Shown one piece after another: positions 1 to 64,000 of a stretch of 64,000 nucleotides of DNA. A program made the position numbers and the translations under genes. How positions within the stretch are numbered: the first letter of the stretch is position 1; each line of letters starts with the position of its first letter. The DNA is from Vibrio sp. YMD68. GTDB lineage: Bacteria; Pseudomonadota; Gammaproteobacteria; Enterobacterales; Vibrionaceae. Below the pieces are notes generated by a model that saw only the letters and a program-made list of their open reading frames with translations, searched no databases and had not been told where the DNA came from. The stretch spans positions 2,604,001-2,668,000 of the forward strand of contig NZ_CP124614.1 in the NCBI RefSeq assembly GCF_029958905.1, given 5' to 3'.

Positions 1-661
1 TTATTTGCAATTTCACCGAACGAGGATCAATCAATAATGCCTTTTTATAAAAAGTCTGAGCCAACACATGATTCGCTTTAACATCGGTTAGTACACCTAA
101 TCCCATATAAGCGTTCGCGGGGGATACGTTATCAATGTGCAGCGCTGCAACGTCTTCGGGGTTAACGAGATCATCCTGGCTAAGTGTTATAACACTATTG
201 AGACGCACTTGATCCGCATTAAGGGCTCGTAAGTAATAGCTATACCCTAGATCTACCTCGCCTTGTTTTGTGTAAATACTGCCAAGCTGCTCAAGCACTT
301 TGATGTTGTTTGGATTTTCTTCCAACGCGATCGAATAGGCTTTACCTGCTAATGTAAGGTTGCCACGAGACTCATGGATCCGCCCAATATTATACAAAGA
401 TTGATCATGGTATTGTTTCTCAGGAAACGACAGCGATCGTATGTATTCATAGAGTGCCAAATCGATATTATTTCTGCTCAGCGCAATATCACCTCGCATA
501 ATGGCTTCTTTTTCATTAAGCGGTGGGGCATCCGATGTTAGCGTATCAATTGGCCGTCCATCGTATAAAGTCGCTTCAAAGCCCGGCGTTTCAGGTTCGC
601 TCGCACAAGCCGTTAATAATAAAAACAACGCCATGCTCGTTAGTGTTTGATATCCTTTCAT
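1..661 (-). CDS. tadD: TadD-like TPR lipoprotein of the Tad pilus (3' end beyond window)
   Basis: Partial gene: 220 codons are visible and the frame is still open at the left edge (the TTA at bases 1-3 is out of frame). The N-terminus is a lipoprotein signal with lipobox LTAC, Cys at about residue 19. The rest is alpha-helical with tetratricopeptide-type units (about residues 60-130, with NIGRIHESRGN and LEQLGSIYTKQGEVDLGYSYYL). TadD proteins are TPR lipoproteins that act as pilotin or assembly factors at the outer membrane for the Tad secretin. It is the last visible gene of the tad operon, 9 bp after tadC. The assignment rests on lipobox, TPR and position. Confidence 0.85.
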   Translation of the reverse strand, partial: MKGYQTLTSMALFLLLTACASEPETPGFEATLYDGRPIDTLTSDAPPLNEKEAIMRGDIALSRNNIDLALYEYIRSLSFPEKQYHDQSLYNIGRIHESRGNLTLAGKAYSIALEENPNNIKVLEQLGSIYTKQGEVDLGYSYYLRALNADQVRLNSVITLSQDDLVNPEDVAALHIDNVSPANAYMGLGVLTDVKANHVLAQTFYKKALLIDPRSVKLQI

Positions 662-670
662 AATCACTCC

Positions 671-1615
671 TTACTGACCTAGCGTTGATGTGAGACTCAA
701 CATGGATGGCCCAATTGCGACGATAAAAAAGCATGGCCAGATAAAGAGCAACAACGGAAAAATCATTTTTGTTGGAATTTTTGCGGCAATTTCTTCAACT
801 TCTTGATTGCGACGATCACGAAAATCCTCGGTATATTCTCGTAACGTTTGGGAAATGCTCCCACCGATCCGTGACGCATGCGCTAACATTTTGACTAAGC
901 CGGTAATTTCTTCCACGCCCGTTCTCTCGACGAGATCATCAAAAGCATCCGACATTTCAACCCCAGCTTTAATCTTGCCACACACGGTATCTAGCTCGTC
1001 AGCAAATTCTGGATGAGAAATCATCAACTCATCCGCGACTCTTCGTAGCGCAGAATTAAACCCGAGACCCGATTCGGTACACACCACCAGCAAGTCGAGA
1101 GCATCCGGGACTCCTCCTCGCACTTTTGATTGACGTTTTTTGACCATACGATTGAGCGCCATGTTAGGCGCAAACACACCAAACGCCACACTGAAAATCA
1201 TGGCTAGCCTTAGATTACTCATGTCTGGAACAAAAAAGTACAGTGCACCCGCCATCATCACACCGATGATGAAACTGAATATTTTAATCGCATAAAAGAG
1301 GGTTAGCGCATCCGCTTCATGGTATCCCGCATGCATCAATTGATGGCGAACACTTTCACGCTCTTTCGAGTTTGAAGGTGTCATCATGGGCGCTAGCGAC
1401 TCTAGCGTATTATCAATTTTCCGAGATTTCTTCAGCTTTTGACCACCCGATTCATTCCTGATTTCTTCTAGTTTTCTCTTAATCGGAGATTTCACTCCAA
1501 AAAAGATGAACGCGACGGTCATGATCGACAAACTGGTAGAGACGAGAATGAGACCCAAGAAAAACAGTTCATCGTCTATTTCTATGTAATTAATAAAATC
1601 GAGGAGGCGTTCCAT
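671..1615 (-). CDS. tadC: Tad pilus inner-membrane platform protein TadC
   Basis: Type II secretion F-domain protein of 314 aa. Hydrophobic segments lie near residues 15-35, 95-140 and 285-310, with the cytoplasmic F domain between about 160 and 280 (includes PDALDLLVVCTESGLGF). With TadB it forms the membrane platform on which the TadA ATPase acts to assemble Flp fibres. I chose the ATG at 1615, not the upstream TTG at 1627, because GAGGTG lies 6-7 bases before it, inside the end of tadB. Genes tadB and tadC abut, which suggests translational coupling. Confidence 0.93.
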   Translation of the reverse strand: MERLLDFINYIEIDDELFFLGLILVSTSLSIMTVAFIFFGVKSPIKRKLEEIRNESGGQKLKKSRKIDNTLESLAPMMTPSNSKERESVRHQLMHAGYHEADALTLFYAIKIFSFIIGVMMAGALYFFVPDMSNLRLAMIFSVAFGVFAPNMALNRMVKKRQSKVRGGVPDALDLLVVCTESGLGFNSALRRVADELMISHPEFADELDTVCGKIKAGVEMSDAFDDLVERTGVEEITGLVKMLAHASRIGGSISQTLREYTEDFRDRRNQEVEEIAAKIPTKMIFPLLLFIWPCFFIVAIGPSMLSLTSTLGQ

Positions 1616-1616
1616 G

Positions 1617-2585
1617 TTACACCTCAAAGTTGATGATGTTTCGGATCCATATCGAACCCAAAAATAGGCTGACTATCCCACCACTGACTAAGGTCATTCC
1701 TCTCGGATCTTCATACAATGGCTCTACGTACGTAGGGTTAATGAGCGACATGAAGATAAAAAGGATGAACGGGGACAACACCAGTATCCACGCAGACAAC
1801 CGGCTTTCCGCTGAGATGGTTTTAATTTTTCTCTGCAATTTAAATCTAGCCCTAAGCACATGAGAGACTTTTTCTAGATTTTCAGACAGGTTTCCTCCCG
1901 TCTCTTTTTGCAATAGCACCGCACTAGAAAACGCCAACATAGAAACAGTCGGTGTTCTTTCCGCCATCTGCATAATCGCGAGGCGCATATCGTACCCATA
2001 GTTGAGTAAGTTGAAGGTGTTTTTAAACTCAATACCAATTGGCGCGGGCATCTCATTGCCAACTTCATTAAAGGCCTGAGTCACCGGCTGACCCGCTTGA
2101 AGCATACGTCTCATAATATCGAGAGCATCTGGCAACTGTTCTTCAAATGTCGCAAGCCGTTGGGATATTTTTCTCTGGATCATCATGTGCATCAAGACCC
2201 AAGAGCCGAAGAAAGCGGCGATTTCAACAAACCATGGTTGCCCCATGAAAATCAAAACCATCGATGAACTAGAGGCAATCAAAAAAGTCACCGTGAGCGT
2301 CTGAATGAGTGTCCAATCGTAACCAGAAAGCTCAATATTCTTTTTCAAATTAGAGAGAAATTTTATCTGTACAAGCTTTCTGTCTGTTGGCGTTAAGCTC
2401 TTTAAATAATGCTCATGAAGAAGCGAACGCGTGTCTTCATCAAGATTAGACTGAGATTCCTTTAACCTCTCCGAGAGTTCTTTATGTTTCGCTTTACTCC
2501 CTGCGGCCGGTAATATCAGTGCCTGAGAAATAAAGACAACCGCAAAAAAGAGCAAAACATAAAAGAGGGTGACATCATCGCCCAT
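1617..2585 (-). CDS. tadB: Tad pilus inner-membrane platform protein TadB
   Basis: 322 aa with an N-terminal membrane segment (about residues 5-25), a central pair (about 95-140), an F-domain core (PDALDIMRRMLQAGQPVTQAF, about 152-172) and two C-terminal segments. This is the TadB layout, the partner of TadC in the inner-membrane complex. The ATG follows an AGGAGTAAC ribosome site. It sits 12 bp after tadA and one base before tadC, within one operon. Confidence 0.93.
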   Translation of the reverse strand: MGDDVTLFYVLLFFAVVFISQALILPAAGSKAKHKELSERLKESQSNLDEDTRSLLHEHYLKSLTPTDRKLVQIKFLSNLKKNIELSGYDWTLIQTLTVTFLIASSSSMVLIFMGQPWFVEIAAFFGSWVLMHMMIQRKISQRLATFEEQLPDALDIMRRMLQAGQPVTQAFNEVGNEMPAPIGIEFKNTFNLLNYGYDMRLAIMQMAERTPTVSMLAFSSAVLLQKETGGNLSENLEKVSHVLRARFKLQRKIKTISAESRLSAWILVLSPFILFIFMSLINPTYVEPLYEDPRGMTLVSGGIVSLFLGSIWIRNIINFEV

Positions 2586-2597
2586 AGCCTGTTACTC

Positions 2598-4079
2598 CTA
2601 TTGATAGGTCTCGTTGAAAATTTCAAAAGGCATATGCAGCCCTTTTTTTGACAACTGATCGTGGCAAGCGGGAACAACACCCGTCGCGGTAAAATAGCCA
2701 ATCACTTTGCCATCTTCATCCATACCTTGACGTTGAAACTTAAATATTTCTGACATGGTGATGATTTCACCTTCCATGCCATTGATCTCCGAAATACTCG
2801 TCATACGACGCCCACCATCTTCCTGACGCTCCATCTGAACCACTAAGTGAATGGCGGAAGCGATTTGCGATCGGAGATTTTTCGTCGAGATATTCCACCC
2901 TGCCATTGAAAACATATTTTCAACACGACTGAGTGCATCCCTTGGGGTATTCGCATGTATTGTGGCCAATGAACCATCATGCCCAGTATTCATTGCGGCC
3001 AGCATATCCACAGCTTCACTGCCACGCACCTCTCCGAGTACAATCCTGTCGGGCCTCATACGCAGGGTATTTTTCACTAAGTCTCGCTGGGTGATTTCCC
3101 CTTTACCTTCAAGGTTAGCAGGGCGAGTTTCAAGACGAACGACATGAGGTTGTTGCAACTGAAGTTCTGCTGAATCTTCAATGGTAATGATTCGGCAATC
3201 GCTGGGGATAAAGCTCGAAAAAATATTCAGTGTGGTGGTTTTTCCAGAGCCCGTACCACCAGAAATAAGGATGTTTAACTCGCCATGCACCGCTGCCTCA
3301 ACAAATTTAGCCATCGGCTCAGACAGCGAGTTGTAACCCAGTAAGTTGTCCATGGTGAGTTTGTCCACAGCAAAACGGCGAATAGAGACGGAAGGCCCAT
3401 CTAAAGCAAGCGGAGGAATGATGGCATTGACACGTGAGCCATCCGCAAGACGGGCATCGACCATTGGGGATGCTTCATCAATACGACGGCCAACTTGGCT
3501 AACGATTCTATCGATGATGTTTCTTAAATGCCGATCGTCTAAGAAAGTGTATGGGGTGGATTCTAATTTACCTCTGCGTTCCACAAAGACACTTTTGGGC
3601 CCATTCACCAAAATATCCGATACGGTGGGATCGTGAAGAAGCGGTTCTAAAGGCCCAAGGCCAAAGACTTCATCTTCAATTTGAATGATCACCCGCTTTC
3701 GGCCTTCAGCACTTAATGCATGAGTTTGATCGTCTGCCATTAATTGAACAATGGCATCATGAAGATCTTTTTTAGCTCGCTCTTTTTCTAAGCTAGCGAG
3801 CAATCCAAGGTCCAGAGTTTCCAAAAGACGTTGATGATAATAGTGCTTGGTTTCGAGCTCTTGTTCTAGCTGCTTTTTTGCATCGTCTACCGCTTTATCT
3901 TTCTCTTGAAGGTCCCGTGCCTTTCGTTCGGCTATGTTTTTAGACAGCTCGACTTCTTTAGGCTGAGAATCATCAGGCCCCGCTGCTTCGCCAGTTTCAA
4001 CTGTCTTGGCGAAATGACTATCGACCGAAGCCAGCTTTTCCTGTAATTCAGGGTTAATATTTTTCCGTTTAAAAAACAT
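2598..4079 (-). CDS. tadA: Tad pilus motor ATPase TadA (CpaF family)
   Basis: 493 aa. The first 120 residues are charged and coiled-coil-like, then comes a secretion ATPase core. Visible motifs are Walker A GGTGSGKTT at about 274-282, Walker B RIVLGEVRG at 345-353 and the histidine box GHDGSLATIHAN at 366-377. TadA/CpaF hexamers power both extension and retraction of Flp pili from the cytoplasmic side of the TadB/TadC platform. Start ATG follows GGGAGG. Full length for the family. Confidence 0.96.
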   Translation of the reverse strand: MFFKRKNINPELQEKLASVDSHFAKTVETGEAAGPDDSQPKEVELSKNIAERKARDLQEKDKAVDDAKKQLEQELETKHYYHQRLLETLDLGLLASLEKERAKKDLHDAIVQLMADDQTHALSAEGRKRVIIQIEDEVFGLGPLEPLLHDPTVSDILVNGPKSVFVERRGKLESTPYTFLDDRHLRNIIDRIVSQVGRRIDEASPMVDARLADGSRVNAIIPPLALDGPSVSIRRFAVDKLTMDNLLGYNSLSEPMAKFVEAAVHGELNILISGGTGSGKTTTLNIFSSFIPSDCRIITIEDSAELQLQQPHVVRLETRPANLEGKGEITQRDLVKNTLRMRPDRIVLGEVRGSEAVDMLAAMNTGHDGSLATIHANTPRDALSRVENMFSMAGWNISTKNLRSQIASAIHLVVQMERQEDGGRRMTSISEINGMEGEIITMSEIFKFQRQGMDEDGKVIGYFTATGVVPACHDQLSKKGLHMPFEIFNETYQ

Positions 4080-4095
4080 GCAACCTCCCTATTCC

Positions 4096-5313
4096 TTAGG
4101 AAAACAGACTCTTTAACCAACCTTGTTTTTTTTCTTGTTCAGGCATCATAGTTAAAGTGAACTTAGCCACTGACTTCGCTATCGAGCTTTTCTGTTTTGA
4201 CTCAATAAATGGCCGCCCCAAATTGGCACTCTCTATAGCGACTTTAAATTCATTAGGCACCATATGGACCTTGACGCCTTGAATCGTCCCTTCGATGTCT
4301 TTCAATTTGATCGATAACCGCTTTTCATAACGATTGACGATAATCTCTTGCTGCTCTTTAGTGATGCCAAAGTCCAATGCAAGCAGCCTTGCAATCCGCG
4401 TGGTGTTTTTAATCGAGACCAAGTTTTGCTGAGTAATAAGAAACACTTTCGTCACGGGTGTAATCACAGAGGTGAACAGCCGATCCACCCCGCGAGAAAG
4501 ATCAATAATGACGTAAGGGTAGAACTCCCTGAGTATAGGTATCAATTTATTGATGTGCTTTGCTTTGTCGTAGTTATCGTGGGTGTTTTCATGCTTGAAT
4601 CCGAGCACATGTAACCCCGAAGCATGTTTTGTCACAAGGCTGCCTAGTGACACTTCATCTAAGTCAGAGACACTCGCAATGGCATCTGAAAGACTGTACG
4701 GCGAAGACACATTTAAATAATCTTCAATGACACCAAACTGCAAATCGAGATCAAGCAGCAACACTTGTTCTGGGTACTCTTTTGCTATGCTCATCGCGGA
4801 ATTCAATGCAAGGGTTGAGGCTCCCGATCCCCCTTTTGAATTAATAAAAGCAAACATTTGGCCTAAGTTTCGATTGGCAATTTTTTCCTCAGAAATATTT
4901 TTAAGCATGGGGATGAGTGCGTTGATCTCTGATTTATCAGAAACAAAATCCGCGGCGCCAATGCGAAGGGCAATCTTTAACGCGCCATTATCATTTTCAT
5001 TGCCAAACACAATCAAAGATGCCTCGTAGCCTTCTGTTGCCGGCCCTTCGTATTGCTGAAGCTCGATGATCTTTTGAGCCCAATTAGGCCCGGTTTCAAC
5101 AAAAATCAGATCAGGTGGGGTAAATTGAGCGAGGTTTGCAACCACCAAATTATGCAAAGAGATCGTCTCAAAGCTGATGCTCTGGCAATGCGCTAGCTCT
5201 TGACTAATATGCAATTGAAAGCGATCGCTCGAATAAAAGATCCAAACATTCAGGTTGGTTTTTAAACGGATCTGACTTCCATCATTTCTAGTTAGCTCCA
5301 CCGCCTCTCCCAT
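4096..5313 (-). CDS. tadZ: Tad pilus localisation ATPase TadZ/CpaE
   Basis: 405 aa. The N-terminal about 140 residues look like a degenerate response-regulator receiver fold (hydrophobic strand PDLIFVETG without an obvious phospho-acceptor set). From about residue 152 there is a ParA/MinD-type domain with a variant Walker A, KGGSGAST (about 160-167), and LLLDLDLQFG. TadZ/CpaE proteins mark the pole or site of Tad assembly. The start is ATG 5313, with AGAGGAG upstream; the longer frame would start at a TTG and overlap the upstream gene. Confidence 0.92.
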   Translation of the reverse strand: MGEAVELTRNDGSQIRLKTNLNVWIFYSSDRFQLHISQELAHCQSISFETISLHNLVVANLAQFTPPDLIFVETGPNWAQKIIELQQYEGPATEGYEASLIVFGNENDNGALKIALRIGAADFVSDKSEINALIPMLKNISEEKIANRNLGQMFAFINSKGGSGASTLALNSAMSIAKEYPEQVLLLDLDLQFGVIEDYLNVSSPYSLSDAIASVSDLDEVSLGSLVTKHASGLHVLGFKHENTHDNYDKAKHINKLIPILREFYPYVIIDLSRGVDRLFTSVITPVTKVFLITQQNLVSIKNTTRIARLLALDFGITKEQQEIIVNRYEKRLSIKLKDIEGTIQGVKVHMVPNEFKVAIESANLGRPFIESKQKSSIAKSVAKFTLTMMPEQEKKQGWLKSLFS

Positions 5314-5324
5314 CGTACGCTCCT

Positions 5325-5795
5325 CTAGCAATCCGTATCGGTATTCGAGCCTCTGATCTCACCTAGATTTTCCCTTGGTAAAGTGGTTTCAAAGCTCGGA
5401 ACAATAATGACGCCTTGTAAAAAGGTGAGTAAGCCAGAAAATTGATATTCAAAATTAACCACTTCCGATCTTACATACCGAATATCCAAAAATACTTCCG
5501 GATCCACAGAGGGATCACCGGTGATCACAGCCCCTGTTTCGTTCAAATATTCCAAAGACAAATTGGCCGACGTAAACCCTCCAGGGGCATTTCTCGGGAC
5601 CGCTAACCCCGGTATTTCATCTTTGTCTGCCACATTACATACCACTCCCAATCTAGCCGCGACGCGCGTCATTTCGTTAATCAGCTGCAGCGAGTACATG
5701 TAGCGCCCGACTTCAATCACCCCCAGAATCAACACCAATAAGGCGCTTGAAATGAGCGTAAACTCTATGATCGTGATGCCTCGTTGGCTTCTCAT
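5325..5795 (-). CDS. tadF: TadE/TadF-like pseudopilin
   Basis: 156 aa. The N-terminus has the prepilin-like cleavage motif G-ITIIEF followed by a hydrophobic helix (about residues 10-30), then an exported domain. This is the TadE-like family; such proteins are cleaved by TadV and enter the pilus machine as minor pseudopilins. The ATG overlaps the TGA of the upstream gene (ATGA), so the two are coupled. TadE versus TadF naming is by position and is uncertain. Confidence 0.85.
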   Translation of the reverse strand: MRSQRGITIIEFTLISSALLVLILGVIEVGRYMYSLQLINEMTRVAARLGVVCNVADKDEIPGLAVPRNAPGGFTSANLSLEYLNETGAVITGDPSVDPEVFLDIRYVRSEVVNFEYQFSGLLTFLQGVIIVPSFETTLPRENLGEIRGSNTDTDC

Positions 5796-6223
5796 GGTGC
5801 CGTCCTCATCATTGCAGACGTATTAAGTGGGACACCAAAGTTAAAACTGGAAGAAAATAGGTTTGTTATAGGAGTATAGGTATGATTTATGGTGACCGTC
5901 ACATATTGATTGGAATGATTGATAGAAACATCACTGGGGGTAAGGCCTTGAACTAAAGGGGTACTCGAATCACCAATCAAGGCGGTTCCATACACCACCA
6001 TATTTTTTATTTCGGTTTCATCGGCAATGTGATCGTAACTGGATGTACCCGATACATTGGTCGTTGCGTATCTCGCTCCATTTCTCGCCATTTTATTCAA
6101 CGTATTATAATCAATCAGAGCATTACCAAACTCCGTCACCCCACCAATAATTAAGACTAAAATAGGAACCGTAATGAGAAACTCTACCGCAGCAATGCCT
6201 TTCTGCTTTCGTTGTATGCTCAT
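5792..6223 (-). CDS. tadE: TadE-like pseudopilin
   Basis: 143 aa. Starts with a short basic leader, then G-IAAVEF and a hydrophobic helix typical of TadE, followed by an exported domain with RNGARYATTN. A longer reading frame to 6490 exists but its extra N-terminus lies inside tadG in another frame. I set the start at ATG 6223, which has GGAG upstream and directly follows the tadG stop (TGA-T-ATG). Predicted TadV substrate and minor pseudopilin. Confidence 0.88.
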   Translation of the reverse strand: MSIQRKQKGIAAVEFLITVPILVLIIGGVTEFGNALIDYNTLNKMARNGARYATTNVSGTSSYDHIADETEIKNMVVYGTALIGDSSTPLVQGLTPSDVSINHSNQYVTVTINHTYTPITNLFSSSFNFGVPLNTSAMMRTAP

Positions 6224-6224
6224 A

Positions 6225-7457
6225 TCATGACTCCGTTGCCAAAGGGTCTTTATAAAGAACAATACGATAAGGCCCATCAACATCACTGCCTTGACCCGGT
6301 ACCCCGCCCGTGACACTGCAGTCTTCAATAAACTCTCCAAATACAGGCTGTTTACTGCCATTACTTGTTGGGGCTTGTTGTAACAAAAAGAAGCAGCCGA
6401 TCGCGGTAATATCAAATGAATTAAAACCACCTTTAGCATCAGTACAATCAACAATGGGGACAGGAAGAATACGTCTATTATATTGACCACCTTGCGCTAT
6501 TCGACAATCGCTATCACCAGTACAATCTGGCAACGCAGCTTTATAGTCAGAATACCCCCACGGTTTTCCACCAGCCCCAGACGAATCGGTATAAGTAATG
6601 TTGCCATTGTTGTCCATATTTGGGCCGTTAGAGGGCTGCTTGATATACACATCTGATGGATGATCATTTGAATTAACACCGCCCCCCCCATAAATACCAA
6701 ATCGAGTATTCAGCCCCTGGCCAACTGGACCGACAGTATTACCAGGCTTAGTTAAGACAGGATCGTTAATATTTATCTCTGTTTCAAATCCACCCGCCAA
6801 TGCGTCTCGAACGGTACTTGCACCAGAGCCAAAATCAAGTAATTGGAAATTTCCAGAACCCATATTTGAATTTTGATTTGAAGGTAGTTTTAATGCATAC
6901 AACGCACCTTCATTAAATCCGTTGACCCCTACATCCTCTCCTTCACAAACCGCCATCGGTACAATATTAACCAGAATTTCTTCTGGAGGGCTGGGACCTG
7001 CTACCGCACTGGCTGAAATAATTTTGTCGTGACCAAAAATCTGGATGAAAAAATCGTCCAATGAATAACCTGCAACCGACACCCTAACAAAGGTATCGTC
7101 TGCACTGGTATAACTCCCATCAGGGAATAAGGCAGGATCATTGGAAAAATCGACTAAAATCGTCGCGCTTGAAAAGTCCATTTCGCTGTTACCGCTCGCA
7201 CCCGCCACATTGTTTAGCGTGGTCTTGGCAACACTGGTCGCTTCAGCGGTGGAACCACCATTGTCGATGACTAAAGCCGCCGCAAGGACCGCTGCATCAA
7301 CGCTGTTTTGTAAACGTGTTTTATTCATTAATGCGTGATTTACATCAATTGAAAGAGCCGCAACACCAATCAGCGCAGCCATTGCAACCGTCACCATGAC
7401 AAGCACCAATCCTGATGCCTTTCCCCTCCTACTGATTGTCTGTTTTGTGCCTTTCAT
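6225..7457 (-). CDS. tadG: TadG-like pilus assembly protein
   Basis: 410 aa. Near the N-terminus is a hydrophobic segment (LVLVMVTVAMAALIGVAAL, about residues 17-36), followed by the typical TadG N-terminal text SIDVNHALMNKTRLQNSVDA. The long remainder is exported, rich in Gly, Asn, Ser and Asp, with several cysteines near the C-terminus that could form disulphides. TadG proteins are membrane-anchored, periplasm-facing parts of the Tad system. Sits between a small lipoprotein gene and tadE. Confidence 0.87.
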   Translation of the reverse strand: MKGTKQTISRRGKASGLVLVMVTVAMAALIGVAALSIDVNHALMNKTRLQNSVDAAVLAAALVIDNGGSTAEATSVAKTTLNNVAGASGNSEMDFSSATILVDFSNDPALFPDGSYTSADDTFVRVSVAGYSLDDFFIQIFGHDKIISASAVAGPSPPEEILVNIVPMAVCEGEDVGVNGFNEGALYALKLPSNQNSNMGSGNFQLLDFGSGASTVRDALAGGFETEININDPVLTKPGNTVGPVGQGLNTRFGIYGGGGVNSNDHPSDVYIKQPSNGPNMDNNGNITYTDSSGAGGKPWGYSDYKAALPDCTGDSDCRIAQGGQYNRRILPVPIVDCTDAKGGFNSFDITAIGCFFLLQQAPTSNGSKQPVFGEFIEDCSVTGGVPGQGSDVDGPYRIVLYKDPLATES

Positions 7458-7477
7458 CTTGTGGTCCTTAAGGGAGA

Positions 7478-7738
7478 TTATTGTGCAAACCCTTGTAAAA
7501 CTTGGCTCTCAGTACCTTTCAAACCGTTATTTTCTGCTCCTGTATAGGTTTGATAAGCCCCTTCCATTCGCTCACCACTGCCTGATGGAATCACTGATTC
7601 ATTCTCTTTGGTCGCATTGGGGTTATAAACTTGCTCGGCTCTTAAGTTGGCAACATGATGCCCCAAAGGTTGATCATTGGCGCACCCAACACTTGTGCCA
7701 ATAACCCACATTATGATTGTTATTTTTAGTCCGTTCAT
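7478..7738 (-). CDS. small Tad-locus lipoprotein
   Basis: 86 aa. A short basic start and hydrophobic core end in TSVGC, a plausible though not ideal lipobox with Cys at about residue 19. It is followed by ANDQPLGHHVANLRAEQVYNPNAT. Short lipoproteins with this kind of LG..V..L...Q.YNP text often accompany rcpA in Tad loci; their role is unknown. A strong AGGAGG precedes the ATG. Placed 8 bp after rcpA and 20 bp before tadG. Confidence 0.8.
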   Translation of the reverse strand: MNGLKITIIMWVIGTSVGCANDQPLGHHVANLRAEQVYNPNATKENESVIPSGSGERMEGAYQTYTGAENNGLKGTESQVLQGFAQ

Positions 7739-7746
7739 TTTGCCTC

Positions 7747-9207
7747 CTACAGGCTATGTCCAAAGGAGCCTTCTGAGCCACCTTGGGAATAGTCCATGAA
7801 TTCCGTAACATTCTCTGTGGTTTCCCCATTACGTTTATTTGGCTCTGCTATGTAAGCCCCTTGCCCGAGTAAGTAGTACTTCACATCATTAGGTTCGACA
7901 AAGGAATCCGTTGGCAGTGAAATTCGGTTTCTATCTACGGGGCTTGCAAGGCGGGGGGTCACTAAAATAACCAGTTCCGTCTCTCCTGAGACATATTCTT
8001 GGCTATTGAACAGTTGCCCTAATACGGGAATATCCCCAAAACCGGGCATTTTGGTTGCAACATCACGGACATTTTCGCTTAATAAACCTGCAATACCGAT
8101 AGTCTGCCCATCGGCCAGCTCCAATGTCGAAGATGCACTACGGCGAGTAATCGGAGGGATAACATAGGTTCCGTTAGTGCTTCCTGGGCTCAGTGTCAGT
8201 GAGCTTGAATTGGCAATTTCACTGACATCAACCGCAAGATTTAGGTTGATTTTTTTATCGCTTAACACCGTGGGGATGAACTTCAACCCAACGCCATACT
8301 CTTTGTATTCAATCGTGATCCCATCATCATCGGGGACGGGAATAGGGAACTCTCCCCCCGCCAAAAACTCAGCTCGTGATCCACTCAATGCGGTTAAATT
8401 AGGTTCTGCCAACACCTTGGCAGCGCCTGTTTGTTTGGCCACATCAAGCGCAAAACTAAACAATGTATTGCCATCGACAAAGGAGCCGAGCAACCCGTAA
8501 TTAGACGAGCTTGGTAGTTCAAATATGGGGTTTGTTCCGGATAATGCACTGCCAACCGAAGCGGCTCCCCAACCTATTTCAGAGCCACTGGTTTGGAAGA
8601 AGTGGAAGTTCGCATCAAACTTACGCACAAGGCTTCGTTGCACTTCAGCCACCGTCACTTCCAACATCACCTGCTGCGCCCCACCAATCGACATTAAGTT
8701 GATGACACCCGTTTGTTTCACTTGTGAGCTCAGGGATTCTTTTTCTTCATCCGCCTCTTGTCCGACTGCGTAAGTCTCTGCCACTCTCAATGCCACATTC
8801 ATCTTTTCTTGAGAGCTCACTTGACCACTGAGTATCAATCGATTTTGAGCGCTATGTACTTTAATATCTTCGTCTGGAAGAAACTCATATAACTTAGATT
8901 TCAAACTATTGAGATCATGCGTCACTTCAATATCAATCGATTCAATTAACCGACCTCGACTGTCCCAGGCCATTAAGTTTGTCGAGCCTAGTTTCTTGCC
9001 AATGAGAAACAACTCATCAGATTTCAGCATGACAATATCCAGTACTTCAGGGTCCCCTAATGAGACACGCTTAGCTTTGGCTGACAGATTGACATGCGTC
9101 GATTTGTGATGGGGAACTTTCACTGTTTTTCCGGTTTGGGTTGATGCAATGACGACAGTGGAACTGCACATCAACAATAGGGTGGCGAATAATATTATGC
9201 TTCTCAT
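7747..9207 (-). CDS. rcpA: Tad pilus outer-membrane secretin RcpA (CpaC)
   Basis: 486 aa with a cleavable signal peptide (hydrophobic to about residue 21, then AST). The N-terminal region has the pilus-secretin N0-like strand text DPEVLDIVMLKSDELFLIG, followed by a BON-type segment (about 85-150). The secretin core (about 185-420) includes VLAEPNLTALSG and the C-terminal AGLLSENV...FGDIPVLGQLF...ELVILVTPRL. It forms the outer-membrane pore for Flp pili. GAGGTG precedes the ATG. Located directly after rcpC. Confidence 0.95.
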   Translation of the reverse strand: MRSIILFATLLLMCSSTVVIASTQTGKTVKVPHHKSTHVNLSAKAKRVSLGDPEVLDIVMLKSDELFLIGKKLGSTNLMAWDSRGRLIESIDIEVTHDLNSLKSKLYEFLPDEDIKVHSAQNRLILSGQVSSQEKMNVALRVAETYAVGQEADEEKESLSSQVKQTGVINLMSIGGAQQVMLEVTVAEVQRSLVRKFDANFHFFQTSGSEIGWGAASVGSALSGTNPIFELPSSSNYGLLGSFVDGNTLFSFALDVAKQTGAAKVLAEPNLTALSGSRAEFLAGGEFPIPVPDDDGITIEYKEYGVGLKFIPTVLSDKKINLNLAVDVSEIANSSSLTLSPGSTNGTYVIPPITRRSASSTLELADGQTIGIAGLLSENVRDVATKMPGFGDIPVLGQLFNSQEYVSGETELVILVTPRLASPVDRNRISLPTDSFVEPNDVKYYLLGQGAYIAEPNKRNGETTENVTEFMDYSQGGSEGSFGHSL

Positions 9208-9215
9208 AGTGCACC

Positions 9216-9962
9216 TCAGTCCTTAACTCGAATATTGGTAGACTGCGTCCCTTTTATTATCGTGACACTTGGTGCAACCCGCCGCTTCACCACGACTTCC
9301 TCTGGTTCATGAGGATTTCTTAATGTGAGCTGAATGATTCCCTTGCTCTTAGCCGTTAACAGCTTTTCTGCGTCTTTTGGTGTCACTTCTAGTGTGACAG
9401 CACGCACGACGACAGGCGCATTTTCTTGTGTTCTCGCCGTTTGATCGACGGCGAGCACTTTAATATCTTTGAGGACTGTGGACGTATTGGTATACGTTTT
9501 ACTGTGATTAATCGTACTCAATATATCGACTCGATTACCGGGCAATAAGAACCCAGCCACCCCAATCACATCATCCACTCGAATGGTGACTGCCCGCATG
9601 TTTTCTGAAATCAAGGATGCCAGAGTTGAACCAACCGCCCCTGAAGTAACGCGCAACGGGTTAATCAACTCTCCTTGGAAAATATCGGCGTTCGCCACGA
9701 GCCCGATGACTGCTTCTTGATCGACAAATTGATCAGAATCTCGCCAGCTGACTTCCAGTAATTTAGAGGTTAAATGCAGGGCTTCTATCACCGTGCCTGC
9801 GGGGATTGATTGCGCGGCGATGACCACGGGCTCTCGCTCTACGACTTCCGTTGTGACTTGGGGCTGTACTTGTCTATCCATCCACTGTTTAGCAAAAAAT
9901 ACCGCACCTAAACCAAAAACAATGGATAACAAAAACAATAAAACGACTTGTTGTTTACTCAT
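9216..9962 (-). CDS. rcpC: Tad pilus assembly protein RcpC/CpaB
   Basis: 248 aa. One N-terminal membrane helix (about residues 7-25), then an SAF domain (VIAAQSIPAGTVIEALHL, about 47-64) and the RcpC/CpaB core with VGLVANADIFQGELINPLRV and AVTIRVDDVIGVAGFLLPG. CpaB proteins sit in the periplasm and stabilise the secretin. The ATG overlaps the stop of the upstream AAA+ gene (ATGA). Confidence 0.93.
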   Translation of the reverse strand: MSKQQVVLLFLLSIVFGLGAVFFAKQWMDRQVQPQVTTEVVEREPVVIAAQSIPAGTVIEALHLTSKLLEVSWRDSDQFVDQEAVIGLVANADIFQGELINPLRVTSGAVGSTLASLISENMRAVTIRVDDVIGVAGFLLPGNRVDILSTINHSKTYTNTSTVLKDIKVLAVDQTARTQENAPVVVRAVTLEVTPKDAEKLLTAKSKGIIQLTLRNPHEPEEVVVKRRVAPSVTIIKGTQSTNIRVKD

Positions 9963-11311
9963 CTAGCACCTCCACCTTTACCGTCAGCGGTAAAGTAGAC
10001 TTCCCATGCCCGTGAAAGTACTTCCGGCGTTATTACGGGCTCAATGTCTTCAAATGCAATGATATCTCGGCTGATACCCACCATGTCTTTGGGCAAGCAG
10101 GGATAAAAACCCACGCTATGTTGACGATGTAAACTGATTAAACTTTCGAAGACCGAAGACGCTATGGAGAGGTTTTTGCCTTTGGCCATTTTCTCCCAAA
10201 GCATCTGATATTCATTATCTTTTAATGGATAAAACTGAATCTTGTACCCCAAACGTCGCAAGAAAGCCGGATCACTGATTTTTTCAGGATCCAAGTTACT
10301 TGAGAAGGCGAGAGTCAGGATGAAAGGAATCGTTATTTGCTGACCATTTGGCAAGGATAAGTGGTCAAAAAAGTACTCCATGGGGACTATCCAACGATTC
10401 AGTAACGTATCAACCGGCATGGGCTGACGCCCTAAATCATCAATAATGAAGATGCCATTGTTTGCCATCATCTGTAACGGCGCCATCCAGACTCGATTGT
10501 GTTCACTGTGATTCACCTCCAACATATCCATCGTCAATTCGCCCCCAACTTGAATACTAGGGCGTTCACATAACACCCAGCGTCTGTCAAACTGCTCTTT
10601 GAATAGCAAACTCTGTTGGTCGTTATTTTTGTTGACTCGATTATGATGCTGAGGAGAGAAAACTTTAATGATGTTACCGGCTGCGTATACCGCAAAAGGA
10701 ATATAAACCGAAGTATTGAGAGAATTGAGTATTCGAGTGGCTACAAATGTTTTGCCGGTACCAGCGTCACCATATAACAGCAACGCTCGACCAGAATTAA
10801 TGGCTGGCCCTAATACTGAGATCATCCGTTCTGCGCCATACACATCACTTAACGCGTGAGTGACATCGGCTTTCGTTACCACTCGAGCGCGTACATCTTG
10901 CGCTTTTACCATCTGATCGTATTCGCTTAACGAGATGGGAGTTGGCCCTAGGTAAGCGTCTTTAGCAAAAGCGTTGTCAGCCTCTTGAACACCTGTTGCG
11001 GATAACGCATAGCGGACGGCTCCTCCTGACTGCTGAGACATATAGCCTTCGCTTTCAGCCTGAAAGACTTCAACAAGAGATTTTTTCCTCAGATTTCCAA
11101 TCATGGCTTCAATAAGGTGACTGTTGATGCACATAAGTTGCGTGAGATTGAGCAGATCGGACTTGGGGTAGGCGGCAATGTGTTTAATCAATAAATTTTC
11201 TACAACAGCCCTAGGAACCCCGAGTTCATCAAATGATGTGGGGACTTTAGGTGCGTCTGCTTGAGGAGTTAACTCTTCTCTATGTAGACTTTTTTGATTT
11301 GTCGTATTCAC
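9959..11311 (-). CDS. AAA+ ATPase inside the tad operon
   Basis: 450 aa. N-terminal about 100 residues look like a winged-helix fold (LLNLTQLMCINSHLIEAM). The AAA+ domain has Walker A GDAGTGKT at 181-188, Walker B FIIDDLG at about 288-294, a sensor-like FILTLAFSSNLDP, and arginine text FLRRLGYKI. It is not a TadA/GspE-type motor; it looks more like MoxR- or chaperone-type AAA+ proteins. The start is GTG, supported by AAGGAG 5-6 bases upstream. It is coupled to rcpC by an ATGA overlap and lies between tadV and rcpC, so a role in Tad assembly or its control is inferred from position only. Confidence 0.85.
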   Translation of the reverse strand: MNTTNQKSLHREELTPQADAPKVPTSFDELGVPRAVVENLLIKHIAAYPKSDLLNLTQLMCINSHLIEAMIGNLRKKSLVEVFQAESEGYMSQQSGGAVRYALSATGVQEADNAFAKDAYLGPTPISLSEYDQMVKAQDVRARVVTKADVTHALSDVYGAERMISVLGPAINSGRALLLYGDAGTGKTFVATRILNSLNTSVYIPFAVYAAGNIIKVFSPQHHNRVNKNNDQQSLLFKEQFDRRWVLCERPSIQVGGELTMDMLEVNHSEHNRVWMAPLQMMANNGIFIIDDLGRQPMPVDTLLNRWIVPMEYFFDHLSLPNGQQITIPFILTLAFSSNLDPEKISDPAFLRRLGYKIQFYPLKDNEYQMLWEKMAKGKNLSIASSVFESLISLHRQHSVGFYPCLPKDMVGISRDIIAFEDIEPVITPEVLSRAWEVYFTADGKGGGAR

Positions 11312-11372
11312 AGAGACTCCTTGTTGTCATCGGTTCACTCAATATCGAGTCACCAATGTAAGTGTTAATCCA

Positions 11373-11900
11373 TTAAAAATAGCTTTGCATGGCTAACCCG
11401 ATCACGACCACAGGAGCAAAAGGCATTCGTAACATCTGGGCATTACTCTTGGCGAGCATATCCCCCTCCACTTTTGAACCTCGACCATAAGCTCGACCAT
11501 AAGATAGAATCATCGTGTACTTTCTTATCATCTGTTGAAACAACTTAGGATCTTCCGCCATTCTCATTGAGCCGTACAATAAACCCACCAGCACACTTGA
11601 AATGGCAATCCAAAACACCGTATCAAGCAACTGTCCCCAACCCATGACGACGCCAACAACCCCTAAGAGCTTTACATCGCCAGGCGCCATTGCTCGTGCG
11701 ATATACAAAGCAAAGCCACCAAGAAACATCACTAGGCCTGCTACCAATGAACCCCCAATAGTGAGCAGAGGGTCATGAGAAAAAGATTGGTATGCGATGG
11801 TCAACACCAACAGATAGAGAAGCGCAATATTGGGGATTCGATTTTCTCTTGCATCAGTGATCGCAATGACCAGCCATCCTGCCCAAATAAGATACCCCAT
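11373..11900 (-). CDS. tadV: Flp prepilin peptidase TadV (A24 family, CpaA)
   Basis: 175 aa, almost wholly membrane-embedded. The two catalytic aspartates of A24 peptidases are visible: D in AITDARENRIPN (about residue 16) and D in the APGDVKLLG motif (about residue 75, the GxGD-type position). The enzyme cleaves Flp, TadE and TadF leaders at the inner membrane. It sits just downstream of the two flp genes in the same orientation. Confidence 0.93.
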   Translation of the reverse strand: MGYLIWAGWLVIAITDARENRIPNIALLYLLVLTIAYQSFSHDPLLTIGGSLVAGLVMFLGGFALYIARAMAPGDVKLLGVVGVVMGWGQLLDTVFWIAISSVLVGLLYGSMRMAEDPKLFQQMIRKYTMILSYGRAYGRGSKVEGDMLAKSNAQMLRMPFAPVVVIGLAMQSYF

Positions 11901-11926
11901 AGCGTTTTGTCCCTAAAAGAGAGCCG

Positions 11927-12100
11927 TTATTCGCTACCACTAAAAACAGACTCAAACTCATCGGTTAAAATTCCGTATACCACAGTGAAAAAACCAGAAA
12001 GGCCGATAATCATGGCACCAGCACCAACGACGTATTCCACCACAGTGAGCCCTTCCTCGTTGGCAAAAAACTCTTTAGATACATTTAGAAAATGTTTCAT
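11927..12100 (-). CDS. flp2: Flp-type pilin, second copy
   Basis: 57 aa. Reading the complement from ATG 12100 gives a short leader ending in NEEG followed by LTVVEYVVGAG and a hydrophobic helix, the Flp G/xxxxEY processing motif. GGAG precedes the start by 8 bases. The tail (DEFESVFSGSE) is acidic. It lies 115 bp downstream of the first flp gene and differs from it in the hydrophobic half. TadV should cleave after the Gly. Predicted major or alternative pilin subunit. Confidence 0.92.
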   Translation of the reverse strand: MKHFLNVSKEFFANEEGLTVVEYVVGAGAMIIGLSGFFTVVYGILTDEFESVFSGSE

Positions 12101-12118
12101 CTTTAAGTCTCCTAAATT

Positions 12119-12167
12119 GTACTGGCAAAGCGCTACAAGGAACGACCTTATAAGACCTAGCCAGTAC
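12119..12167 (-). other. hairpin between the two flp genes
   Basis: Perfect 8-base arms GTACTGGC (12119-12126) and GCCAGTAC (12160-12167), with a smaller AAGG/CCTT pairing inside. It lies in the 115-bp gap between the flp genes and has no U-run on the minus strand. It may be an mRNA processing or stabilising element that sets the ratio of the two pilins. Function is inference. Confidence 0.55.
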
Positions 12168-12215
12168 TACGTAGAATAGACTAAAAGTTGAATCACTGCC
12201 GAATAGACCTCGTTA

Positions 12216-12398
12216 CTATTCAGCTGGAGCCTCGTCAAAGACACTGCCCAATTCAGTTGTTAATGTGTCACTAAATGTACCAAATATTCCCGCTAATCCA
12301 GCCACTAGCAATCCAGCACCAACCACATACTCGACCACCGTTAGCCCCTCTTCATCGTTCATAAAATCTTTTATCAAATTCACTAAATTACTCATCAT
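12216..12398 (-). CDS. flp1: Flp-type pilin, first copy
   Basis: 60 aa from ATG 12398. Leader ends in NDEEG, followed by LTVVEYVVGAGLLVAG, the Flp processing motif and membrane helix; the tail is acidic (GSVFDEAPAE). The start has a strong GGAAGGAG upstream; the longer frame to 12431 would put that ribosome site inside the gene. First gene of the tad operon, so probably the most strongly expressed. Confidence 0.94.
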   Translation of the reverse strand: MMSNLVNLIKDFMNDEEGLTVVEYVVGAGLLVAGLAGIFGTFSDTLTTELGSVFDEAPAE

Positions 12399-12469
12399 TG
12401 GGTCTCCTTCCAAAAGGCAATTCATACTCAATTGCTAACTGATAATTTAGACATTAATAAAACTATCCG

Positions 12470-12484
12470 TTAGGACTTTCCTAA
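12470..12484. promoter_or_regulatory. 15-bp palindrome upstream of flp1
   Basis: TTAGGA-CTT-TCCTAA, perfect 6-base arms around a 3-base centre, 72 bp upstream of the flp1 start, in the presumed tad promoter region. It could be a repressor or activator site; no family is assigned. Confidence 0.4.
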
Positions 12485-12504
12485 TCTATTTTGGTACTTT
12501 TTTG

Positions 12505-12783
12505 TCATGAATTACCCTTAACTAAGAGGCCATCATTGACAATAAAGCAGTTGATATGGTCAAAATTCTTGGCTTTAGAAATATCCTCCACAAGAACAAC
12601 AAATCTAATGCATTGTTTTAAATACAAATAACAACAAAGGCTTTCCTCCTCTATATCCCCCAAGAACAACCAACATCCAGTCTCACTATTGATACTTGAC
12701 ACAATAAAATATGAGAGATTATATGAACTAATATCACACGAAACTTCAAACTCAGTGATAGCTCTATCATTAAATTCACTCAA
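12505..12783 (-). CDS. hypothetical protein upstream of flp1
   Basis: 92-residue open frame on the minus strand between the araC-type gene and flp1. It has no ATG near its start (TTG at 12783 is the best candidate) and no clear ribosome site. The sequence (CDISSYNLSYFIVSSINS, LYLKQCIRFVVLVEDISKAKNF) is not recognised and has no signal peptide. It may be a small cytoplasmic protein of the Tad locus or a chance frame in A+T-rich DNA. Confidence 0.35.
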   Translation of the reverse strand: MSEFNDRAITEFEVSCDISSYNLSYFIVSSINSETGCWLFLGDIEEESLCCYLYLKQCIRFVVLVEDISKAKNFDHINCFIVNDGLLVKGNS

Positions 12784-12813
12784 TTCGTCTTTATCTCTGG
12801 AAAAACGCCAGTC

Positions 12814-12852
12814 TAAGGCTAGCCTTAAACTAGTGATTAAGGATTAGCTAAT
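12814..12852. promoter_or_regulatory. palindromes in the control region of the AraC-type gene
   Basis: A 14-bp perfect palindrome TAAGGCTAGCCTTA (12814-12827) is followed by a 10-bp one, ATTAGCTAAT (12843-12852), just upstream of the AraC-type start. They may be operators for autoregulation or for the divergent tad side. Confidence 0.4.
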
Positions 12853-12867
12853 TTAAGGGTGTGGACT

Positions 12868-13608
12868 ATGGCTGTTTTGCATGCAGGCCAGTGGATTGGG
12901 CAATCTATCTCGTATATTCAAAGGGATACCCTGTTTAGTATAGAAAGGTTCTTTACCATTATAGAAAGTGGTCATGATGTGTCGGTCTTAAGCGAACCCA
13001 CTATTGATATCTGCTTTTTCTTTTTCGATAAAAACGTCAACCATCCCCTTCTATTGACTGCCATCAAAATATGCCAAAACCTTCATAAGAAACTGATCCT
13101 CATACACAAAGGCGACATTGAAGAGGACATTCTTGCTTTGGATGTTGTTTTTGATCACTTCGATCTCAACCGTTTTGATGTAACTGAATGGTGCGAACAA
13201 CTTAGCCGCAATATTCATTATCGATTCACTGATCATCAATCCATATTCACCTTGCACAAAGTACAAGAGGATTTAGACGAACAGAATATCAACAAGGATC
13301 TTATCGAGGTACTCCGCTATATCGACATGAATATATCGCGAACGATCAGAGAAGAGGATATTGCCGATTATTGCCACTACTCCGTCAGTCACTTTTCACG
13401 AATGTTTCATCAATCGGTGGGGATCAGCTTTAGAGATTACCTAACCACCAAACGCATTGAGCGAGCAAAACAACTCTTACAGGACGACAAAAAAAATAAG
13501 ATTGCGGTCATCGCTTACCAATGCGGCTACAAGGATGTTTCCTATTTTTCTCGTATGTTTAAGAAGAAAACCGGCATTTCTCCCGGTGTTTTCAGACAAT
13601 TTTATTAG
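12868..13608 (+). CDS. AraC-family transcriptional regulator
   Basis: 246 aa. The C-terminal about 100 residues carry two helix-turn-helix units of the AraC type (REEDIADYCHYSVSHFSRMF and IAVIAYQCGYKDVSYFSRMF, ending KKKTGISPGVFRQFY). The N-terminal about 140 residues are not an AraC cupin; they read as alternating strands and helices (IDICFFFFDKNVN, KLILIHKGDIEEDI, DVVFDHFDLNRFD), perhaps a degenerate receiver-like fold. ATG 12868 was chosen, with AAGG 9 bases upstream; a GTG at 12859 is possible. Divergent from the tad operon, so a Tad regulator by position. Confidence 0.88.
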   Translation: MAVLHAGQWIGQSISYIQRDTLFSIERFFTIIESGHDVSVLSEPTIDICFFFFDKNVNHPLLLTAIKICQNLHKKLILIHKGDIEEDILALDVVFDHFDLNRFDVTEWCEQLSRNIHYRFTDHQSIFTLHKVQEDLDEQNINKDLIEVLRYIDMNISRTIREEDIADYCHYSVSHFSRMFHQSVGISFRDYLTTKRIERAKQLLQDDKKNKIAVIAYQCGYKDVSYFSRMFKKKTGISPGVFRQFY

Positions 13609-13669
13609 ATAGATCACTCTAATCACTTAAAAAGGCGCGGTTAACTTTTCACTCAACTCACTAACATGC

Positions 13670-13694
13670 TAATGTTAACCGATAGTTAACATTA
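13670..13694. promoter_or_regulatory. inverted repeat upstream of the acyl-CoA ligase gene
   Basis: Arms TAATGTTAAC and GTTAACATTA (10 bases each, perfect) around CGATA, 50 bp upstream of the start codon. Further GTTAAC/TTAACAT pieces lie on both sides (13640-13645, 13697-13702). This is a strong candidate operator for an unknown regulator. Confidence 0.55.
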
Positions 13695-13743
13695 AATTAA
13701 CATAATAATAATTACATCATTTGTTATTACACGGAGTTAGAGA

Positions 13744-15429
13744 ATGATTCAGCCTAATCAAATATCCAAACCAACCTGCACTCTTCCCCCACCAAACGAA
13801 CTCATTTTGAAATGGGCTCAAGAGCGCCCTAATGAAGTGTACTTAAAACAAATCATCAATCGCCAGTTTGTTGAGTTCACTTACGCTGAAGTCGCCGATA
13901 AAGCGCTACGCCTTGTCGGTGCATTGAATACATTAGGGGCTAAGCCTGGTGATAAAATCGCGCTAATATCAAAGAACTGTGCAGAGTGGTTTATCTGTGA
14001 TTTGGCGATCATGCTTGGCGACTTTGTCAGTGTACCTATTTTTCCAACCGCAGGGGCCGATACCATCGAGTATTGCGCGACTCACAGTGAGAGTAAATTC
14101 ATCATTGCTGGAAAACTGGACGACTCTAAAGCAACGCAACAGGTTCTTGCTAGCCAGCCTCACCTCATCAGTATTGCTCTCCCTTACGATAGTGCACCTA
14201 ACTGTCAGCACCAATTTGAAGAACTGATTGCATCATCTGAGCCGTCAACATTTCGCCCTGAACATTGCGACGACAAACTGATGTCATTGGTTTACACCTC
14301 TGGCACATCCGGGCAACCTAAAGGTGCGATGCTGACCTATGGTGCGTTTAGCTGGTCGGTTGAACAACTGATCAACCATATAGGCATTCAAGGCGGTGAC
14401 AGACTGTTTTCTTACCTTCCGCTCGCGCACATTACTGAACGAGTGTATATCTTTGGGTGCTCTATTGCAGGTGGTGTACAAACCGCATTCCCAGAGTCGT
14501 TAGATACCTTTATCGAAGATGTAAAAATGCAGCGTCCAACACTGTTTATTTCAGTCCCTAGGCTGTGGACACTGTTCCAGCAACGTATTCAAGACAAGCT
14601 GCCACCACGCAAGATGAATCTTCTGCTCAAGATTCCGTTTGTCAGCACGCTCATTAAGAAGAAGCTAGCCGATGGGTTAGGGCTTGATCAAGCCAGAGTA
14701 CTCGGGTGTGGATCGGCACCGGTTTCAGCGGCTTTACTCGATTGGTACCACAGTATTGGATTGAACATTACCGAAGCGTGGGGAATGACGGAATCCTTTG
14801 CTTATAGCACGATCAATCACCCGTTTAGAGAAGACAAGATTGGGACTGTGGGTAATGCAGGTCCTGGGATTGAACTGAAAATCGCCCAAGACAGTGAAAT
14901 CATGGTGCGCGGTAAAGGCATATTTTCTGGGTACTACAAAAATGATATCGCGACCAAAGAATCGTTTGATGATGAAGGGTGGCTGCACACAGGTGATATC
15001 GGCTCTATTGACTCCGAAGGTTACCTTTCTATTCAAGGGCGTAAAAAAGACACCTTCAAAACCGCAAAAGGGAAGTTTGTCGCGCCGGTTCCTATCGAGA
15101 AAAAACTCTTCGAATACAGCAGAGTTGAGATGATGTGCCTTATCGGTCTTGGGCTTCCAGGGCCAATATTACTCGTCGTGCCTCATGACTTCCCTAATTT
15201 TGACAAGGAACGTTATGAGCGCACAACCAAAAGAGTGATTGAAAAAATGAACGCTCAGCTAGGTTCACATGAAAAAATCAAAGGCGTGTTAATGATCAAA
15301 GAACCGTGGAGTATTGAGAATAATATCCTAACTCCAACACTCAAGATTAAACGACATGTATTAGAGCAAAAATACCATGAGTTAGGAGCAAATTGGCCTA
15401 AAGACAAATTCGTGGTCTGGGAAGAGTAA
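13744..15429 (+). CDS. AMP-binding long-chain acyl-CoA ligase
   Basis: 561 aa adenylate-forming enzyme. The phosphate-binding motif YTSGTSGQPKG is at about 184-194, the A5-type motif NITEAWGMTES near 340-350, and the motif GWLHTGDIGSIDSEGYL near 414-430, then GRKKDTFKTAKGK. It should activate a long-chain fatty acid to acyl-AMP and then acyl-CoA. Closer in style to the FAA/FadD15-like branch (AMP_binding with a long lid) than to E. coli FadD. GGAG precedes the ATG. Monocistronic, closed by a terminator. Confidence 0.92.
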   Translation: MIQPNQISKPTCTLPPPNELILKWAQERPNEVYLKQIINRQFVEFTYAEVADKALRLVGALNTLGAKPGDKIALISKNCAEWFICDLAIMLGDFVSVPIFPTAGADTIEYCATHSESKFIIAGKLDDSKATQQVLASQPHLISIALPYDSAPNCQHQFEELIASSEPSTFRPEHCDDKLMSLVYTSGTSGQPKGAMLTYGAFSWSVEQLINHIGIQGGDRLFSYLPLAHITERVYIFGCSIAGGVQTAFPESLDTFIEDVKMQRPTLFISVPRLWTLFQQRIQDKLPPRKMNLLLKIPFVSTLIKKKLADGLGLDQARVLGCGSAPVSAALLDWYHSIGLNITEAWGMTESFAYSTINHPFREDKIGTVGNAGPGIELKIAQDSEIMVRGKGIFSGYYKNDIATKESFDDEGWLHTGDIGSIDSEGYLSIQGRKKDTFKTAKGKFVAPVPIEKKLFEYSRVEMMCLIGLGLPGPILLVVPHDFPNFDKERYERTTKRVIEKMNAQLGSHEKIKGVLMIKEPWSIENNILTPTLKIKRHVLEQKYHELGANWPKDKFVVWEE

Positions 15430-15438
15430 TTAAAATCG

Positions 15439-15466
15439 AAAGGGAGCCATTACGGCTCCTTTTTTA
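15439..15466 (+). terminator. rho-independent terminator of the acyl-CoA ligase gene
   Basis: Stem AGGGAGCC/GGCTCCTT with loop ATTAC followed by six or more T, 12 bp after the stop codon. Confidence 0.85.
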
Positions 15467-15476
15467 TAAGCCCAAA

Positions 15477-15671
15477 TTATAGATATTTGGTGTAGTCTGA
15501 GGTGTCATTGTTCTCGTTGTCTAGCCCCAGATCCTCTTTTACTCGACGACTCAATTGCTCTGCACACAACATTTCATTCGGCTTACCAATCACCTCACCT
15601 TCATTAATATATTTATTTTTAAATAACTTAGTACCAAACATCTTTGTCCAACCGATTAACGCTTCCATCAT
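15477..15671 (-). CDS. small DUF1127-like protein divergent from a LysR gene
   Basis: 64 aa. Starts with ATG ATG after AGGTG. It is W/K-rich at the start (MMEALIGWTKMFGTKLFKNK) and contains LSRRVKEDLGLDNENN, which resembles the end of DUF1127 proteins (L..D.GL..E). A similar small gene sits divergently beside the next LysR gene. Probably real, function unknown. Confidence 0.6.
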   Translation of the reverse strand: MMEALIGWTKMFGTKLFKNKYINEGEVIGKPNEMLCAEQLSRRVKEDLGLDNENNDTSDYTKYL

Positions 15672-15767
15672 TCAACACCTGTACTTGCCACCGTTCTATC
15701 GTTATTATGAAAACAACCTGTTCGATAAGCGAACAACCAATATTTACATTAATTATAAGTAGAAGTT

Positions 15768-16673
15768 ATGGACAATCGACTACGCCACCTTTCAGGTCTA
15801 CGTTACTTCGAAGTTGCAGCTCGTTTAAGCAGTTACAGTAAAGCTGCAGATGAACTCTTTGTTAGCCAAGCCGCTGTCAGCCAGAAGATACGACAATTAG
15901 AAGAACAGGTCGGGTGTAAGCTTTTCGTTCGTAAAGGCCGAGAAATGACTCTAACACATGAAGGACGTACGCTTTTCAGACACGTTTCAGATGGGTTTAA
16001 AGAGGTTTTATTGGGCTTAAACAAGATCCAGTCAGAGCCCATTCAAGGCTTGCTTGTTGTTAGAAGCCCTCCTTCTTTCGCTTCACGCTGGTTATTGCCA
16101 AGGTTGTGGAAGTTCTCAGTCAGACACCCAGAGATCCCAATTAAGGTACTCACAGGGTGTGATACTCCAAATTTAAAGCACGGTGAGATTGATGTAGCCA
16201 TTCGCCAAGGCGAAGATCTATGTGTTGAAGAAGGCTTGGCACTTGAGGTGCTTTTCAACGAACCGGTTTACCCTTTTTGTTCCCCTGAACTCGCAAACTC
16301 TTTGAACTTCACATCACCTAAACAACTCCTCAAATGTTGGCTGATTCAGTTTGATAGCGGTTGCTTCCCTTGGGAAGAATGGTTCAAACAAGCCAACATC
16401 TCGACTCAAACTCGTACGATACAGTGGATGGAAGTCGGTACCTTTGATATGGGATTAACCACGGTCATGGCGGGTCATGGTGTTTGCCTTGCAACGGACA
16501 GCCTTGCCGGTGATTTCATCGAACGCGGTCTACTCGTAAAGCCTTTTAACATTGGGATGACACCAGGCGTTCAAGTAAACCTGTGCTTTGATCCTGCTTC
16601 ACCGAGGAAGGAACGTATTGCTGCGTTTACTGAATGGCTACATGAAGAAGTATCCGACCTATTAAAAGCCTAA
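15768..16673 (+). CDS. LysR-family regulator, GcvA-like
   Basis: 301 aa. The N-terminal winged HTH has LRYFEVAARLSSYSKAADEL and VSQAAVSQKIRQLEEQVGCKLF (residues 10-55). The substrate-binding domain follows from about 90 (LPRLWKFSVRHPEIPIKV) and includes DVAIRQGEDL. This pattern belongs to the GcvA/AmpR-like branch. It is divergent from a small DUF1127-like gene, which may be its target. Effector unknown. Confidence 0.9.
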   Translation: MDNRLRHLSGLRYFEVAARLSSYSKAADELFVSQAAVSQKIRQLEEQVGCKLFVRKGREMTLTHEGRTLFRHVSDGFKEVLLGLNKIQSEPIQGLLVVRSPPSFASRWLLPRLWKFSVRHPEIPIKVLTGCDTPNLKHGEIDVAIRQGEDLCVEEGLALEVLFNEPVYPFCSPELANSLNFTSPKQLLKCWLIQFDSGCFPWEEWFKQANISTQTRTIQWMEVGTFDMGLTTVMAGHGVCLATDSLAGDFIERGLLVKPFNIGMTPGVQVNLCFDPASPRKERIAAFTEWLHEEVSDLLKA

Positions 16674-16803
16674 CCGATGCTGTCCATGATTGTTGCAATG
16701 AAAATAAGAAATAAGGCACTAACCTTCAAAACTAAACCGTTAGTGTCACTCTTTCTAATTCGAGTCTTGCTGAGTAAAAAGAGTGGCATAGGATTAAACT
16801 GAC

Positions 16804-17010
16804 TCATTGCCAAAATGGCTTCCTGGATTCGATTTGGGCTTGTTCTTTCGTTAAACCGACATCTTCAAGTAAATGATCTGGAATCTCCGACAGCCTTTTT
16901 CTAGAGCGATAGATTTCATGCCACTGAGCAATCTTAGTAAAGAAAACCTTAACCAGGCCAATTAATAGAGAACGACGATTTCTTTGTATATTTGTAATTG
17001 CAGTATCCAT
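16804..17010 (-). CDS. DUF1127 (YjiS-like) small protein
   Basis: 68 aa. Contains FFTKIAQWHEIYRSRKRLSEI and DHLLEDVGLTKEQAQIE, the DUF1127 core, and ends KPFWQ. The start at ATG 17010 has GGGGAAG upstream; the longer frame adds 17 residues without a ribosome site. DUF1127 proteins are small arginine-rich proteins, some linked to RNA binding or metabolic control. Divergent from the second LysR gene. Confidence 0.88.
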   Translation of the reverse strand: MDTAITNIQRNRRSLLIGLVKVFFTKIAQWHEIYRSRKRLSEIPDHLLEDVGLTKEQAQIESRKPFWQ

Positions 17011-17114
17011 ATTTCTTCCCCTTTGCTCGTAACTCCGTTGACAAGGCCAATAATCAACCATTATGGTTGGTAGGACAAACGATAGAAATTGGCTTTAAGT
17101 TAAGGAAAACTAAT

Positions 17115-18062
17115 GTGAATGAGCGAATGCCTCCTTTTCAAGGAATCTATTATTTTTATACCGCTGCAGAACTTGGCAGTTTCAAATCCGCAGCCACTCA
17201 GTTATTTGTGACACCCGCTGCGATTAGCCAACAAATCAGGCTGCTAGAAGAGTGGTTAGAAACAGACCTATTTATTCGTCAGCACCGTCAAGTCGTATTA
17301 ACTCACGAAGGTGAAATTCTTTACCTCCAAGCTAAAAAAGGCTTTGCCCATTTGCAAGAGGGGATACGCCAAGTTAATCAAGACCCCAATCCAACACAGC
17401 TATCAATTTCTACCCTCCCCTCGTTTGCGCAGCACTGGCTCGTTCCCCGAATCGGTCAATTTAGAGAAGCACACCCAGAGCTATCAATGCTCATTGAACC
17501 CAGCAATCAATTGGTTTCATTCCTGGATTCTAGTGTGGATATTTGTATACGCTATGGTGAGGGAAATTATAAAAATGTTGAAAGTCGTTGGCTGATGGAT
17601 GAAGTGGTCTATCCGGTTTGCCACCCTATTTATCAAGAAAAAAATGCCATTTATGGTATTGAAGATTTGTATAAGGCGGAATTAATTGAAGACCGCTGGC
17701 CAGATATGGATTGGAAGCTCTGGTTAGATACTGTGGAAGTGAAAGCAGGCCAATCGACGTTACAGTACGATGGCTCTCATTTCGTTCTTGAGGGAGCTCT
17801 CTCTGTCCAAGGGGTTGCCTTGGTAAAACATAGCCTAGCGAGACGCTACATCGAAGAAGGGAAACTGGTTAGAATTGGGAACATCGCACTCAAGCCCAGA
17901 TTTAGCTACTACCTATGTGCACCTGCTGGTTACTTTCGCCGTGAAAAAATCCTGCAGTTTGAACAGTGGATCAAGCATCAAATTCGGATTTTTTCTGAAT
18001 TAGATAACGAGAAACTCATTATTAAAGAAAGCGACTACTCTTTAAAATGGAAACAAAACTAA
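17115..18062 (+). CDS. LysR-family regulator, GcvA-like (second copy)
   Basis: 315 aa from GTG 17115, chosen because AAGGA lies 8 bases upstream and because it gives MNERMPPFQGIYYF, a usual LysR start; ATG 17127 is an alternative. The HTH includes GSFKSAATQLFVTPAAISQQ. The binding domain shows the same layout as the LysR gene 1.3 kb upstream (LPSFAQHWLVPRIGQFREAHPE). The two are likely paralogues of the same branch. Sits divergently beside a DUF1127 gene. Confidence 0.9.
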   Translation: MNERMPPFQGIYYFYTAAELGSFKSAATQLFVTPAAISQQIRLLEEWLETDLFIRQHRQVVLTHEGEILYLQAKKGFAHLQEGIRQVNQDPNPTQLSISTLPSFAQHWLVPRIGQFREAHPELSMLIEPSNQLVSFLDSSVDICIRYGEGNYKNVESRWLMDEVVYPVCHPIYQEKNAIYGIEDLYKAELIEDRWPDMDWKLWLDTVEVKAGQSTLQYDGSHFVLEGALSVQGVALVKHSLARRYIEEGKLVRIGNIALKPRFSYYLCAPAGYFRREKILQFEQWIKHQIRIFSELDNEKLIIKESDYSLKWKQN

Positions 18063-18162
18063 TTCACAAGAATTGCTATACTGTCTGATTAGAGTCCGAC
18101 ACCCTAGTCATCTCGGGACTTCTGCGAATGATGACGACTAAATATGGAAAAATTGGAATCCA

Positions 18163-18375
18163 ATGACACAAGAAAACAACCCACTTCATGGTATTACACT
18201 GCAAAAACTGCTCACAGAGCTCGTCGAACACTATGGCTGGGAAAGACTCAGCCAGATGGTCAATATCAACTGTTTTAAGAGTGAACCGAGCATTAAATCT
18301 AGCCTTAAGTTTCTGCGTAAAACAGAATGGGCTCGCGCTAAAGTAGAGCAGATTTACGTAGATCTAAAAGGTTAG
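18163..18375 (+). CDS. VF530-family (DUF2132) DNA-binding-like protein
   Basis: 70 aa, all helical. [22 protein letters not shown], then [20 protein letters not shown] and [10 protein letters not shown], are the conserved text of the VF530/DUF2132 family, whose founding member from Vibrio fischeri has a known fold and a suggested DNA-binding role. Full length for the family. Followed by a degenerate tandem repeat and a bidirectional terminator. Confidence 0.9.
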
Positions 18376-18409
18376 ATTGGACCACTTTTGGCTCTCACAA
18401 AGTGGCAAT

Positions 18410-18507
18410 ATGTGAAAAAGTTGCCATATATGAAAAGCAGCTAATCATGAAAAGTCCTAGCAGTAAGAGGTACCTAGCAGTGAAAAGTACCTAGCTGTGA
18501 AAAAGCA
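18410..18507. repeat. degenerate 16-17-bp tandem repeat after the VF530 gene
   Basis: Three clean units, TGAAAAGTCCTAGCAG (18448-18463), TAAGAGGTACCTAGCAG (18464-18480) and TGAAAAGTACCTAGCTG (18481-18497), with weaker TGAAAA-containing units on both sides. The array lies in the 3' region between the VF530 stop and the terminator. Confidence 0.75.
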
Positions 18508-18523
18508 ACAAACTGCAGAAAAC

Positions 18524-18559
18524 AAAAAGCCCCACTAGCTTTCACTAGTGGGGCTTTTT
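18524..18559. terminator. bidirectional terminator between VF530 and EF-G genes
   Basis: 15-base perfect stem AAAAAGCCCCACTAG / CTAGTGGGGCTTTTT with loop CTTTCA. Runs of A and T on both flanks allow it to serve both converging genes. Confidence 0.93.
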
Positions 18560-18578
18560 CAGTTAGAGAGTTAAACGA

Positions 18579-20663
18579 TTATTTCTTAGCGTTTTCTTCT
18601 TTAACTTTAGCGATTACTTCTTCTGCCACGTTCATTGGACATGGAGAGTACTGTAGGAATTCCATAGAGAATTGACCACGGCCTGAAGTAATAGTACGTA
18701 GGTGACCGATGTAACCAAACATTTCTGAAAGTGGTACATCAGCTTTAATACGTACGCCAGTTACGCCTGCTTGTTGATCTTTGATCATGCCACGACGACG
18801 GTTAAGGTCACCGATAACATCACCAACGTGATCGTCTGGAGTAAACACGTCAACGTTCATGATTGGCTCAAGAAGTTGTGCGCCAGCTTTAGGCATAGAT
18901 TGACGGAATGCGCCTTTCGCTGCGATTTCAAATGCGATTGCAGATGAATCGACTGCGTGGAAACCACCATCGAATAGTTCAACTTCAACGTCTAGCGTAG
19001 GGAAACCAGCAAGAACACCGTTCTCCATCATGCCAGCAAAGCCTTTTTCTACTGCAGGCCAGAATTCTTTAGGAACGTTACCGCCCACTACAGAAGACTT
19101 GAATGAGAAACCAGAACCAGGTTCACCTGGCTTGATACGGTAATCGATCTTACCGAATTGACCAGAACCACCAGATTGTTTCTTGTGCGTGTAGCTATCT
19201 TCAATTGCTTGAGTAATAGTTTCACGGTAAGCAACTTGAGGTGCACCTACAGTTAGGTCAACGCCGTATGTACGCTTAAGGATATCTACCTTAATGTCTA
19301 GGTGAAGTTCACCCATACCTTTAAGGATAGTTTCGCCTGTCTCTTCGTCAGTCTCAACTTGGAAAGAAGGATCTTCTGCAACCATTTTACCGATAGCGAT
19401 ACCCATTTTCTCAGAACCGCCTTTGTCTTTTGGCGATACAGCAATAGAGATTACTGGCGTTGGGAATACCATTGGTTCAAGTGTTACAGGGTGCTTAGGA
19501 TCACACAGAGTGTGACCAGTTTGCACGTTCTTCATACCAACGATTGCAATGATGTCACCAGCTTGTGCGCTAGTTAATTCGTTACGGTCATCAGCTTGCA
19601 TCTCAACCATACGGCCAACACGCTCAGTTTTACCCGTAAATGCGTTAAGGATAGTGTCACCCTTGTTCAGCTTACCTGAGTAAATACGTACGAACGTTAG
19701 TGCGCCAAAGCGATCATCCATGATTTTGAATGCTAACGCTTTGAATGTTTCATCTGTTGAAACGATAGCGTACTCGCCCGTTTCTTCGCCTTCTTCGTCC
19801 ATTAGAGGTTGAGGGTCAACTTCAGTTGGCGATGGTAGGTAATCTACTACAGCGTCAAGAATAAGTTGCATACCTTTGTTCTTGAACGCAGAACCACAGA
19901 ACGTTGGGAAGAATGCGATATCACGAGTACCTTTACGGATACAACGCTTGATGTCTTCAATAGAAGGCTCTTCACCTTCCATGTAAGCTTCCATTAGATC
20001 ATCGTCTTGCTCTACAGCAGTTTCGATTAGCTCTTCACGGTATTGCTCTACTTCATCAACCATGTCCTCAGGAACATCTTGAACTGAGTAGTTTTCAGGA
20101 AGACCAGTGTCATCCCAAACGTAAGCTTTACGGCTTAGAAGGTCTACAACACCAACAAAGTCATCTTCGCGGCCAATAGGTAGAACCATAACTAGAGGAG
20201 TTGCACCTAGAACGTTTTTAACTTGGTCAACAACGTTAAAGAAATCTGCACCCATACGGTCTAGTTTGTTAACGAAAATCAGACGAGATACTTCTGATTC
20301 GTTAGCGTAACGCCAGTTAGTTTCTGATTGAGGCTCAACACCACCAGAACCACAGAATACGCCGATACCGCCGTCTAGTACTTTCAGGGAACGGTAAACT
20401 TCAACGGTGAAGTCAACGTGTCCAGGAGTATCGATAACGTTTAGACGGTGGTCATTCCAGAAACAACTTACAGCTGCAGACTGGATAGTAATACCGCGCT
20501 CAGCTTCCTGTTCCATGAAATCGGTAGTCGATTCACCATCATGAACTTCACCAGTTTTGTGGATCTGGCCAGTAAGTTTAAGGATACGCTCAGTTGTAGT
20601 GGTTTTACCCGCATCAACGTGCGCGAAAATACCAATGTTTCTGTATTTTGATAAATCAGTCAT
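18579..20663 (-). CDS. fusA2: elongation factor G, stand-alone paralogue
   Basis: 694 aa. All GTPase motifs are intact: AHVDAGKT at 14-21, DTPGH at 78-82, NKLD at 132-135. Domains II-V follow, with [12 protein letters not shown] near 315-330 and [16 protein letters not shown] near the C-terminus. It translocates tRNA-mRNA on the ribosome. It is not in a str operon (no rpsL, rpsG or tufA beside it), so it is likely the second EF-G that many vibrios carry (VC2342-like), with specialised or redundant function. Codon use looks highly optimised. Confidence 0.93.
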
Positions 20664-20899
20664 CGTTTTACTCTGTTAATAGGATATAAAATGCGCGCAG
20701 AGTATACCACAATCCGTCAAGACTGATACCCTTGCGTGTACGAGATGATAAAAAACTTTTATAGGCTACTGCTCATCTAAAATCAATCATAAATATGCAA
20801 TGGATACATTTTTATTATATTTACTACTCTAGATAAACGATATTGAGCGTAGTCTATTTTGACTCGCTCTGATTTACAAACCTAATTGTTGAATATGTT

Positions 20900-22279
20900 T
20901 TATAGCTCATCAAAAGCAGCTAATGCATCCGACAACTTTTTAACACCGTGGATCTGCATTCCTTGAATGCCGTTTTTAGGCATATTTGCCGCAGGAACAA
21001 TCGCTCGCTTAAAACCATGTTTAAACGCTTCCATTAAGCGCTCTTGCCCGCTGGGTACCGGGCGAATTTCTCCTGCAAGACCCACCTCACCAAAGACAAC
21101 GACATCCTTTGGCAACGGTCTATCTTTAAAGCTCGATAGCAATGCCATGACAAGCGCCAAGTCGGCACTAGTTTCCGCCACTTTTACACCACCAACGACG
21201 TTGACAAACACATCTTGATCGGCCATTTGTAACCCGCCGTGCTTATGCAACACCGCCAACAGTAGTGATAATCGATTTTGATCCAAACCAACGGACACTC
21301 TTCTCGGGTTTGCCAGCTGTGAATAGTCGACAAGCGCTTGAATTTCAACTAAAAGTGGACGAGTACCTTCCCAAACCACCATGACTGAACTGCCTGACGT
21401 TTCTTCTTCACCGCGAGACAGAAAAATAGCCGATGGGTTACTCACCTCTTTCAAGCCTTGCCCTGTCATAGCAAAAACGCCTAACTCGTTGACGGCGCCA
21501 AAACGGTTTTTATGGCTGCGCATGGTTCTAAAACGACTGTCAGCACCGCCATCAAGCAACACCGAGCAATCAATAATGTGCTCAAGTACTTTAGGGCCCG
21601 CTAGCGTACCGTCTTTGGTCACATGGCCGACGATAAACACGGCAACGTTATTCTGCTTAGCGTAACGCGTTAACATGGTCGCAGACTCTCTCACCTGAGC
21701 GATACTGCCCGGAGAAGATTGTACATCGGCAACATTCATTACCTGAATGGAGTCAATGACCATGATTCTTGGCTGCTCTTTTTCAGCGATTTGACAAATT
21801 TTGTCGACATTGGTTTCTGACAGCATCTTCAAATGTTCTTTAGGCAATCCTAAACGAGACGCCCTCATGGCCACTTGTTGCAATGATTCCTCACCCGTAA
21901 CGTATAACGTCGGCATTTGAGCAGAAAGCAAACACATGGTTTGAAGTAGCAATGTTGACTTACCTGCCCCAGGGTTACCACCAATCAAAATTGCGGCGCC
22001 AGGCACAACTCCACCACCGAGTACACGATCAAATTCTTTGAAACCACTGCTAAATCGTGGAACTTCTTGCAAGTCTATTTCAGATAGAACTTGCACCTTT
22101 GATTCGGAACCGGCTCCTGCATACCCTGACAAGCGCTCGTTACGAGCTACCGTTGGTGAGGCCGCTATACGAATCTCGGTGATCGTATTCCAAGCGCCAC
22201 ACGCATTACACTGGCCTTGCCAGCGAGGGAAATCCGCACCACAATCATTACAAACATATGCACGCTTTGCCTTAGCCAT
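20900..22279 (-). CDS. radA: DNA repair protein RadA
   Basis: 459 aa. N-terminal zinc finger C10-x2-C13 ... C24-x2-C27, RecA-like core with Walker A GGNPGAGKST at 100-109, the RadA signature KNRFG at 257-261, and a C-terminal Lon-like domain (VNVVGGVKVAETSADLA). RadA is a DnaB-type helicase that extends branches during recombination. Divergent from the two-PilZ gene. Usual length. Confidence 0.96.
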   Translation of the reverse strand: MAKAKRAYVCNDCGADFPRWQGQCNACGAWNTITEIRIAASPTVARNERLSGYAGAGSESKVQVLSEIDLQEVPRFSSGFKEFDRVLGGGVVPGAAILIGGNPGAGKSTLLLQTMCLLSAQMPTLYVTGEESLQQVAMRASRLGLPKEHLKMLSETNVDKICQIAEKEQPRIMVIDSIQVMNVADVQSSPGSIAQVRESATMLTRYAKQNNVAVFIVGHVTKDGTLAGPKVLEHIIDCSVLLDGGADSRFRTMRSHKNRFGAVNELGVFAMTGQGLKEVSNPSAIFLSRGEEETSGSSVMVVWEGTRPLLVEIQALVDYSQLANPRRVSVGLDQNRLSLLLAVLHKHGGLQMADQDVFVNVVGGVKVAETSADLALVMALLSSFKDRPLPKDVVVFGEVGLAGEIRPVPSGQERLMEAFKHGFKRAIVPAANMPKNGIQGMQIHGVKKLSDALAAFDEL

Positions 22280-22464
22280 GTTTCCTCAATTAACTAAACT
22301 GACAACACATAATTTACTAAACTAACTATGAAACCCTTTGTTAAACTATGTGACATCTCAAGTGATTTTTAACATTATATAATCTTCAGCCAAATTAACA
22401 TAAAGGCTAAAGATTTTGGTCAATATGTCGATGTTATTGCAACGGAGTACTTTAACAGAAAACT

Positions 22465-24810
22465 ATGCAGCAATCTGAAATTCTATCTATCGCAGAGAGA
22501 CTCATCCCCGCTTATCATTCGGAGGATTTCGACTACCTTCTATCTCAAATGACAGAAGATGAATCCCCGTCGGCTAAGTTGCTGGTCAAGATGGAATTAA
22601 ACCGCGTGATGGCACCTTGTACTAAACCTATCGACTTGCGTGGACGAGTGCAGGGCGAATGCCGAGAATATGAACTCGACGGATTAAAACACTGGTTGGA
22701 CGACGTTGCCTTTAATGCATACCATAAAAACGTTAGAAAATTCCGAGGCTATACTGAAGGCGTTTGGGAAGCGCTGATCAACACCAAAAATAATTTTCGG
22801 GTGATGAAACAAAATGGGGTTCCCACGCAAAAAGAGTTATCGGCTGAAAGTAGCCCATTTCATGTCGAACCCATCACTCTAGGGTATGACCTGAAGCGAC
22901 AAGAAAATCGACTTAAGGTGTATTCTCAAGTCGAGATCCAACTGCAAAACAAACAGATTGTTCATGCCGTGAGTATCGATCTGTCGCCTTCCGGAGCAAA
23001 ATTCAAAGTGCCCACGGCATTCAATTATAAGCTGGGCGAATTGATCAGTGTTTCATTTGTTGAATTACAGAAGTCCTCTGAAGTTGAAGACATCCATCTA
23101 CCGCTTAATTACCGAATTGTCGGCATTGACGATAGCTATGAAAATGACGCGGTTAAATTCATTCGAACCCTCAAATTGTCAGATTCCGACGTCATCAATC
23201 AAGTTATTGAAGAATCGCTACAAAACAGTGCACAAAAAGTGCGTCACGATAACCAAGATAAGATCATTCGCGCCCGCACCCGAGGTTACGAACATACCTA
23301 TTTAAAACACACCTGTAATTTACCGGTGTTTTTTAGTGGTAATGAATTGAAGCTCGTCTTGATGACTGAGAACAATTTGCCTATTTGGAATTACTGGCAA
23401 GACGAACGAAACCAACAAGCTCTCGGCTCTTTGTTTCATGAGCAACGCATGTCCTTGTTAACCACTGAAGGAATCCGTGGTTGCAGTAATACCATTTATT
23501 CGTTTACTCATGACCATGATGGAAAGTCACTGTTTTTTTCAATGATGATGCCAGAAGCGACCCGAGAAGAACGCCAGTTGTTTTGGCACGTTGGTGCGAA
23601 AAGAAAGAGCTGGAAGGCGTTTAAGCTTTCTATTTTTGAGCTGTCAGACCCAGAATGTCAGCAGCTATCGCAGCACGCCAATGAGTTAGGCATTGACACT
23701 AAACCACTCTCTCATTGTGGTATTCTTCAAGAAATAGCGGATACGGATTCCGCAGCTGATTATCTTTTTACTGAGAAACCGAAACTACCGAGTAAAGCAC
23801 TCAATCGATTTAGGCACACTCGTCGTGTCTGCGGAAACCCGACTTCTATCTACTTTGATGCCAAATCTCGCCGCAAAGAGCCTCGCTATCATTTTAAGTC
23901 GCCCATCGAGCTAACCATCGATCTAGAAAGCCCAATGACAGGGCACACCATCGATCTATCCAAACATGGCTTGAGCATTCAACTCGATAAACCCAGTGAA
24001 CTCAGAGCAAATGAAGCATGCAGCATCAATCTGCGTGAGCTTCAATTATACGATAAGTCCTTGCCACTGAGTGATGTTCAGTACCACGTTATTCGAGTTA
24101 GCGCAGACAACTTAAAGATTCAACTCAGCATTGATGAGTCGACGAGTAATTTAAGTACCATCGCGTTCTTTGACCGATTGATCAAACATAATCAAGCTAA
24201 GCTACCCAAAAAGAAAGAGTTATTACCCAGCAACGAATTGCTTGAAGGGCTGCATAATATTCTGCTTGATAAAATGGTGAGCAATCCTGTTTTTGTTGAA
24301 AAAATCAAAGGGTCATTAGTGCCCATGGTGATAGGCGTTAATTACCCTCTTCCACCTCATTTGGTATTAATGGCTCGCCTTGGTATTGCGAAGCAATTTT
24401 CATTAGAACCGATTTACAAGGGTCGAATGAATACACTGCTTTCTGTACCAATGAAACGCATTGAAGGAGCCGTCCCTCAATATCATGAGATTTACATTTC
24501 AGCCGTCATTTTTGGTAATCGTATTCAATCATTGCAAACGAAACTCAGCAGTGAATTTGAGAACATCAGAGAAAGGTTAATTTTCATTAAGAAGGCAATG
24601 GCCGTCGGGGATTTCTACGTGCTCAGAGTATCCGGTGCTCCAATATTTGAGCCTTTAACCAGTCTGCTTAAACAGGATATTGAAGAACTGACCCAAATCA
24701 GCATGCATCAAGCAAGAAACCTAGAAAAGGAAATTAGCGCCACCGTTGGTTACGGTGAAATCGTCGATATTACTGAGGAAGTATTGGTCCGGCTCGAGCT
24801 GACTAAATAG
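22465..24810 (+). CDS. plzC: two-PilZ-domain c-di-GMP receptor (PlzC-like)
   Basis: 781 aa. Two PilZ domains are visible. The first has RQENR at 145-149 and DLSPSG at 172-177. The second has RKEPR at 470-474 and DLSKHG at 497-502, matching the RxxxR ... D/NxSxxG signature for c-di-GMP binding. No membrane segment. Position between radA and serB matches V. cholerae VC2344 (PlzC) as I recall, which has a role in motility and virulence phenotypes. The long N- and C-terminal regions (1-130, 560-781) are of unknown function. Confidence 0.85.
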   Translation: MQQSEILSIAERLIPAYHSEDFDYLLSQMTEDESPSAKLLVKMELNRVMAPCTKPIDLRGRVQGECREYELDGLKHWLDDVAFNAYHKNVRKFRGYTEGVWEALINTKNNFRVMKQNGVPTQKELSAESSPFHVEPITLGYDLKRQENRLKVYSQVEIQLQNKQIVHAVSIDLSPSGAKFKVPTAFNYKLGELISVSFVELQKSSEVEDIHLPLNYRIVGIDDSYENDAVKFIRTLKLSDSDVINQVIEESLQNSAQKVRHDNQDKIIRARTRGYEHTYLKHTCNLPVFFSGNELKLVLMTENNLPIWNYWQDERNQQALGSLFHEQRMSLLTTEGIRGCSNTIYSFTHDHDGKSLFFSMMMPEATREERQLFWHVGAKRKSWKAFKLSIFELSDPECQQLSQHANELGIDTKPLSHCGILQEIADTDSAADYLFTEKPKLPSKALNRFRHTRRVCGNPTSIYFDAKSRRKEPRYHFKSPIELTIDLESPMTGHTIDLSKHGLSIQLDKPSELRANEACSINLRELQLYDKSLPLSDVQYHVIRVSADNLKIQLSIDESTSNLSTIAFFDRLIKHNQAKLPKKKELLPSNELLEGLHNILLDKMVSNPVFVEKIKGSLVPMVIGVNYPLPPHLVLMARLGIAKQFSLEPIYKGRMNTLLSVPMKRIEGAVPQYHEIYISAVIFGNRIQSLQTKLSSEFENIRERLIFIKKAMAVGDFYVLRVSGAPIFEPLTSLLKQDIEELTQISMHQARNLEKEISATVGYGEIVDITEEVLVRLELTK

Positions 24811-24865
24811 TTTCGTGAAGACATGGTAGTTTCTCAAGACAAGGCAGTTTCGTGAAGACAAGGCA
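24810..24865. repeat. degenerate 18-19-bp tandem repeat after the two-PilZ gene
   Basis: Three units, GTTTCGTGAAGACATGGTA, GTTTCTCAAGACAAGGCA and GTTTCGTGAAGACAAGGCA. The first begins on the last base of the stop codon. Confidence 0.8.
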
Positions 24866-24878
24866 ACCTAGAAAAAGC

Positions 24879-24909
24879 AATCGCGAAGATATTTCCCCTC
24901 GCGATTTTT
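24879..24909. terminator. terminator between the converging PilZ and serB genes
   Basis: Stem AATCGCGA (24879-24886) / TCGCGATT (24899-24906) with a 12-base loop, followed by TTT on the plus strand. Confidence 0.6.
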
Positions 24910-24934
24910 AATTCTCAACAATAATAACGAAATA

Positions 24935-25915
24935 TTAAGGCTTAGCTTGCCAGCTCAGTTTTTGCTGCTTGACCAAACCCGCAGAGAGGATGCATAGCAC
25001 ACCACCAAGACCTGCAAATCGAACCGCAGTCTGAGCCGCTTGTTCTACTTTAGGTTTAGCATGATAAGCCACACCCAGCCCTGCCGCGTTCATCATCACT
25101 AGATCATTCGCCCCATCGCCAACAGCAACAGTGTTATGGATCTCGATGTCATACATCTCAGCAAGCTCAAATAAAATATCCGCTTTCGTCTGGGCTGAAA
25201 CCACATCACCGATAACCTGGCCTGTTAGCTTGCCATCAACAATCTCTAAGGTATTAGACTGAGCGTGATGAAGGTTTAGCTCCTGGCGCAAATAATCAGA
25301 GAAATAGGTGAATCCTCCTGAGGCGATGGCGGTTTTCCAACCGATTGCATTCAATGTCGTCACTAGCTCTTTTAAATCTGGCATAAACGGCAGGTTTTGA
25401 CGAACAGATTCCAAAATAGATTCATTCGCCCCCGCTAACTTAGCCACTCGCTGACGGAGACTCTGCTCAAAATCGAGTTCTCCTTGCATCGCTCGTTCGG
25501 TGACTTCCGCCACCTCTTCTCCCACTCCCGCCAATATCGCAATCTCATCGATGCATTCGATTTGAATCGCGGTTGAATCCATATCCATGACGATCAAACC
25601 AGGGCTAGAAATATCCGGAAGCTCATCTAAAAGGGCAAAATCTAACCCTAATGAAATGATGATATCTTGATGTGCTTGAGTCAGAGCTCCTGACATCAAA
25701 GCCACCTCGTAATGACCCACTTTCCAAGTTTCAACAATTCGAGTGTATGTACCTGTATAGGTATCAATGTCGTCAAAATATTGAGGGGAAAGGTGCGAAG
25801 CAAAGATAATCCAATTCGCTTTAGCTTTATCCTGTTGATTTGAAAAGCGAGTTTCAGGTAGTCGCTTCAAAAGAGTCGTGTGTCGCCTGATTGGTAGAGT
25901 CTTTAACGTATCCAT
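24935..25915 (-). CDS. serB: phosphoserine phosphatase SerB
   Basis: 326 aa. HAD-type core with the nucleophile motif DMDSTA (Asp at about 111 and 113), then ASGGFTYF and GDGANDLVMMNAAGLG. It removes phosphate from O-phosphoserine, the last step of serine synthesis. The N-terminal about 95 residues are the usual regulatory extension of gammaproteobacterial SerB. Divergent from the YtjB-like gene. Confidence 0.96.
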   Translation of the reverse strand: MDTLKTLPIRRHTTLLKRLPETRFSNQQDKAKANWIIFASHLSPQYFDDIDTYTGTYTRIVETWKVGHYEVALMSGALTQAHQDIIISLGLDFALLDELPDISSPGLIVMDMDSTAIQIECIDEIAILAGVGEEVAEVTERAMQGELDFEQSLRQRVAKLAGANESILESVRQNLPFMPDLKELVTTLNAIGWKTAIASGGFTYFSDYLRQELNLHHAQSNTLEIVDGKLTGQVIGDVVSAQTKADILFELAEMYDIEIHNTVAVGDGANDLVMMNAAGLGVAYHAKPKVEQAAQTAVRFAGLGGVLCILSAGLVKQQKLSWQAKP

Positions 25916-26015
25916 GTTTTAATCCTTAAAATAACTCCATAACGTTACCCTATTGCAATTTGAAAACGCAAGTATCAATATTAACGAACGCAAAATAATT
26001 CTGTTTAGGAATACC

Positions 26016-26618
26016 ATGAATCAATCATTATTTTCATTTCGAGTAGCAGTTAAGGTCATCGCTGTACTTATGCTGCTTGCCATGGTTTCCGTGATCGCCA
26101 TCAATAGCGTCAAAATAAGCCAAGGCAATGAACGAATTCAACACAATCAACTCGAGACTCTCACCAAGATATTGATCTCTCAAGCGTCTCTTTCCGCCGC
26201 CGAAATGGTGATGCAAGAAGATCAAGAGAAGCTATTAAAACTCGCCAATCAAATCGCGCAAAACCCGCTGGTTTTTGATGCAACACTCTACAGCACCGAA
26301 GGTATTAAACTCGCCGCAAGCGATGATGCCCTGACAGCGAGAGAAGTGCTCGGGCTTGATACGCCATTATCCACAGCAAGAATAGGTCGTCAGCAACTCG
26401 TCGAGCCTGTTATGCATGATTCCAGTATTATCGGTTTTATCCGTATTACTTTTGAAACAGGCCGAGTCACCGCCATTTCAGATCATCACTACCGGAAAAG
26501 TGATCGTTACATGTACACGATGATATTGATGAGCTTTATTGGCGGCCTATTAGTGCCAATATTGATTAGAAAGAAACGAAAGAACAAGGGTGAAAACTTG
26601 TTGCTCAGTGGGCAATAA
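26016..26618 (+). CDS. YtjB/AhpA-like membrane protein (SMP family)
   Basis: 200 aa from ATG 26016 (AGGAA upstream); a longer frame to 25953 lacks a ribosome site. One N-terminal helix (VAVKVIAVLMLLAMVSVIAI), a periplasmic sensor-like region (about 35-160) and a second helix near 170-188 (MYTMILMSFIGGLLVPILI). This is the layout of E. coli YtjB/SMP, which is encoded divergently from serB there too. Role unclear; Vibrio members are called AhpA. Confidence 0.85.
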   Translation: MNQSLFSFRVAVKVIAVLMLLAMVSVIAINSVKISQGNERIQHNQLETLTKILISQASLSAAEMVMQEDQEKLLKLANQIAQNPLVFDATLYSTEGIKLAASDDALTAREVLGLDTPLSTARIGRQQLVEPVMHDSSIIGFIRITFETGRVTAISDHHYRKSDRYMYTMILMSFIGGLLVPILIRKKRKNKGENLLLSGQ

Positions 26619-26674
26619 TCATCACGACACTTAATCACCAATGACAATTAATCACCGATGACACTTAACCGCAG
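26619..26674. repeat. degenerate ~17-bp tandem repeat after the YtjB-like gene
   Basis: Units ATCACGACACTTAATCACC, AATGACAATTAATCACC and GATGACACTTAACC follow the stop codon directly. Confidence 0.65.
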
Positions 26675-26716
26675 CCAAAACTATACTGTTCACGAAATCA
26701 GCAGCATCACAAAATA

Positions 26717-26748
26717 AAAAACCTCAGTGTTCAAACTGAGGTTTTTTC
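26717..26748. terminator. bidirectional terminator between ytjB-like gene and deoD
   Basis: 13-base perfect stem AAAAAACCTCAGT / ACTGAGGTTTTTT with a 6-base loop. Serves the deo operon on the minus strand and the plus-strand gene. Confidence 0.93.
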
Positions 26749-26767
26749 ATTTAAAGCCAAAAGATAG

Positions 26768-27487
26768 TTAGTCTTCATCACCTAGCAAGACGGAATCCAA
26801 AGCAATTTCCATCATGTCATTAAATGTAGTTGCACGTTCATCTGACGTGGTTTGCTCACCGGTTTTGATGTGATCCGATACCGTACAGATTGCTAGCGCT
26901 TTGGCGCCATATTCTGCCGCCACACCATAAATCCCAGCTGCTTCCATTTCAACACCAACAATTCCGTATTTATCCATTACGTCGAACATGTCCGGGTCAG
27001 GTGTGTAGAAGAGTTCGGCTGAAAACAGGTTACCGACTTTAACATCGATACCACGTGCTTTTGCTGCCTCTTCTGCAGCTCTCACCATTTTATAATCAGC
27101 GATGGCTGCGAAGTCATGATCTTTAAAGCGAATACGGTTTACTTTAGAGTCTGTACACGCGCCCATACCAATCACAACATCACGCACTTTAATATCTTCG
27201 CTAACCGCACCGCAACTCCCGACGCGTATTATCTTCTTAACACCGAAGTCTTTAATCAGTTCGGTGACGTAAATAGAGCATGATGGTATTCCCATACCAT
27301 GCCCCATAACCGAGATCTTACGGCCTTTATAAGTGCCCGTGTATCCATACATACTGCGCACATCACAGACCTGAACAGCATCATCTAAAAAAGTCTCAGC
27401 GATGTATTTAGCGCGCAGTGGATCACCCGGCATCAAAACAACATCTGCAAAGTCACCCTTTTCAGCATTAATATGTGGCGTTGCCAT
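26768..27487 (-). CDS. deoD: purine nucleoside phosphorylase DeoD
   Basis: 239 aa. NP-I family text: [51 protein letters not shown] and [17 protein letters not shown]. It phosphorolyses purine (deoxy)nucleosides to base and (deoxy)ribose-1-phosphate. Last gene of deoCABD. Confidence 0.97.
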
Positions 27488-27535
27488 AATCTATTCCTTC
27501 TTCAATCTTTATTTGAATTGTTAATCCAATTGTTA

Positions 27536-27556
27536 AGGGCTCTTCTACAGAGCCCT
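27536..27556 (-). other. intercistronic hairpin between deoB and deoD
   Basis: AGGGCTCT / AGAGCCCT with loop TCTAC and no U-run on the minus strand. More likely an mRNA stability or processing element within the operon than a full terminator. Confidence 0.5.
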
Positions 27557-27565
27557 CATCCATGA

Positions 27566-28786
27566 TTACAAAAAGTTTTTACCGTACTCCATTGGAGATG
27601 TTTCAAAGTACGATGCCAAGCTTTGGCCAATATCAGCAAATGTATCTCTCAGCCCTAATGAACCGGCTGCAACCTTTTGGCCATATACAATCACAGGGAT
27701 ATGCTCACGCGTATGATCACTGCCAGGCCATGTAGGATCACACCCGTGATCAGCCGTCAAAATAAGAATGTCATCTTCTTGCATTAACTCGATAACTTCG
27801 TTAATTCGCCCATCAAAATACTCTAAAGCCGCCGCATAGCCTGCCACATCTCTTCGGTGCCCGTATGCAGAATCAAAGTCAACAAAATTGGTGAAGACTA
27901 TCGTGTTGTCTCCAGCTTTTTTAATCGCCTCTTTTGTCGCTTCAAAGAGTTCAGGAATCCCGGTCGCTTTAGTTTTCTGAGTTATCCCACAGCCTGCGTA
28001 AATATCAGAAATCTTACCAATGGAGTGAACTTGACCGCCCTTTTCATCAACCAGTTTTTGCAACACGGTCGGTGCTGGTGGCTCTACCGACAAGTCTCTT
28101 CGGTTCCCCGTACGAGCAAATTCGCCCGCTTTCGCACCAACAAATGGTCGCGCAATCACTCGGCCAATGTTGTACTCTTCAAGTTCTTCACGAGCGATCT
28201 GGCAAAGCTCTAGTAACTTATCTAAGCCAAACGTTTCTTCGTGACAAGCGATCTGGAACACAGAATCACCCGACGTATAGAAAATCGGTAAGCCTGTTTT
28301 CATGTGCTCTTCACCCAAATCATCAAGAACCTGAGTCCCTGATGCATGGCAATTACCTAAGAAACCAGACAAACCAGCACGCTTTAAAATGCGGTCTGTC
28401 AGCTCCGTTGGAAAGCTGTTTTCTTTATCCGTAAAGTAACCCCATTCAAATAACACAGGAACACCAGCAATTTCCCAGTGACCTGAAGGCGTATCTTTAC
28501 CTGATGACAGCTCAGCGGCATGACCGTAAGCACCAATCACATCAACACTCTCTTCGAGACCCGCAGCAAACTTACCGGTTGATTCTTTGTGCGCCATCGC
28601 AAAACCAAGCTTAGACAGGTTAGGCAGTTTTAATGGCCCACTACGATCTGCATTATCCGCTAGCCCTTTGCTGCACTGCTCTGCAATATGGCCCATAGTA
28701 TCTGAACCAACATCACCAAACTTACTCGCATCGGCAGTTTCACCAATACCAAATGAATCTAATACTAAAATAAATGCTCTTTTCAT
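27566..28786 (-). CDS. deoB: phosphopentomutase DeoB
   Basis: 406 aa from ATG 28786 ([15 protein letters not shown]), with GGGTGAG upstream; the longer frame adds seven residues. Alkaline-phosphatase-type metal motifs are seen: [15 protein letters not shown], and near the C-terminus [13 protein letters not shown] and [20 protein letters not shown]. It converts (deoxy)ribose-1-phosphate to the 5-phosphate, linking DeoA/DeoD to DeoC. Confidence 0.96.
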
Positions 28787-28818
28787 TTTCTCACCCATTA
28801 AATGCACTTCACCAGATT

Positions 28819-30162
28819 TTATACGTCTTCAGAACGAATCTGACGATAAACATCTGGTGTAGGTTGATAGTCTCCGCCAATCGTAATAGCACGTTGAAGT
28901 GCCTGTGCGGCCTCTTGCCATTGCTCTTCATTACGTGCATGGATAACCGCTAACGGTTTATCATCTGCCGCAATGTCACCTAAGCGAATGAAATTATCAA
29001 AACCCACCGCGTAATCGATGCTGTCTGTTGCTACGCGACGTCCACCGCCCATACCAACAACGGCCATTCCGATTGCACGTGTATCCATTGCTGATACCAC
29101 ACCACGTTCAAGTGCGTAAACAGGTTTAATAATTTCTGCGCTTTCTAGGTAGTTATTATAATTTTCTACAAAATCTTCTGGGCCGCCTAAGCCCGCGACC
29201 ATTTTACCAAAGCATTCTGCGGCTTTGCCGTTATCCAGCACTGCCATCAATTTCTCTCGTGCATCCTCACTGTTGTCAGCAAGGTTCCCCAATACCAACA
29301 TTTCAGCACAAGAAGCCAAGGTAATATTGAGCAAGCGAGGATTACGATATTCACCGGTTAGGAATCTCACCGCTTCTCGCACTTCAAGCGCATTACCCGC
29401 TGAAGAAGCAAGAACTTGGTTCATATCAGTAAGGATAGCGGTTGTTTTAGTACCGGCACCATTAGCCACGGCAACGATAGATTTAGCCAGCTCTTCTGAT
29501 GCTTCATACGTAGGCATAAAGGCACCTGAACCGACTTTTACATCCATCACAAGTGAATCTAAACCTGCCGCTAGTTTCTTCGACAGTATCGAAGCGGTAA
29601 TTAACGAGATGTTATCCACGGTTGCGGTGATATCACGCGTGGCATACACACGCTTATCTGCAGGCGCTAAATCACCCGTTTGGCCTATAATCGCCACCCC
29701 TGCGTGTTTAGTCACTTGACCAAACACGTCATTAGTTGGCGTAATGTTGTATCCAGGAATAGACTCTAGCTTATCGAGAGTACCACCAGTGTGACCTAAA
29801 CCACGGCCAGAAATCATTGGAACGAATCCACCACATGCGGCCACCATAGGGCCAAGCATTAATGACGTCACATCGCCCACACCACCGGTTGAATGTTTAT
29901 CAACAATTGGGCCATCAAAGTTCATGTGCGCCCAATCAATCACCATGCCTGAATCACGCATCGCACACGTGAGAGCAATGCGCTCTGGCATCGTCATTTC
30001 ATTAAAGAAGATCGCCATTGCAAATGCTGCAATTTGGCCTTCAGATACGGTATTTTTTGCTACGCCTTGGATGAAGAAATTGATTTCTTCATTTGTAAGA
30101 ATTTCATTATCGCGCTTTTTGCGGATGATTTCTTGAGGTAAAAAAGTGTGAGATAAAGACAT
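28819..30162 (-). CDS. deoA: thymidine phosphorylase DeoA
   Basis: 447 aa. Glycosyltransferase family 3 features: [18 protein letters not shown] (about 85-102), [20 protein letters not shown] and [14 protein letters not shown]. It cleaves thymidine to thymine and deoxyribose-1-phosphate. Second gene of the deo operon. Confidence 0.97.
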
Positions 30163-30286
30163 TAGAGCCTCCCAAGCGATTACGCATGGTTAGTAAGGTA
30201 AAGAGGTATATGGAGCAGACTAGATCAGCTCGACCTAGTCACTCCACGAATCAGACTTATTATGTTCCGTTCAGGACCAGTAACGT

Positions 30287-31063
30287 TTAGTACGCTGCTG
30301 GATCTGCCGTTTTGTCTGTTACTTCTAATGTATTTAATAGGTTAGTCAGCAGGCTTGATGCACCAAATCGATAATGCATATTGTCAGCCCACTCGGCACC
30401 TAAAAGATCATCAGCCATACCTAGGTAAGCTTGTGCATCTTCCGCAGTGCGAACACCACCTGCAGGCTTAAAGCCGACCGTTTTAGCCACGCCCATATCG
30501 CGAATAACTTCAAGCATCATGCGTGCGTATTCTGGCGTAGCATTCACTGGCACTTTACCCGTTGAAGTTTTGATGAAATCAGCACCCGCTTCAATACAAA
30601 TCTGCGATGCTTTCTTAATCAATGCTTCTTCTTTCAACTCACCCGTTTCGATGATCACTTTTAATAAAATATCGCCACACGCTTCTTTACATTGCTTCAC
30701 CAACTCAAAACCGACTTTTTCATTGCCAGCCATCAACGCGCGGTATGGGAAGACAACATCCACTTCATCAGCACCGTAAGCAACGGCTGCCTTTGTTTCT
30801 GCAACGGCGATGTCAATATCGTCATTACCATGAGGGAAATTTGTTACGGTTGCAATGCGCACTTCTGGTGTGCCTTGTTCGCGCAATGTCTTCTTCGCAA
30901 TGGGTATAAAGCGAGGGTAAATACAAATTGCAGCAGTGTTACCTACGGCTGTTTTCGCGTCATGACACAGTGAGATCACCTTTGCATCGGTGTCATCATC
31001 ATTTAGCGTGGTTAGATCCATTAATTTAAGTGCTCGTAGTGCTGCTGCTTTTAAATCGCTCAT
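30287..31063 (-). CDS. deoC: deoxyribose-phosphate aldolase DeoC
   Basis: 258 aa class I aldolase. [35 protein letters not shown] (Schiff-base lysine in KTSTG, near residue 200) and [19 protein letters not shown] are the family motifs. It splits deoxyribose-5-phosphate to acetaldehyde and glyceraldehyde-3-phosphate. First gene of deoCABD; its upstream 450 bp probably holds the operon control. Confidence 0.96.
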
Positions 31064-31284
31064 TTCTATCTCCGATCAATAGTTTCAATTCATTTTCTAT
31101 CGAGCTCGCCCCCATATTATCAACAAAAAGTTGGGGCAAAGTGGGCTCAATAGCCTTAAATGAACGGACTTGGTTCCTTGAAGACTCAGTACATACAGCG
31201 AACATGTACTAATTGCTATCCTTGTCACCGCACAGTACCAATTATGGTCCATGGCACTACAATCAATGATTGCGGTGTCTGCGT

Positions 31285-31301
31285 AGGCAAATCATTTGCC
31301 T
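31285..31301. promoter_or_regulatory. 17-bp palindrome upstream of deoC
   Basis: AGGCAAAT-C-ATTTGCCT, perfect 8-base arms, 222 bp upstream of deoC. Candidate operator for nucleoside-responsive control (CytR/DeoR roles are known for E. coli deo). The exact binder is not assignable. Confidence 0.4.
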
Positions 31302-31406
31302 GTTTTGAGATGTATTACCGTGAAGAGTTGTTATTCACGCACTCAACAATGTCTATCCAACCTATACAGTATAGATATTCATCGCAAAACTGTAGCACCA
31401 AATAAA

Positions 31407-31423
31407 ACGCAAACGGTTTGTAT
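31407..31423. promoter_or_regulatory. possible LacI-family operator between deoC and nupC
   Basis: ACGCAAACGGTTTGTAT has CAAAC-G-GTTTG symmetry and resembles PurR/CytR-type sites with one extra central base. Weak assignment. The rest of 31064-31514 shows no supported gene. Confidence 0.25.
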
Positions 31424-31514
31424 CTCAAAAATCTTACTCTATCTTACTCCTTATTCTCCTCTTAGCGATAAAAGCCATTTATCCACTAACTATAAAAGTG
31501 TATCGCCAGAAAAC

Positions 31515-31556
31515 AAAAAAGCCCCGCAGCACACTAGGTGGCTACGGGGCTTTGTT
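31515..31556 (-). terminator. terminator of nupC
   Basis: Stem AGCCCCGCAGC / GCTACGGGGCT (one mismatch) with a 10-base loop, followed on the minus strand by TTTTTTGTTTT. Confidence 0.85.
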
Positions 31557-31588
31557 AAAAGGCGTCTATATAATCTAACTCTTCTTTC

Positions 31589-32851
31589 TTAGAAAGACAG
31601 GAATAGGCCAGCAATTGTTGCTGCCATTAAGTTAGATAGAGTACCTGCTGCAACGGCTTTAACACCCATGCGTGCAATCTCTTGACGACGGCTAGGAGCA
31701 AGGCCACCTAGACCACCAAGTAGAATCGCAATTGAAGAAAGGTTAGCGAAACCACATAGAGCGAAAGCAATGATTGCTTGCGTCTTCTCTGTCATTACCG
31801 CGCCTGTCGATGCAAGAACTTGAGCGTTTTCACCCACGTAAGGTACAAAGTTTAGGTACGCTACGAATTCGTTCACAACCAGTTTTTGACCGATGAAAGA
31901 ACCAGCAACTGTTGCTTCAGCCCAAGGCACACCAATTAGGAATGCTAGAGGAGCAAACAACCAACCTAGAAGCATTTCTAGTGTTAGGTGGCCCATACCG
32001 AACCAACCACCAACACCACCAATGATGCCGTTCACTAGGGCGATAAGACCAATGAAAGCAAGTAGCATTGCGCCAACGTTTAATGCAAGTTGAAGACCAA
32101 CAGATGCACCGCTTGCCGCTGCATCGATAACGTTAGCTGGTTTATCAGCGCCGCCATCAATGTCTTCACCTAGCTCATCAGCAGCCTGTTCTGTTTCTGG
32201 CTTGATGATTTTTGCGAATAGTAGACCACCAGGTGCCGCCATGAATGACGCAGCAACTAGGTACTCTAGTGGAACACCCATAGATGCATAACCCGCTAGT
32301 ACACCACCAGCAACAGATGCTAGGCCACCACACATTACTGCAAATAGCTCAGACTGAGTCATCTTAGGAATGAACGGACGAACCACAAGTGGTGCTTCCG
32401 TTTGACCTACGAAAATGTTCGCAGCAGCAGACATTGATTCTGCACGAGATGTACCCAATGCTTTTTGTAGACCACCACCCAAAATCTTGATAACCCACTG
32501 CATAACACCAATGTAGTAAAGCACAGAGATTAATGCAGAGAAAAAGATAAGAGTTGGTAGTACTTGGAAAGCAAAAATGAAGCCGATACCATCAACTGAG
32601 AAGTTAACTAGGTTTCCAAATAGAAACCCTGTACCGTCTTTACCGTAGTCGATTACGTTCTGTACACCAGCAGAGAAGCCAGCTAGAAGATCACGACCCC
32701 ATGGTACGTAAAGTACGAAACCACCGATTATAAATTGAATTGCGAAAGCGCCACCTACAGTACGTAGATTAATCGCTTTGCGGTTGTCAGATAAAAGAAC
32801 TGCTATTCCAAGCAGAACGAACATCCCGATGATACTCATAAACAGGCTCAT
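31589..32851 (-). CDS. nupC: concentrative nucleoside transporter NupC
   Basis: 420 aa, multiple membrane helices. CNT-family motifs: [20 protein letters not shown] (about 152-171), [16 protein letters not shown] and [20 protein letters not shown]. It imports nucleosides with H+ or Na+ through the inner membrane, feeding the deo enzymes. Separate transcription unit next to the deo operon. Confidence 0.95.
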
Positions 32852-33056
32852 AGTTTATGATTTCCTTATTAGTTATTTATTGGCGTGTAACAAAAAGTGG
32901 AGCTAAAAAGCACGGTGATTATACGCAGCATGAATGAGATAAAGTAATGCAGTACTCACACTTTCTGTTAAGACACACACTTCATTCACTCATAAATGCG
33001 ACTTAAATCACACCAATCTCATGCAAAAATCATAGAACCTACAACTTATTTAGAAT

Positions 33057-33839
33057 TCATTCACAAATAAATAGCGATCTATGGCTACTTTCCCACAACG
33101 ATTGCGCAACCGTTTGCTCCGGTTGTTCTTTAAGCAAAGCCAGTTCTGATAAGACTTTTGGCAACATTTTAGGGTGATTTCTCTTCCCTTGAAAACCGCA
33201 CATAGGCATATCAGGCGCATCAGTTTCAATAACCAAATAGTCCAATGGTAAATCAGACATTGTCTTTCTCGTTTTGTTCGCCCTTGGGTAGGTGATGGTT
33301 CCACCCACACCGATATAAAAACCTAATTCAATAAAATCCATCGCTTGCTGCAAGCTGCCAGAAAAACCGTGCAATATACCGCCTTTAGCAAGCGGGTACT
33401 TTTTTAATAATGGGATGAGGCGATGGTGCGCTTTATGGCAATGAAGAATAACGGGTAATTGATACTGCTGAGCCAATTCTAGTTGTATTAACAAATACCG
33501 CTCTTGCAATGCTTGGGAGGTATCAATTGAAAAGTCGAGCCCGCATTCGCCAATGGCAACACACTGGGGGGAACGGAGTTCAAGAGCCTGTGAAAGTGCT
33601 TTGACGTCTTGATCTGCTGAATCATTAAGAAAATAAGGGTGAAAACCCAAAGCATGGTAAATTTGAGGGTGCCGCGAAGAGAGCAATTGCACCGCTTGCC
33701 AGTTGCTCTCATTTATTGCAGGAATAAGAAACTTCTTAACCCCTTCTTGCTCAGCTGACGATAGTTCTGCATTGAAGTCACCTTGAAAATGCTCAAAGTC
33801 AAAGTGACAATGCGTATCAAACAAAGGGGGCATTGTCAT
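33057..33839 (-). CDS. tatD: TatD-family metal-dependent hydrolase
   Basis: 260 aa TIM-barrel hydrolase. FDTHCHFDFEHF carries the first metal pair, followed by GECGLDFSIDT, ILHCHKAHHRLI and VIETDAPDMPM. TatD-type proteins are Mg-dependent DNases or deoxyribonucleases, possibly in repair. The start overlaps the stop of the upstream DUF5363 gene (ATGA). Closer to E. coli YjjV than to TatD proper in style, so the exact subgroup is uncertain. Confidence 0.9.
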   Translation of the reverse strand: MTMPPLFDTHCHFDFEHFQGDFNAELSSAEQEGVKKFLIPAINESNWQAVQLLSSRHPQIYHALGFHPYFLNDSADQDVKALSQALELRSPQCVAIGECGLDFSIDTSQALQERYLLIQLELAQQYQLPVILHCHKAHHRLIPLLKKYPLAKGGILHGFSGSLQQAMDFIELGFYIGVGGTITYPRANKTRKTMSDLPLDYLVIETDAPDMPMCGFQGKRNHPKMLPKVLSELALLKEQPEQTVAQSLWESSHRSLFICE

Positions 33840-34015
33840 GGTTGGTTCTTGTCACTATGACTTTCAGCCATTGAATGACTCTCCGCGATTGAATCGTTTT
33901 CGGTCGATGGATCTTTTTTGTAAGGCACACAGCTGCGCTTATTTTCTGGTGTCAACCCCATAGACACGCACCATGCATCGTATTTATTTAACCAAAACGT
34001 TAGCCACTTCACCAT
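33836..34015 (-). CDS. DUF5363-like small protein
   Basis: 59 aa, read from ATG 34015. The N-terminal text MVKWLTFWLNKYDAWCVSMG and TPENKRSCVPYKKDP match what I recall as DUF5363. The tail repeats E-S-H-S (AESHSMAESHS). It is translationally coupled to tatD by ATGA and lies 39 bp after yaaA, forming yaaA-DUF5363-tatD. Function unknown. Confidence 0.82.
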   Translation of the reverse strand: MVKWLTFWLNKYDAWCVSMGLTPENKRSCVPYKKDPSTENDSIAESHSMAESHSDKNQP

Positions 34016-34054
34016 TGCCGTGCTTACCTTCTAAATACGTCCACCTAAAACGGG

Positions 34055-34828
34055 TTAACGTTCCTCACGTTTAAACACGAGCTCTTTGTGGGAAGATTCA
34101 GCTTCAACAAAGTAATAACCTGCGCTATCAAACTGAGTCAATGCTTCAATCGAATCAACCCTATTTTCGATAATATATCGAGCCATCATGCCGCGTGCTT
34201 TCTTTGCGTGAAAACTGATGACTTTATACTGCCCATTTTTGCAGTCTTTGAACACAGGCGTTATCACCGTGGCATCTAAGCTCTTTGGCTTGACCGCTTT
34301 AAAATATTCATTCGAGGCTAAGTTGATCAATACATTATCGCCTTGAACATTGATATCGTGATTCAATTTATCGGTAATCAGGTTACCCCAAAATTGATAC
34401 AGATTGGTGCCACGCGGATTAGCCAGTTTCGTTCCCATTTCAAGGCGGTATGGCTGCATAAGATCTAAAGGTTTGAGTAGGCCATATAAACCCGACAACA
34501 TTCGTAAGTGCTGTTGGGCAAAGTCCAGATCCCCTTGAGAAAGAGTGGCCGCATCTAACCCGGTGTACACATCCCCTTTAAATGCAAAGAGTGCTTGGCG
34601 GGCGTTTTCTAACGAGAAGGTTTCGCTCCACTGTTCAAACCGAGCCACATTTAGCCCAGCAATTTTGTCACTGACCTTCATCAAGGCGGTAATGTCCGCT
34701 GGGGTCAACTGACGGCATTCATCGATAAGCTCTTTTGAATGGGGGATAAAGTCTGGCTGAGTAAATTGCTCTGTGGGTAACGGAGACTCGTAGTCCAACG
34801 TTTTTGCTGGTGAGATAACGACTAGCAT
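34055..34828 (-). CDS. yaaA: peroxide stress protein YaaA (DUF328)
   Basis: 257 aa from ATG 34828 ([16 protein letters not shown], the family start); the longer frame adds 21 residues with no support. [35 protein letters not shown] and [17 protein letters not shown] are family-specific. YaaA lowers intracellular iron and DNA damage under H2O2 stress. Confidence 0.95.
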
Positions 34829-34866
34829 AGTGTAAATTCCATATTCATGAGACGTCTCTAGACTAC

Positions 34867-34898
34867 AAAAAAAGCCACGCGTTGTCTGCATGGCTTTT
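34867..34898 (-). terminator. terminator of the AGCS symporter gene
   Basis: Stem AAAAGCCA / TGGCTTTT with a 13-base loop and seven T on the minus strand, 26 bp after the stop. Confidence 0.8.
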
Positions 34899-34923
34899 CA
34901 ATTACTCTAATCAGTCAAACCGA

Positions 34924-36354
34924 TTAGCTTTTTTTGCTGTTATCCCAAATACCATCTTCTAACTGAGATTGAAGCTCTGGAAAGTCATTCGCATCAAATG
35001 TAGGAAGCTTACCCGCATCCAATTGGCGATTGTAATCTTTGGCCAGTTTGATCACGATGCCAGACAACAAGATGATCGCCACTAAGTTCACTATGGCCAT
35101 TAACCCCATAGAGACATCAGCCAGCGCCCACACGGTTGGTAGAGAAGCTAACGAACCGAACATCACCATGCCAAGCACCACAAGCCTAAACAACGCCAGT
35201 CCTTTCTTATTGTTGTGCTCTAAGAATATCAGATTCGTTTCTGCGTAGGAGTAGTTCGCAATGATAGAGGTAAAGGCGAAGAAGAAAATCGCCACCGCAA
35301 CAAAGATTCCACCCCAATCACCAACTTGAGCCGTTAATGCACGCTGCGTTAACTCAATGCCGGTAATTTCACCGTGAGGAACGTATTCACCAGACATTAA
35401 GATAATAGCCACCGTACATGAACAGATCACGATCGTATCTGTGAATACACCCAGCATTTGAACATAACCCTGTGAGGCAGGGTGCGGTGGATACGGTGTC
35501 GCAGACGCTGCCGCATTAGGCGCAGAACCCATGCCTGCTTCGTTTGAGAATAGACCACGCTTAATGCCTTGAATCATAGCTTGAGCGATGGCATAACCGA
35601 GCCCGCCCGCAGCCGCTTCTTGAAAACCAAATGCGCTTTTGAAGATTAATGCCAATACATCTGGCACCTTTTCGATGTTCATCAGCACAACGTAAACCGC
35701 GATCAACAAATAAGCCAATGCCATAATAGGAACAATCAGCTCTGCTGTGCGAGCAATCTTACGAATTCCACCAAAGATGACGAACGCTGAGATAATCACA
35801 ATAGCGATACCAACGTACAGCTCTTCAAAACCAAATGCATTGTTCATGGCACCTGCAATGGCATTTGCTTGTACTGCATTGAATACCAGTCCGAAGGCTA
35901 TGATGAGGAAGATAGAAAACAAGACCCCCATCCAACGCATACCCAGGCCTTTTTCCATGTAGTAAGCAGGGCCACCACGATAGTTACCATCGTTATCGCG
36001 TGTTTTATACAGCTGAGCCAGCGTGCTTTCTGCAAATGATGTCGCCATACCGAGCATGGCAATCAACCACATCCAGAAAATGGCGCCAGGGCCACCAGCG
36101 GTTAGAGCGACCGCAACCCCCGCCATATTACCGGTACCAACACGAGCAGCTAAGCTAGTACAAAGGGCCTGAAAAGATGAGATACCCGCTTTATCTGCTT
36201 TACGGCTATTTTTAAGAACACTAAACATGTGGCCGAAATGGCGAAACTGAATGAAACCAAGACGCACAGTAAAGTAGATACCAACGCCAACAAGTAAATA
36301 CACTAGAATCGAACCCCATAGGAGATCGTTCATCAAATTAATTAAGTCTGTCAC
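34924..36354 (-). CDS. sodium:alanine symporter family (AGCS) transporter
   Basis: 476 aa, about ten membrane helices. AGCS signature text: FQALCTSLAARVGTGNMAGV, GGPGAIFWMW, YRGGPAYYMEKGL and GLFSNEAGMGSAPNAAASA. It takes up alanine or glycine with Na+. I set the start at GTG 36354, with AGAGAGG 5 bases upstream; a second GTG at 36378 is less likely. Exact substrate cannot be told. Confidence 0.92.
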   Translation of the reverse strand: MTDLINLMNDLLWGSILVYLLVGVGIYFTVRLGFIQFRHFGHMFSVLKNSRKADKAGISSFQALCTSLAARVGTGNMAGVAVALTAGGPGAIFWMWLIAMLGMATSFAESTLAQLYKTRDNDGNYRGGPAYYMEKGLGMRWMGVLFSIFLIIAFGLVFNAVQANAIAGAMNNAFGFEELYVGIAIVIISAFVIFGGIRKIARTAELIVPIMALAYLLIAVYVVLMNIEKVPDVLALIFKSAFGFQEAAAGGLGYAIAQAMIQGIKRGLFSNEAGMGSAPNAAASATPYPPHPASQGYVQMLGVFTDTIVICSCTVAIILMSGEYVPHGEITGIELTQRALTAQVGDWGGIFVAVAIFFFAFTSIIANYSYAETNLIFLEHNNKKGLALFRLVVLGMVMFGSLASLPTVWALADVSMGLMAIVNLVAIILLSGIVIKLAKDYNRQLDAGKLPTFDANDFPELQSQLEDGIWDNSKKS

Positions 36355-36378
36355 AAGAACCTCTCTCGGTATTTGCAC

Positions 36379-37065
36379 TACTTTTAGCTAAACAAGCCTG
36401 GGGCTTACAGAGCTTAGTGCTAAAACTCATATTGCTCATCAACGGCAGAGCAATAAATATCTATTATTTTTGTAATGATGCTTGTTGTGTTAAACCGCAA
36501 TCGTTGTCTAACTCATCACCCCTATATTTTTTGACCGCAGGATGATGACGCTTGGCTTCACAAAAATCAATAATCATAATGTTTCATATTAATGTAATTA
36601 TCCGCTAATTTTCATTGTGAATTTAACACAAAAAACCAAAATAAATCACAAGTGCCACACATAGACATTGTTAAGTTTCAACATTAATAATTTATTACGT
36701 CCTTTAGGCATCATTTGACAGTAAAAAGTGGTTTAGGGCAGTGAGAGAAAGGAGCGGCGCGTTTTCAGGGATTTAACGTCAGCTAATGGATGTTTGACTG
36801 ACCTTAAGCGAACCAAAAAAGTAAATGTTAACGATTATCCAACCTAGAAGCCCTTCATCTGTCTGTCCAAATCAGCGGAAAACTTTATTCATCTTCGTCA
36901 TCTATTTGCTCAGTTATTCATCATTTCGGCTTTTATTTTTGTGATACTTAGTAAGAAACACACATAAAACCTTCATAAAAAAGAAACAAATGAGAAACAA
37001 ATCAAGGATAGGCTTATGCAAACCGTGGTATTAAAAAGACTCTGTTTCAGGCTTAATAGAATAAA
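36379..37065. other. 687-bp A+T-rich intergenic region, no gene seen
   Basis: Between the AGCS gene and the DUF3545 gene. It contains many TAAT/ATTAAT runs but no reading frame with a ribosome site, no strong hairpin and no repeat that I can support. It presumably holds the promoters of both divergent genes. Confidence 0.6.
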
Positions 37066-37077
37066 TTGAGGTGGCTT

Positions 37078-37257
37078 ATGGAAGGCATGCAGTTCGATGA
37101 AGTTATGGATATATCATTCCCACGAGGTAAAGCAGCTCGCTCTAAACCGGTCAAACGCAAGTGGAGAGAAATAGAAGCAATCAAAGACCGCCAGCGTTTA
37201 CAAAAAGAACTGCTTGATATGGATATGAACTTTAAAGTTGAAGACTTGGATATTTAG
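37078..37257 (+). CDS. PA3496/DUF3545-family small protein
   Basis: 59 aa from ATG 37078, with GAGGTGG 5-6 bases upstream. Acidic start, then KAARSKPVKRKWREIEAIKDRQRLQKELLDMD, a basic charged helix typical of the PA3496/DUF3545 family (annotated as putative envelope integrity protein). Closed by a terminator. Confidence 0.85.
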   Translation: MEGMQFDEVMDISFPRGKAARSKPVKRKWREIEAIKDRQRLQKELLDMDMNFKVEDLDI

Positions 37258-37287
37258 CCTGAGTTCATTGTTTGAATTAAGAAAATC

Positions 37288-37323
37288 AAAGGCGCTATAA
37301 CTCAAATTAGCGCCTTTGCTTTT
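37288..37323. terminator. terminator between DUF3545 and hemerythrin genes
   Basis: 10-base perfect stem AAAGGCGCTA / TAGCGCCTTT with a 10-base loop and flanking T/A runs; it can serve both converging genes. Confidence 0.85.
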
Positions 37324-37367
37324 AGTCACTAGCCACAATTGTCAATGCCTCTTGCAGCGATTCATCA

Positions 37368-37919
37368 TCACAGAGACTCAGATTCCAGCAAAGTGATTCT
37401 TCGAGACAGCTGCTGATACTTGTCAGCGATGGTATCACCAAATAATGGATCATCCTCACTGACATCCCACAACTCTTCCACCCTTTGCCAATCAGTCGCC
37501 TTGAAAGTACGCTCAATCAGAGGTAAAACCGATCCTTCTTCCACTTCTAAGTGACGCCTTTGCGCTAATAAAAACTCGTCGAGAAGGCTAATAAACAGTT
37601 CTTGTGGGATCACTGCATCCTTGAGAATCATATCGACCACATCGAGAAATTCATGTGTTTTCTCAGACAGTTGTTGATGCTCAAGCTCAAGATTGCTGAT
37701 CTCAAATTGATGCCCATAATGCGTCAGAAAATAGTGATACAGAATGTCTTCTTTTGGGTGATGCACTTTCTCTGAATGGTTGGTCAGGTAATCAACGATA
37801 TCTCGCACAAGCGAGTAGCTAATGGCTTGTTCATCTTTCAACAGCAGTAACTTTTGGTTCAGTATTGCCAGTAAGCGGACCATATACCCATGCTCACGCC
37901 GAATCCTTTCTATCATCAT
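37368..37919 (-). CDS. hemerythrin-like HHE domain protein
   Basis: 183 aa, four-helix bundle. Candidate iron ligands are spaced as in HHE proteins: H10 (RREHGYM), H48 and H53/H54 with E57 (VHHPKED), H81 (LEHQQL), H123 and E127/E128 (RRHLEVEEGSVLP). Such proteins bind a di-iron centre and sense or store O2, NO or iron. The specific role is unknown. Confidence 0.88.
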   Translation of the reverse strand: MMIERIRREHGYMVRLLAILNQKLLLLKDEQAISYSLVRDIVDYLTNHSEKVHHPKEDILYHYFLTHYGHQFEISNLELEHQQLSEKTHEFLDVVDMILKDAVIPQELFISLLDEFLLAQRRHLEVEEGSVLPLIERTFKATDWQRVEELWDVSEDDPLFGDTIADKYQQLSRRITLLESESL

Positions 37920-38118
37920 AATAGTCTCTCCATAACACCTACTTTTAGTCAGTGTATATGAGACAACCTTAACGCATATTGAGCTTGTTCAAATAACCAT
38001 CAAATACTGGCTTGTTACAATTGACTCTTGTTTGACTCATGAACCTGTTCGCCATCTAGTGCTATTTCATTATTCTTATGGTCATGCTGAGATAACACAC
38101 AGTGGCACCGCCTGTATG

Positions 38119-38790
38119 TTAAAGCATCCAATCAATCGGGGATATTTTTTGCTTCACTAAAAGTGCATTTGTTTGAGAGAAATGCCGACAGCCGAAAAAG
38201 CCGCGATGGGCAGAAAGAGGCGATGGATGAGGTGCGCTTAAAACATAATGTCTATTTTGATCAATAAAGCGCCCTTTCTTCTGGGCATGCGCTCCCCAGA
38301 GTAAAAACACAATGCCTTCACCTTGCTGAGCTAATGCATCAATCACTTTGTCGGTAAACCGTTCCCAACCAATTTTGGAATGGGAGTGCGCTTTACCTTG
38401 CTCAACTGTGAGCACTGTATTTAATAACAATACACCTTGCTCGGCCCACTTCTGAAGGCATCCATGTTCGGGGATCTCAAAGCCTTTAATATCTTGTGCT
38501 AACTCTTTGTACATGTTTGACAGTGAAGGGGGAGTTTTCACATTAGGGAGAACAGAGAAGCTTAACCCGTGAGCCTGGTTCGGGCCGTGATAAGGGTCTT
38601 GACCAATAATAACGACTTTAACCTTATCAAAAGGGGTAAGCTCAAACGCACTAAACACATGGTCTGGCGTTGGATAAATGGATTTTCCAGACAAACGTTC
38701 GTTTGATATAAACGCCATCATCTCGGTAAAGTAGTCTAATTGTTTTTCGGCATTGATAAAATCACACCATTGAAGAGAACGCGTCATCAA
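38119..38790 (-). CDS. ung: uracil-DNA glycosylase
   Basis: 223 aa family 1 enzyme. Water-activating motif GQDPYHGP at 63-70 (catalytic Asp65) and DNA-binding loop [14 protein letters not shown] near the C-terminus. Removes uracil from DNA. Lies next to nfo in the same orientation, the next enzyme of base-excision repair, but with a 338-bp gap between them. Confidence 0.97.
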
Positions 38791-38860
38791 GTATCCCTAT
38801 AAATTGCAGTTTTATCCATTTTATACAGAATGCATGCAATTTACAGGGATCCGATCTTAC

Positions 38861-38977
38861 TCACGATGTTTTTTGGGGGGTTCGAAAATGGCCTGGCCCC
38901 GTAATATGGCGATTAGGGGTTGGCATGCGTGACGCTCTTGACGTATAAGCACTCGGCGTATGGGTTCTCGTTGACAT
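38861..38977 (-). CDS. 38-aa small ORF between nfo and ung
   Basis: ATG 38977 follows a strong GAGGAG. The product (MSTRTHTPSAYTSRASRM, then PTPNRHITGPGHFRTPQKTS) is rich in Thr, Ser, Arg, Pro and His with no acidic residue. It sits in the nfo-ung gap on the same strand. Real translation is plausible because of the ribosome site, but no family is recognised. Confidence 0.4.
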   Translation of the reverse strand: MSTRTHTPSAYTSRASRMPTPNRHITGPGHFRTPQKTS

Positions 38978-39129
38978 AATGGCACTCCTCTTTTTTGCAA
39001 CCATCAAATATGAGCCATCAACGCTTTTCTAGCTCAACATGACTTGGGCTTTTTATGCCGTCTCGCTATCAAATGTTGACTCTCATGAGGAGTAATGAAA
39101 GATCAGTGCCAACTTTTACAAACCTATGA

Positions 39130-40005
39130 TTAACTGATTGAGTTTAAATGAATATTTCTCAATGTGTTTATTTCATCTGGCCATATATCTGGATCAATTG
39201 TTTCTAAAATCAATGGGATAGAATCAAAACGTGGATCTTTAGCGATGTATTCAAAACAGCTCCAACCTATTTCCCCCTTCCCTAGTGAGTGGTGACGATC
39301 CACACGACTCGCCAATTCTACTTTAGAATCATTAATATGCATCGCACGAAGATAGTGCATACCAACGACACGATCGAACTCATCGAACGTTTTGTCGCAC
39401 GCTTCTTTATTACGTAAGTCATACCCTGCACTGAAGGTGTGGCAAGTATCGAGGCAGACTCCGACACGAGTTTTATCCTCAACTTGTTCAATAATTGCCG
39501 CTAGGTGTTCGAAACGCCATCCAAGATTGGTCCCCTGCCCTGCGGTGTTCTCGATAACAGCAATCACATTGGGAACCGCTTGGTGCGCTAAATTTATCGA
39601 TTCCGCTATCAAAGATAAGCACTCATCCTCAGAGATCTTCTTTAAATGACTCCCAGGATGAAAATTCAGCAGAGTGAGACCCAACTGTTCGCATCGTTCC
39701 ATTTCGTCGATAAACGCGGCTCTCGATTTAAGAAGCTTTTCTTCTTCTGGAGCACCAAGGTTAATAAGGTACGAATCATGTGGAAGAATATGTTCGGTGG
39801 TAAAGCCCAGCATTTTGCAGTTCGCTTTAAATGCGCTAATCGTTTTAGCCTCAAGCGGTTTGGCTTTCCATTGCCTTTGATTTTTAGTGAATAATGCGAA
39901 AGCATTCGCTCCAATTTCTCTCGCTCTCAATGGTGCGAGATCGACACCACCCGCTGCCGATACATGAGCCCCTATCAACTTGTTGCCATAGTTTTTTATC
40001 TTCAT
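39130..40005 (-). CDS. nfo: endonuclease IV
   Basis: 291 aa from ATG 40005, giving [17 protein letters not shown] close to the start as in E. coli Nfo. AP endonuclease 2 family metal motifs: [54 protein letters not shown] and [12 protein letters not shown]. It cuts abasic sites and trims 3' blocks. Confidence 0.96.
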
Positions 40006-40190
40006 TGCCACAAACTCACTGTCTAATCGATCGTTCACAAACTTGATTTTATTCGTTATTTCGTCGTTTTATAGCGTGTTTTTGTCCAAAAATCATCTTT
40101 CTACAATGTTGTAAAATTACAACAAAGATCACGTTAAAATTTATTTTAATCTATAAAATATTTTATAATTCATTATTTAACAGTGACTTA

Positions 40191-40257
40191 TTGATCCAGA
40201 TCAATAAAATAACCTTAATAAAGATAATGTTTTTGGTTGTATTTTGACCCAAATCAA
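40191..40257 (+). promoter_or_regulatory. two FNR-type boxes upstream of grcA
   Basis: TTGATCCAGATCAA (40191-40204) matches the FNR consensus TTGAT-N4-ATCAA exactly. TTGACCCAAATCAA (40244-40257) differs at one half-site base. They are spaced 53 bp apart, before the grcA start at 40345. Confidence 0.75.
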
Positions 40258-40344
40258 TATTAAAATAGACGGCATCAGATAAGAATTTTTTGCTCAACTT
40301 AAAATTTAACAACAAGTACCACGTACGTGGACTAGGAGAAAGTT

Positions 40345-40722
40345 ATGATCCAAGGTATTCAAATTACAACGGCTGCAAACGACGATCTACTTAACTCAAT
40401 TTGGCTGCTAGACAGCGAGACTAACGAAGCTCGTTGTGTTGCTGCTGCAAGCGGTTACGAAGCAGACCAAGTTGTTGCTATTAGCGATCTTGGCGAGTAT
40501 GAAAGCCGTGAAGTTGCCATCGAAACGCCCGCTAAAATTGAAGGTGGTCAACACCTGAATGTAAACGTTCTTAAGCGTGAAACTCTGGAAGATGCTATTG
40601 CACACCCAGAAAACTACCCACAGCTGACTATTCGTGTTTCAGGTTACGCGGTACGTTTTAACTCGCTAACAACTGAACAGCAAAAAGACGTTATCGCACG
40701 TACTTTCACAGAGTCTCTATAA
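40345..40722 (+). CDS. grcA: autonomous glycyl radical cofactor GrcA
   Basis: 125 aa. The C-terminal glycyl radical motif RVSGYAVRF has its Gly at residue 100. GrcA (YfiD) replaces the damaged C-terminal part of pyruvate formate-lyase under oxygen stress. Start follows AGGAG. Two upstream FNR-type boxes fit anaerobic or microaerobic induction. Confidence 0.97.
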
Positions 40723-40763
40723 TTAAACGTAAGTTTTCACTGACAACGTTTAAAGTGACATAA

Positions 40764-40800
40764 AAAAGCGGCGCTATCTGATAGCGCCGCTTTTCTATTT
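40764..40800. terminator. bidirectional terminator between grcA and thrC
   Basis: 14-base perfect stem AAAAGCGGCGCTAT / ATAGCGCCGCTTTT with loop CTG and T/A runs on both sides. Confidence 0.93.
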
Positions 40801-40844
40801 GTCAGCCCCATCGTTTAATCTAGAGGCTTATTTGTCTCATTCTT

Positions 40845-42128
40845 TTAGCTCTGTACTCGGCGCAATACCGCTTTAAGCGCATCAAAATCATCAGCCAAAT
40901 CTTCTGACAACAATTCCATCGCTCCGTGCTTAGCTAAAGGCCCTGGGACATCAATATCGGTAGATAAGATCTCATCAACCACTTCTTTAAACTTAGCTGG
41001 GTGAGCAGTACACAAGAATAAGCCTGTTTCACCATCTTGCAGCTGTTCACTTAAAACACGGTAAGCTATTGCACCATGCGGTTCACATAAATAGCCTTCA
41101 TTATGCAAATCACGGACAGACTCTGCACTTTGCTCATCAGTCACCATGCCTTTACCTAGCGTATCAAGACCCCAGCCTTTTAATTGGCACAACTCTTCGA
41201 TGCGTGGCCAGTTGTTTGGTTGACTCACGTCCATCGCATTCGACGTTGTTGCGACGGTTGGTTTTGGATCCCACTTACCCGTTTCTAAGTAACGTGGAAC
41301 CGTATCATTCGCGTTGGTTGCAGCGATAAATCGCTTAATTGGTAAGCCTAATGCTTTGGCAAGTAGACCTGCTGTTAAATTACCAAAATTGCCACTAGGG
41401 ACAGAAACCACTAAGTTTTCACGTTCTTGCTTACTCAGCTGAGAAGCCGCCTCAAAGTAATAACAAATCTGAGCCATTAAGCGGCTAATATTAATAGAAT
41501 TCGCTGAGTTTAGACCAATATCTTCACGTAGCTGAGCATCATCGAAAGACTGTTTTACCAGCGCCTGACAAGCATCAAAATCACCATCAATCGCCACCGT
41601 GTGAATATTTCCACCCAGGGTACAAAATAGCTTTTCTTGCAGTGGGCTGATCTTACCTTTCGGGTAAAGAATCACAACATTGATGTCTTCCATACCATAG
41701 AACGCATGAGCCACTGCCGCGCCTGTATCGCCTGAAGTCGCGGTCAAAATAGTGATTTTCCCACCATTAGAGACTGCCGCTAAAGATTGAGCCATAAAAC
41801 GGCCACCAAAGTCTTTAAACGCCAGTGTTGGGCCATGGAATAGCTCTAGTGCATACACACCCTCTTTTACTTGCTTAATCGGTGCAGGAAATTGAAACGC
41901 TTCTGCTACTAAGCCAGTCACCGTTTCTTTTGACAATTCATCACCAATGAGTGCTGACAAGATTTTTGCACTGCGAGACGTAAAGTCTTCTGCTAAGAGC
42001 GCATCAATGTCGTCAAACTTAGGTAATTCTGATGGGAAAAATAGACCTTGATTACGGCCTAGACCTTGGCGCACGGCTTGGCCAAAAGAGACTTGTTCAT
42101 CATTTTCTTTGATGTTGTAGAGCTTCAT
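40845..42128 (-). CDS. thrC: threonine synthase
   Basis: 427 aa PLP enzyme, E. coli type (starts [18 protein letters not shown]). The PLP lysine is in [10 protein letters not shown] (Lys at 105). [17 protein letters not shown] and [14 protein letters not shown] bind PLP phosphate. Converts O-phosphohomoserine to threonine. Start overlaps the thrB stop by ATGA. Confidence 0.97.
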
Positions 42129-43093
42129 AGTGAACTTCCTGTAACGGTCGAGCCTTGCTTATCTAAACGACAAACATGGACGAATCCTTCTTGATTTTGT
42201 ACGTAATTTTGTTCAAGCCAACGAGCAACTCGCTCAGCGACTTCTTTATCTTTGCAAACACTAAATAGCGTTGGGCCGCTACCAGAAATTCCGGTGGCCA
42301 GCGCCCCTGCTGACATCGCGTACTTTCTCGCGTCAGCAAAACCGGGGAGCAGTTTCTCACGATATGGTTCTGCGATCACGTCTTTGATCATTTTTGCCGC
42401 CAATTCAGGCTGACCAGAATGGCAAGCGTGAATAAAACCCGCTAAGTGTCGGCCATGAGCAATGATATCTTGACGACGATATTGAGAAGGCAGTATTTCA
42501 CGCGCTTCAGCGGTAGAAACGGTAATACCTGGATAAGCCATCACCCAGTACCACTCATCAAAACATGGGACTTCCTGACTAATGATACCTAGCTCTTCCA
42601 ACATCAGTTGTAATCCACCTAGATAACACGGAGCCACGTTATCGTAGTGGATACCACCAGAGATCTTACCTTCCATCTCACCCATTAATGCTAACAGTTC
42701 GGTTTCATTTAATGGTTGCCCATGAAAGCGGTTAAGAGCATCCAATGCAGCAACGATTGAACACGCGCTAGAACCTAGCCCTGAGCCGATAGGCATGTTT
42801 TTTTCAAGCGTCATTTCTAACGGCTTAAGCTCAACATTCTTTTTTGCTAATTCACGAGCAAACACGACCCAGCAATCATAAACTATGTTGTCTTCCATGT
42901 TGCTCGGCAATTTAGCAACAAAGCTTCCGGCTGTTTTTAAACTAAAAGGCTGACTGCCACTTTTTACCAGTACTCTATCACCTAACAGAGTGCCATCAAT
43001 TGGTGAGACCGCAGCGCCCAGAACATCAAAACCAACGCTCACGTTGCCTATCGAGGCAGGAGCATAAACCACTACATCCATCGAATCACTCAT
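42125..43093 (-). CDS. thrB: homoserine kinase
   Basis: 322 aa from ATG 43093, which has TAGGAG upstream; the longer frame overlaps thrA. GHMP kinase motifs: [37 protein letters not shown] and [14 protein letters not shown]. Phosphorylates homoserine. Two bases separate it from thrA. Confidence 0.97.
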
Positions 43094-43095
43094 GG

Positions 43096-45555
43096 TTATA
43101 CTCCTAACTTCCAACCAAGGGTACGCATAACATCAGAGAAAACCCCTGCTGCAGTTACTTCTGTGCCTGCACCATAGCCACGAAGGACCAATGGAATAGG
43201 TTGATAGTAGCGGCTGTAAAATGCCAACGCATTTTCACCGTCTTTAATTTTGTACATTGGGTCATTTTCATCAACGGCAGCAATGCGAACCTTGCATTTT
43301 CCATCTTGAATTTCACCCACATATCGCAATACTTTGCCTTCTTTAGCGGAATCGGCACAAAGCTGTTGGAAATATGCATCGGCTTCAGGCAAGCGCGCCA
43401 TAAACTCTTCAACACTGCCTGAATCATCAAAGCCCGGTGGCAGCGCTTGATCTACAATCACATCTTCTAACTCTAATGCCATACCCGCTTCACGAGCAAG
43501 AATGAGCAGTTTACGAGCCACATCCATACCGGAAAGATCGTCACGAGGATCCGGTTCAGTAAAACCATTATCTTTAGCGATATTGGTCGCTTGGCTGAGG
43601 GTCATTCCTTCATCTAGCTTCCCGAAGATATAAGAAAGCGATCCCGATAAGATGCCGTTGAATTTTTCCAGTTCATCGCCCGCAGAGATTAAGTTCTGCA
43701 AGTTCTCGATAACAGGAAGGCCGGCGCCTACCGTTGTTTCATACATTAATTTACGACGGGAGCTACGGGCAACCTCACGCAATTGGTGATAATACGCCAT
43801 GCTGGATGTGTTGGCTTTCTTATTGGGTGTAACAACGTGGAAACCCGCCCCTAAGAAATCCGCGTACTGGTTAGCAATCACTTCGCTGGACGTACAATCC
43901 ACTAACACAGGGTTGATAATGTGGTTACGTTGCACCAAAGAAATAAGACGCGCTAAGCTAAACTCTTCCGTGGTGTTTTGCATTAGGTCTCGCCAATGCT
44001 CCAAAGGTAAGCCCTCACTATCGAGCAACAAGCCCTTGCTATTGGCTAAACCACACACGCGAATCACAATACCTTTATCAGCCAGTTTCGCTTGCTGACG
44101 CTGAATCTGATCCACTAATTCGCCACCAACACCACCGATACCGACAACGAAGACATCCAAGAAGTGCTTTGAATTAAACAGATTCTCATGACACGCTTTA
44201 ATTGCTTCCGCAATTTTGTCTTCAGGGATAACCGCAGAAATCGCTCGCTCAGAAGAACCTTGTGCGATAGCCACAATGTTGACATTCACTTCAGCCAGTG
44301 AAGCGAAGAACTGTGATGCAACACCACGAGAAGTACGCATACCATCACCGACCAGTGTCACGATAGCGACGTTATCCATGAATTCGACAGGCTCAAGTAA
44401 GCCATCTTTTAACTCAAGTTCAAAAGCATCACTCAACACTTGTTTAGCGCGTAGCTTATCCACTGATTCAATACAAAAGCTTATACTGTATTCCGACGAG
44501 GATTGTGTAATAAGGACAATAGACACACCTGCCGATGACATGGCGCCAAAGACACGGCTCGCCATTCCAACCATGCCTTTCATACCTGGCCCTGAAACGT
44601 TAACCATCGTCAGGTCATTCAGCGTGGTGATCCCTTTGATTGCCAGGTTATCTTCACCAGTATCTTGGCCAATTAACGTACCTGCGCCTTGTGGGTTAAA
44701 GCTATTTTTTATCAAGCATGGGATGTGGAATTGGGCAATCGGTGCGATGGTTTTTGGATGAAGTACTGACGCTCCAAAATACGACAGCTCCATCGCTTCT
44801 TGATAGCTCAATGATTTTAACAGGCGCGCATCGTCAACTAAGCGCGGGTCACAGTTGTAAACGCCATCAACATCTGTCCAAATCTCACAGCAATCAGCAC
44901 GTAAACAAGCCGCTAATACCGCAGCGGAGTAGTCAGAACCATTACGCCCTAGAGTAACCAATTCACCTTTTTCATTACCCGCCGTAAAACCAGGCATGAT
45001 ATTCACATGCCCTTCAGGAAGCGGGTTTTGTTTAAAGTTTTGAGTTGAAACTTCCACGTCGACCATCGCTTCAAGGTGGTCACCTTTCGCAAACAGATAT
45101 TGGACAGGATCAATCAGGCTCGCTGGCTGATTTTTCGCTTCAAGAACCGACTTCATTAATTGGATTGAAATTCGTTCGCCTTTACTGATAATGCGAGCAT
45201 TCACATGGTTAGGGCACATCCCCAATAAATTGATGCCATGAACGAACTGGCGTAATTGAGATAAAGAGGTTTTCATTTGCTCGTTAAAGCCTTTACCGCA
45301 AACATTTGGCAGTTCAGACTTAATTTTCTCAAACAGCTCTTTAAAAGACGACTCAAGTTCTGAGATCTGTAAATCAGCTTCACCGTTTTGAAGAGCAGCC
45401 TCTATGACTGCGACTAATTTATTGGTTGTTTTACCTGGTGCCGACAGTACGACGGCCACTTCTTCTTGTTGTGCATTATTAGCAATGATGTCCGCCGCTC
45501 TTAAAAAACGATCAGCATCCGCTAATGATGAACCTCCAAACTTTAATACTCGCAT
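43096..45555 (-). CDS. thrA: bifunctional aspartokinase I / homoserine dehydrogenase I
   Basis: 819 aa. Aspartokinase domain at about 1-290 ([33 protein letters not shown]), ACT domains about 310-460 and homoserine dehydrogenase about 465-819 ([35 protein letters not shown]). Catalyses the first and third steps of the threonine branch and is feedback-inhibited by threonine in E. coli. Preceded by a leader peptide and attenuator. Confidence 0.97.
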
Positions 45556-45585
45556 CCCTTCTCTCCAAAGTTTTTAAACTGATAT

Positions 45586-45626
45586 AAAAAAAGGCCTGTA
45601 TCTCGTGGGATACAGGCCTTTTTTGA
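45586..45626 (-). terminator. thr operon attenuator
   Basis: 12-base perfect stem AAGGCCTGTATC (45591-45602) / GATACAGGCCTT (45609-45620), loop TCGTGG, with seven T on the minus strand. It lies between the leader peptide gene and thrA, the place of a transcription attenuator. Confidence 0.9.
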
Positions 45627-45638
45627 ATTTCTTTTCGG

Positions 45639-45716
45639 TTAGCAGCCTGCCCCAACATTGTTCATGTCGGTAATAATAATGGTGGTGGTCATTACTAGTG
45701 TGCGGCCATATAGCAT
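45639..45716 (-). CDS. thrL: thr operon leader peptide
   Basis: 25 aa, MLYGRTLVMTTTIIITDMNN then VGAGC. The TTTIIIT run (ACC ACC ACC ATT ATT ATT ACC) provides stalling codons for threonine and isoleucine, the two end products. It stops 13 bases before the attenuator region. An internal ATG at residue 9 could also serve as start. Similar in role to E. coli ThrL though different in sequence. Confidence 0.9.
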   Translation of the reverse strand: MLYGRTLVMTTTIIITDMNNVGAGC

Positions 45717-45974
45717 AGAAATTTCTCTAACCTCGTGTCTCATTAACTATACGTTTACCTTATTTAGGCTCATTTAGTCAACGAAAAGTTGGTTTTTTTA
45801 ACTTTTCACGGTAATTACCTTGTTTATTTTGCTGTCATGCAATCGTTTACGGCTAAATATCAAAAATGAAGGTTTTAATAACTAATTACTATATAGAAGG
45901 GCTGACAGTTGGTTAGATTTTGTGCTTTACTTAGGCTTAAACAAAAATAACAAAGTACGGCAAAGGAGTGGCCC

Positions 45975-46427
45975 ATGAAGATACTATTCAGTCTTATCAT
46001 GCTGACGTTCAGTTCTTATGTCGCTGCGTCTCCACTGCCCCCGCTTTCTAATGCGGCCTCTTCTCCCCATCGACTTTTTGTTACAAGCGAGCAAGGCTCC
46101 AACCAATTCGATTCCTGGAAAGTTGACACCGGTTACTCGTACAGCCTTTTCGATAACATTGATTTGTACGTCGGTACTCGTATAAACAATGCAGACAGTG
46201 ATGGCAATGGCTTGTTAAGTGGTGTTAGTTATCAATTGACCAATCGAGTTTCTGTAAAAAGCTCTCTTCATTCTTATTCCGAAGTCGTCAATGACACGAA
46301 ATCTGGTGCGCTTTCGGCAGAGGTCTCTAGCCGAATGCAGTTAACTGATAATATCGATTTGCATGCCACTCTCGATTATCAAGAGTGGCAACAGGGTATT
46401 GAGTTAGGTTTTGGATTTCGCTTTTAA
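45975..46427 (+). CDS. small outer-membrane beta-barrel-like protein
   Basis: 150 aa with a clear signal peptide (MKILFSLIMLTFSSYVAA, cleavage before SPL). The mature part alternates polar and apolar residues as in beta strands (YSLFDNIDLYVGTRIN; GVSYQLTNRVSVKSSLHSY) and ends GFGFRF with a terminal Phe, the outer-membrane assembly signature. At about 130 mature residues it would be a small barrel. Family not recognised. Confidence 0.75.
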   Translation: MKILFSLIMLTFSSYVAASPLPPLSNAASSPHRLFVTSEQGSNQFDSWKVDTGYSYSLFDNIDLYVGTRINNADSDGNGLLSGVSYQLTNRVSVKSSLHSYSEVVNDTKSGALSAEVSSRMQLTDNIDLHATLDYQEWQQGIELGFGFRF

Positions 46428-46520
46428 ACCTCAATATACGAATAACCCCGCTTCCCTTTGATTGAAAAATCAACACTCGCAGAGATACCAGCGACCTACA
46501 GAATAGTTGAGGCTAGTCGT

Positions 46521-46544
46521 GGCTTTGAGCTTTATTTCAAAGCC
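46521..46544. other. hairpin downstream of the RraA-family gene
   Basis: GGCTTTGA / TCAAAGCC perfect 8-base arms, loop GCTTTATT; no clear T-run on either side, so not a classical terminator. Confidence 0.4.
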
Positions 46545-46557
46545 GATATTATGATGA

Positions 46558-47037
46558 TTAGATCAGCTTCTCTTTTGATGTAATAACACCATTCCAATCC
46601 GCGTAGATGTAGTCCCCAGGCTGAATCATCTGGTTCTGTATCGATAAGGTTACGTTCACATCGCCCGCCCCTTTTTTCTCTGTTTTAAACGGACATGCAC
46701 CTAACGCTTTGATGCCGAGATCCATCTGCGATAGCTGAGCAACATCTCTTACAGCACCAAAAATGATCACCCCTTCCCAACCATTTTCTATGGCGAGAAT
46801 CGCGACTTGATCGCCCATCAACGCTTTCCGACAAGAATGGCTGCCATCAACAACCAATACTTTCCCTTTACCGTTTGTCGCCAAAACATCTCGAACTTTC
46901 GAATTGTCGTGGTAACAACGTACCGTTTCAATTTGGCCAAAAAAAGCATCTCTTAAACCAAAGTTTTGTAAGGGCTGCTCAATGAGAGTCACCTTATCTT
47001 CATACTGGTCACAAATATCCGGTGTTATATCGTTCAT
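46558..47037 (-). CDS. RraA-family protein (RNase E regulator-like paralogue)
   Basis: 159 aa. RraA-like text: [62 protein letters not shown] and [17 protein letters not shown]. It diverges from E. coli RraA in the C-terminal half and is not next to menA, so it may be the second RraA-type protein known from vibrios rather than the main one. RraA proteins bind RNase E and lower its activity; related proteins are aldolases, so function is uncertain. Confidence 0.85.
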
Positions 47038-47245
47038 AGTTCCTCCATGATTAATGTTAATCCTTTGCCGCTTACTAGGACGATGGCTTGGTCAAGTCTT
47101 CCTCCAGAAATAAGGGCAACCTTGTTTAATTCCGATGTGCATCTTGGCAGAAAGACAAAAAAACAGCACAAAACAATGCACTTAGATTCATAATAAGCTT
47201 AACAACTGAACCCCATTACTATTAATATTTGTTACATTTGAACTC

Positions 47246-47259
47246 TTGATGTAAATCAA
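47246..47259 (+). promoter_or_regulatory. FNR-type box upstream of arcA
   Basis: TTGATGTAAATCAA, an exact TTGAT-N4-ATCAA match, 256 bp before the arcA start. A second palindrome, CCACAA-A-TTGTGG, lies at 47365-47377. FNR control of arcA is known in E. coli; here it is inferred. Confidence 0.7.
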
Positions 47260-47514
47260 CAAAACTCAAGGAATTAACATTCAGTCATTGTTAGCATGCT
47301 GTTAAAAATATAAAATCTGCGGCATAGACTAATAGAGTTAGCAGAAGGGATAAGGAAATTCTACCCACAAATTGTGGCACTAAGGATAGTCGGCAGCGGT
47401 AGTATTATTTTTAATAACTTTAGTTTATTATTAAAAATTAATTAACTACATGTAATTTTTTTGCCTAGTATTTAACCTATTAGCACAATTTTATCACAAG
47501 TTTAGGTACCGACA

Positions 47515-48231
47515 ATGCAAACCCCGCAGATCCTTATCGTTGAAGATGAACAAGTAACTCGTAACACTCTTAAGAGTATTTTTGAAGCAGAGGGATACGC
47601 TGTTTTTGAAGCCAGTGACGGTGAAGAGATGCACCAAGTTCTGTCTGATAATCAAGTTAACTTGGTTATTATGGATATCAACCTTCCAGGCAAAAATGGA
47701 CTTTTACTTGCTAGAGAACTACGTGAACAAGCAAACGTAGCGTTGATGTTTTTGACCGGACGCGACAATGAAGTTGATAAGATTTTAGGTCTTGAAATTG
47801 GTGCTGATGATTACATTACAAAACCTTTTAACCCTAGAGAGCTAACAATACGTGCTCGTAACCTTTTAAGCCGCTCAATGAACGCTAGCGATGTACAAGA
47901 AGAAAAGCGCAGCGTAGAAAAATATGAGTTTAACGGTTGGGTACTAGACATTAACAGCCGCTCTCTAGTAAGCCCAAGTGGCGACGGCTACAAGCTTCCA
48001 CGCTCAGAGTTCCGTGCGCTTCTGCACTTCTGTGAAAATCCGGGTAAGATTCAAACACGTGCAGATTTGTTGAAGAAAATGACCGGACGCGAATTAAAGC
48101 CGCACGATCGTACTGTTGACGTAACGATCAGACGTATTCGTAAACACTTCGAATCTGTTTCTGGTACGCCAGAGATCATTGCAACGATTCACGGTGAAGG
48201 TTACCGTTTCTGTGGTGACTTAGACGAATGA
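47515..48231 (+). CDS. arcA: aerobic respiration control response regulator ArcA
   Basis: 238 aa OmpR-type regulator. Receiver domain with acidic pocket VEDEQ (9-13), phospho-acceptor Asp54 (VIMDINLPG) and KPF. The winged helix follows ([28 protein letters not shown]). Phosphorylated ArcA represses aerobic metabolism genes. The 477-bp upstream region has no gene and a long A+T-rich leader. Confidence 0.98.
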
Positions 48232-48258
48232 TCGTCATTTAAGTGCATCAATAACAAG

Positions 48259-48288
48259 AAAGGCTTGCTATCGATAGCAAGCCTTTTT
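48259..48288. terminator. terminator of arcA
   Basis: Perfect 28-bp palindrome centred on TATCGATA (AAAGGCTTGCTATC / GATAGCAAGCCTTT) followed by TT. Confidence 0.9.
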
Positions 48289-48332
48289 ATTCCCAATTTG
48301 TCACGTTCAGACTACAACATTCGTCACGCTAC

Positions 48333-48788
48333 TCAATAAACCATATCAATGTTCACATCGCGTTCAACCAACCACTGCTCTTGGCCATCGCTGCTGAGTT
48401 GCAATGCCACATCTACAGGAAGCGCAGGGTTAACGGGTAACTGCCAGACAAATGCGATCTCCCACTGTTTCGAGTTATGAGTGCGAATATCAAATTCTTC
48501 ACTGCTGATCAGCCACTCTTCGCCGCCCTGTTTAATCGAGACACGATTAATATCTAACTCAGCCGGTAACTCGTCTTGAGATTCAATATAAATGGCAGCA
48601 TGTAAATTCTCTTCTGACTGAGATGTTTCACCGATTGTTGGCATTCTATCGACCCAAAGTGAGCTTTTTAACTCAATCTGTGTTTGTGAAACGACCGTGG
48701 TGCTGCTTTCTTGCCAATTCACTTCCGTATTTTGACATCCGCCTAGCAGTATCAGTGTCAGCGATATCAATGTGATTTTTTTCATCAT
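48333..48788 (-). CDS. hypothetical lipoprotein downstream of arcB
   Basis: 151 aa. Lipoprotein signal MMKKITLISLTLILLGGC, lipobox LGGC (Cys at about 18). The exported part (VNWQESSTTVVSQTQIEL; WQLPVNPALPVDVALQLSS) looks beta-rich and is not recognised. ATG 48788 has AGGTAA 8 bases upstream, overlapping the end of arcB, so it is probably cotranscribed with arcB. Confidence 0.82.
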   Translation of the reverse strand: MMKKITLISLTLILLGGCQNTEVNWQESSTTVVSQTQIELKSSLWVDRMPTIGETSQSEENLHAAIYIESQDELPAELDINRVSIKQGGEEWLISSEEFDIRTHNSKQWEIAFVWQLPVNPALPVDVALQLSSDGQEQWLVERDVNIDMVY

Positions 48789-48793
48789 AATTA

Positions 48794-51139
48794 TTACCTT
48801 TGAGTTAACCATTCTTTTAATATCTTAATATCATGCTGATATTCATTTTTAATCTCTTCCACCCAGTCAGAAATGTTCTCCCACCAAGTCACCCTTTCTG
48901 GTGATTGCGCTTTTTGCGCGATACTTTGAATGCGTTTCAAACCAACGGAGCCAGCGGCGCCTTTTATTTTATGGGCCTCAGAGACAATTCTGTCTTGGTC
49001 TTTTGCAATCATGTTTGAATCGAGAATTTCAATATAGCCAGGCATCATCTCTTCAAACATTTCAATACTATCAATAACTGGCTTGACCCCCACGATATCG
49101 ACATAGGATTCTAACATAGTAAGATCGAGTAAAGTGCTGTAGGTATCGTCTGATACGATGCTTTCTTTAATCGGCTCAGAAGCCGCTGCATCACTCAATG
49201 AACATTCAGCCTGACACAATCGAGTAATGACATCTTGAATCGCTAACACGGAAAGTGGCTTACTCAGTGCCTCATCCATGCCTTTGTCTAAGTATTCCTT
49301 CTTATTCTTCAATACATTTGCTGTTAGGGCAACTAAAGGCGGTAAATCATCGTAAGTCTGTCGGTACGACTGAGCTACATCAAAACCCGTCATATCGGGT
49401 AATTGAATATCCAGTAAAACCAAATCAAAACACTCTGGATTGAAGGTATCAATAGCTTCTTCCCCTGTCATGGCTACCGTCACTTGGTGCCCAAGACTTT
49501 CTAGCAATGAACGGGCAACGGTGATATTTAACTCAATGTCTTCAACCATAAAGATATTCAAGCCAGGCTGCACAATAGGTGTGGCTTTATCTGTCGTTGA
49601 ACCCTCTGCGAGAGGCACCGCCAACGTCACAGTAAACGTAGTGCCAAACCCTTCCTCACTCGATACCGATATATCGCCGTTCATCAATTTGATCAGCTGT
49701 TTGGAAACCGATAAACCAATCCCTGTTCCCACCGCATGTAGGTTATCCTTGCCCGACTTCACCTGATAGTACATGGCGAATATTTTATTGAGTTCACTCT
49801 CTGCAATGCCGATGCCCGTATCTTCTATCTCAATAACAATGTCAGCGTGATCATCAAAGCTTTCGGCACTCACCGTCATCACGACGCCACCTTCTTTGGT
49901 AAACTTCATCGCATTGCTAATAAGATTCCAAAGTACTTGTCGTAATCGTGTGCCATCGACTTGAATCGTCGAAGGAAGGGCACTTAATCTTTCCAGATCA
50001 AACCGAAGCCCCTTTTGTTCAGCCATAAGCGCAGAGATGCTTTCTATTTCAGCGATGAACTCTTCAAAATGAAGTGGCGTTGGCAGTAACTCTAATTTTC
50101 GGCGGTCAAACTTATCCATATCGATAATATCGCTGAAAATATGACCCAGTGTTATGGCACTCACATTGATTGTTTGCATGTATTTGCGTTGCTCTTTGTC
50201 TAATTGACTGTCTAGCAACATACGGCTTAAACCCACAATACCGTTGAGTGGTGTGCGCAGTTCGTGGCTGATGGTTGAAATGAACGTGGTTTTATCTCGG
50301 CTCGCTTTCTCTAGTGACTCTTCATGCTGTTTACGTTCGGTAATATCACGGCCAAATCCCACTAAACCTAAATGCGCACCCTCTTTGCTATAAAAAGGTA
50401 CTTTTCTCAATTCAAAGTAGTTTTTTCTGCCATCGGGGTACTCCAACCATTGTTCATAAGTGATTGCTTGATTATCAAGAAAGACTTTCTGGTCGGTATC
50501 AATGATCTGTTCCGCTATCTCTTTGCTATATACGTCTCTTGGTGATAATCCAACCAACTCACTTTCTCTTTTACCGGTGAGCTCTTCCATCGCACGATTA
50601 CAACCCGAGAATATGCCATCAGCATTACGATAGTAAATCAGATCGGGAGAGGCATCGATAAACGATCGTAATAGCGCGGTTCGCTCAGCAAGCTCGACTT
50701 GTGTTTTTTCTCGCTGATACACTTCATTTTCAAGATCATTGATCGCTTCTTTTCTCGCTTCTTCCGCTTTTATACGCTCTTCTATTTGTAAATTTAATTT
50801 TGCTATATTTTGTTGAAGGCGAAGGTTTAGCTCTTGATCTCGAGAGCGCATATCTTTTAATTTTGACACCAATTTTGACAAACGCTGGCGAGACTCTTCC
50901 AACTGATCAACTACAACAGAAAGAAAGTAGACAGCCCATGGTGTGATGATCAATCCGAAAAATACCGAACGGACAATATCGATATCGTCAACATGGCCGC
51001 TTAAGGCCAAAGTGATACCGACTTGAACCACAACGGCGAGAGCAACAAGAGCCATGGCGAGTAAGATAGAGAAACGAAGGATGCCCAGCTTGACGAGAAG
51101 GTCAACGTAATACTGAGCAAGATTTTTTATCGGTTTCAT
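48794..51139 (-). CDS. arcB: aerobic respiration hybrid sensor kinase ArcB
   Basis: 781 aa. Two membrane helices (about 22-48, 57-78), a coiled linker (85-155), PAS (about 155-270), HisKA with His292 (STISHELRTPLNG), ATPase (IGIAESELNKIFAMYYQVK), receiver Asp577 (LVLLDIQLPDMTG) and HPt His723 (EAHKIKGAAGSVGL). It phosphorylates ArcA under low oxygen. In E. coli, Cys180 and Cys241 form redox disulphides; here Cys180 is kept (FSGCNRAM) but position 241 is Tyr (DGRKNYFELRK). arcA and arcB lie close together, unlike E. coli. Confidence 0.97.
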   Translation of the reverse strand: MKPIKNLAQYYVDLLVKLGILRFSILLAMALVALAVVVQVGITLALSGHVDDIDIVRSVFFGLIITPWAVYFLSVVVDQLEESRQRLSKLVSKLKDMRSRDQELNLRLQQNIAKLNLQIEERIKAEEARKEAINDLENEVYQREKTQVELAERTALLRSFIDASPDLIYYRNADGIFSGCNRAMEELTGKRESELVGLSPRDVYSKEIAEQIIDTDQKVFLDNQAITYEQWLEYPDGRKNYFELRKVPFYSKEGAHLGLVGFGRDITERKQHEESLEKASRDKTTFISTISHELRTPLNGIVGLSRMLLDSQLDKEQRKYMQTINVSAITLGHIFSDIIDMDKFDRRKLELLPTPLHFEEFIAEIESISALMAEQKGLRFDLERLSALPSTIQVDGTRLRQVLWNLISNAMKFTKEGGVVMTVSAESFDDHADIVIEIEDTGIGIAESELNKIFAMYYQVKSGKDNLHAVGTGIGLSVSKQLIKLMNGDISVSSEEGFGTTFTVTLAVPLAEGSTTDKATPIVQPGLNIFMVEDIELNITVARSLLESLGHQVTVAMTGEEAIDTFNPECFDLVLLDIQLPDMTGFDVAQSYRQTYDDLPPLVALTANVLKNKKEYLDKGMDEALSKPLSVLAIQDVITRLCQAECSLSDAAASEPIKESIVSDDTYSTLLDLTMLESYVDIVGVKPVIDSIEMFEEMMPGYIEILDSNMIAKDQDRIVSEAHKIKGAAGSVGLKRIQSIAQKAQSPERVTWWENISDWVEEIKNEYQHDIKILKEWLTQR

Positions 51140-51354
51140 TAAAGAGGTCCTGCGTTAAGTAGCCATTTAGTCTACTCTTTTTAACCCGATTAGGTAAGCC
51201 AACTGCATCACAGCCTAGCCTCCCTATCCGGATAAAAATGAACCTCTTCGGCTATTTATGTCGTGACCGCTGTTGTGACTGCTACAGCTAAAGCTGAATG
51301 AATATAACGACAAATATTGAAGCGTGATGACAAGAGAGTAATATCAGACAACCC

Positions 51355-52299
51355 CTAATGATCGGCCAAGACAGGTTTCGAGTAGATAAATGGCTGATTC
51401 AGTAATGATCCTTGAGCGCCATCACGATCCAAAGCGCGACCAATTTCCGTCATCGCGAGCCAACGATTTTCGCACCATAAAGGGGCCAGTAATGTTGGTC
51501 GCCGGGCGGCGGAGGCTACACGGTGAAAGATGATGTCTGGTGGTGTCATACGGATAAGTTCGCTAGCGATAGATACGTAATCATCCAGCTCTGGCGCGGT
51601 CAATTTTCCAGCTTTCCACGCTTTCGCCATGGTGCTGCCTTCAACAATATGTAAGCCGTGCAGCTTTATTCCATCGGTTCCCACTTGAAGTACTTTTTCC
51701 AACGTTGCTAAATTGTCATCACGAGTTTCTTTAGGTAAACCGACAATCAGGTGCGTACATACCTTGATACCCAACGAACGAGCCCGTTTTGTTATCTCGG
51801 CGTAGCATTCAAAATCATGGCCTCGATTGATGTGTTTTAACGTTTTGTTGCTGGCGGTTTGCAACCCAAGCTCAAGCCAAATTTCATAACCTTTATTTAC
51901 GTACTCAGACAGTAGGTCTAATACCGAATCAGGGACACAATCAGGGCGAGTTCCCACACACAAACCCACTATATCAGCTGCCTTGAGCGCTTCTTCATAC
52001 ATATTGCGAAGGACTTGTACTTCAGCGTACGTATTGGTGTAGGCTTGAAAATAAGCCAGATATTTACGAGCCCGCTTCACTTCTCCAGCACGATCTGTGA
52101 GTTGTTCCGCAATGCCTTTAACCAGTGTCTCCTCATCAACAAATGAAGACACATTGCAAAATGTACAGCCGCCTCGTCCAATCGTTCCATCTCTATTGGG
52201 GCAACTAAAGCCACCATGCAATGTTAGCTTGTGAACTTTTTCACCGTATCTGCGTTGTAAATCTTGACCAATGGTATTAACCAACTCATGTAACTGCAT
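51355..52299 (-). CDS. TIGR01212-family radical SAM protein (YhcC-like)
   Basis: 314 aa from ATG 52299 (MQLHELVNTIGQDL, like the YhcC start); a TTG 27 bases upstream opens a longer frame. Cysteines in FSCPNRDGTIGRGGCTFCN form the unusual radical SAM cluster motif of this family. VGTRPDCVPDSVL and HLIVGLPKETRDD are further family text. Substrate unknown. Confidence 0.92.
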   Translation of the reverse strand: MQLHELVNTIGQDLQRRYGEKVHKLTLHGGFSCPNRDGTIGRGGCTFCNVSSFVDEETLVKGIAEQLTDRAGEVKRARKYLAYFQAYTNTYAEVQVLRNMYEEALKAADIVGLCVGTRPDCVPDSVLDLLSEYVNKGYEIWLELGLQTASNKTLKHINRGHDFECYAEITKRARSLGIKVCTHLIVGLPKETRDDNLATLEKVLQVGTDGIKLHGLHIVEGSTMAKAWKAGKLTAPELDDYVSIASELIRMTPPDIIFHRVASAARRPTLLAPLWCENRWLAMTEIGRALDRDGAQGSLLNQPFIYSKPVLADH

Positions 52300-52704
52300 A
52301 AACCGACCGTATCTGTGTTTGCTCAAACGCTAGCAATCGAAACTATTATCAATTCGATTACTGAAAATTAATTACATCCCTGCAAGATAAAGTCACGCAT
52401 ATTAATGGCCTGCATATTGAGATTAACTATCAAAAATCAATAAACATGCAGAAATGTTGGTAAAAAAACCTCCTGTTGCACAAATGTTAACTATAATATG
52501 CATTTTTTAACTAAAAAAATGGTCTACAAGCGTCAGTTTTCATTGCAATGAGCCTCGACAAAATTGTAGGATACTTACACAATACCGCCTAATTTGTATT
52601 CTTAATTACACGATTAGTTGCGGATTAATCGGTGAATCCAACCTCCCACCTATATAAGTCACTGGATTGTGATTTGAAACAACTGGATATCACTAAGGAA
52701 TGTT

Positions 52705-52815
52705 TTTCTCGCCATATATTTCAGCGAGAGACGGAAAGGACTCAGACCAATCACACTGGTTGGTTTAGATTCATAAAAATAAAGGAACAGACTCAACACT
52801 AAGTTGGACTTAGCG
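52705..52815 (+). promoter_or_regulatory. structured 5' leader of gltB
   Basis: Three small hairpins in a row: TCTCGC/GCGAGA (52707-52729), ACCAA/TTGGT (52746-52764) and CTAAGT-TGG-ACTTAG (52799-52813), ending 38 bp before the ATG. The 520-bp region upstream of gltB has no gene. Not a riboswitch class I recognise. Confidence 0.4.
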
Positions 52816-52850
52816 ATGTTGCGTCGATATTAAACTGGAAGGATGTATCT

Positions 52851-55800
52851 ATGGTAGATAGAGAGCAGAGTGCACAGGGCATGTATACTCCGGAATTGGA
52901 GCATGATGCGTGTGGTATCGGTTTTGTTGCTCACTTAAAAAACCGTAAATCTCATGATGTAGTAACTCAAGCACTCGATATGCTAGCGCGTATGGAACAC
53001 CGTGGTGGTCAAGGTTGTGATCCTTGCTCAGGTGACGGTGCGGGTATTTTGCTGCAAAAGCCTCATGAATTTTTACTCGAAGAATCAGTATCGCTGGGTA
53101 TCAAGCTACCTTCTTTCGAAAAATACGGTGTTGGTGTTGTACTTTTCCCTAAAGATGAACATAAACGCGCACAGTGTCGTGACATCCTTGAGCGTAATGC
53201 TCAACGCTTGGAACTGGAAGTTTTAGGCTACCGCGAACTGCCTACAGACAATTCTATGATTGGTGCTGATCCATTAAGCACTGAGCCTCAATTTGAACAT
53301 GTCTTCATTTCAGGTGGTCCAAGTACTACACCTGAAGAACTAGAGCGTAAGCTTTATGTACTGCGTAACTATACCGTTCGAGTTTGTCTAGAAAGTGTGT
53401 CTAACATTGGGGATGATTTCTACATCAACTCAATGTCATACAAGACTCTGGTTTACAAAGGCCAGTTAACGACGGAACAGGTTCCTCAATATTTCCTGGA
53501 TCTTCAAAATCCAACGATGGTAACCGCTTTAGCTTTGGTTCACTCTCGTTTCTCTACCAATACATTCCCTCGCTGGCGTCTAGCTCAACCTTTCCGTTAC
53601 ATCGCTCATAACGGCGAAATCAATACGGTTCGTGGTAACTTGAACTGGATGAAAGCCCGTGAAGCGATCATTGAATCTGATCTTTTCACCAAAGCTGAAA
53701 TCGACATGCTTCTTCCTATTTGTCAGGAAGGCAGTTCAGATTCATCAAACTTTGATATGGCACTTGAGCTCCTAGTTTTATCTGGTCGTAGCCTGCCACA
53801 TGCCTTGATGATGATGATTCCTGAAGCATGGCAAGAAAACAAAAACATGGATCCAACTCGTCGTGCGTTCTATCAATACCACGCGAACGTGATGGAACCG
53901 TGGGATGGCCCTGCGTCTGTTTGTTTCACTGATGGTGTTCAAGTTGGTGCAACGCTTGACCGTAACGGTCTGCGCCCTTCTCGCTACACAGTGACAAAAG
54001 ACGACTTCCTAGTGATGGCGTCTGAGTCTGGCGTTGTTGAAATCGCACCAGAAAACGTTGAATACCGTGGTCGTTTGCAGCCTGGCCGTATCTTCGTTGC
54101 TGACTTAGAGCAAGGTCGTATCATTTCTGATGAAGAAGTGAAAGATGGCATCGCAAGTGCACAACCTTATGAAAAGTGGGTTGAAGAGAATCTTCTGAGC
54201 TTGAAAAAGCTGCCCGATGCAAGTAACGAATTTAACCAACCTTCTCCAGAAAAGCTTCTACACAAACAACAATCGTTTGGTGTGAGTTCTGAAGAAGTGA
54301 ATGAGATCATTCTTCCTCTTGCGAAAACAGGCTACGAGCCACTTTCTGCAATGGGTGCTGACTGGCCGCTAGCGATTCTTTCCCATCAATCGCAACACCT
54401 TTCAAACTACTTCAAACAGTTGTTTGCACAAGTCACTAACCCACCGATCGACCCGATTCGTGAGCGTATGGTTATGTCTCTGAACACTTACCTAGGTAAA
54501 GATCAGAACCTACTGGCTGAAACACCTGAACACTGTCAAAAAGTAGAACTTGAATCTCCTGTTCTTTCTAACTCAGAGTTAGAAAAACTGCGTGCAATCG
54601 ATAACGAGCATCTTCAATCGAAGACACTGGATATCGTATTCCAAGCAAATGGGGACGAAGGTAAGTTAGAGCGTGCGCTTAAGCGTATCTGCCAATATGC
54701 GGAAGACGCAGTGATTGATGGCTACTCTATCATTCTACTGACTGACCGTGCGGTTAACTCTAACCATGCTGCTATCCCAGCAATGCTTGCAGTTGGCGCA
54801 GTTCATCACCACTTAATCCGTAAAGGCCTACGTGCTAAGTGTGACATCGTTGTTGAAACGGGCGACGCTCGTGAAACACACCACTTTGCCACGCTTATCG
54901 GTTACGGTGCGAACGCAGTCAATCCATACCTCGTTATTGAAACGATTGTTGAATTGCAACGTATTAAGAAACTCGATCCAACCGTACACCCACGTGAGTT
55001 ATTCGATAACTACCGTAAAGGCGTGAACGGTGGTCTACTGAAGATTTTCTCTAAGATGGGGATCTCTACGCTGCAGTCTTACCACGGTGCACAAATCTTT
55101 GAAGCACTTGGTATCAGCAAATCCGTAGTTGAAAAATACTTCACTGGTACTGTTTCACGTATCCAAGGTTTAACGATCGACGATATCGCGAAAGAAGTAC
55201 TGGTTCGTCACCGTGTTGGTTACCCTGCTCGTGAAATCCCAGCTCAGATTCTTGATGTGGGTGGTGTTTACCAGTGGAAACAACGTGGCGAGAAACACTT
55301 ATTTAATCCAGAAACGATTTCTCTACTTCAAGAGTCGACGCGTAACAAAGATTACGAACAGTTCAAGAAGTACGCAAAAGCCGTTGATGATCAAGGCGAT
55401 AACGCAGCAACATTGCGTAGCCAATTAGCGTTCATTAAGAACCCAGCAGGCTCTATTCCTCTTGCAGAAGTAGAACCGATTGAAAAAATTCTGACTCGTT
55501 TTGCAACCGGTGCCATGAGCTTTGGTTCAATCTCGCATGAGGCTCACTCAACACTGGCTGTTGCCATGAACCGTATCGGTGCGAAATCTAACTCAGGCGA
55601 AGGGGGTGAAGACCCTGTTCGTTTCGAGCGTAAAGAAAATGGCGATTGGGAACGTTCAGCAATCAAGCAGGTTGCTTCGGGCCGTTTCGGTGTGACTTCT
55701 TACTACCTATCGAATGCTGATGAACTTCAGATTAAGATGGCTCAAGGCGCGAAACCTGGCGAAGGTGGTCAACTACCTGGCGATAAAGTCGATGACTGGA

Positions 55801-57398
55801 TCGGTGCCACTCGTCACTCGACTCCGGGCGTAGGTCTTATTTCGCCACCGCCACACCACGATATCTACTCAATCGAAGATTTGGCTCAGCTTATCTACGA
55901 TCTGAAAAACGCAAACCGTGCAGGCCGAGTGAACGTGAAACTCGTATCGGAAGCGGGCGTGGGTACGATCGCATCGGGTGTTGCTAAAGCGAAAGCTGAT
56001 GTTGTTCTTATTGCTGGTTTTGATGGCGGTACGGGGGCATCACCAATGTCATCTATTCGTCACACCGGTCTTCCTTGGGAGCTTGGTCTAGCTGAAACTC
56101 ACCAAACACTACTGAAAAACGGCTTACGTAACCGTATCGTTGTTCAGTCTGATGGTCAGATGAAAACCCCACGTGACCTTGCAGTAGCAACGTTACTTGG
56201 CGCTGAAGAATGGGGCGTAGCAACAGCAGCATTGGTTGTTGAAGGCTGTATCATGATGCGTAAGTGTCATAAGAATACCTGTCCTGTTGGTATTGCAACA
56301 CAGAACAAAACACTGCGTGAGCGTTTTGATGGCCGCGTAGAAGACGTCGTGACTTTCTTCCAATACATGGCTGAAGGTTTACGTGAAGTGATGGCTGAAC
56401 TCGGCTTCCGAACTATTGATGAAATGGTTGGTCAATCTCAGAAACTGAAAGTTCGTGAAGACATCGGTCACTGGAAATACAAAAACCTAGATCTGACGCC
56501 AGTTCTTCACATAGAACAAGCTCGTGCGGAAGATGGTGTGTATAACCAAACACAGCAAAATCACAACCTAGAAGATGTTCTAGACCGTAAGTTGATTCAA
56601 GCTGCAATTCCAGCACTTGAGAGAGGCGAAGGCGTGAATGCGACCTTCCCTATCATCAACACGGATCGCTCTGCGGGTACCATGCTGTCGAACGAAATCT
56701 CGAAGATCTACAAAGACCAAGGTCTACCACAACCAATGAACGTCAAGTTCCACGGCAGTGCCGGCCAATCTTTTGGTGCATTCCTGGCGAAAGGCGTAAA
56801 ATTCGAAGTGGAAGGTGACGCGAACGATTACTGGGGTAAAGGTCTGTCTGGCGGTACGTTAGTACTGTATCCAGATGCCAAATCGACGATCGTCGCAGAA
56901 GATAACATCGTGGTGGGTAACGTCTGTTTCTACGGTGCGACGTCTGGTGAATCTTACATCCGCGGTATGGCTGGTGAACGTTTCTGTGTTCGTAACTCGG
57001 GCGCGAAAGTCGTTGTTGAAGGTGTCGGTGATCACGGCTGTGAATACATGACTGGCGGTGTCGCTGTTATTCTTGGTTCAACAGGTCGTAACTTTGCTGC
57101 CGGCATGAGTGGCGGTGTCGCTTATGTTTGGGACAAGGCAGGAGACTTCAATACTAAGTTAAACGCTGAACTTGTCGACCTAGATCCAATCGAAGCAGAA
57201 GATAAAACGCTGCTTAAAGAAATGCTAACTAAGCATGTTGAATTCACAGGAAGTGAAGTTGCTCAGTCTTTCTTAAACAACTTTGAGGCGAACATTGCGT
57301 CACTGGTGAAAGTCATGCCACGTGATTACAAAGCGGTTCTTCAAAGACGTAAAGCTGAAGCACAACAGGCACAAACGGAACAAGTGGAGGCAGTATAA
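52851..57398 (+). CDS. gltB: glutamate synthase large subunit
   Basis: 1515 aa. A 20-residue propeptide precedes the N-terminal nucleophile Cys21 (EHDACGIGF) of the class II amidotransferase domain (about 21-420). The synthase barrel includes GEGGEDPVRFE and GGTGASPMSSIRHTG. The 3Fe-4S cysteines lie in CIMMRKCHKNTCPVG. The C-terminal GXGXG beta-helix has GVGDHGCEYMTGGVAVILG. With GltD it makes two glutamates from glutamine and 2-oxoglutarate. Stop and gltD start overlap (TAATG). Confidence 0.97.
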   Translation: MVDREQSAQGMYTPELEHDACGIGFVAHLKNRKSHDVVTQALDMLARMEHRGGQGCDPCSGDGAGILLQKPHEFLLEESVSLGIKLPSFEKYGVGVVLFPKDEHKRAQCRDILERNAQRLELEVLGYRELPTDNSMIGADPLSTEPQFEHVFISGGPSTTPEELERKLYVLRNYTVRVCLESVSNIGDDFYINSMSYKTLVYKGQLTTEQVPQYFLDLQNPTMVTALALVHSRFSTNTFPRWRLAQPFRYIAHNGEINTVRGNLNWMKAREAIIESDLFTKAEIDMLLPICQEGSSDSSNFDMALELLVLSGRSLPHALMMMIPEAWQENKNMDPTRRAFYQYHANVMEPWDGPASVCFTDGVQVGATLDRNGLRPSRYTVTKDDFLVMASESGVVEIAPENVEYRGRLQPGRIFVADLEQGRIISDEEVKDGIASAQPYEKWVEENLLSLKKLPDASNEFNQPSPEKLLHKQQSFGVSSEEVNEIILPLAKTGYEPLSAMGADWPLAILSHQSQHLSNYFKQLFAQVTNPPIDPIRERMVMSLNTYLGKDQNLLAETPEHCQKVELESPVLSNSELEKLRAIDNEHLQSKTLDIVFQANGDEGKLERALKRICQYAEDAVIDGYSIILLTDRAVNSNHAAIPAMLAVGAVHHHLIRKGLRAKCDIVVETGDARETHHFATLIGYGANAVNPYLVIETIVELQRIKKLDPTVHPRELFDNYRKGVNGGLLKIFSKMGISTLQSYHGAQIFEALGISKSVVEKYFTGTVSRIQGLTIDDIAKEVLVRHRVGYPAREIPAQILDVGGVYQWKQRGEKHLFNPETISLLQESTRNKDYEQFKKYAKAVDDQGDNAATLRSQLAFIKNPAGSIPLAEVEPIEKILTRFATGAMSFGSISHEAHSTLAVAMNRIGAKSNSGEGGEDPVRFERKENGDWERSAIKQVASGRFGVTSYYLSNADELQIKMAQGAKPGEGGQLPGDKVDDWIGATRHSTPGVGLISPPPHHDIYSIEDLAQLIYDLKNANRAGRVNVKLVSEAGVGTIASGVAKAKADVVLIAGFDGGTGASPMSSIRHTGLPWELGLAETHQTLLKNGLRNRIVVQSDGQMKTPRDLAVATLLGAEEWGVATAALVVEGCIMMRKCHKNTCPVGIATQNKTLRERFDGRVEDVVTFFQYMAEGLREVMAELGFRTIDEMVGQSQKLKVREDIGHWKYKNLDLTPVLHIEQARAEDGVYNQTQQNHNLEDVLDRKLIQAAIPALERGEGVNATFPIINTDRSAGTMLSNEISKIYKDQGLPQPMNVKFHGSAGQSFGAFLAKGVKFEVEGDANDYWGKGLSGGTLVLYPDAKSTIVAEDNIVVGNVCFYGATSGESYIRGMAGERFCVRNSGAKVVVEGVGDHGCEYMTGGVAVILGSTGRNFAAGMSGGVAYVWDKAGDFNTKLNAELVDLDPIEAEDKTLLKEMLTKHVEFTGSEVAQSFLNNFEANIASLVKVMPRDYKAVLQRRKAEAQQAQTEQVEAV

Positions 57399-58867
57399 TG
57401 GGTAAGCCTACTGGATTTTTAGAACATGGTCGTGAGCTTCCAAAGAAGTTAGACCCATCAGTGCGTATTGAAGACAACAAAGAATTCGTTCTTAACGACG
57501 AATTTGGTGAGAAAATTGGTACGCAGGCCTCTCGTTGTATGGACTGTGGTGTTCCGTTTTGTCATAACGGATGCCCAATCGGTAACATTATTCCAGAATT
57601 TAACGATGCGGTTTACCGTGACAGCTGGGAAGAAGCTTGGAACATCTTAAGCTCAACCAATAATTTCCCTGAATTTACAGGTCGAGTGTGTCCTGCTCCT
57701 TGTGAAAGTGCTTGTGTACTGGGTATCAACCAAGACCCAATCACCATCTGCAACATCGAGAAAACCATTGTAGAAACTGCGTACCGTGAAGGGTACGCAA
57801 AACCGAAAACACCACGTTCTCGTACAGGAAAAACCATTGCAATTATCGGTTCTGGTCCTGCTGGTTTAGCCGCCGCTGAGCAGCTAAATAGTGCGGGTCA
57901 CTCTGTGACAGTATTTGAACGTGACGAAAAAGTTGGCGGCCTACTTCGGTTCGGTATTCCAGATTTCAAACTGGGTATGGACGTGATTGATCGCAAAATC
58001 AATCTAATGGCAGAAGCGGGCGTTGAGTTTAAAGTTAACCAGCACATCGGTGTTGATGTTAACGCTCAACAGCTACGTCAAGAGTTTGATGTGGTATTGC
58101 TAACCGGTGGTTCTACGGTCCCACGCGACTTACCAATCCCAGGTCGTGAGCTGAAAGGCGTTCACTTTGCCATGGAGTTCCTTGGCCAAAATAACCGTCG
58201 TGCCAATGATCTCGACCTAAAAACGGAAGAGATTCACGCTAAAGATAAGCACGTTGTGGTTATCGGTGGTGGTGATACTGGTTCAGACTGTGTGGGGACA
58301 TCAAACCGCCATAGAGCAGCAAGCATTACTCAGGTAGAGATCATGCCGGTCCCACCAGAAAAACGCCCTGCTAATATGCCTTGGCCTCAATATCCAATGA
58401 TCATGAAAACGACCACTTCACATGAAGAAGGCTGTGAACGTCATTGGAATATTCTGACAAAAGAATTTATCGGTAACGATAAAGGCGAAGTCACAGGTTT
58501 ACGTATTGCAGACATTGTATGGCAAGACGCCAAACCAGGTGAGCGCCCAGGATTTGACGAAGTGGCTAACTCTGAGCGTGTGATTCCGTGTGATATGGCA
58601 TTCCTAGCGATGGGCTTCTTGCACCCTGAGCCAACCGGTGTCCTAGCTCAGCTCGACATTAAACTGGATGATCGTGGTAACGTAGCTTCTGAAGGCTACG
58701 CAACCAACCAGAAAGGTGTTTTCGCTGCTGGTGATATGCGTACAGGCCAGTCTCTCGTAGTTCGTTGTATTAACGAAGGTCGTGAATGTGCCATTGCTAT
58801 TGATAACTTCTTGATGGGTAACTCCAACTTAGAAGCGAAAGCCGATTCATTAATGCTCGCTAACTAG
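57398..58867 (+). CDS. gltD: glutamate synthase small subunit
   Basis: 489 aa. N-terminal iron-sulphur cysteines ([32 protein letters not shown]), FAD-binding [13 protein letters not shown] and NADPH-binding [13 protein letters not shown]. It passes electrons from NADPH to GltB. One-base overlap with gltB; operon ends in a terminator. Confidence 0.97.
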
Positions 58868-58945
58868 GCAAGCATTAATGAGGAGGTAATCACACGATTT
58901 CTGTCTGTTTACCTCTATCAGACCTATCACATCACTTATGATATT

Positions 58946-58975
58946 AAGCCAGCACTCGATGCTGGCTTTTTTTGT
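58946..58975 (+). terminator. terminator of gltBD
   Basis: Stem AAGCCAGCA / TGCTGGCTT, loop CTCGA, followed by TTTTTT. The rest of 58976-59279 is A+T-rich, with no gene seen; it likely holds the promoter of the second gltB. Confidence 0.9.
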
Positions 58976-59279
58976 TTTTCCTCTCCCAAAAACACACAAA
59001 TCATGTTAGTAAAATGTAAATAAACCATTCTTATCTTCATGAATTAAAAGTACATTATCAGAGTATTACGTGGTAAATCTCACTACAACATGATATTTAT
59101 CCAATAACTTGACCTTTTTTACAATAACCTATATTTTGTGAATCAATCGATATCAGAATTGATAAAATTTGTTAACTCTAGAAGGCATTTGATTGCATAT
59201 CTAAATACACTTATAACAACAATCATGAGTAGTTAGTCATTTACTGTCTGGATGACAGAGAAGCAAAGGGAGAATTGCA

Positions 59280-60368
59280 ATGGCTTTATATGATCCAAGT
59301 CTTGAGAAAGATAACTGTGGGTTTGGTTTGATCGCGCATATGGAAGGCGAGCCAAGCCACAAACTCGTTCGCACCGCCATTTCTGCATTAGACCGCATGA
59401 CCCACCGAGGTGGTATAGCCGCCGATGGAAAGACAGGAGATGGGTGTGGACTGCTGCTACAAAAACCCGACAGTTACCTGCGCCTCATCGCTGAAGAACA
59501 AGGCTTTAACCTCAGCCGTCAATACGCGATTGGGATGATCTTTTTTAGTCAAGACAGCAACAAATATGAGCGTGCCAAAGCAATCATCAACAGCGAACTG
59601 GCAAAAGAAACACTGACCGTCTCAGGTTGGCGCGTGGTGCCAACTAACTCAGACGTTCTCGGCCCTATCGCGAATGAATCCTTGCCCAACATCCAACAAG
59701 TCTTTGTTTCGGCTCCAGCGGGTTGGCGAGAAAGAGACATAGAAAGACGCTTGTACATCGCGCGTCGACGCATTGAAAAACAGATCACAGACGATAACGA
59801 GTTTTATATCTGTAGCTTATCAACACAAGTTATGGTGTATAAAGGGCTATGTATGCCGGCGGATCTTCCTCGGTTTTATCTCGATCTTGCCGATCTTAGA
59901 ATGGAATCGGCCATTTGCTTATTCCACCAACGTTTCTCTACTAATACTCAGCCTCGCTGGCCATTAGCACAGCCTTTTCGCTACCTTGCTCATAATGGTG
60001 AGATCAATACCATTGAGGGTAATCGTCAATGGGCGAAAGCACGTGCTTATAAGTTTTCATCGCCACTGCTGCCAGATCTTCAAACCGCCGCTCCTTTTGT
60101 TAATGAAACAGGATCCGACTCATCTAGCCTAGATAACATGCTTGATCTCTTTTTAGCAGGAGGCATGGATGTATTCAGAGCAATGAGAATGCTTGTGCCG
60201 CCCGCTTGGCAAAACCACCCAGATATGGATCCTGATCTTCGCGCCTTCTATGATTTCAACTCCAAACACATGGAACCTTGGGATGGACCAGCAGGCATTG
60301 TTTTATCTGATGGGCGATACGCTGCCTGTAATCTCGACCGAAACGGTCTACGTCCAGCTCGCTATGTC
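59280..60368 (+). pseudogene. gltB2: second glutamate synthase large-subunit gene, cut by a mobile element
   Basis: 363 codons of a second GltB, much closer to E. coli GltB than the intact copy: LYDPSLEKDNCGFGLIAH with nucleophile Cys13, then HRGGIAADGKTGDGCGLLLQ and FHQRFSTNTQPRWPLAQPF. The homology stops exactly after NLDRNGLRPARYV, where E. coli GltB continues for over 1100 residues. The frame then runs 20 codons into foreign DNA and stops at 60428. Only most of the amidotransferase domain remains, so the gene is inactivated unless the element excises. The rest should lie beyond the right edge. Confidence 0.93.
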
Positions 60369-60373
60369 TGTAA

Positions 60374-60443
60374 AGGGACTAGAGATATGAACAATGTAAG
60401 GAAGTTAGGGATTATCCCGATATCATAGGGATTGTCTCGGTAT
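60374..60443 (+). repeat. repeat array at the element end (putative transposase sites)
   Basis: Three related units: AGGGACTAGAGATAT (60374-60388), AGGGATTATCCCGATAT (60407-60423) and AGGGATTGTCTCGGTAT (60427-60443). The last two are set 20 bp apart. A fourth, inverted unit (AGGGATTTATC on the complement) is at 60735-60745. This resembles MuA/TnsB-type end sites. Confidence 0.6.
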
Positions 60444-60578
60444 TATTTGTGCCTGTGATAGCCTTGTAGAGCCCGTGAGAAAAGGGTTGGCGGTGGTTTG
60501 GGTTGGTGGGCTTTAGGTATTTAAAAAAGATTGCCTTGCCTTTACATTAGCTTTTACTGAAATGAGCAATAACGGGAC

Positions 60579-60778
60579 AAACGGACGAAAAGGGATGTTT
60601 TTAGCCTATCAAAGTGAGCACTTCATTAAGATGTCGCAATGTGTTTAAACCATGTTTAAATGACTGATTTTTAAAACAATAAAATATTTAAACGAGAATG
60701 AAAAAGCCAGAAATATGTACTTTAAACCCATCCAGATAAATCCCTATCGTCCGTTTCTGATATCAAGCGTCCATTTCT
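60579..60778. repeat. CGTCCGTTT direct and inverted repeats near the element end
   Basis: CGTCCGTTTCT (60748-60758) and CGTCCATTTCT (60768-60778) are direct copies 20 bp apart. AAACGGACGAAAAGGGAT (60579-60596) is an inverted copy of ATCCCTATCGTCCGTTT (60740-60756) with one base inserted. Confidence 0.55.
60643..60693. repeat. GTTTAAAC-type motif cluster, element left control region
   Basis: GTTTAAAC (60643-60650), GTTTAAAT (60654-60661) and ATTTAAAC (60686-60693). The same three words recur at 63772-63810. Confidence 0.5.
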
Positions 60779-60973
60779 TTTAAGTTGCTGATTTATAACA
60801 ATAAAATATCGTTCTCTATTTGATAGTGGTTGGTCTAGCAAAATCCCTTAAAATATAAATTGTTAAATTAATGTTAACGTTTCGGGCGCGTTAATTTAAA
60901 CAAAGCTAGTTATTTTTCCTTTCTGAATATTGGTTTTACATTGGTTAAATATACACCCAATGGAGCCAAGGAA

Positions 60974-61168
60974 ATGGGACGTTTATGTAAGGTTGACTAC
61001 TTGCCAGATAGCCTCAGAACTAAGGTTATTCGTTTGATTCGAACCTTAAACCATGGTGAGGCATTAAGGGCTGTTAATTCTTTGATTGAAGAGCACGGCC
61101 TCCCTGATAGTTCAAAATTGACTAGATCATCACTTAGCCGATACCGAGTCGATAAGCTGCATATGTAG
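60974..61168 (+). CDS. short Mu gp27 (DUF3486) N-terminus-like protein
   Basis: 64 aa from ATG 60974 with GGAGCCAAGGA upstream. MGRLCKVDYLPDSLRTKV, then AVNSLIEEHGLPDSSKL and TRSSLSRYRVD follow the DUF3486 pattern (MGR..xxD.LP...R ... N.L....G ... SRS.L.RY). Full Mu gp27 is about three times longer, so only its N-terminal, DNA-binding-like part is here. It is a small basic protein, perhaps a stand-alone regulator or small-terminase-like DNA binder. Confidence 0.7.
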   Translation: MGRLCKVDYLPDSLRTKVIRLIRTLNHGEALRAVNSLIEEHGLPDSSKLTRSSLSRYRVDKLHM

Positions 61169-61466
61169 TATTGGTTGTTAGTTCAAAATTAACGCTCGAT
61201 TAAGGAAGCTTAAAAGAAAGACCTCTTTCTTTTAAGTTTTATTTTCTAAGTTGTTGGATTTTATATGATTTAATTCGATTCCTCTGACTTTTGAAAGAAA
61301 GAGTAATCACTTAAAGGTGTTAGGTTGATGTAGGGTTTTAGGTGGAAGAAAAGCACCTAAAATTTGTCGTTATAAAATTAATGGTTTGTATTATTAATTT
61401 ATATTGCTCATTTTGGTAGTCCGAAAGTTGTTGACGAACTGCAACCTTTCAAACTAAGATAAAAAC

Positions 61467-61486
61467 ACGCTAGCAAAATCTAGCGT
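61467..61486 (+). other. hairpin in the leader of the Ash-like ORF
   Basis: ACGCTAG / CTAGCGT perfect 7-base arms with loop CAAAAT, 45 bp upstream of the Ash-like start codon. Confidence 0.5.
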
Positions 61487-61523
61487 CAGGATTGCAACCC
61501 TGTTATTATCTGAGGCGCACAAT

Positions 61524-61546
61524 ACACGCCTATGCGTGTTTTTTTA
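61524..61546 (+). terminator. terminator-like hairpin overlapping the Ash-like ORF start
   Basis: ACACGC-CTAT-GCGTGT followed by six T. It overlaps the start codon of the 43-aa ORF, so it could attenuate transcription into the downstream genes. Confidence 0.6.
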
Positions 61547-61663
61547 TTTGTGCGTAAGCTTACTATGGTGGGCTTAGTGGAGCTAACTTCGGTTAGGCCG
61601 TTTCTTGGATACGGTTGTTGCAACTCTGCTAAGTTCGCCACCAGTGAGATTGCAACCTCCTGA
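61532..61663 (+). CDS. Ash-like micro-ORF
   Basis: 43 aa. LTMVGLVELTSVRPFLGYGC, then AKFATSEIATS resembles the MVG...GxP.....GY....ATxEI pattern of phage Ash (P4 ash/Icd-like) products. It has no good ribosome site and its stop overlaps the next frame. Such sequences are often conserved as RNA rather than as protein. Confidence 0.45.
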   Translation: MRVFLFVRKLTMVGLVELTSVRPFLGYGCCNSAKFATSEIATS

Positions 61664-61695
61664 TGGCGATATATAAAATATCCAAGGAGGCCATC

Positions 61696-61977
61696 ATGCC
61701 TAACACTAATCTAAACTCCGCAAAACTAAATCCAGAATCTATCTCACTAGACGAACTCTTTGACCTATCTGACGGTGTTCTAGCATCCCCAGAAAGACTA
61801 CTTGATCTATTAGGCAATCTAAGCAGCCTAGTGGGTGAATATTCATCATTAGGTGGTGAACAGCGCATATCGGTTGGAGCTTTGGAACTGCTAAGTGGTT
61901 TGATTCACTTCGCTAACGGATTAAACTCTAAGTTAGACGCTTTAGCTGCTTTAGAGAGGGTTAGTCATGAAAAGTGA
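61696..61977 (+). CDS. element protein of unknown function
   Basis: 93 aa from ATG 61696, with AAGGAGG 5 bases upstream; an upstream ATG at 61663 lacks this. Acidic and leucine/serine-rich, helical: ISLDELFDLSDGVLASPERL, LLGNLSSLVGEYSSL and ALELLSGLIHFANGLNSKL. Ends 11 bases inside the next gene, so they are coupled. Not recognised. Confidence 0.75.
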   Translation: MPNTNLNSAKLNPESISLDELFDLSDGVLASPERLLDLLGNLSSLVGEYSSLGGEQRISVGALELLSGLIHFANGLNSKLDALAALERVSHEK

Positions 61978-62296
61978 GCGATTAACTTCTAAAGAATCTT
62001 ACGAGCTGGCTAACTTGGTTCGTAATATTGGTGTTAAAAATGTTTTGTTGATCCTTAGAAAAGCAGCATCACCGAAAAAAGCAAAGAGGCTTTATAAGGT
62101 TCAACAGCTACCAACTGATATTAGAGCGCGAGTGGCGGTAATGCTTTCATCAAGGCGGTACACTCAAAAAGATATTCTTTCTTATGTGAACAATGAAATT
62201 GAGCATAGAGGGTTAGCAGATAAGTTTAAGATCTCTCGAACCGCTTTTAATCGCTTTCTGAATGAAGAAATATATCCGAGCTTGTCAAACCAGTAA
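61967..62296 (+). CDS. second gp27 (DUF3486)-like protein
   Basis: 109 aa. N-terminal 40 residues are a helical extension (SYELANLVRNIGVKNVLLIL). From about 42 it repeats the pattern of the 64-aa protein upstream: LYKVQQLPTDIRARVAVML, ILSYVNNEIEHRGLADKFKI and SRTAFNRFL. The two are likely paralogues. Basic, possible DNA binder. Followed by a terminator. Confidence 0.7.
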   Translation: MKSERLTSKESYELANLVRNIGVKNVLLILRKAASPKKAKRLYKVQQLPTDIRARVAVMLSSRRYTQKDILSYVNNEIEHRGLADKFKISRTAFNRFLNEEIYPSLSNQ

Positions 62297-62351
62297 ATAT
62301 CGCTTACATTAAATACGCAGGTAACATTTATTCATCTTGTCGATGAAATTC

Positions 62352-62377
62352 AAAGCCCCTTTAAAGGGGCTTTTTCA
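62352..62377 (+). terminator. terminator after the gp27-like gene
   Basis: Perfect palindromic AAAGCCCCTTT / AAAGGGGCTTT followed by TT(C)A. Confidence 0.9.
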
Positions 62378-62457
62378 TATCTATAAAACCCCCATCCCAC
62401 TATAACAATTTTTAAATAATCCGCGTTACTCCGTATTTATTAGGTATGTATATTAAT

Positions 62458-62961
62458 ATGGATTTATCAAAGCAAACGCGGACTTCCATAATGGCATGTG
62501 AAATAAATCAGAATATCTTGATGATGGGTTTCTTGCTTGATCGTTTTTTTGGTATCCAACCAACACCAGAGCTAGAAGCTGCATTAAAAGAAGATATGCT
62601 ATCCATGTTCTCAGGTACTAAAGCTGATGAAACAGCCCAGATTTATTTTGGCAAGCTAAAAACATTCAAGGCTAATGTAACCGAGTTAATGATCGTTCAA
62701 GATTGTCTGGCTGGAAAAGGAGTGGCAAGCATTTCTAGTGAGTTCGGCATGAGTTCCCAATCAGTCTATCGGGTTTTAAAGAAGCACAAATGCAAACCTA
62801 AGAAAGTAACTCGACTTGTACATGGCTTCGCTTTCTATCATCGAACGGTTGAGCATGAGTTAATTAGGTTAATGCATGCAGACGGAGTTTCAATTAAAGA
62901 TATAGCTCTGAATAAAAACATTAGAGAAACCACAGTAAAAGAAATATTAAGGGTTAAATAG
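62458..62961 (+). CDS. helix-turn-helix protein of the element
   Basis: 167 aa from ATG 62458 (ATG 62446 is an alternative; neither has a well-placed ribosome site). VASISSEFGMSSQSVYRVLKKH (about 90-112) is a clear HTH. A second HTH-like unit, VSIKDIALNKNIRETTVKEIL, is at the C-terminus. N-terminal part helical. Probably a phage-type regulator; it lies 2 bp before the Mor-like gene. Confidence 0.75.
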   Translation: MDLSKQTRTSIMACEINQNILMMGFLLDRFFGIQPTPELEAALKEDMLSMFSGTKADETAQIYFGKLKTFKANVTELMIVQDCLAGKGVASISSEFGMSSQSVYRVLKKHKCKPKKVTRLVHGFAFYHRTVEHELIRLMHADGVSIKDIALNKNIRETTVKEILRVK

Positions 62962-62963
62962 CA

Positions 62964-63347
62964 ATGTCGATTGAATGGTTAGATATAGCAAAAAAAGATA
63001 CAGCCTTAGATGTTGTCATGGATTTAATTAAAATGAACCCATCCAAAACAAAAGTTTTTGATGAGTTTCTATCTCGCTCAAAAGAGTTCAATCTTGATGA
63101 AAGAGATACTGTTAAATTTATTTGCTTAATGGTTTCTGTGTTTGGTGGTAGTCAAATATATTTACCTAGTGATGATACATTTAAGCAAGCAGTGACATAT
63201 AGACTTATTTATAAAGAGTTCAAAGGTAACAATGCTAACGAGTTATCTCGAAAATATGGAATGTCTGTTATTGCAATTCAAAGAGTTATTAAGGCTTGTA
63301 GAAAGGCTGACGCTGAAGTTAGAAAAGCAATGGGTGGAGTTAAGTAA
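62964..63347 (+). CDS. Mor-family transcription activator
   Basis: 127 aa. FGGSQIYLPSDDTFKQAV, then YKEFKGNNANELSRKYGMSV and AIQRVIKACRKAD match the Mor/C activator family (FGGxxxYxP ... R...I...F.G.N..ELA..YG.S...V..I). Mu Mor turns on the middle promoter, C the late promoters. The presence of this protein supports a Mu-like identity and a regulated structural region downstream. Confidence 0.82.
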   Translation: MSIEWLDIAKKDTALDVVMDLIKMNPSKTKVFDEFLSRSKEFNLDERDTVKFICLMVSVFGGSQIYLPSDDTFKQAVTYRLIYKEFKGNNANELSRKYGMSVIAIQRVIKACRKADAEVRKAMGGVK

Positions 63348-63719
63348 ATGTATTTACACAATCTAATAGACGGCGTTCTTATTAATGGCGAACTGGTTAA
63401 GACAGTATCAATAGAACCATTATCAAATTCATCTAGAAATACCGTAGTCGATTTAGTTGATGCTCAACACCAGCATCTAGTTAATATGCCCGAGTTCAAA
63501 CCTGTCAATGACAAGCATACTCTAGCGATTAAGGGTTTAATGCTTCTTAATGAAAACGCAGCTGCTTCTATTAGTTGTCTTGGCAAGTATCGAGTCACTT
63601 TTACATATGATGATATTTGCGATTACAAGATAACGGCTCAAGACTGGAATGTAATTTTAACTGCAAGTATGGCGGTTTCAGAATTGCATTCAGGCAATAA
63701 CGGGAAAATGCTCGCGTAG
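63348..63719 (+). CDS. element protein of unknown function
   Basis: 123 aa; ATG directly follows the stop of the Mor-like gene, with GGAG 8-10 bases upstream. SLGKYRVTFTYDDICDYKIT-like text near 77-95 (SCLGKYRVTFTYDDICDY) and the N-terminal GVLINGELVKTVSIEPLSN suggest a beta-rich fold. Not recognised. Confidence 0.75.
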   Translation: MYLHNLIDGVLINGELVKTVSIEPLSNSSRNTVVDLVDAQHQHLVNMPEFKPVNDKHTLAIKGLMLLNENAAASISCLGKYRVTFTYDDICDYKITAQDWNVILTASMAVSELHSGNNGKMLA

Positions 63720-63771
63720 CGCGTTGTATTGAAGCTTTCCGATTTGGTTGAGCATTGGCTCAAAAGAAAAT

Positions 63772-63810
63772 GTTTAAATCAATATAGAGCGATTTAAACG
63801 TAGTTTAAAC
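63772..63810. repeat. GTTTAAAC-type motif cluster before the I-like gene
   Basis: GTTTAAAT (63772-63779), ATTTAAAC (63792-63799) and GTTTAAAC (63803-63810), followed by ATGG. The same words as at 60643-60693, and CCATGTTTAAA is shared in inverted orientation. Candidate binding sites for an element regulator. Confidence 0.55.
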
Positions 63811-63829
63811 ATGGTATGAGGCTAAAGTT

Positions 63830-64000
63830 ATGCCCGTTACAGCGTTATGTAAAGAATTAGACGAAAAAGCAAGTCAGTGGGTGCAGATTCTACCCAGTGG
63901 CCCTGACATCAAAGGTTTGGATGGTCGCAGTTGGGTTTTGAGAAATCCTAAAGCTATCCTACACGCCTTTCATGAAATGAAAGTCCCTATGGTTATTGAC
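63830..64000 (+). CDS. Mu I-like phage protease/scaffold (5' part)
   Basis: 57 codons are visible; the gene runs off the right edge. WVQILPSGPDIKGLDGRSWV followed by LRNPKAILHAF matches the start of Mu gene I-type proteins (W.QLLPAG.F.GRDGR.W.L.dP..vi), which are head maturation protease and scaffold. GAGG lies 9-10 bases before the ATG. It implies that head genes follow. Confidence 0.8.
   Translation, partial: MPVTALCKELDEKASQWVQILPSGPDIKGLDGRSWVLRNPKAILHAFHEMKVPMVID

Follow-up and report, generated by a model that had tools for sequence, protein, structure and literature searches.

In the 64,000-nucleotide stretch of Vibrio sp. YMD68 DNA analysed here (hereafter, the window), the glutamate synthase gene gltB2 (start 59280) is cut after codon 363, at position 60368, and is followed by genes resembling those of Mu-like phages. 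Head genes lie close to the left end of the inserted DNA with no transposase gene nearby, which raises the question of what kind of element this is and how it moves. An earlier note on this DNA had offered that the transposase module lies at the other end, or that the element is a satellite or a rearranged derivative.

Bounds and gene content of the element

The left end of the element starts with TG at 60369, directly after the broken codon, where the earlier note had placed it. Extension into the adjoining sequence of the same genome revealed the three features anticipated on the right: a CA-3' end at window coordinate 67461, a second ATGTC and the resumption of gltB2 (Table 1). Joining the flanks with removal of one ATGTC restores an unbroken GltB2 of 1,487 amino acids, which is 42% identical to the first GltB of the window over 1,514 alignment positions. 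Since the element stops at 67461, 3.5 kb past the window, and no transposase is recognised up to that point, a transposase module at the other end is excluded.

Table 1. Features of the gltB2-inserted element, in window coordinates; positions above 64000 lie in the adjoining sequence
Feature	Position	Strand	Evidence or remark
Target duplication, left copy ATGTC	60364..60368	.	in gltB2; joined-ORF check
Element	60369..64000 in window, on to 67461 (L003:370-7462)	+	7,093 bp in total
Terminal TGAACAAT site, element nt 20-27	60388..60395	+	same site at nt 20-27 of right end
TTTAAAC pair near left end	60643..60660	.	both Mu-like phages examined have a comparable pair near the left end
75-aa protein like N-terminal HTH of Mu gp27	60941-61168	+	PF11985 E=6.1e-5 (below Pfam cut-off); phrog_426 9.1e-7
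isrK RNA (P4 seqA type)	61467..61544	+	Rfam RF01394, 64.6 bits, E 9.2e-13
C4 antisense RNA (P4 CI type)	61561..61645	+	Rfam RF01695, 66.9 bits, E 4.7e-12
93-aa protein without family	61696..61977	+	ORF list, profile scans
109-aa DNA-binding protein, only N-terminal HTH of gp27 (terminase small subunit)	61967-62296	+	PF11985 E=2.1e-8
171-aa protein, two HTH regions, Mor-like middle	62446..62961	+	profile scan
Mor-family transcription activator	62964-63347	+	PF08765 E=1.1e-17; phrog_532 5e-17
123-aa protein, phrog_15948, probable tail assembly chaperone	63348..63719	+	predicted fold
TTTAAAC box shortly 5' of protease gene	63772..63811	+	CGATTTAAAC-nnn-GTTTAAACATGGT
Mu I-type head protease/scaffold gene	63830-64654 (in window to 64000)	+	PF10123 E=8.4e-51
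gpT capsid gene	64657-65559, past window	+	PF10124 E=7.9e-103
Tape measure gene	65607-67391, past window	+	phrog_973 1.8e-61 and 3.3e-12
Target duplication, right copy ATGTC	67462-67466, outside window		gltB2 resumes exactly

The gp27-N-like genes, Mor gene and start of an I-type protease gene reported within the first 3.5 kb are borne out by matches to PF11985, PF08765 and PF10123, and neither a repressor nor a transposase gene is recognised ahead of the head gene or elsewhere in the element. Profile scans of the 10 ORFs of the window copy recognised no transposase (the DDE type included), B-type ATPase, integrase, terminase large subunit or portal; repressor, sheath and baseplate genes are likewise not recognised in this copy, in which terminase is represented only by gp27-N HTH fragments. 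Terminase, portal and sheath genes are present in the Mu-like phage G068p, and the 109-aa protein matches the TerS of that phage at 41% over 69 aa. The tape measure gene is interrupted by one in-frame stop, leaving 403 aa and a downstream ORF of 149 aa.

Several of the DNA-binding proteins have no assigned role, and an unrecognised transposase among these small HTH proteins would make the element an autonomous transposon. However, the plus-strand ORFs before the structural genes encode at most 198 aa in the copies compared and at most 134 aa in the Aeromonas sobria list, the window copy gave no convincing match to a transposase or recombinase family once HTH-type models are set aside, and the ends are of the phages' type. 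We regard an autonomous transposon as exceedingly improbable.

The 123-aa protein is, by fold alone, probably a tail assembly chaperone. Its AlphaFold2 model (pLDDT 89.9) resembles PDB 3klu and the PLE protein 5ir0, described as the tail assembly chaperone (TAC) of PLE1 (PMC12987554), and the BFVD matches include Mu FS-gp41. No Foldseek match attained E 1e-3 (best PDB E 0.74), the highest hhalign probability against 94 ORFs from two phages was 2.8%, and a scan of viral_contigs with this protein returned no match, as did a first scan of genome_contigs.

Recurrence of the element and its capsid lineage

Six further copies with the core gene order were found in Vibrionaceae, Aeromonas sobria and one Shewanella-type record, each 7.0-7.6 kb long and flanked by its own 5-bp duplication. 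All seven copies have TG...CA ends and lie at unrelated sites, with duplications ATGTC, CTCGG, ATAGC, TGCGT, CCCAT, ACCGA and TCCTG and lengths of 7,093, 7,047, 7,075, 7,082, 7,023, 7,082 and 7,551 bp. This recurrence of one core order beside six other duplications excludes a one-off rearranged element; of the options in the earlier note, the satellite is the one that holds. Architecture was checked in these seven copies, and for the remaining capsid clusters in the clade (18 clusters listed) the analysis covers the capsid protein only. Profile scans cover the window copy, and the remaining copies have an ORF set similar by size and place. An ORF of 148-161 aa occupies the position of the 93-aa ORF in G024, G288b, G151 and L034, and no counterpart of the 75-aa ORF is listed at the same place in the copies compared.

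Structural genes are broken in four of the seven copies. The tape measure is affected in the window copy and in both G288 copies, whose protease frame is shortened as well, and the capsid gene in the G151 satellite; elsewhere the tape measure is intact. Its length in G024 (594 aa) is on a par with that in the phages (580 and 599 aa), and a shortened tape measure acting as a tail shortener was accordingly rejected.

The satellite capsid proteins form one clade (support 100/99; clade label set at at least 65% identity) and are 40-49% identical to phage capsids. The capsid protein matches 214 and 56 records among annotated phages and plasmids, respectively, none at 60% identity or above, and the viral_contigs scans returned one record only. 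Comparison of the window copy with G024 gives dN/dS values of 0.092 for capsid and 0.091 for protease, most of the distant pairs being saturated, and these values indicate that both genes are under purifying selection in this pair.

The protease, capsid, Mor and tape measure genes all have homologues in Mu-like phages, and over 689 bp a tape measure stretch shares 84% identity with phage DNA. These observations, together with the lesions in four copies, could suggest a decayed or deletion-derived Mu-like prophage, in effect a natural mini-Mu with its ends retained and its middle lost. Such an origin is difficult to reconcile with a size and core order that are kept although the capsids differ by up to 32%, with the single capsid clade, and with the low dN/dS. 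Moreover, C4 and isrK RNAs score above cut-off in all six satellite loci scanned (the window, L026, L071, L073, L034 and L080), whereas none is reported in the scanned left and middle part of phage G068p. As a one-off event decay is refuted by the recurrence, and it could at most account for the family's ancestor; we consider this explanation very unlikely.

Element ends and shared regulatory sites

The terminal TGAACAAT site is likely to be a transposase-binding site. All 24 ends of seven satellites and five phages have TGNNCA at nt 20-25, a count in which the site was partly selected for, as a pattern containing GAACAA served to locate the left ends of G068p, G288p and the G151 satellite, and a score including TGAACAAT those of G151p1, G151p2 and G103p at both sides. 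Each end obtained by these patterns or scores was confirmed by a matching 5-bp duplication, and where several right-end candidates were listed the one most similar to other ends was chosen. For the window, G024, G288, L034 and A. sobria satellites, end placement relied on alignment, duplication or other end patterns.

In both genomes that permit the comparison, the left end of the satellite, not the right, is most similar to a co-resident phage. The left 60 bp of the G288 satellites are 79.0% identical to the resident phage versus 62.9-66.1% to the other four phages, and those of the G151 satellite 83.6% identical to its two resident phages versus 59.7-74.2% to the other three. Over the right 60 bp, by contrast, it is the resident phage that the G288 satellites resemble least (58.1% versus 65.6-72.6%), and the G151 satellite does not favour its own (57.1% versus 52.5-58.7%). 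Because the ends share the phages' design and the left end is closest to the resident phage in both genomes, movement of the element in trans by the transposition proteins of a Mu-like phage is strongly supported.

The genomes of G024 and A. sobria (G585) carry the satellite, but neither a Mu-type transposase (PF02914) nor another gpT gene was detected in them, so the enzyme probably came from outside. A matching helper was also sought in the genome of the window, and the candidate was discarded: the only PF02914 gene there is distant (G000:C2:1347254, E 7.3e-38), no second gpT gene was found, and the end scan gave no convincing match.

The TTTAAAC box upstream of the protease gene also occurs in two Mu-like phages, at greater distance. 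There it precedes the protease ORF by ~230 bp with a terminator-like hairpin (identified by eye) in between, and for this reason the phage box may not be the promoter of the protease gene. In a control requiring three sites within 60 bp, counted anywhere in the element, the A. sobria satellite and phage G288p did not pass, and the cluster of G024 is located at the left end.

A putative satellite of Mu-like phages and its relation to known systems

As read from its sequence, the element is bounded by Mu-type ends and by 5-bp duplications at unrelated sites, has no recognised transposase and carries fixed regulators and virion genes. We consider it quite probable that it belongs to a family of helper-dependent, transposable phage satellites, which would make hybrid virions; the virion function is inferred. 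The element has the general trait of satellites, being discrete and recurring and lacking mobility or virion genes of a kind available from a phage.

While the element is quiet, early transcription would be halted by a P4-type CI/seqA RNA pair. Entry or induction of a Mu-like phage would be the trigger, upon which the satellite's Mor-family activator would turn on the protease, capsid and tape measure genes, perhaps joined by a phage regulator reading the TTTAAAC sites of satellite and phage. The satellite would replicate by transposition and would use its own gpT and protease for heads and its own tape measure and chaperone for tails. The phage would supply terminase, portal, sheath and baseplate. 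Packaging would proceed from the phage-like left end, and the hybrid particle would then enter the next cell.

The same capsid, protease and tape measure proteins could instead poison the assembly of a Mu-like phage, the element being a defence or interference device whose spread is incidental. Satellite-coded tail interference has precedent (PMC12987554), and the Shewanella-type copy disrupts the transposase (A) gene of its host phage. Nevertheless, presence in genomes without a resident helper, together with phage-matched left ends, points to selection on transfer, and PADLOC gave only weak matches, in HTH-type proteins; we hold this explanation to be unlikely. Defence and satellite roles are not mutually exclusive.

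As an addition to the satellite reading, the element's own capsid might assemble smaller heads (~7 kb) from which the phage genome is excluded, an outcome that other satellites reach by remodelling. The narrow size range of the seven copies and the separate capsid lineage agree with this. Mu-type packaging includes flanking host DNA, however, so the length of the element need not be tied to the size of the head, and the tape measure is not shortened. Small heads are conceivable, and we lean slightly against them.

No satellite of a transposable phage was found in the open-licence literature searched, and the element may represent a type of phage satellite not described before. If phage transposase is borrowed, transposable phages have parasites too. 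The satellite reading, if true, would account for gpT head genes beside a Mor gene without a transposase nearby and would give mini-Mu a counterpart in nature. One more satellite with its own tape measure would be added, helping to ask why satellites replace this protein. Exchange of left ends with the resident phage allows helper tracking to be put to a direct test.

Known satellites are all described as integrating site-specifically by their own integrase (PMC10803314), in contrast to the seven different insertion sites seen here and the lack of a recognised integrase in the window copy. The cf-PICIs have their own capsid proteins and use helper tails, and the element likewise has capsid genes of its own (PF10123, PF10124). 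Some cf-PICIs are noted to carry putative tmp genes (PMC12987554), and their average is given as 14 kb (PMC10803314), whereas the element is ~7 kb, has no recognised PICI-type integrase and occupies seven unrelated sites. PLE11, a satellite of V. cholerae, is described as making chimeric tails with its own TMP and as encoding a TAC (PMC12987554); the element too has its own TMP, and its chaperone candidate matches by fold only (the 123-aa model resembles 5IR0). PLEs are described as ~18 kb parasites of a virulent phage (PMC10803314) that remodel phage coat proteins (PMC10945586), in contrast to an element with its own gpT and protease and a Mu-like partner.

P4 immunity is reported to act via CI/seqA-type RNAs, with relatives detected by the Rfam C4 and isrK models (PMC10111431). 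The element resembles P4-like satellites in these two RNAs, which have a putative immunity role. It differs in that integrase, Psu, Delta and Sid, the hallmarks of P4, are not recognised. PICMIs are also small satellites of Vibrionaceae; they are characterised by int, alpA and prim, a location at fis and no capsid remodelling genes in the account of PMC10803314, while the element has no recognised int, alpA or prim and is inserted in gltB2. With Mu-like phages it shares TG...CA ends, the 5-bp duplication, end sites, Mor, I and T homologues and TTTAAAC sites, but it is 7 kb long versus 31.7-33.1 kb, and repressor, A, B, terminase large subunit, portal, sheath and baseplate are unrecognised in it. 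We think it fairly likely that these elements form a separate class of satellites on transposable phages, which would use the phage transposase for replication and for insertion at nearly any site, replace their left end by that of the resident phage, and combine a P4-type RNA switch with hybrid virions (own shell, protease, chaperone and tape measure) and, maybe, crippling of the partner through insertion in its transposase gene.

Boundaries and gene content of the insertion

The next stretch of the same genome was added to the window (G000:C2:2604001-2668000) to read the right part of the element. The window contains two close glutamate synthase large-subunit genes with gltD between them (52851-60428), and it is the second, gltB2, that the element interrupts after 363 codons. 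The earlier note had predicted an ATGTC target duplication, a CA-3' end and the resumption of gltB2 at codon 364, and all three are present, since the right flank repeats ATGTC directly after the CA and, once the two flanks are joined with a single ATGTC, the reading frame stays open for 1,487 codons. Across 1,514 alignment positions the joined GltB2 shares 42% identity with the other GltB of the window. The complete element measures 7,093 bp.

Features of the element and its target gene, from left to right (window coordinates, continued past the window end)
Feature	Position	Evidence
gltB2 start	59280	
TG-starting left end	60369	
75-aa gp27-N-like protein	leftmost gene of element	
isrK RNA	right of 75-aa gene	64.6 bits
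C4 RNA	beside isrK, left of 93-aa gene	66.9 bits
93-aa protein	after isrK and C4 RNAs	
109-aa protein	after 93-aa gene	HTH of gp27
171-aa protein	after 109-aa gene	two HTH
Mor	after 171-aa gene	PF08765, 1.1e-17
123-aa protein	after Mor	phrog_15948
Mu I-type protease, gpT capsid protein, tape measure protein, in that order	after 123-aa gene, mostly beyond window end	
CA right end	67461	

Among the element's 10 ORFs we recognised no transposase, B protein, integrase, terminase large subunit or portal. The capsid and tape measure genes adjoin, whereas seven annotated genes separate them in DMS3 and 10 listed ORFs in the Mu-like phage of genome G068. Public records name the 123-aa protein (clusters P0123, P0125 and P0126) 6-phospho-beta-glucosidase, which appears unlikely given its size and predicted fold. 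The sole match to this chaperone-like protein in the phage collection is a 44% homologue from lytic V. cholerae phage ICP1, isolate 2017_Mat_K (MW794173.1, gene 2017MatK_0120; L078:9995-10366), and that gene may have been acquired from a satellite.

Copies of the proposed satellite and its capsid clade

A search of 148 genomes of the genus located a copy in G024 (7,047 bp, duplication CTCGG), with an unbroken tape measure frame of 594 aa. Among 329 Vibrionaceae genomes, 29 had a capsid match at E 1e-60 or better; four of these carry the satellite-type capsid (70-100% identical) in five copies (the window's own, G024, two in G288 and G151), and the remaining matches listed are 40-47% identical. 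The G151 copy (7,023 bp, CCCAT) has a broken capsid frame, and a fluoride riboswitch flanks it (L073:13357-13422). The G288 copies, with duplications ATAGC and TGCGT, are 99.86% identical across 7,082 columns. Because both share the same split tape measure frame, a copy already bearing this lesion has probably moved, unless later conversion spread it. A copy in Aeromonas sobria (7,551 bp, TCCTG) lies in a gene that we take, from its ORFs, for a putative kefB; the satellite occurs in 1 of 75 genomes of that species' family and 2 of 394 of the order. A structural gene is broken in four of the seven copies.

The copy in a Shewanella-type IMG/VR record, L034, spans 7,082 bp (ACCGA), and its 123-aa protein is the same as P0131 from Shewanella khirikhana. 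A reading frame for A, with DDE_2 (E 1.4e-110), reaches one end of the copy, an open 123-codon stretch leaves the other, and the record also carries B and a second gpT gene. As read from these frames, the satellite is seated within a Mu-like phage's gene for transposase A, splitting off the predicted C-terminal part of A (L034:12937-14814 and about 5499-5876). IMGVR_UViG_2843904799_000001, listed as a single 40-kb virus, comprises phage and satellite.

At E 1e-40 or better, 175 proteins match the capsid; among the 120 listed, 18 clusters are 65-100% identical to it (source names Vibrio, Shewanella, Aeromonas, Photobacterium and Agarivorans) and the other 102 are at most 49% identical. In a 64-row capsid tree, a branch supported at 100/99 separates the 20 satellite-type rows from the others. 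The capsid protein has matches in 214 phage and 56 plasmid records, all of them below 60% identity.

Mu-like phages, shared ends and shared sites

Four Mu-like phages could be delimited, one each in G068 (31,700 bp, CTGAC) and G288 (32,459 bp, TTGTT) and two in G151 (33,131 bp, TTCAC; 32,558 bp, ATCGC), and a fifth is present in G103 (TCGAC). Ten proteins of the G068 phage match the repressor, A, B, late activator, terminase small and large subunit, portal, protease, sheath and tail chaperone families; this phage also contains a Type II hammerhead ribozyme (L030:1920-1990; Rfam, 60.1 bits). Since the G024 and A. sobria genomes have neither a PF02914 gene nor a second gpT gene, the transposition enzyme was probably brought there by a visiting phage. 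In the window's genome the satellite's gpT capsid gene is the only one found, and a distant Mu-type transposase gene lies at G000:C2:1347254-1347934.

TGNNCA stands at nt 20-25 of both ends in satellites and phages (24 of 24 ends, the site being partly selected for in finding some of them). Over the left 60 bp, the co-resident phage is the best match in both testable genomes, with 79.0% identity in G288 (others 62.9-66.1%) and 83.6% in G151 (others 59.7-74.2%); over 100 bp the values are 66.7% (57.1-59.3%) and 74.0% (54.9-66.3%). The right 60 bp show no such preference in G288 (own phage 58.1%, others 65.6-72.6%) or G151 (57.1%, others 52.5-58.7%). As the G288 copies align to the window's copy only from nt 174 onward, and the G024 copy, 93% identical to it in other aligned parts, drops to 71% over the first 800 bp, it is the left end of the satellite that seems to be exchanged.

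Mu has a C-dependent late promoter before gene I. The box CGATTTAAAC-nnn-GTTTAAACATGGT lies shortly before the protease gene in four of six satellites examined (own, G288a, G151 and L034), and with two or three changes in those of A. sobria and G024. It is also upstream of this gene in both phages examined; we do not claim the same promoter for them, because there the box is about 230 bp from the ORF with an apparent terminator hairpin between. Three TTTAAAC-type sites fall within 60 bp, anywhere in the element, in five of six satellites and one of two phages, compared with 0-2 of 500 (satellites) and 0 of 200 (phages) first-order resamples.

Comparison with known satellites

C4 and isrK, which PMC10111431 relates to the P4 CI/seqA immunity pair, occur in all six satellite loci scanned; they were not reported in 35 kb of G068 covering the left and middle part of its phage. 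By title and abstract, no satellite of a transposable or Mu-like phage was found in the open-licence literature, an absence that is not proof, and passages of PMC10689766 deal with another satellite type. A 2024 review of mobilizable elements (PMC11389934) names P4-like elements, PICI, cfPICI, PLE, PICMI, VEIMEs and tycheposons, and the terms 'transposable phage' and 'Mu-like' are absent from it. Head size and packaging of the satellite we infer. By its anatomy we would call the element a phage satellite, one whose mode of integration is described as absent from known satellites.
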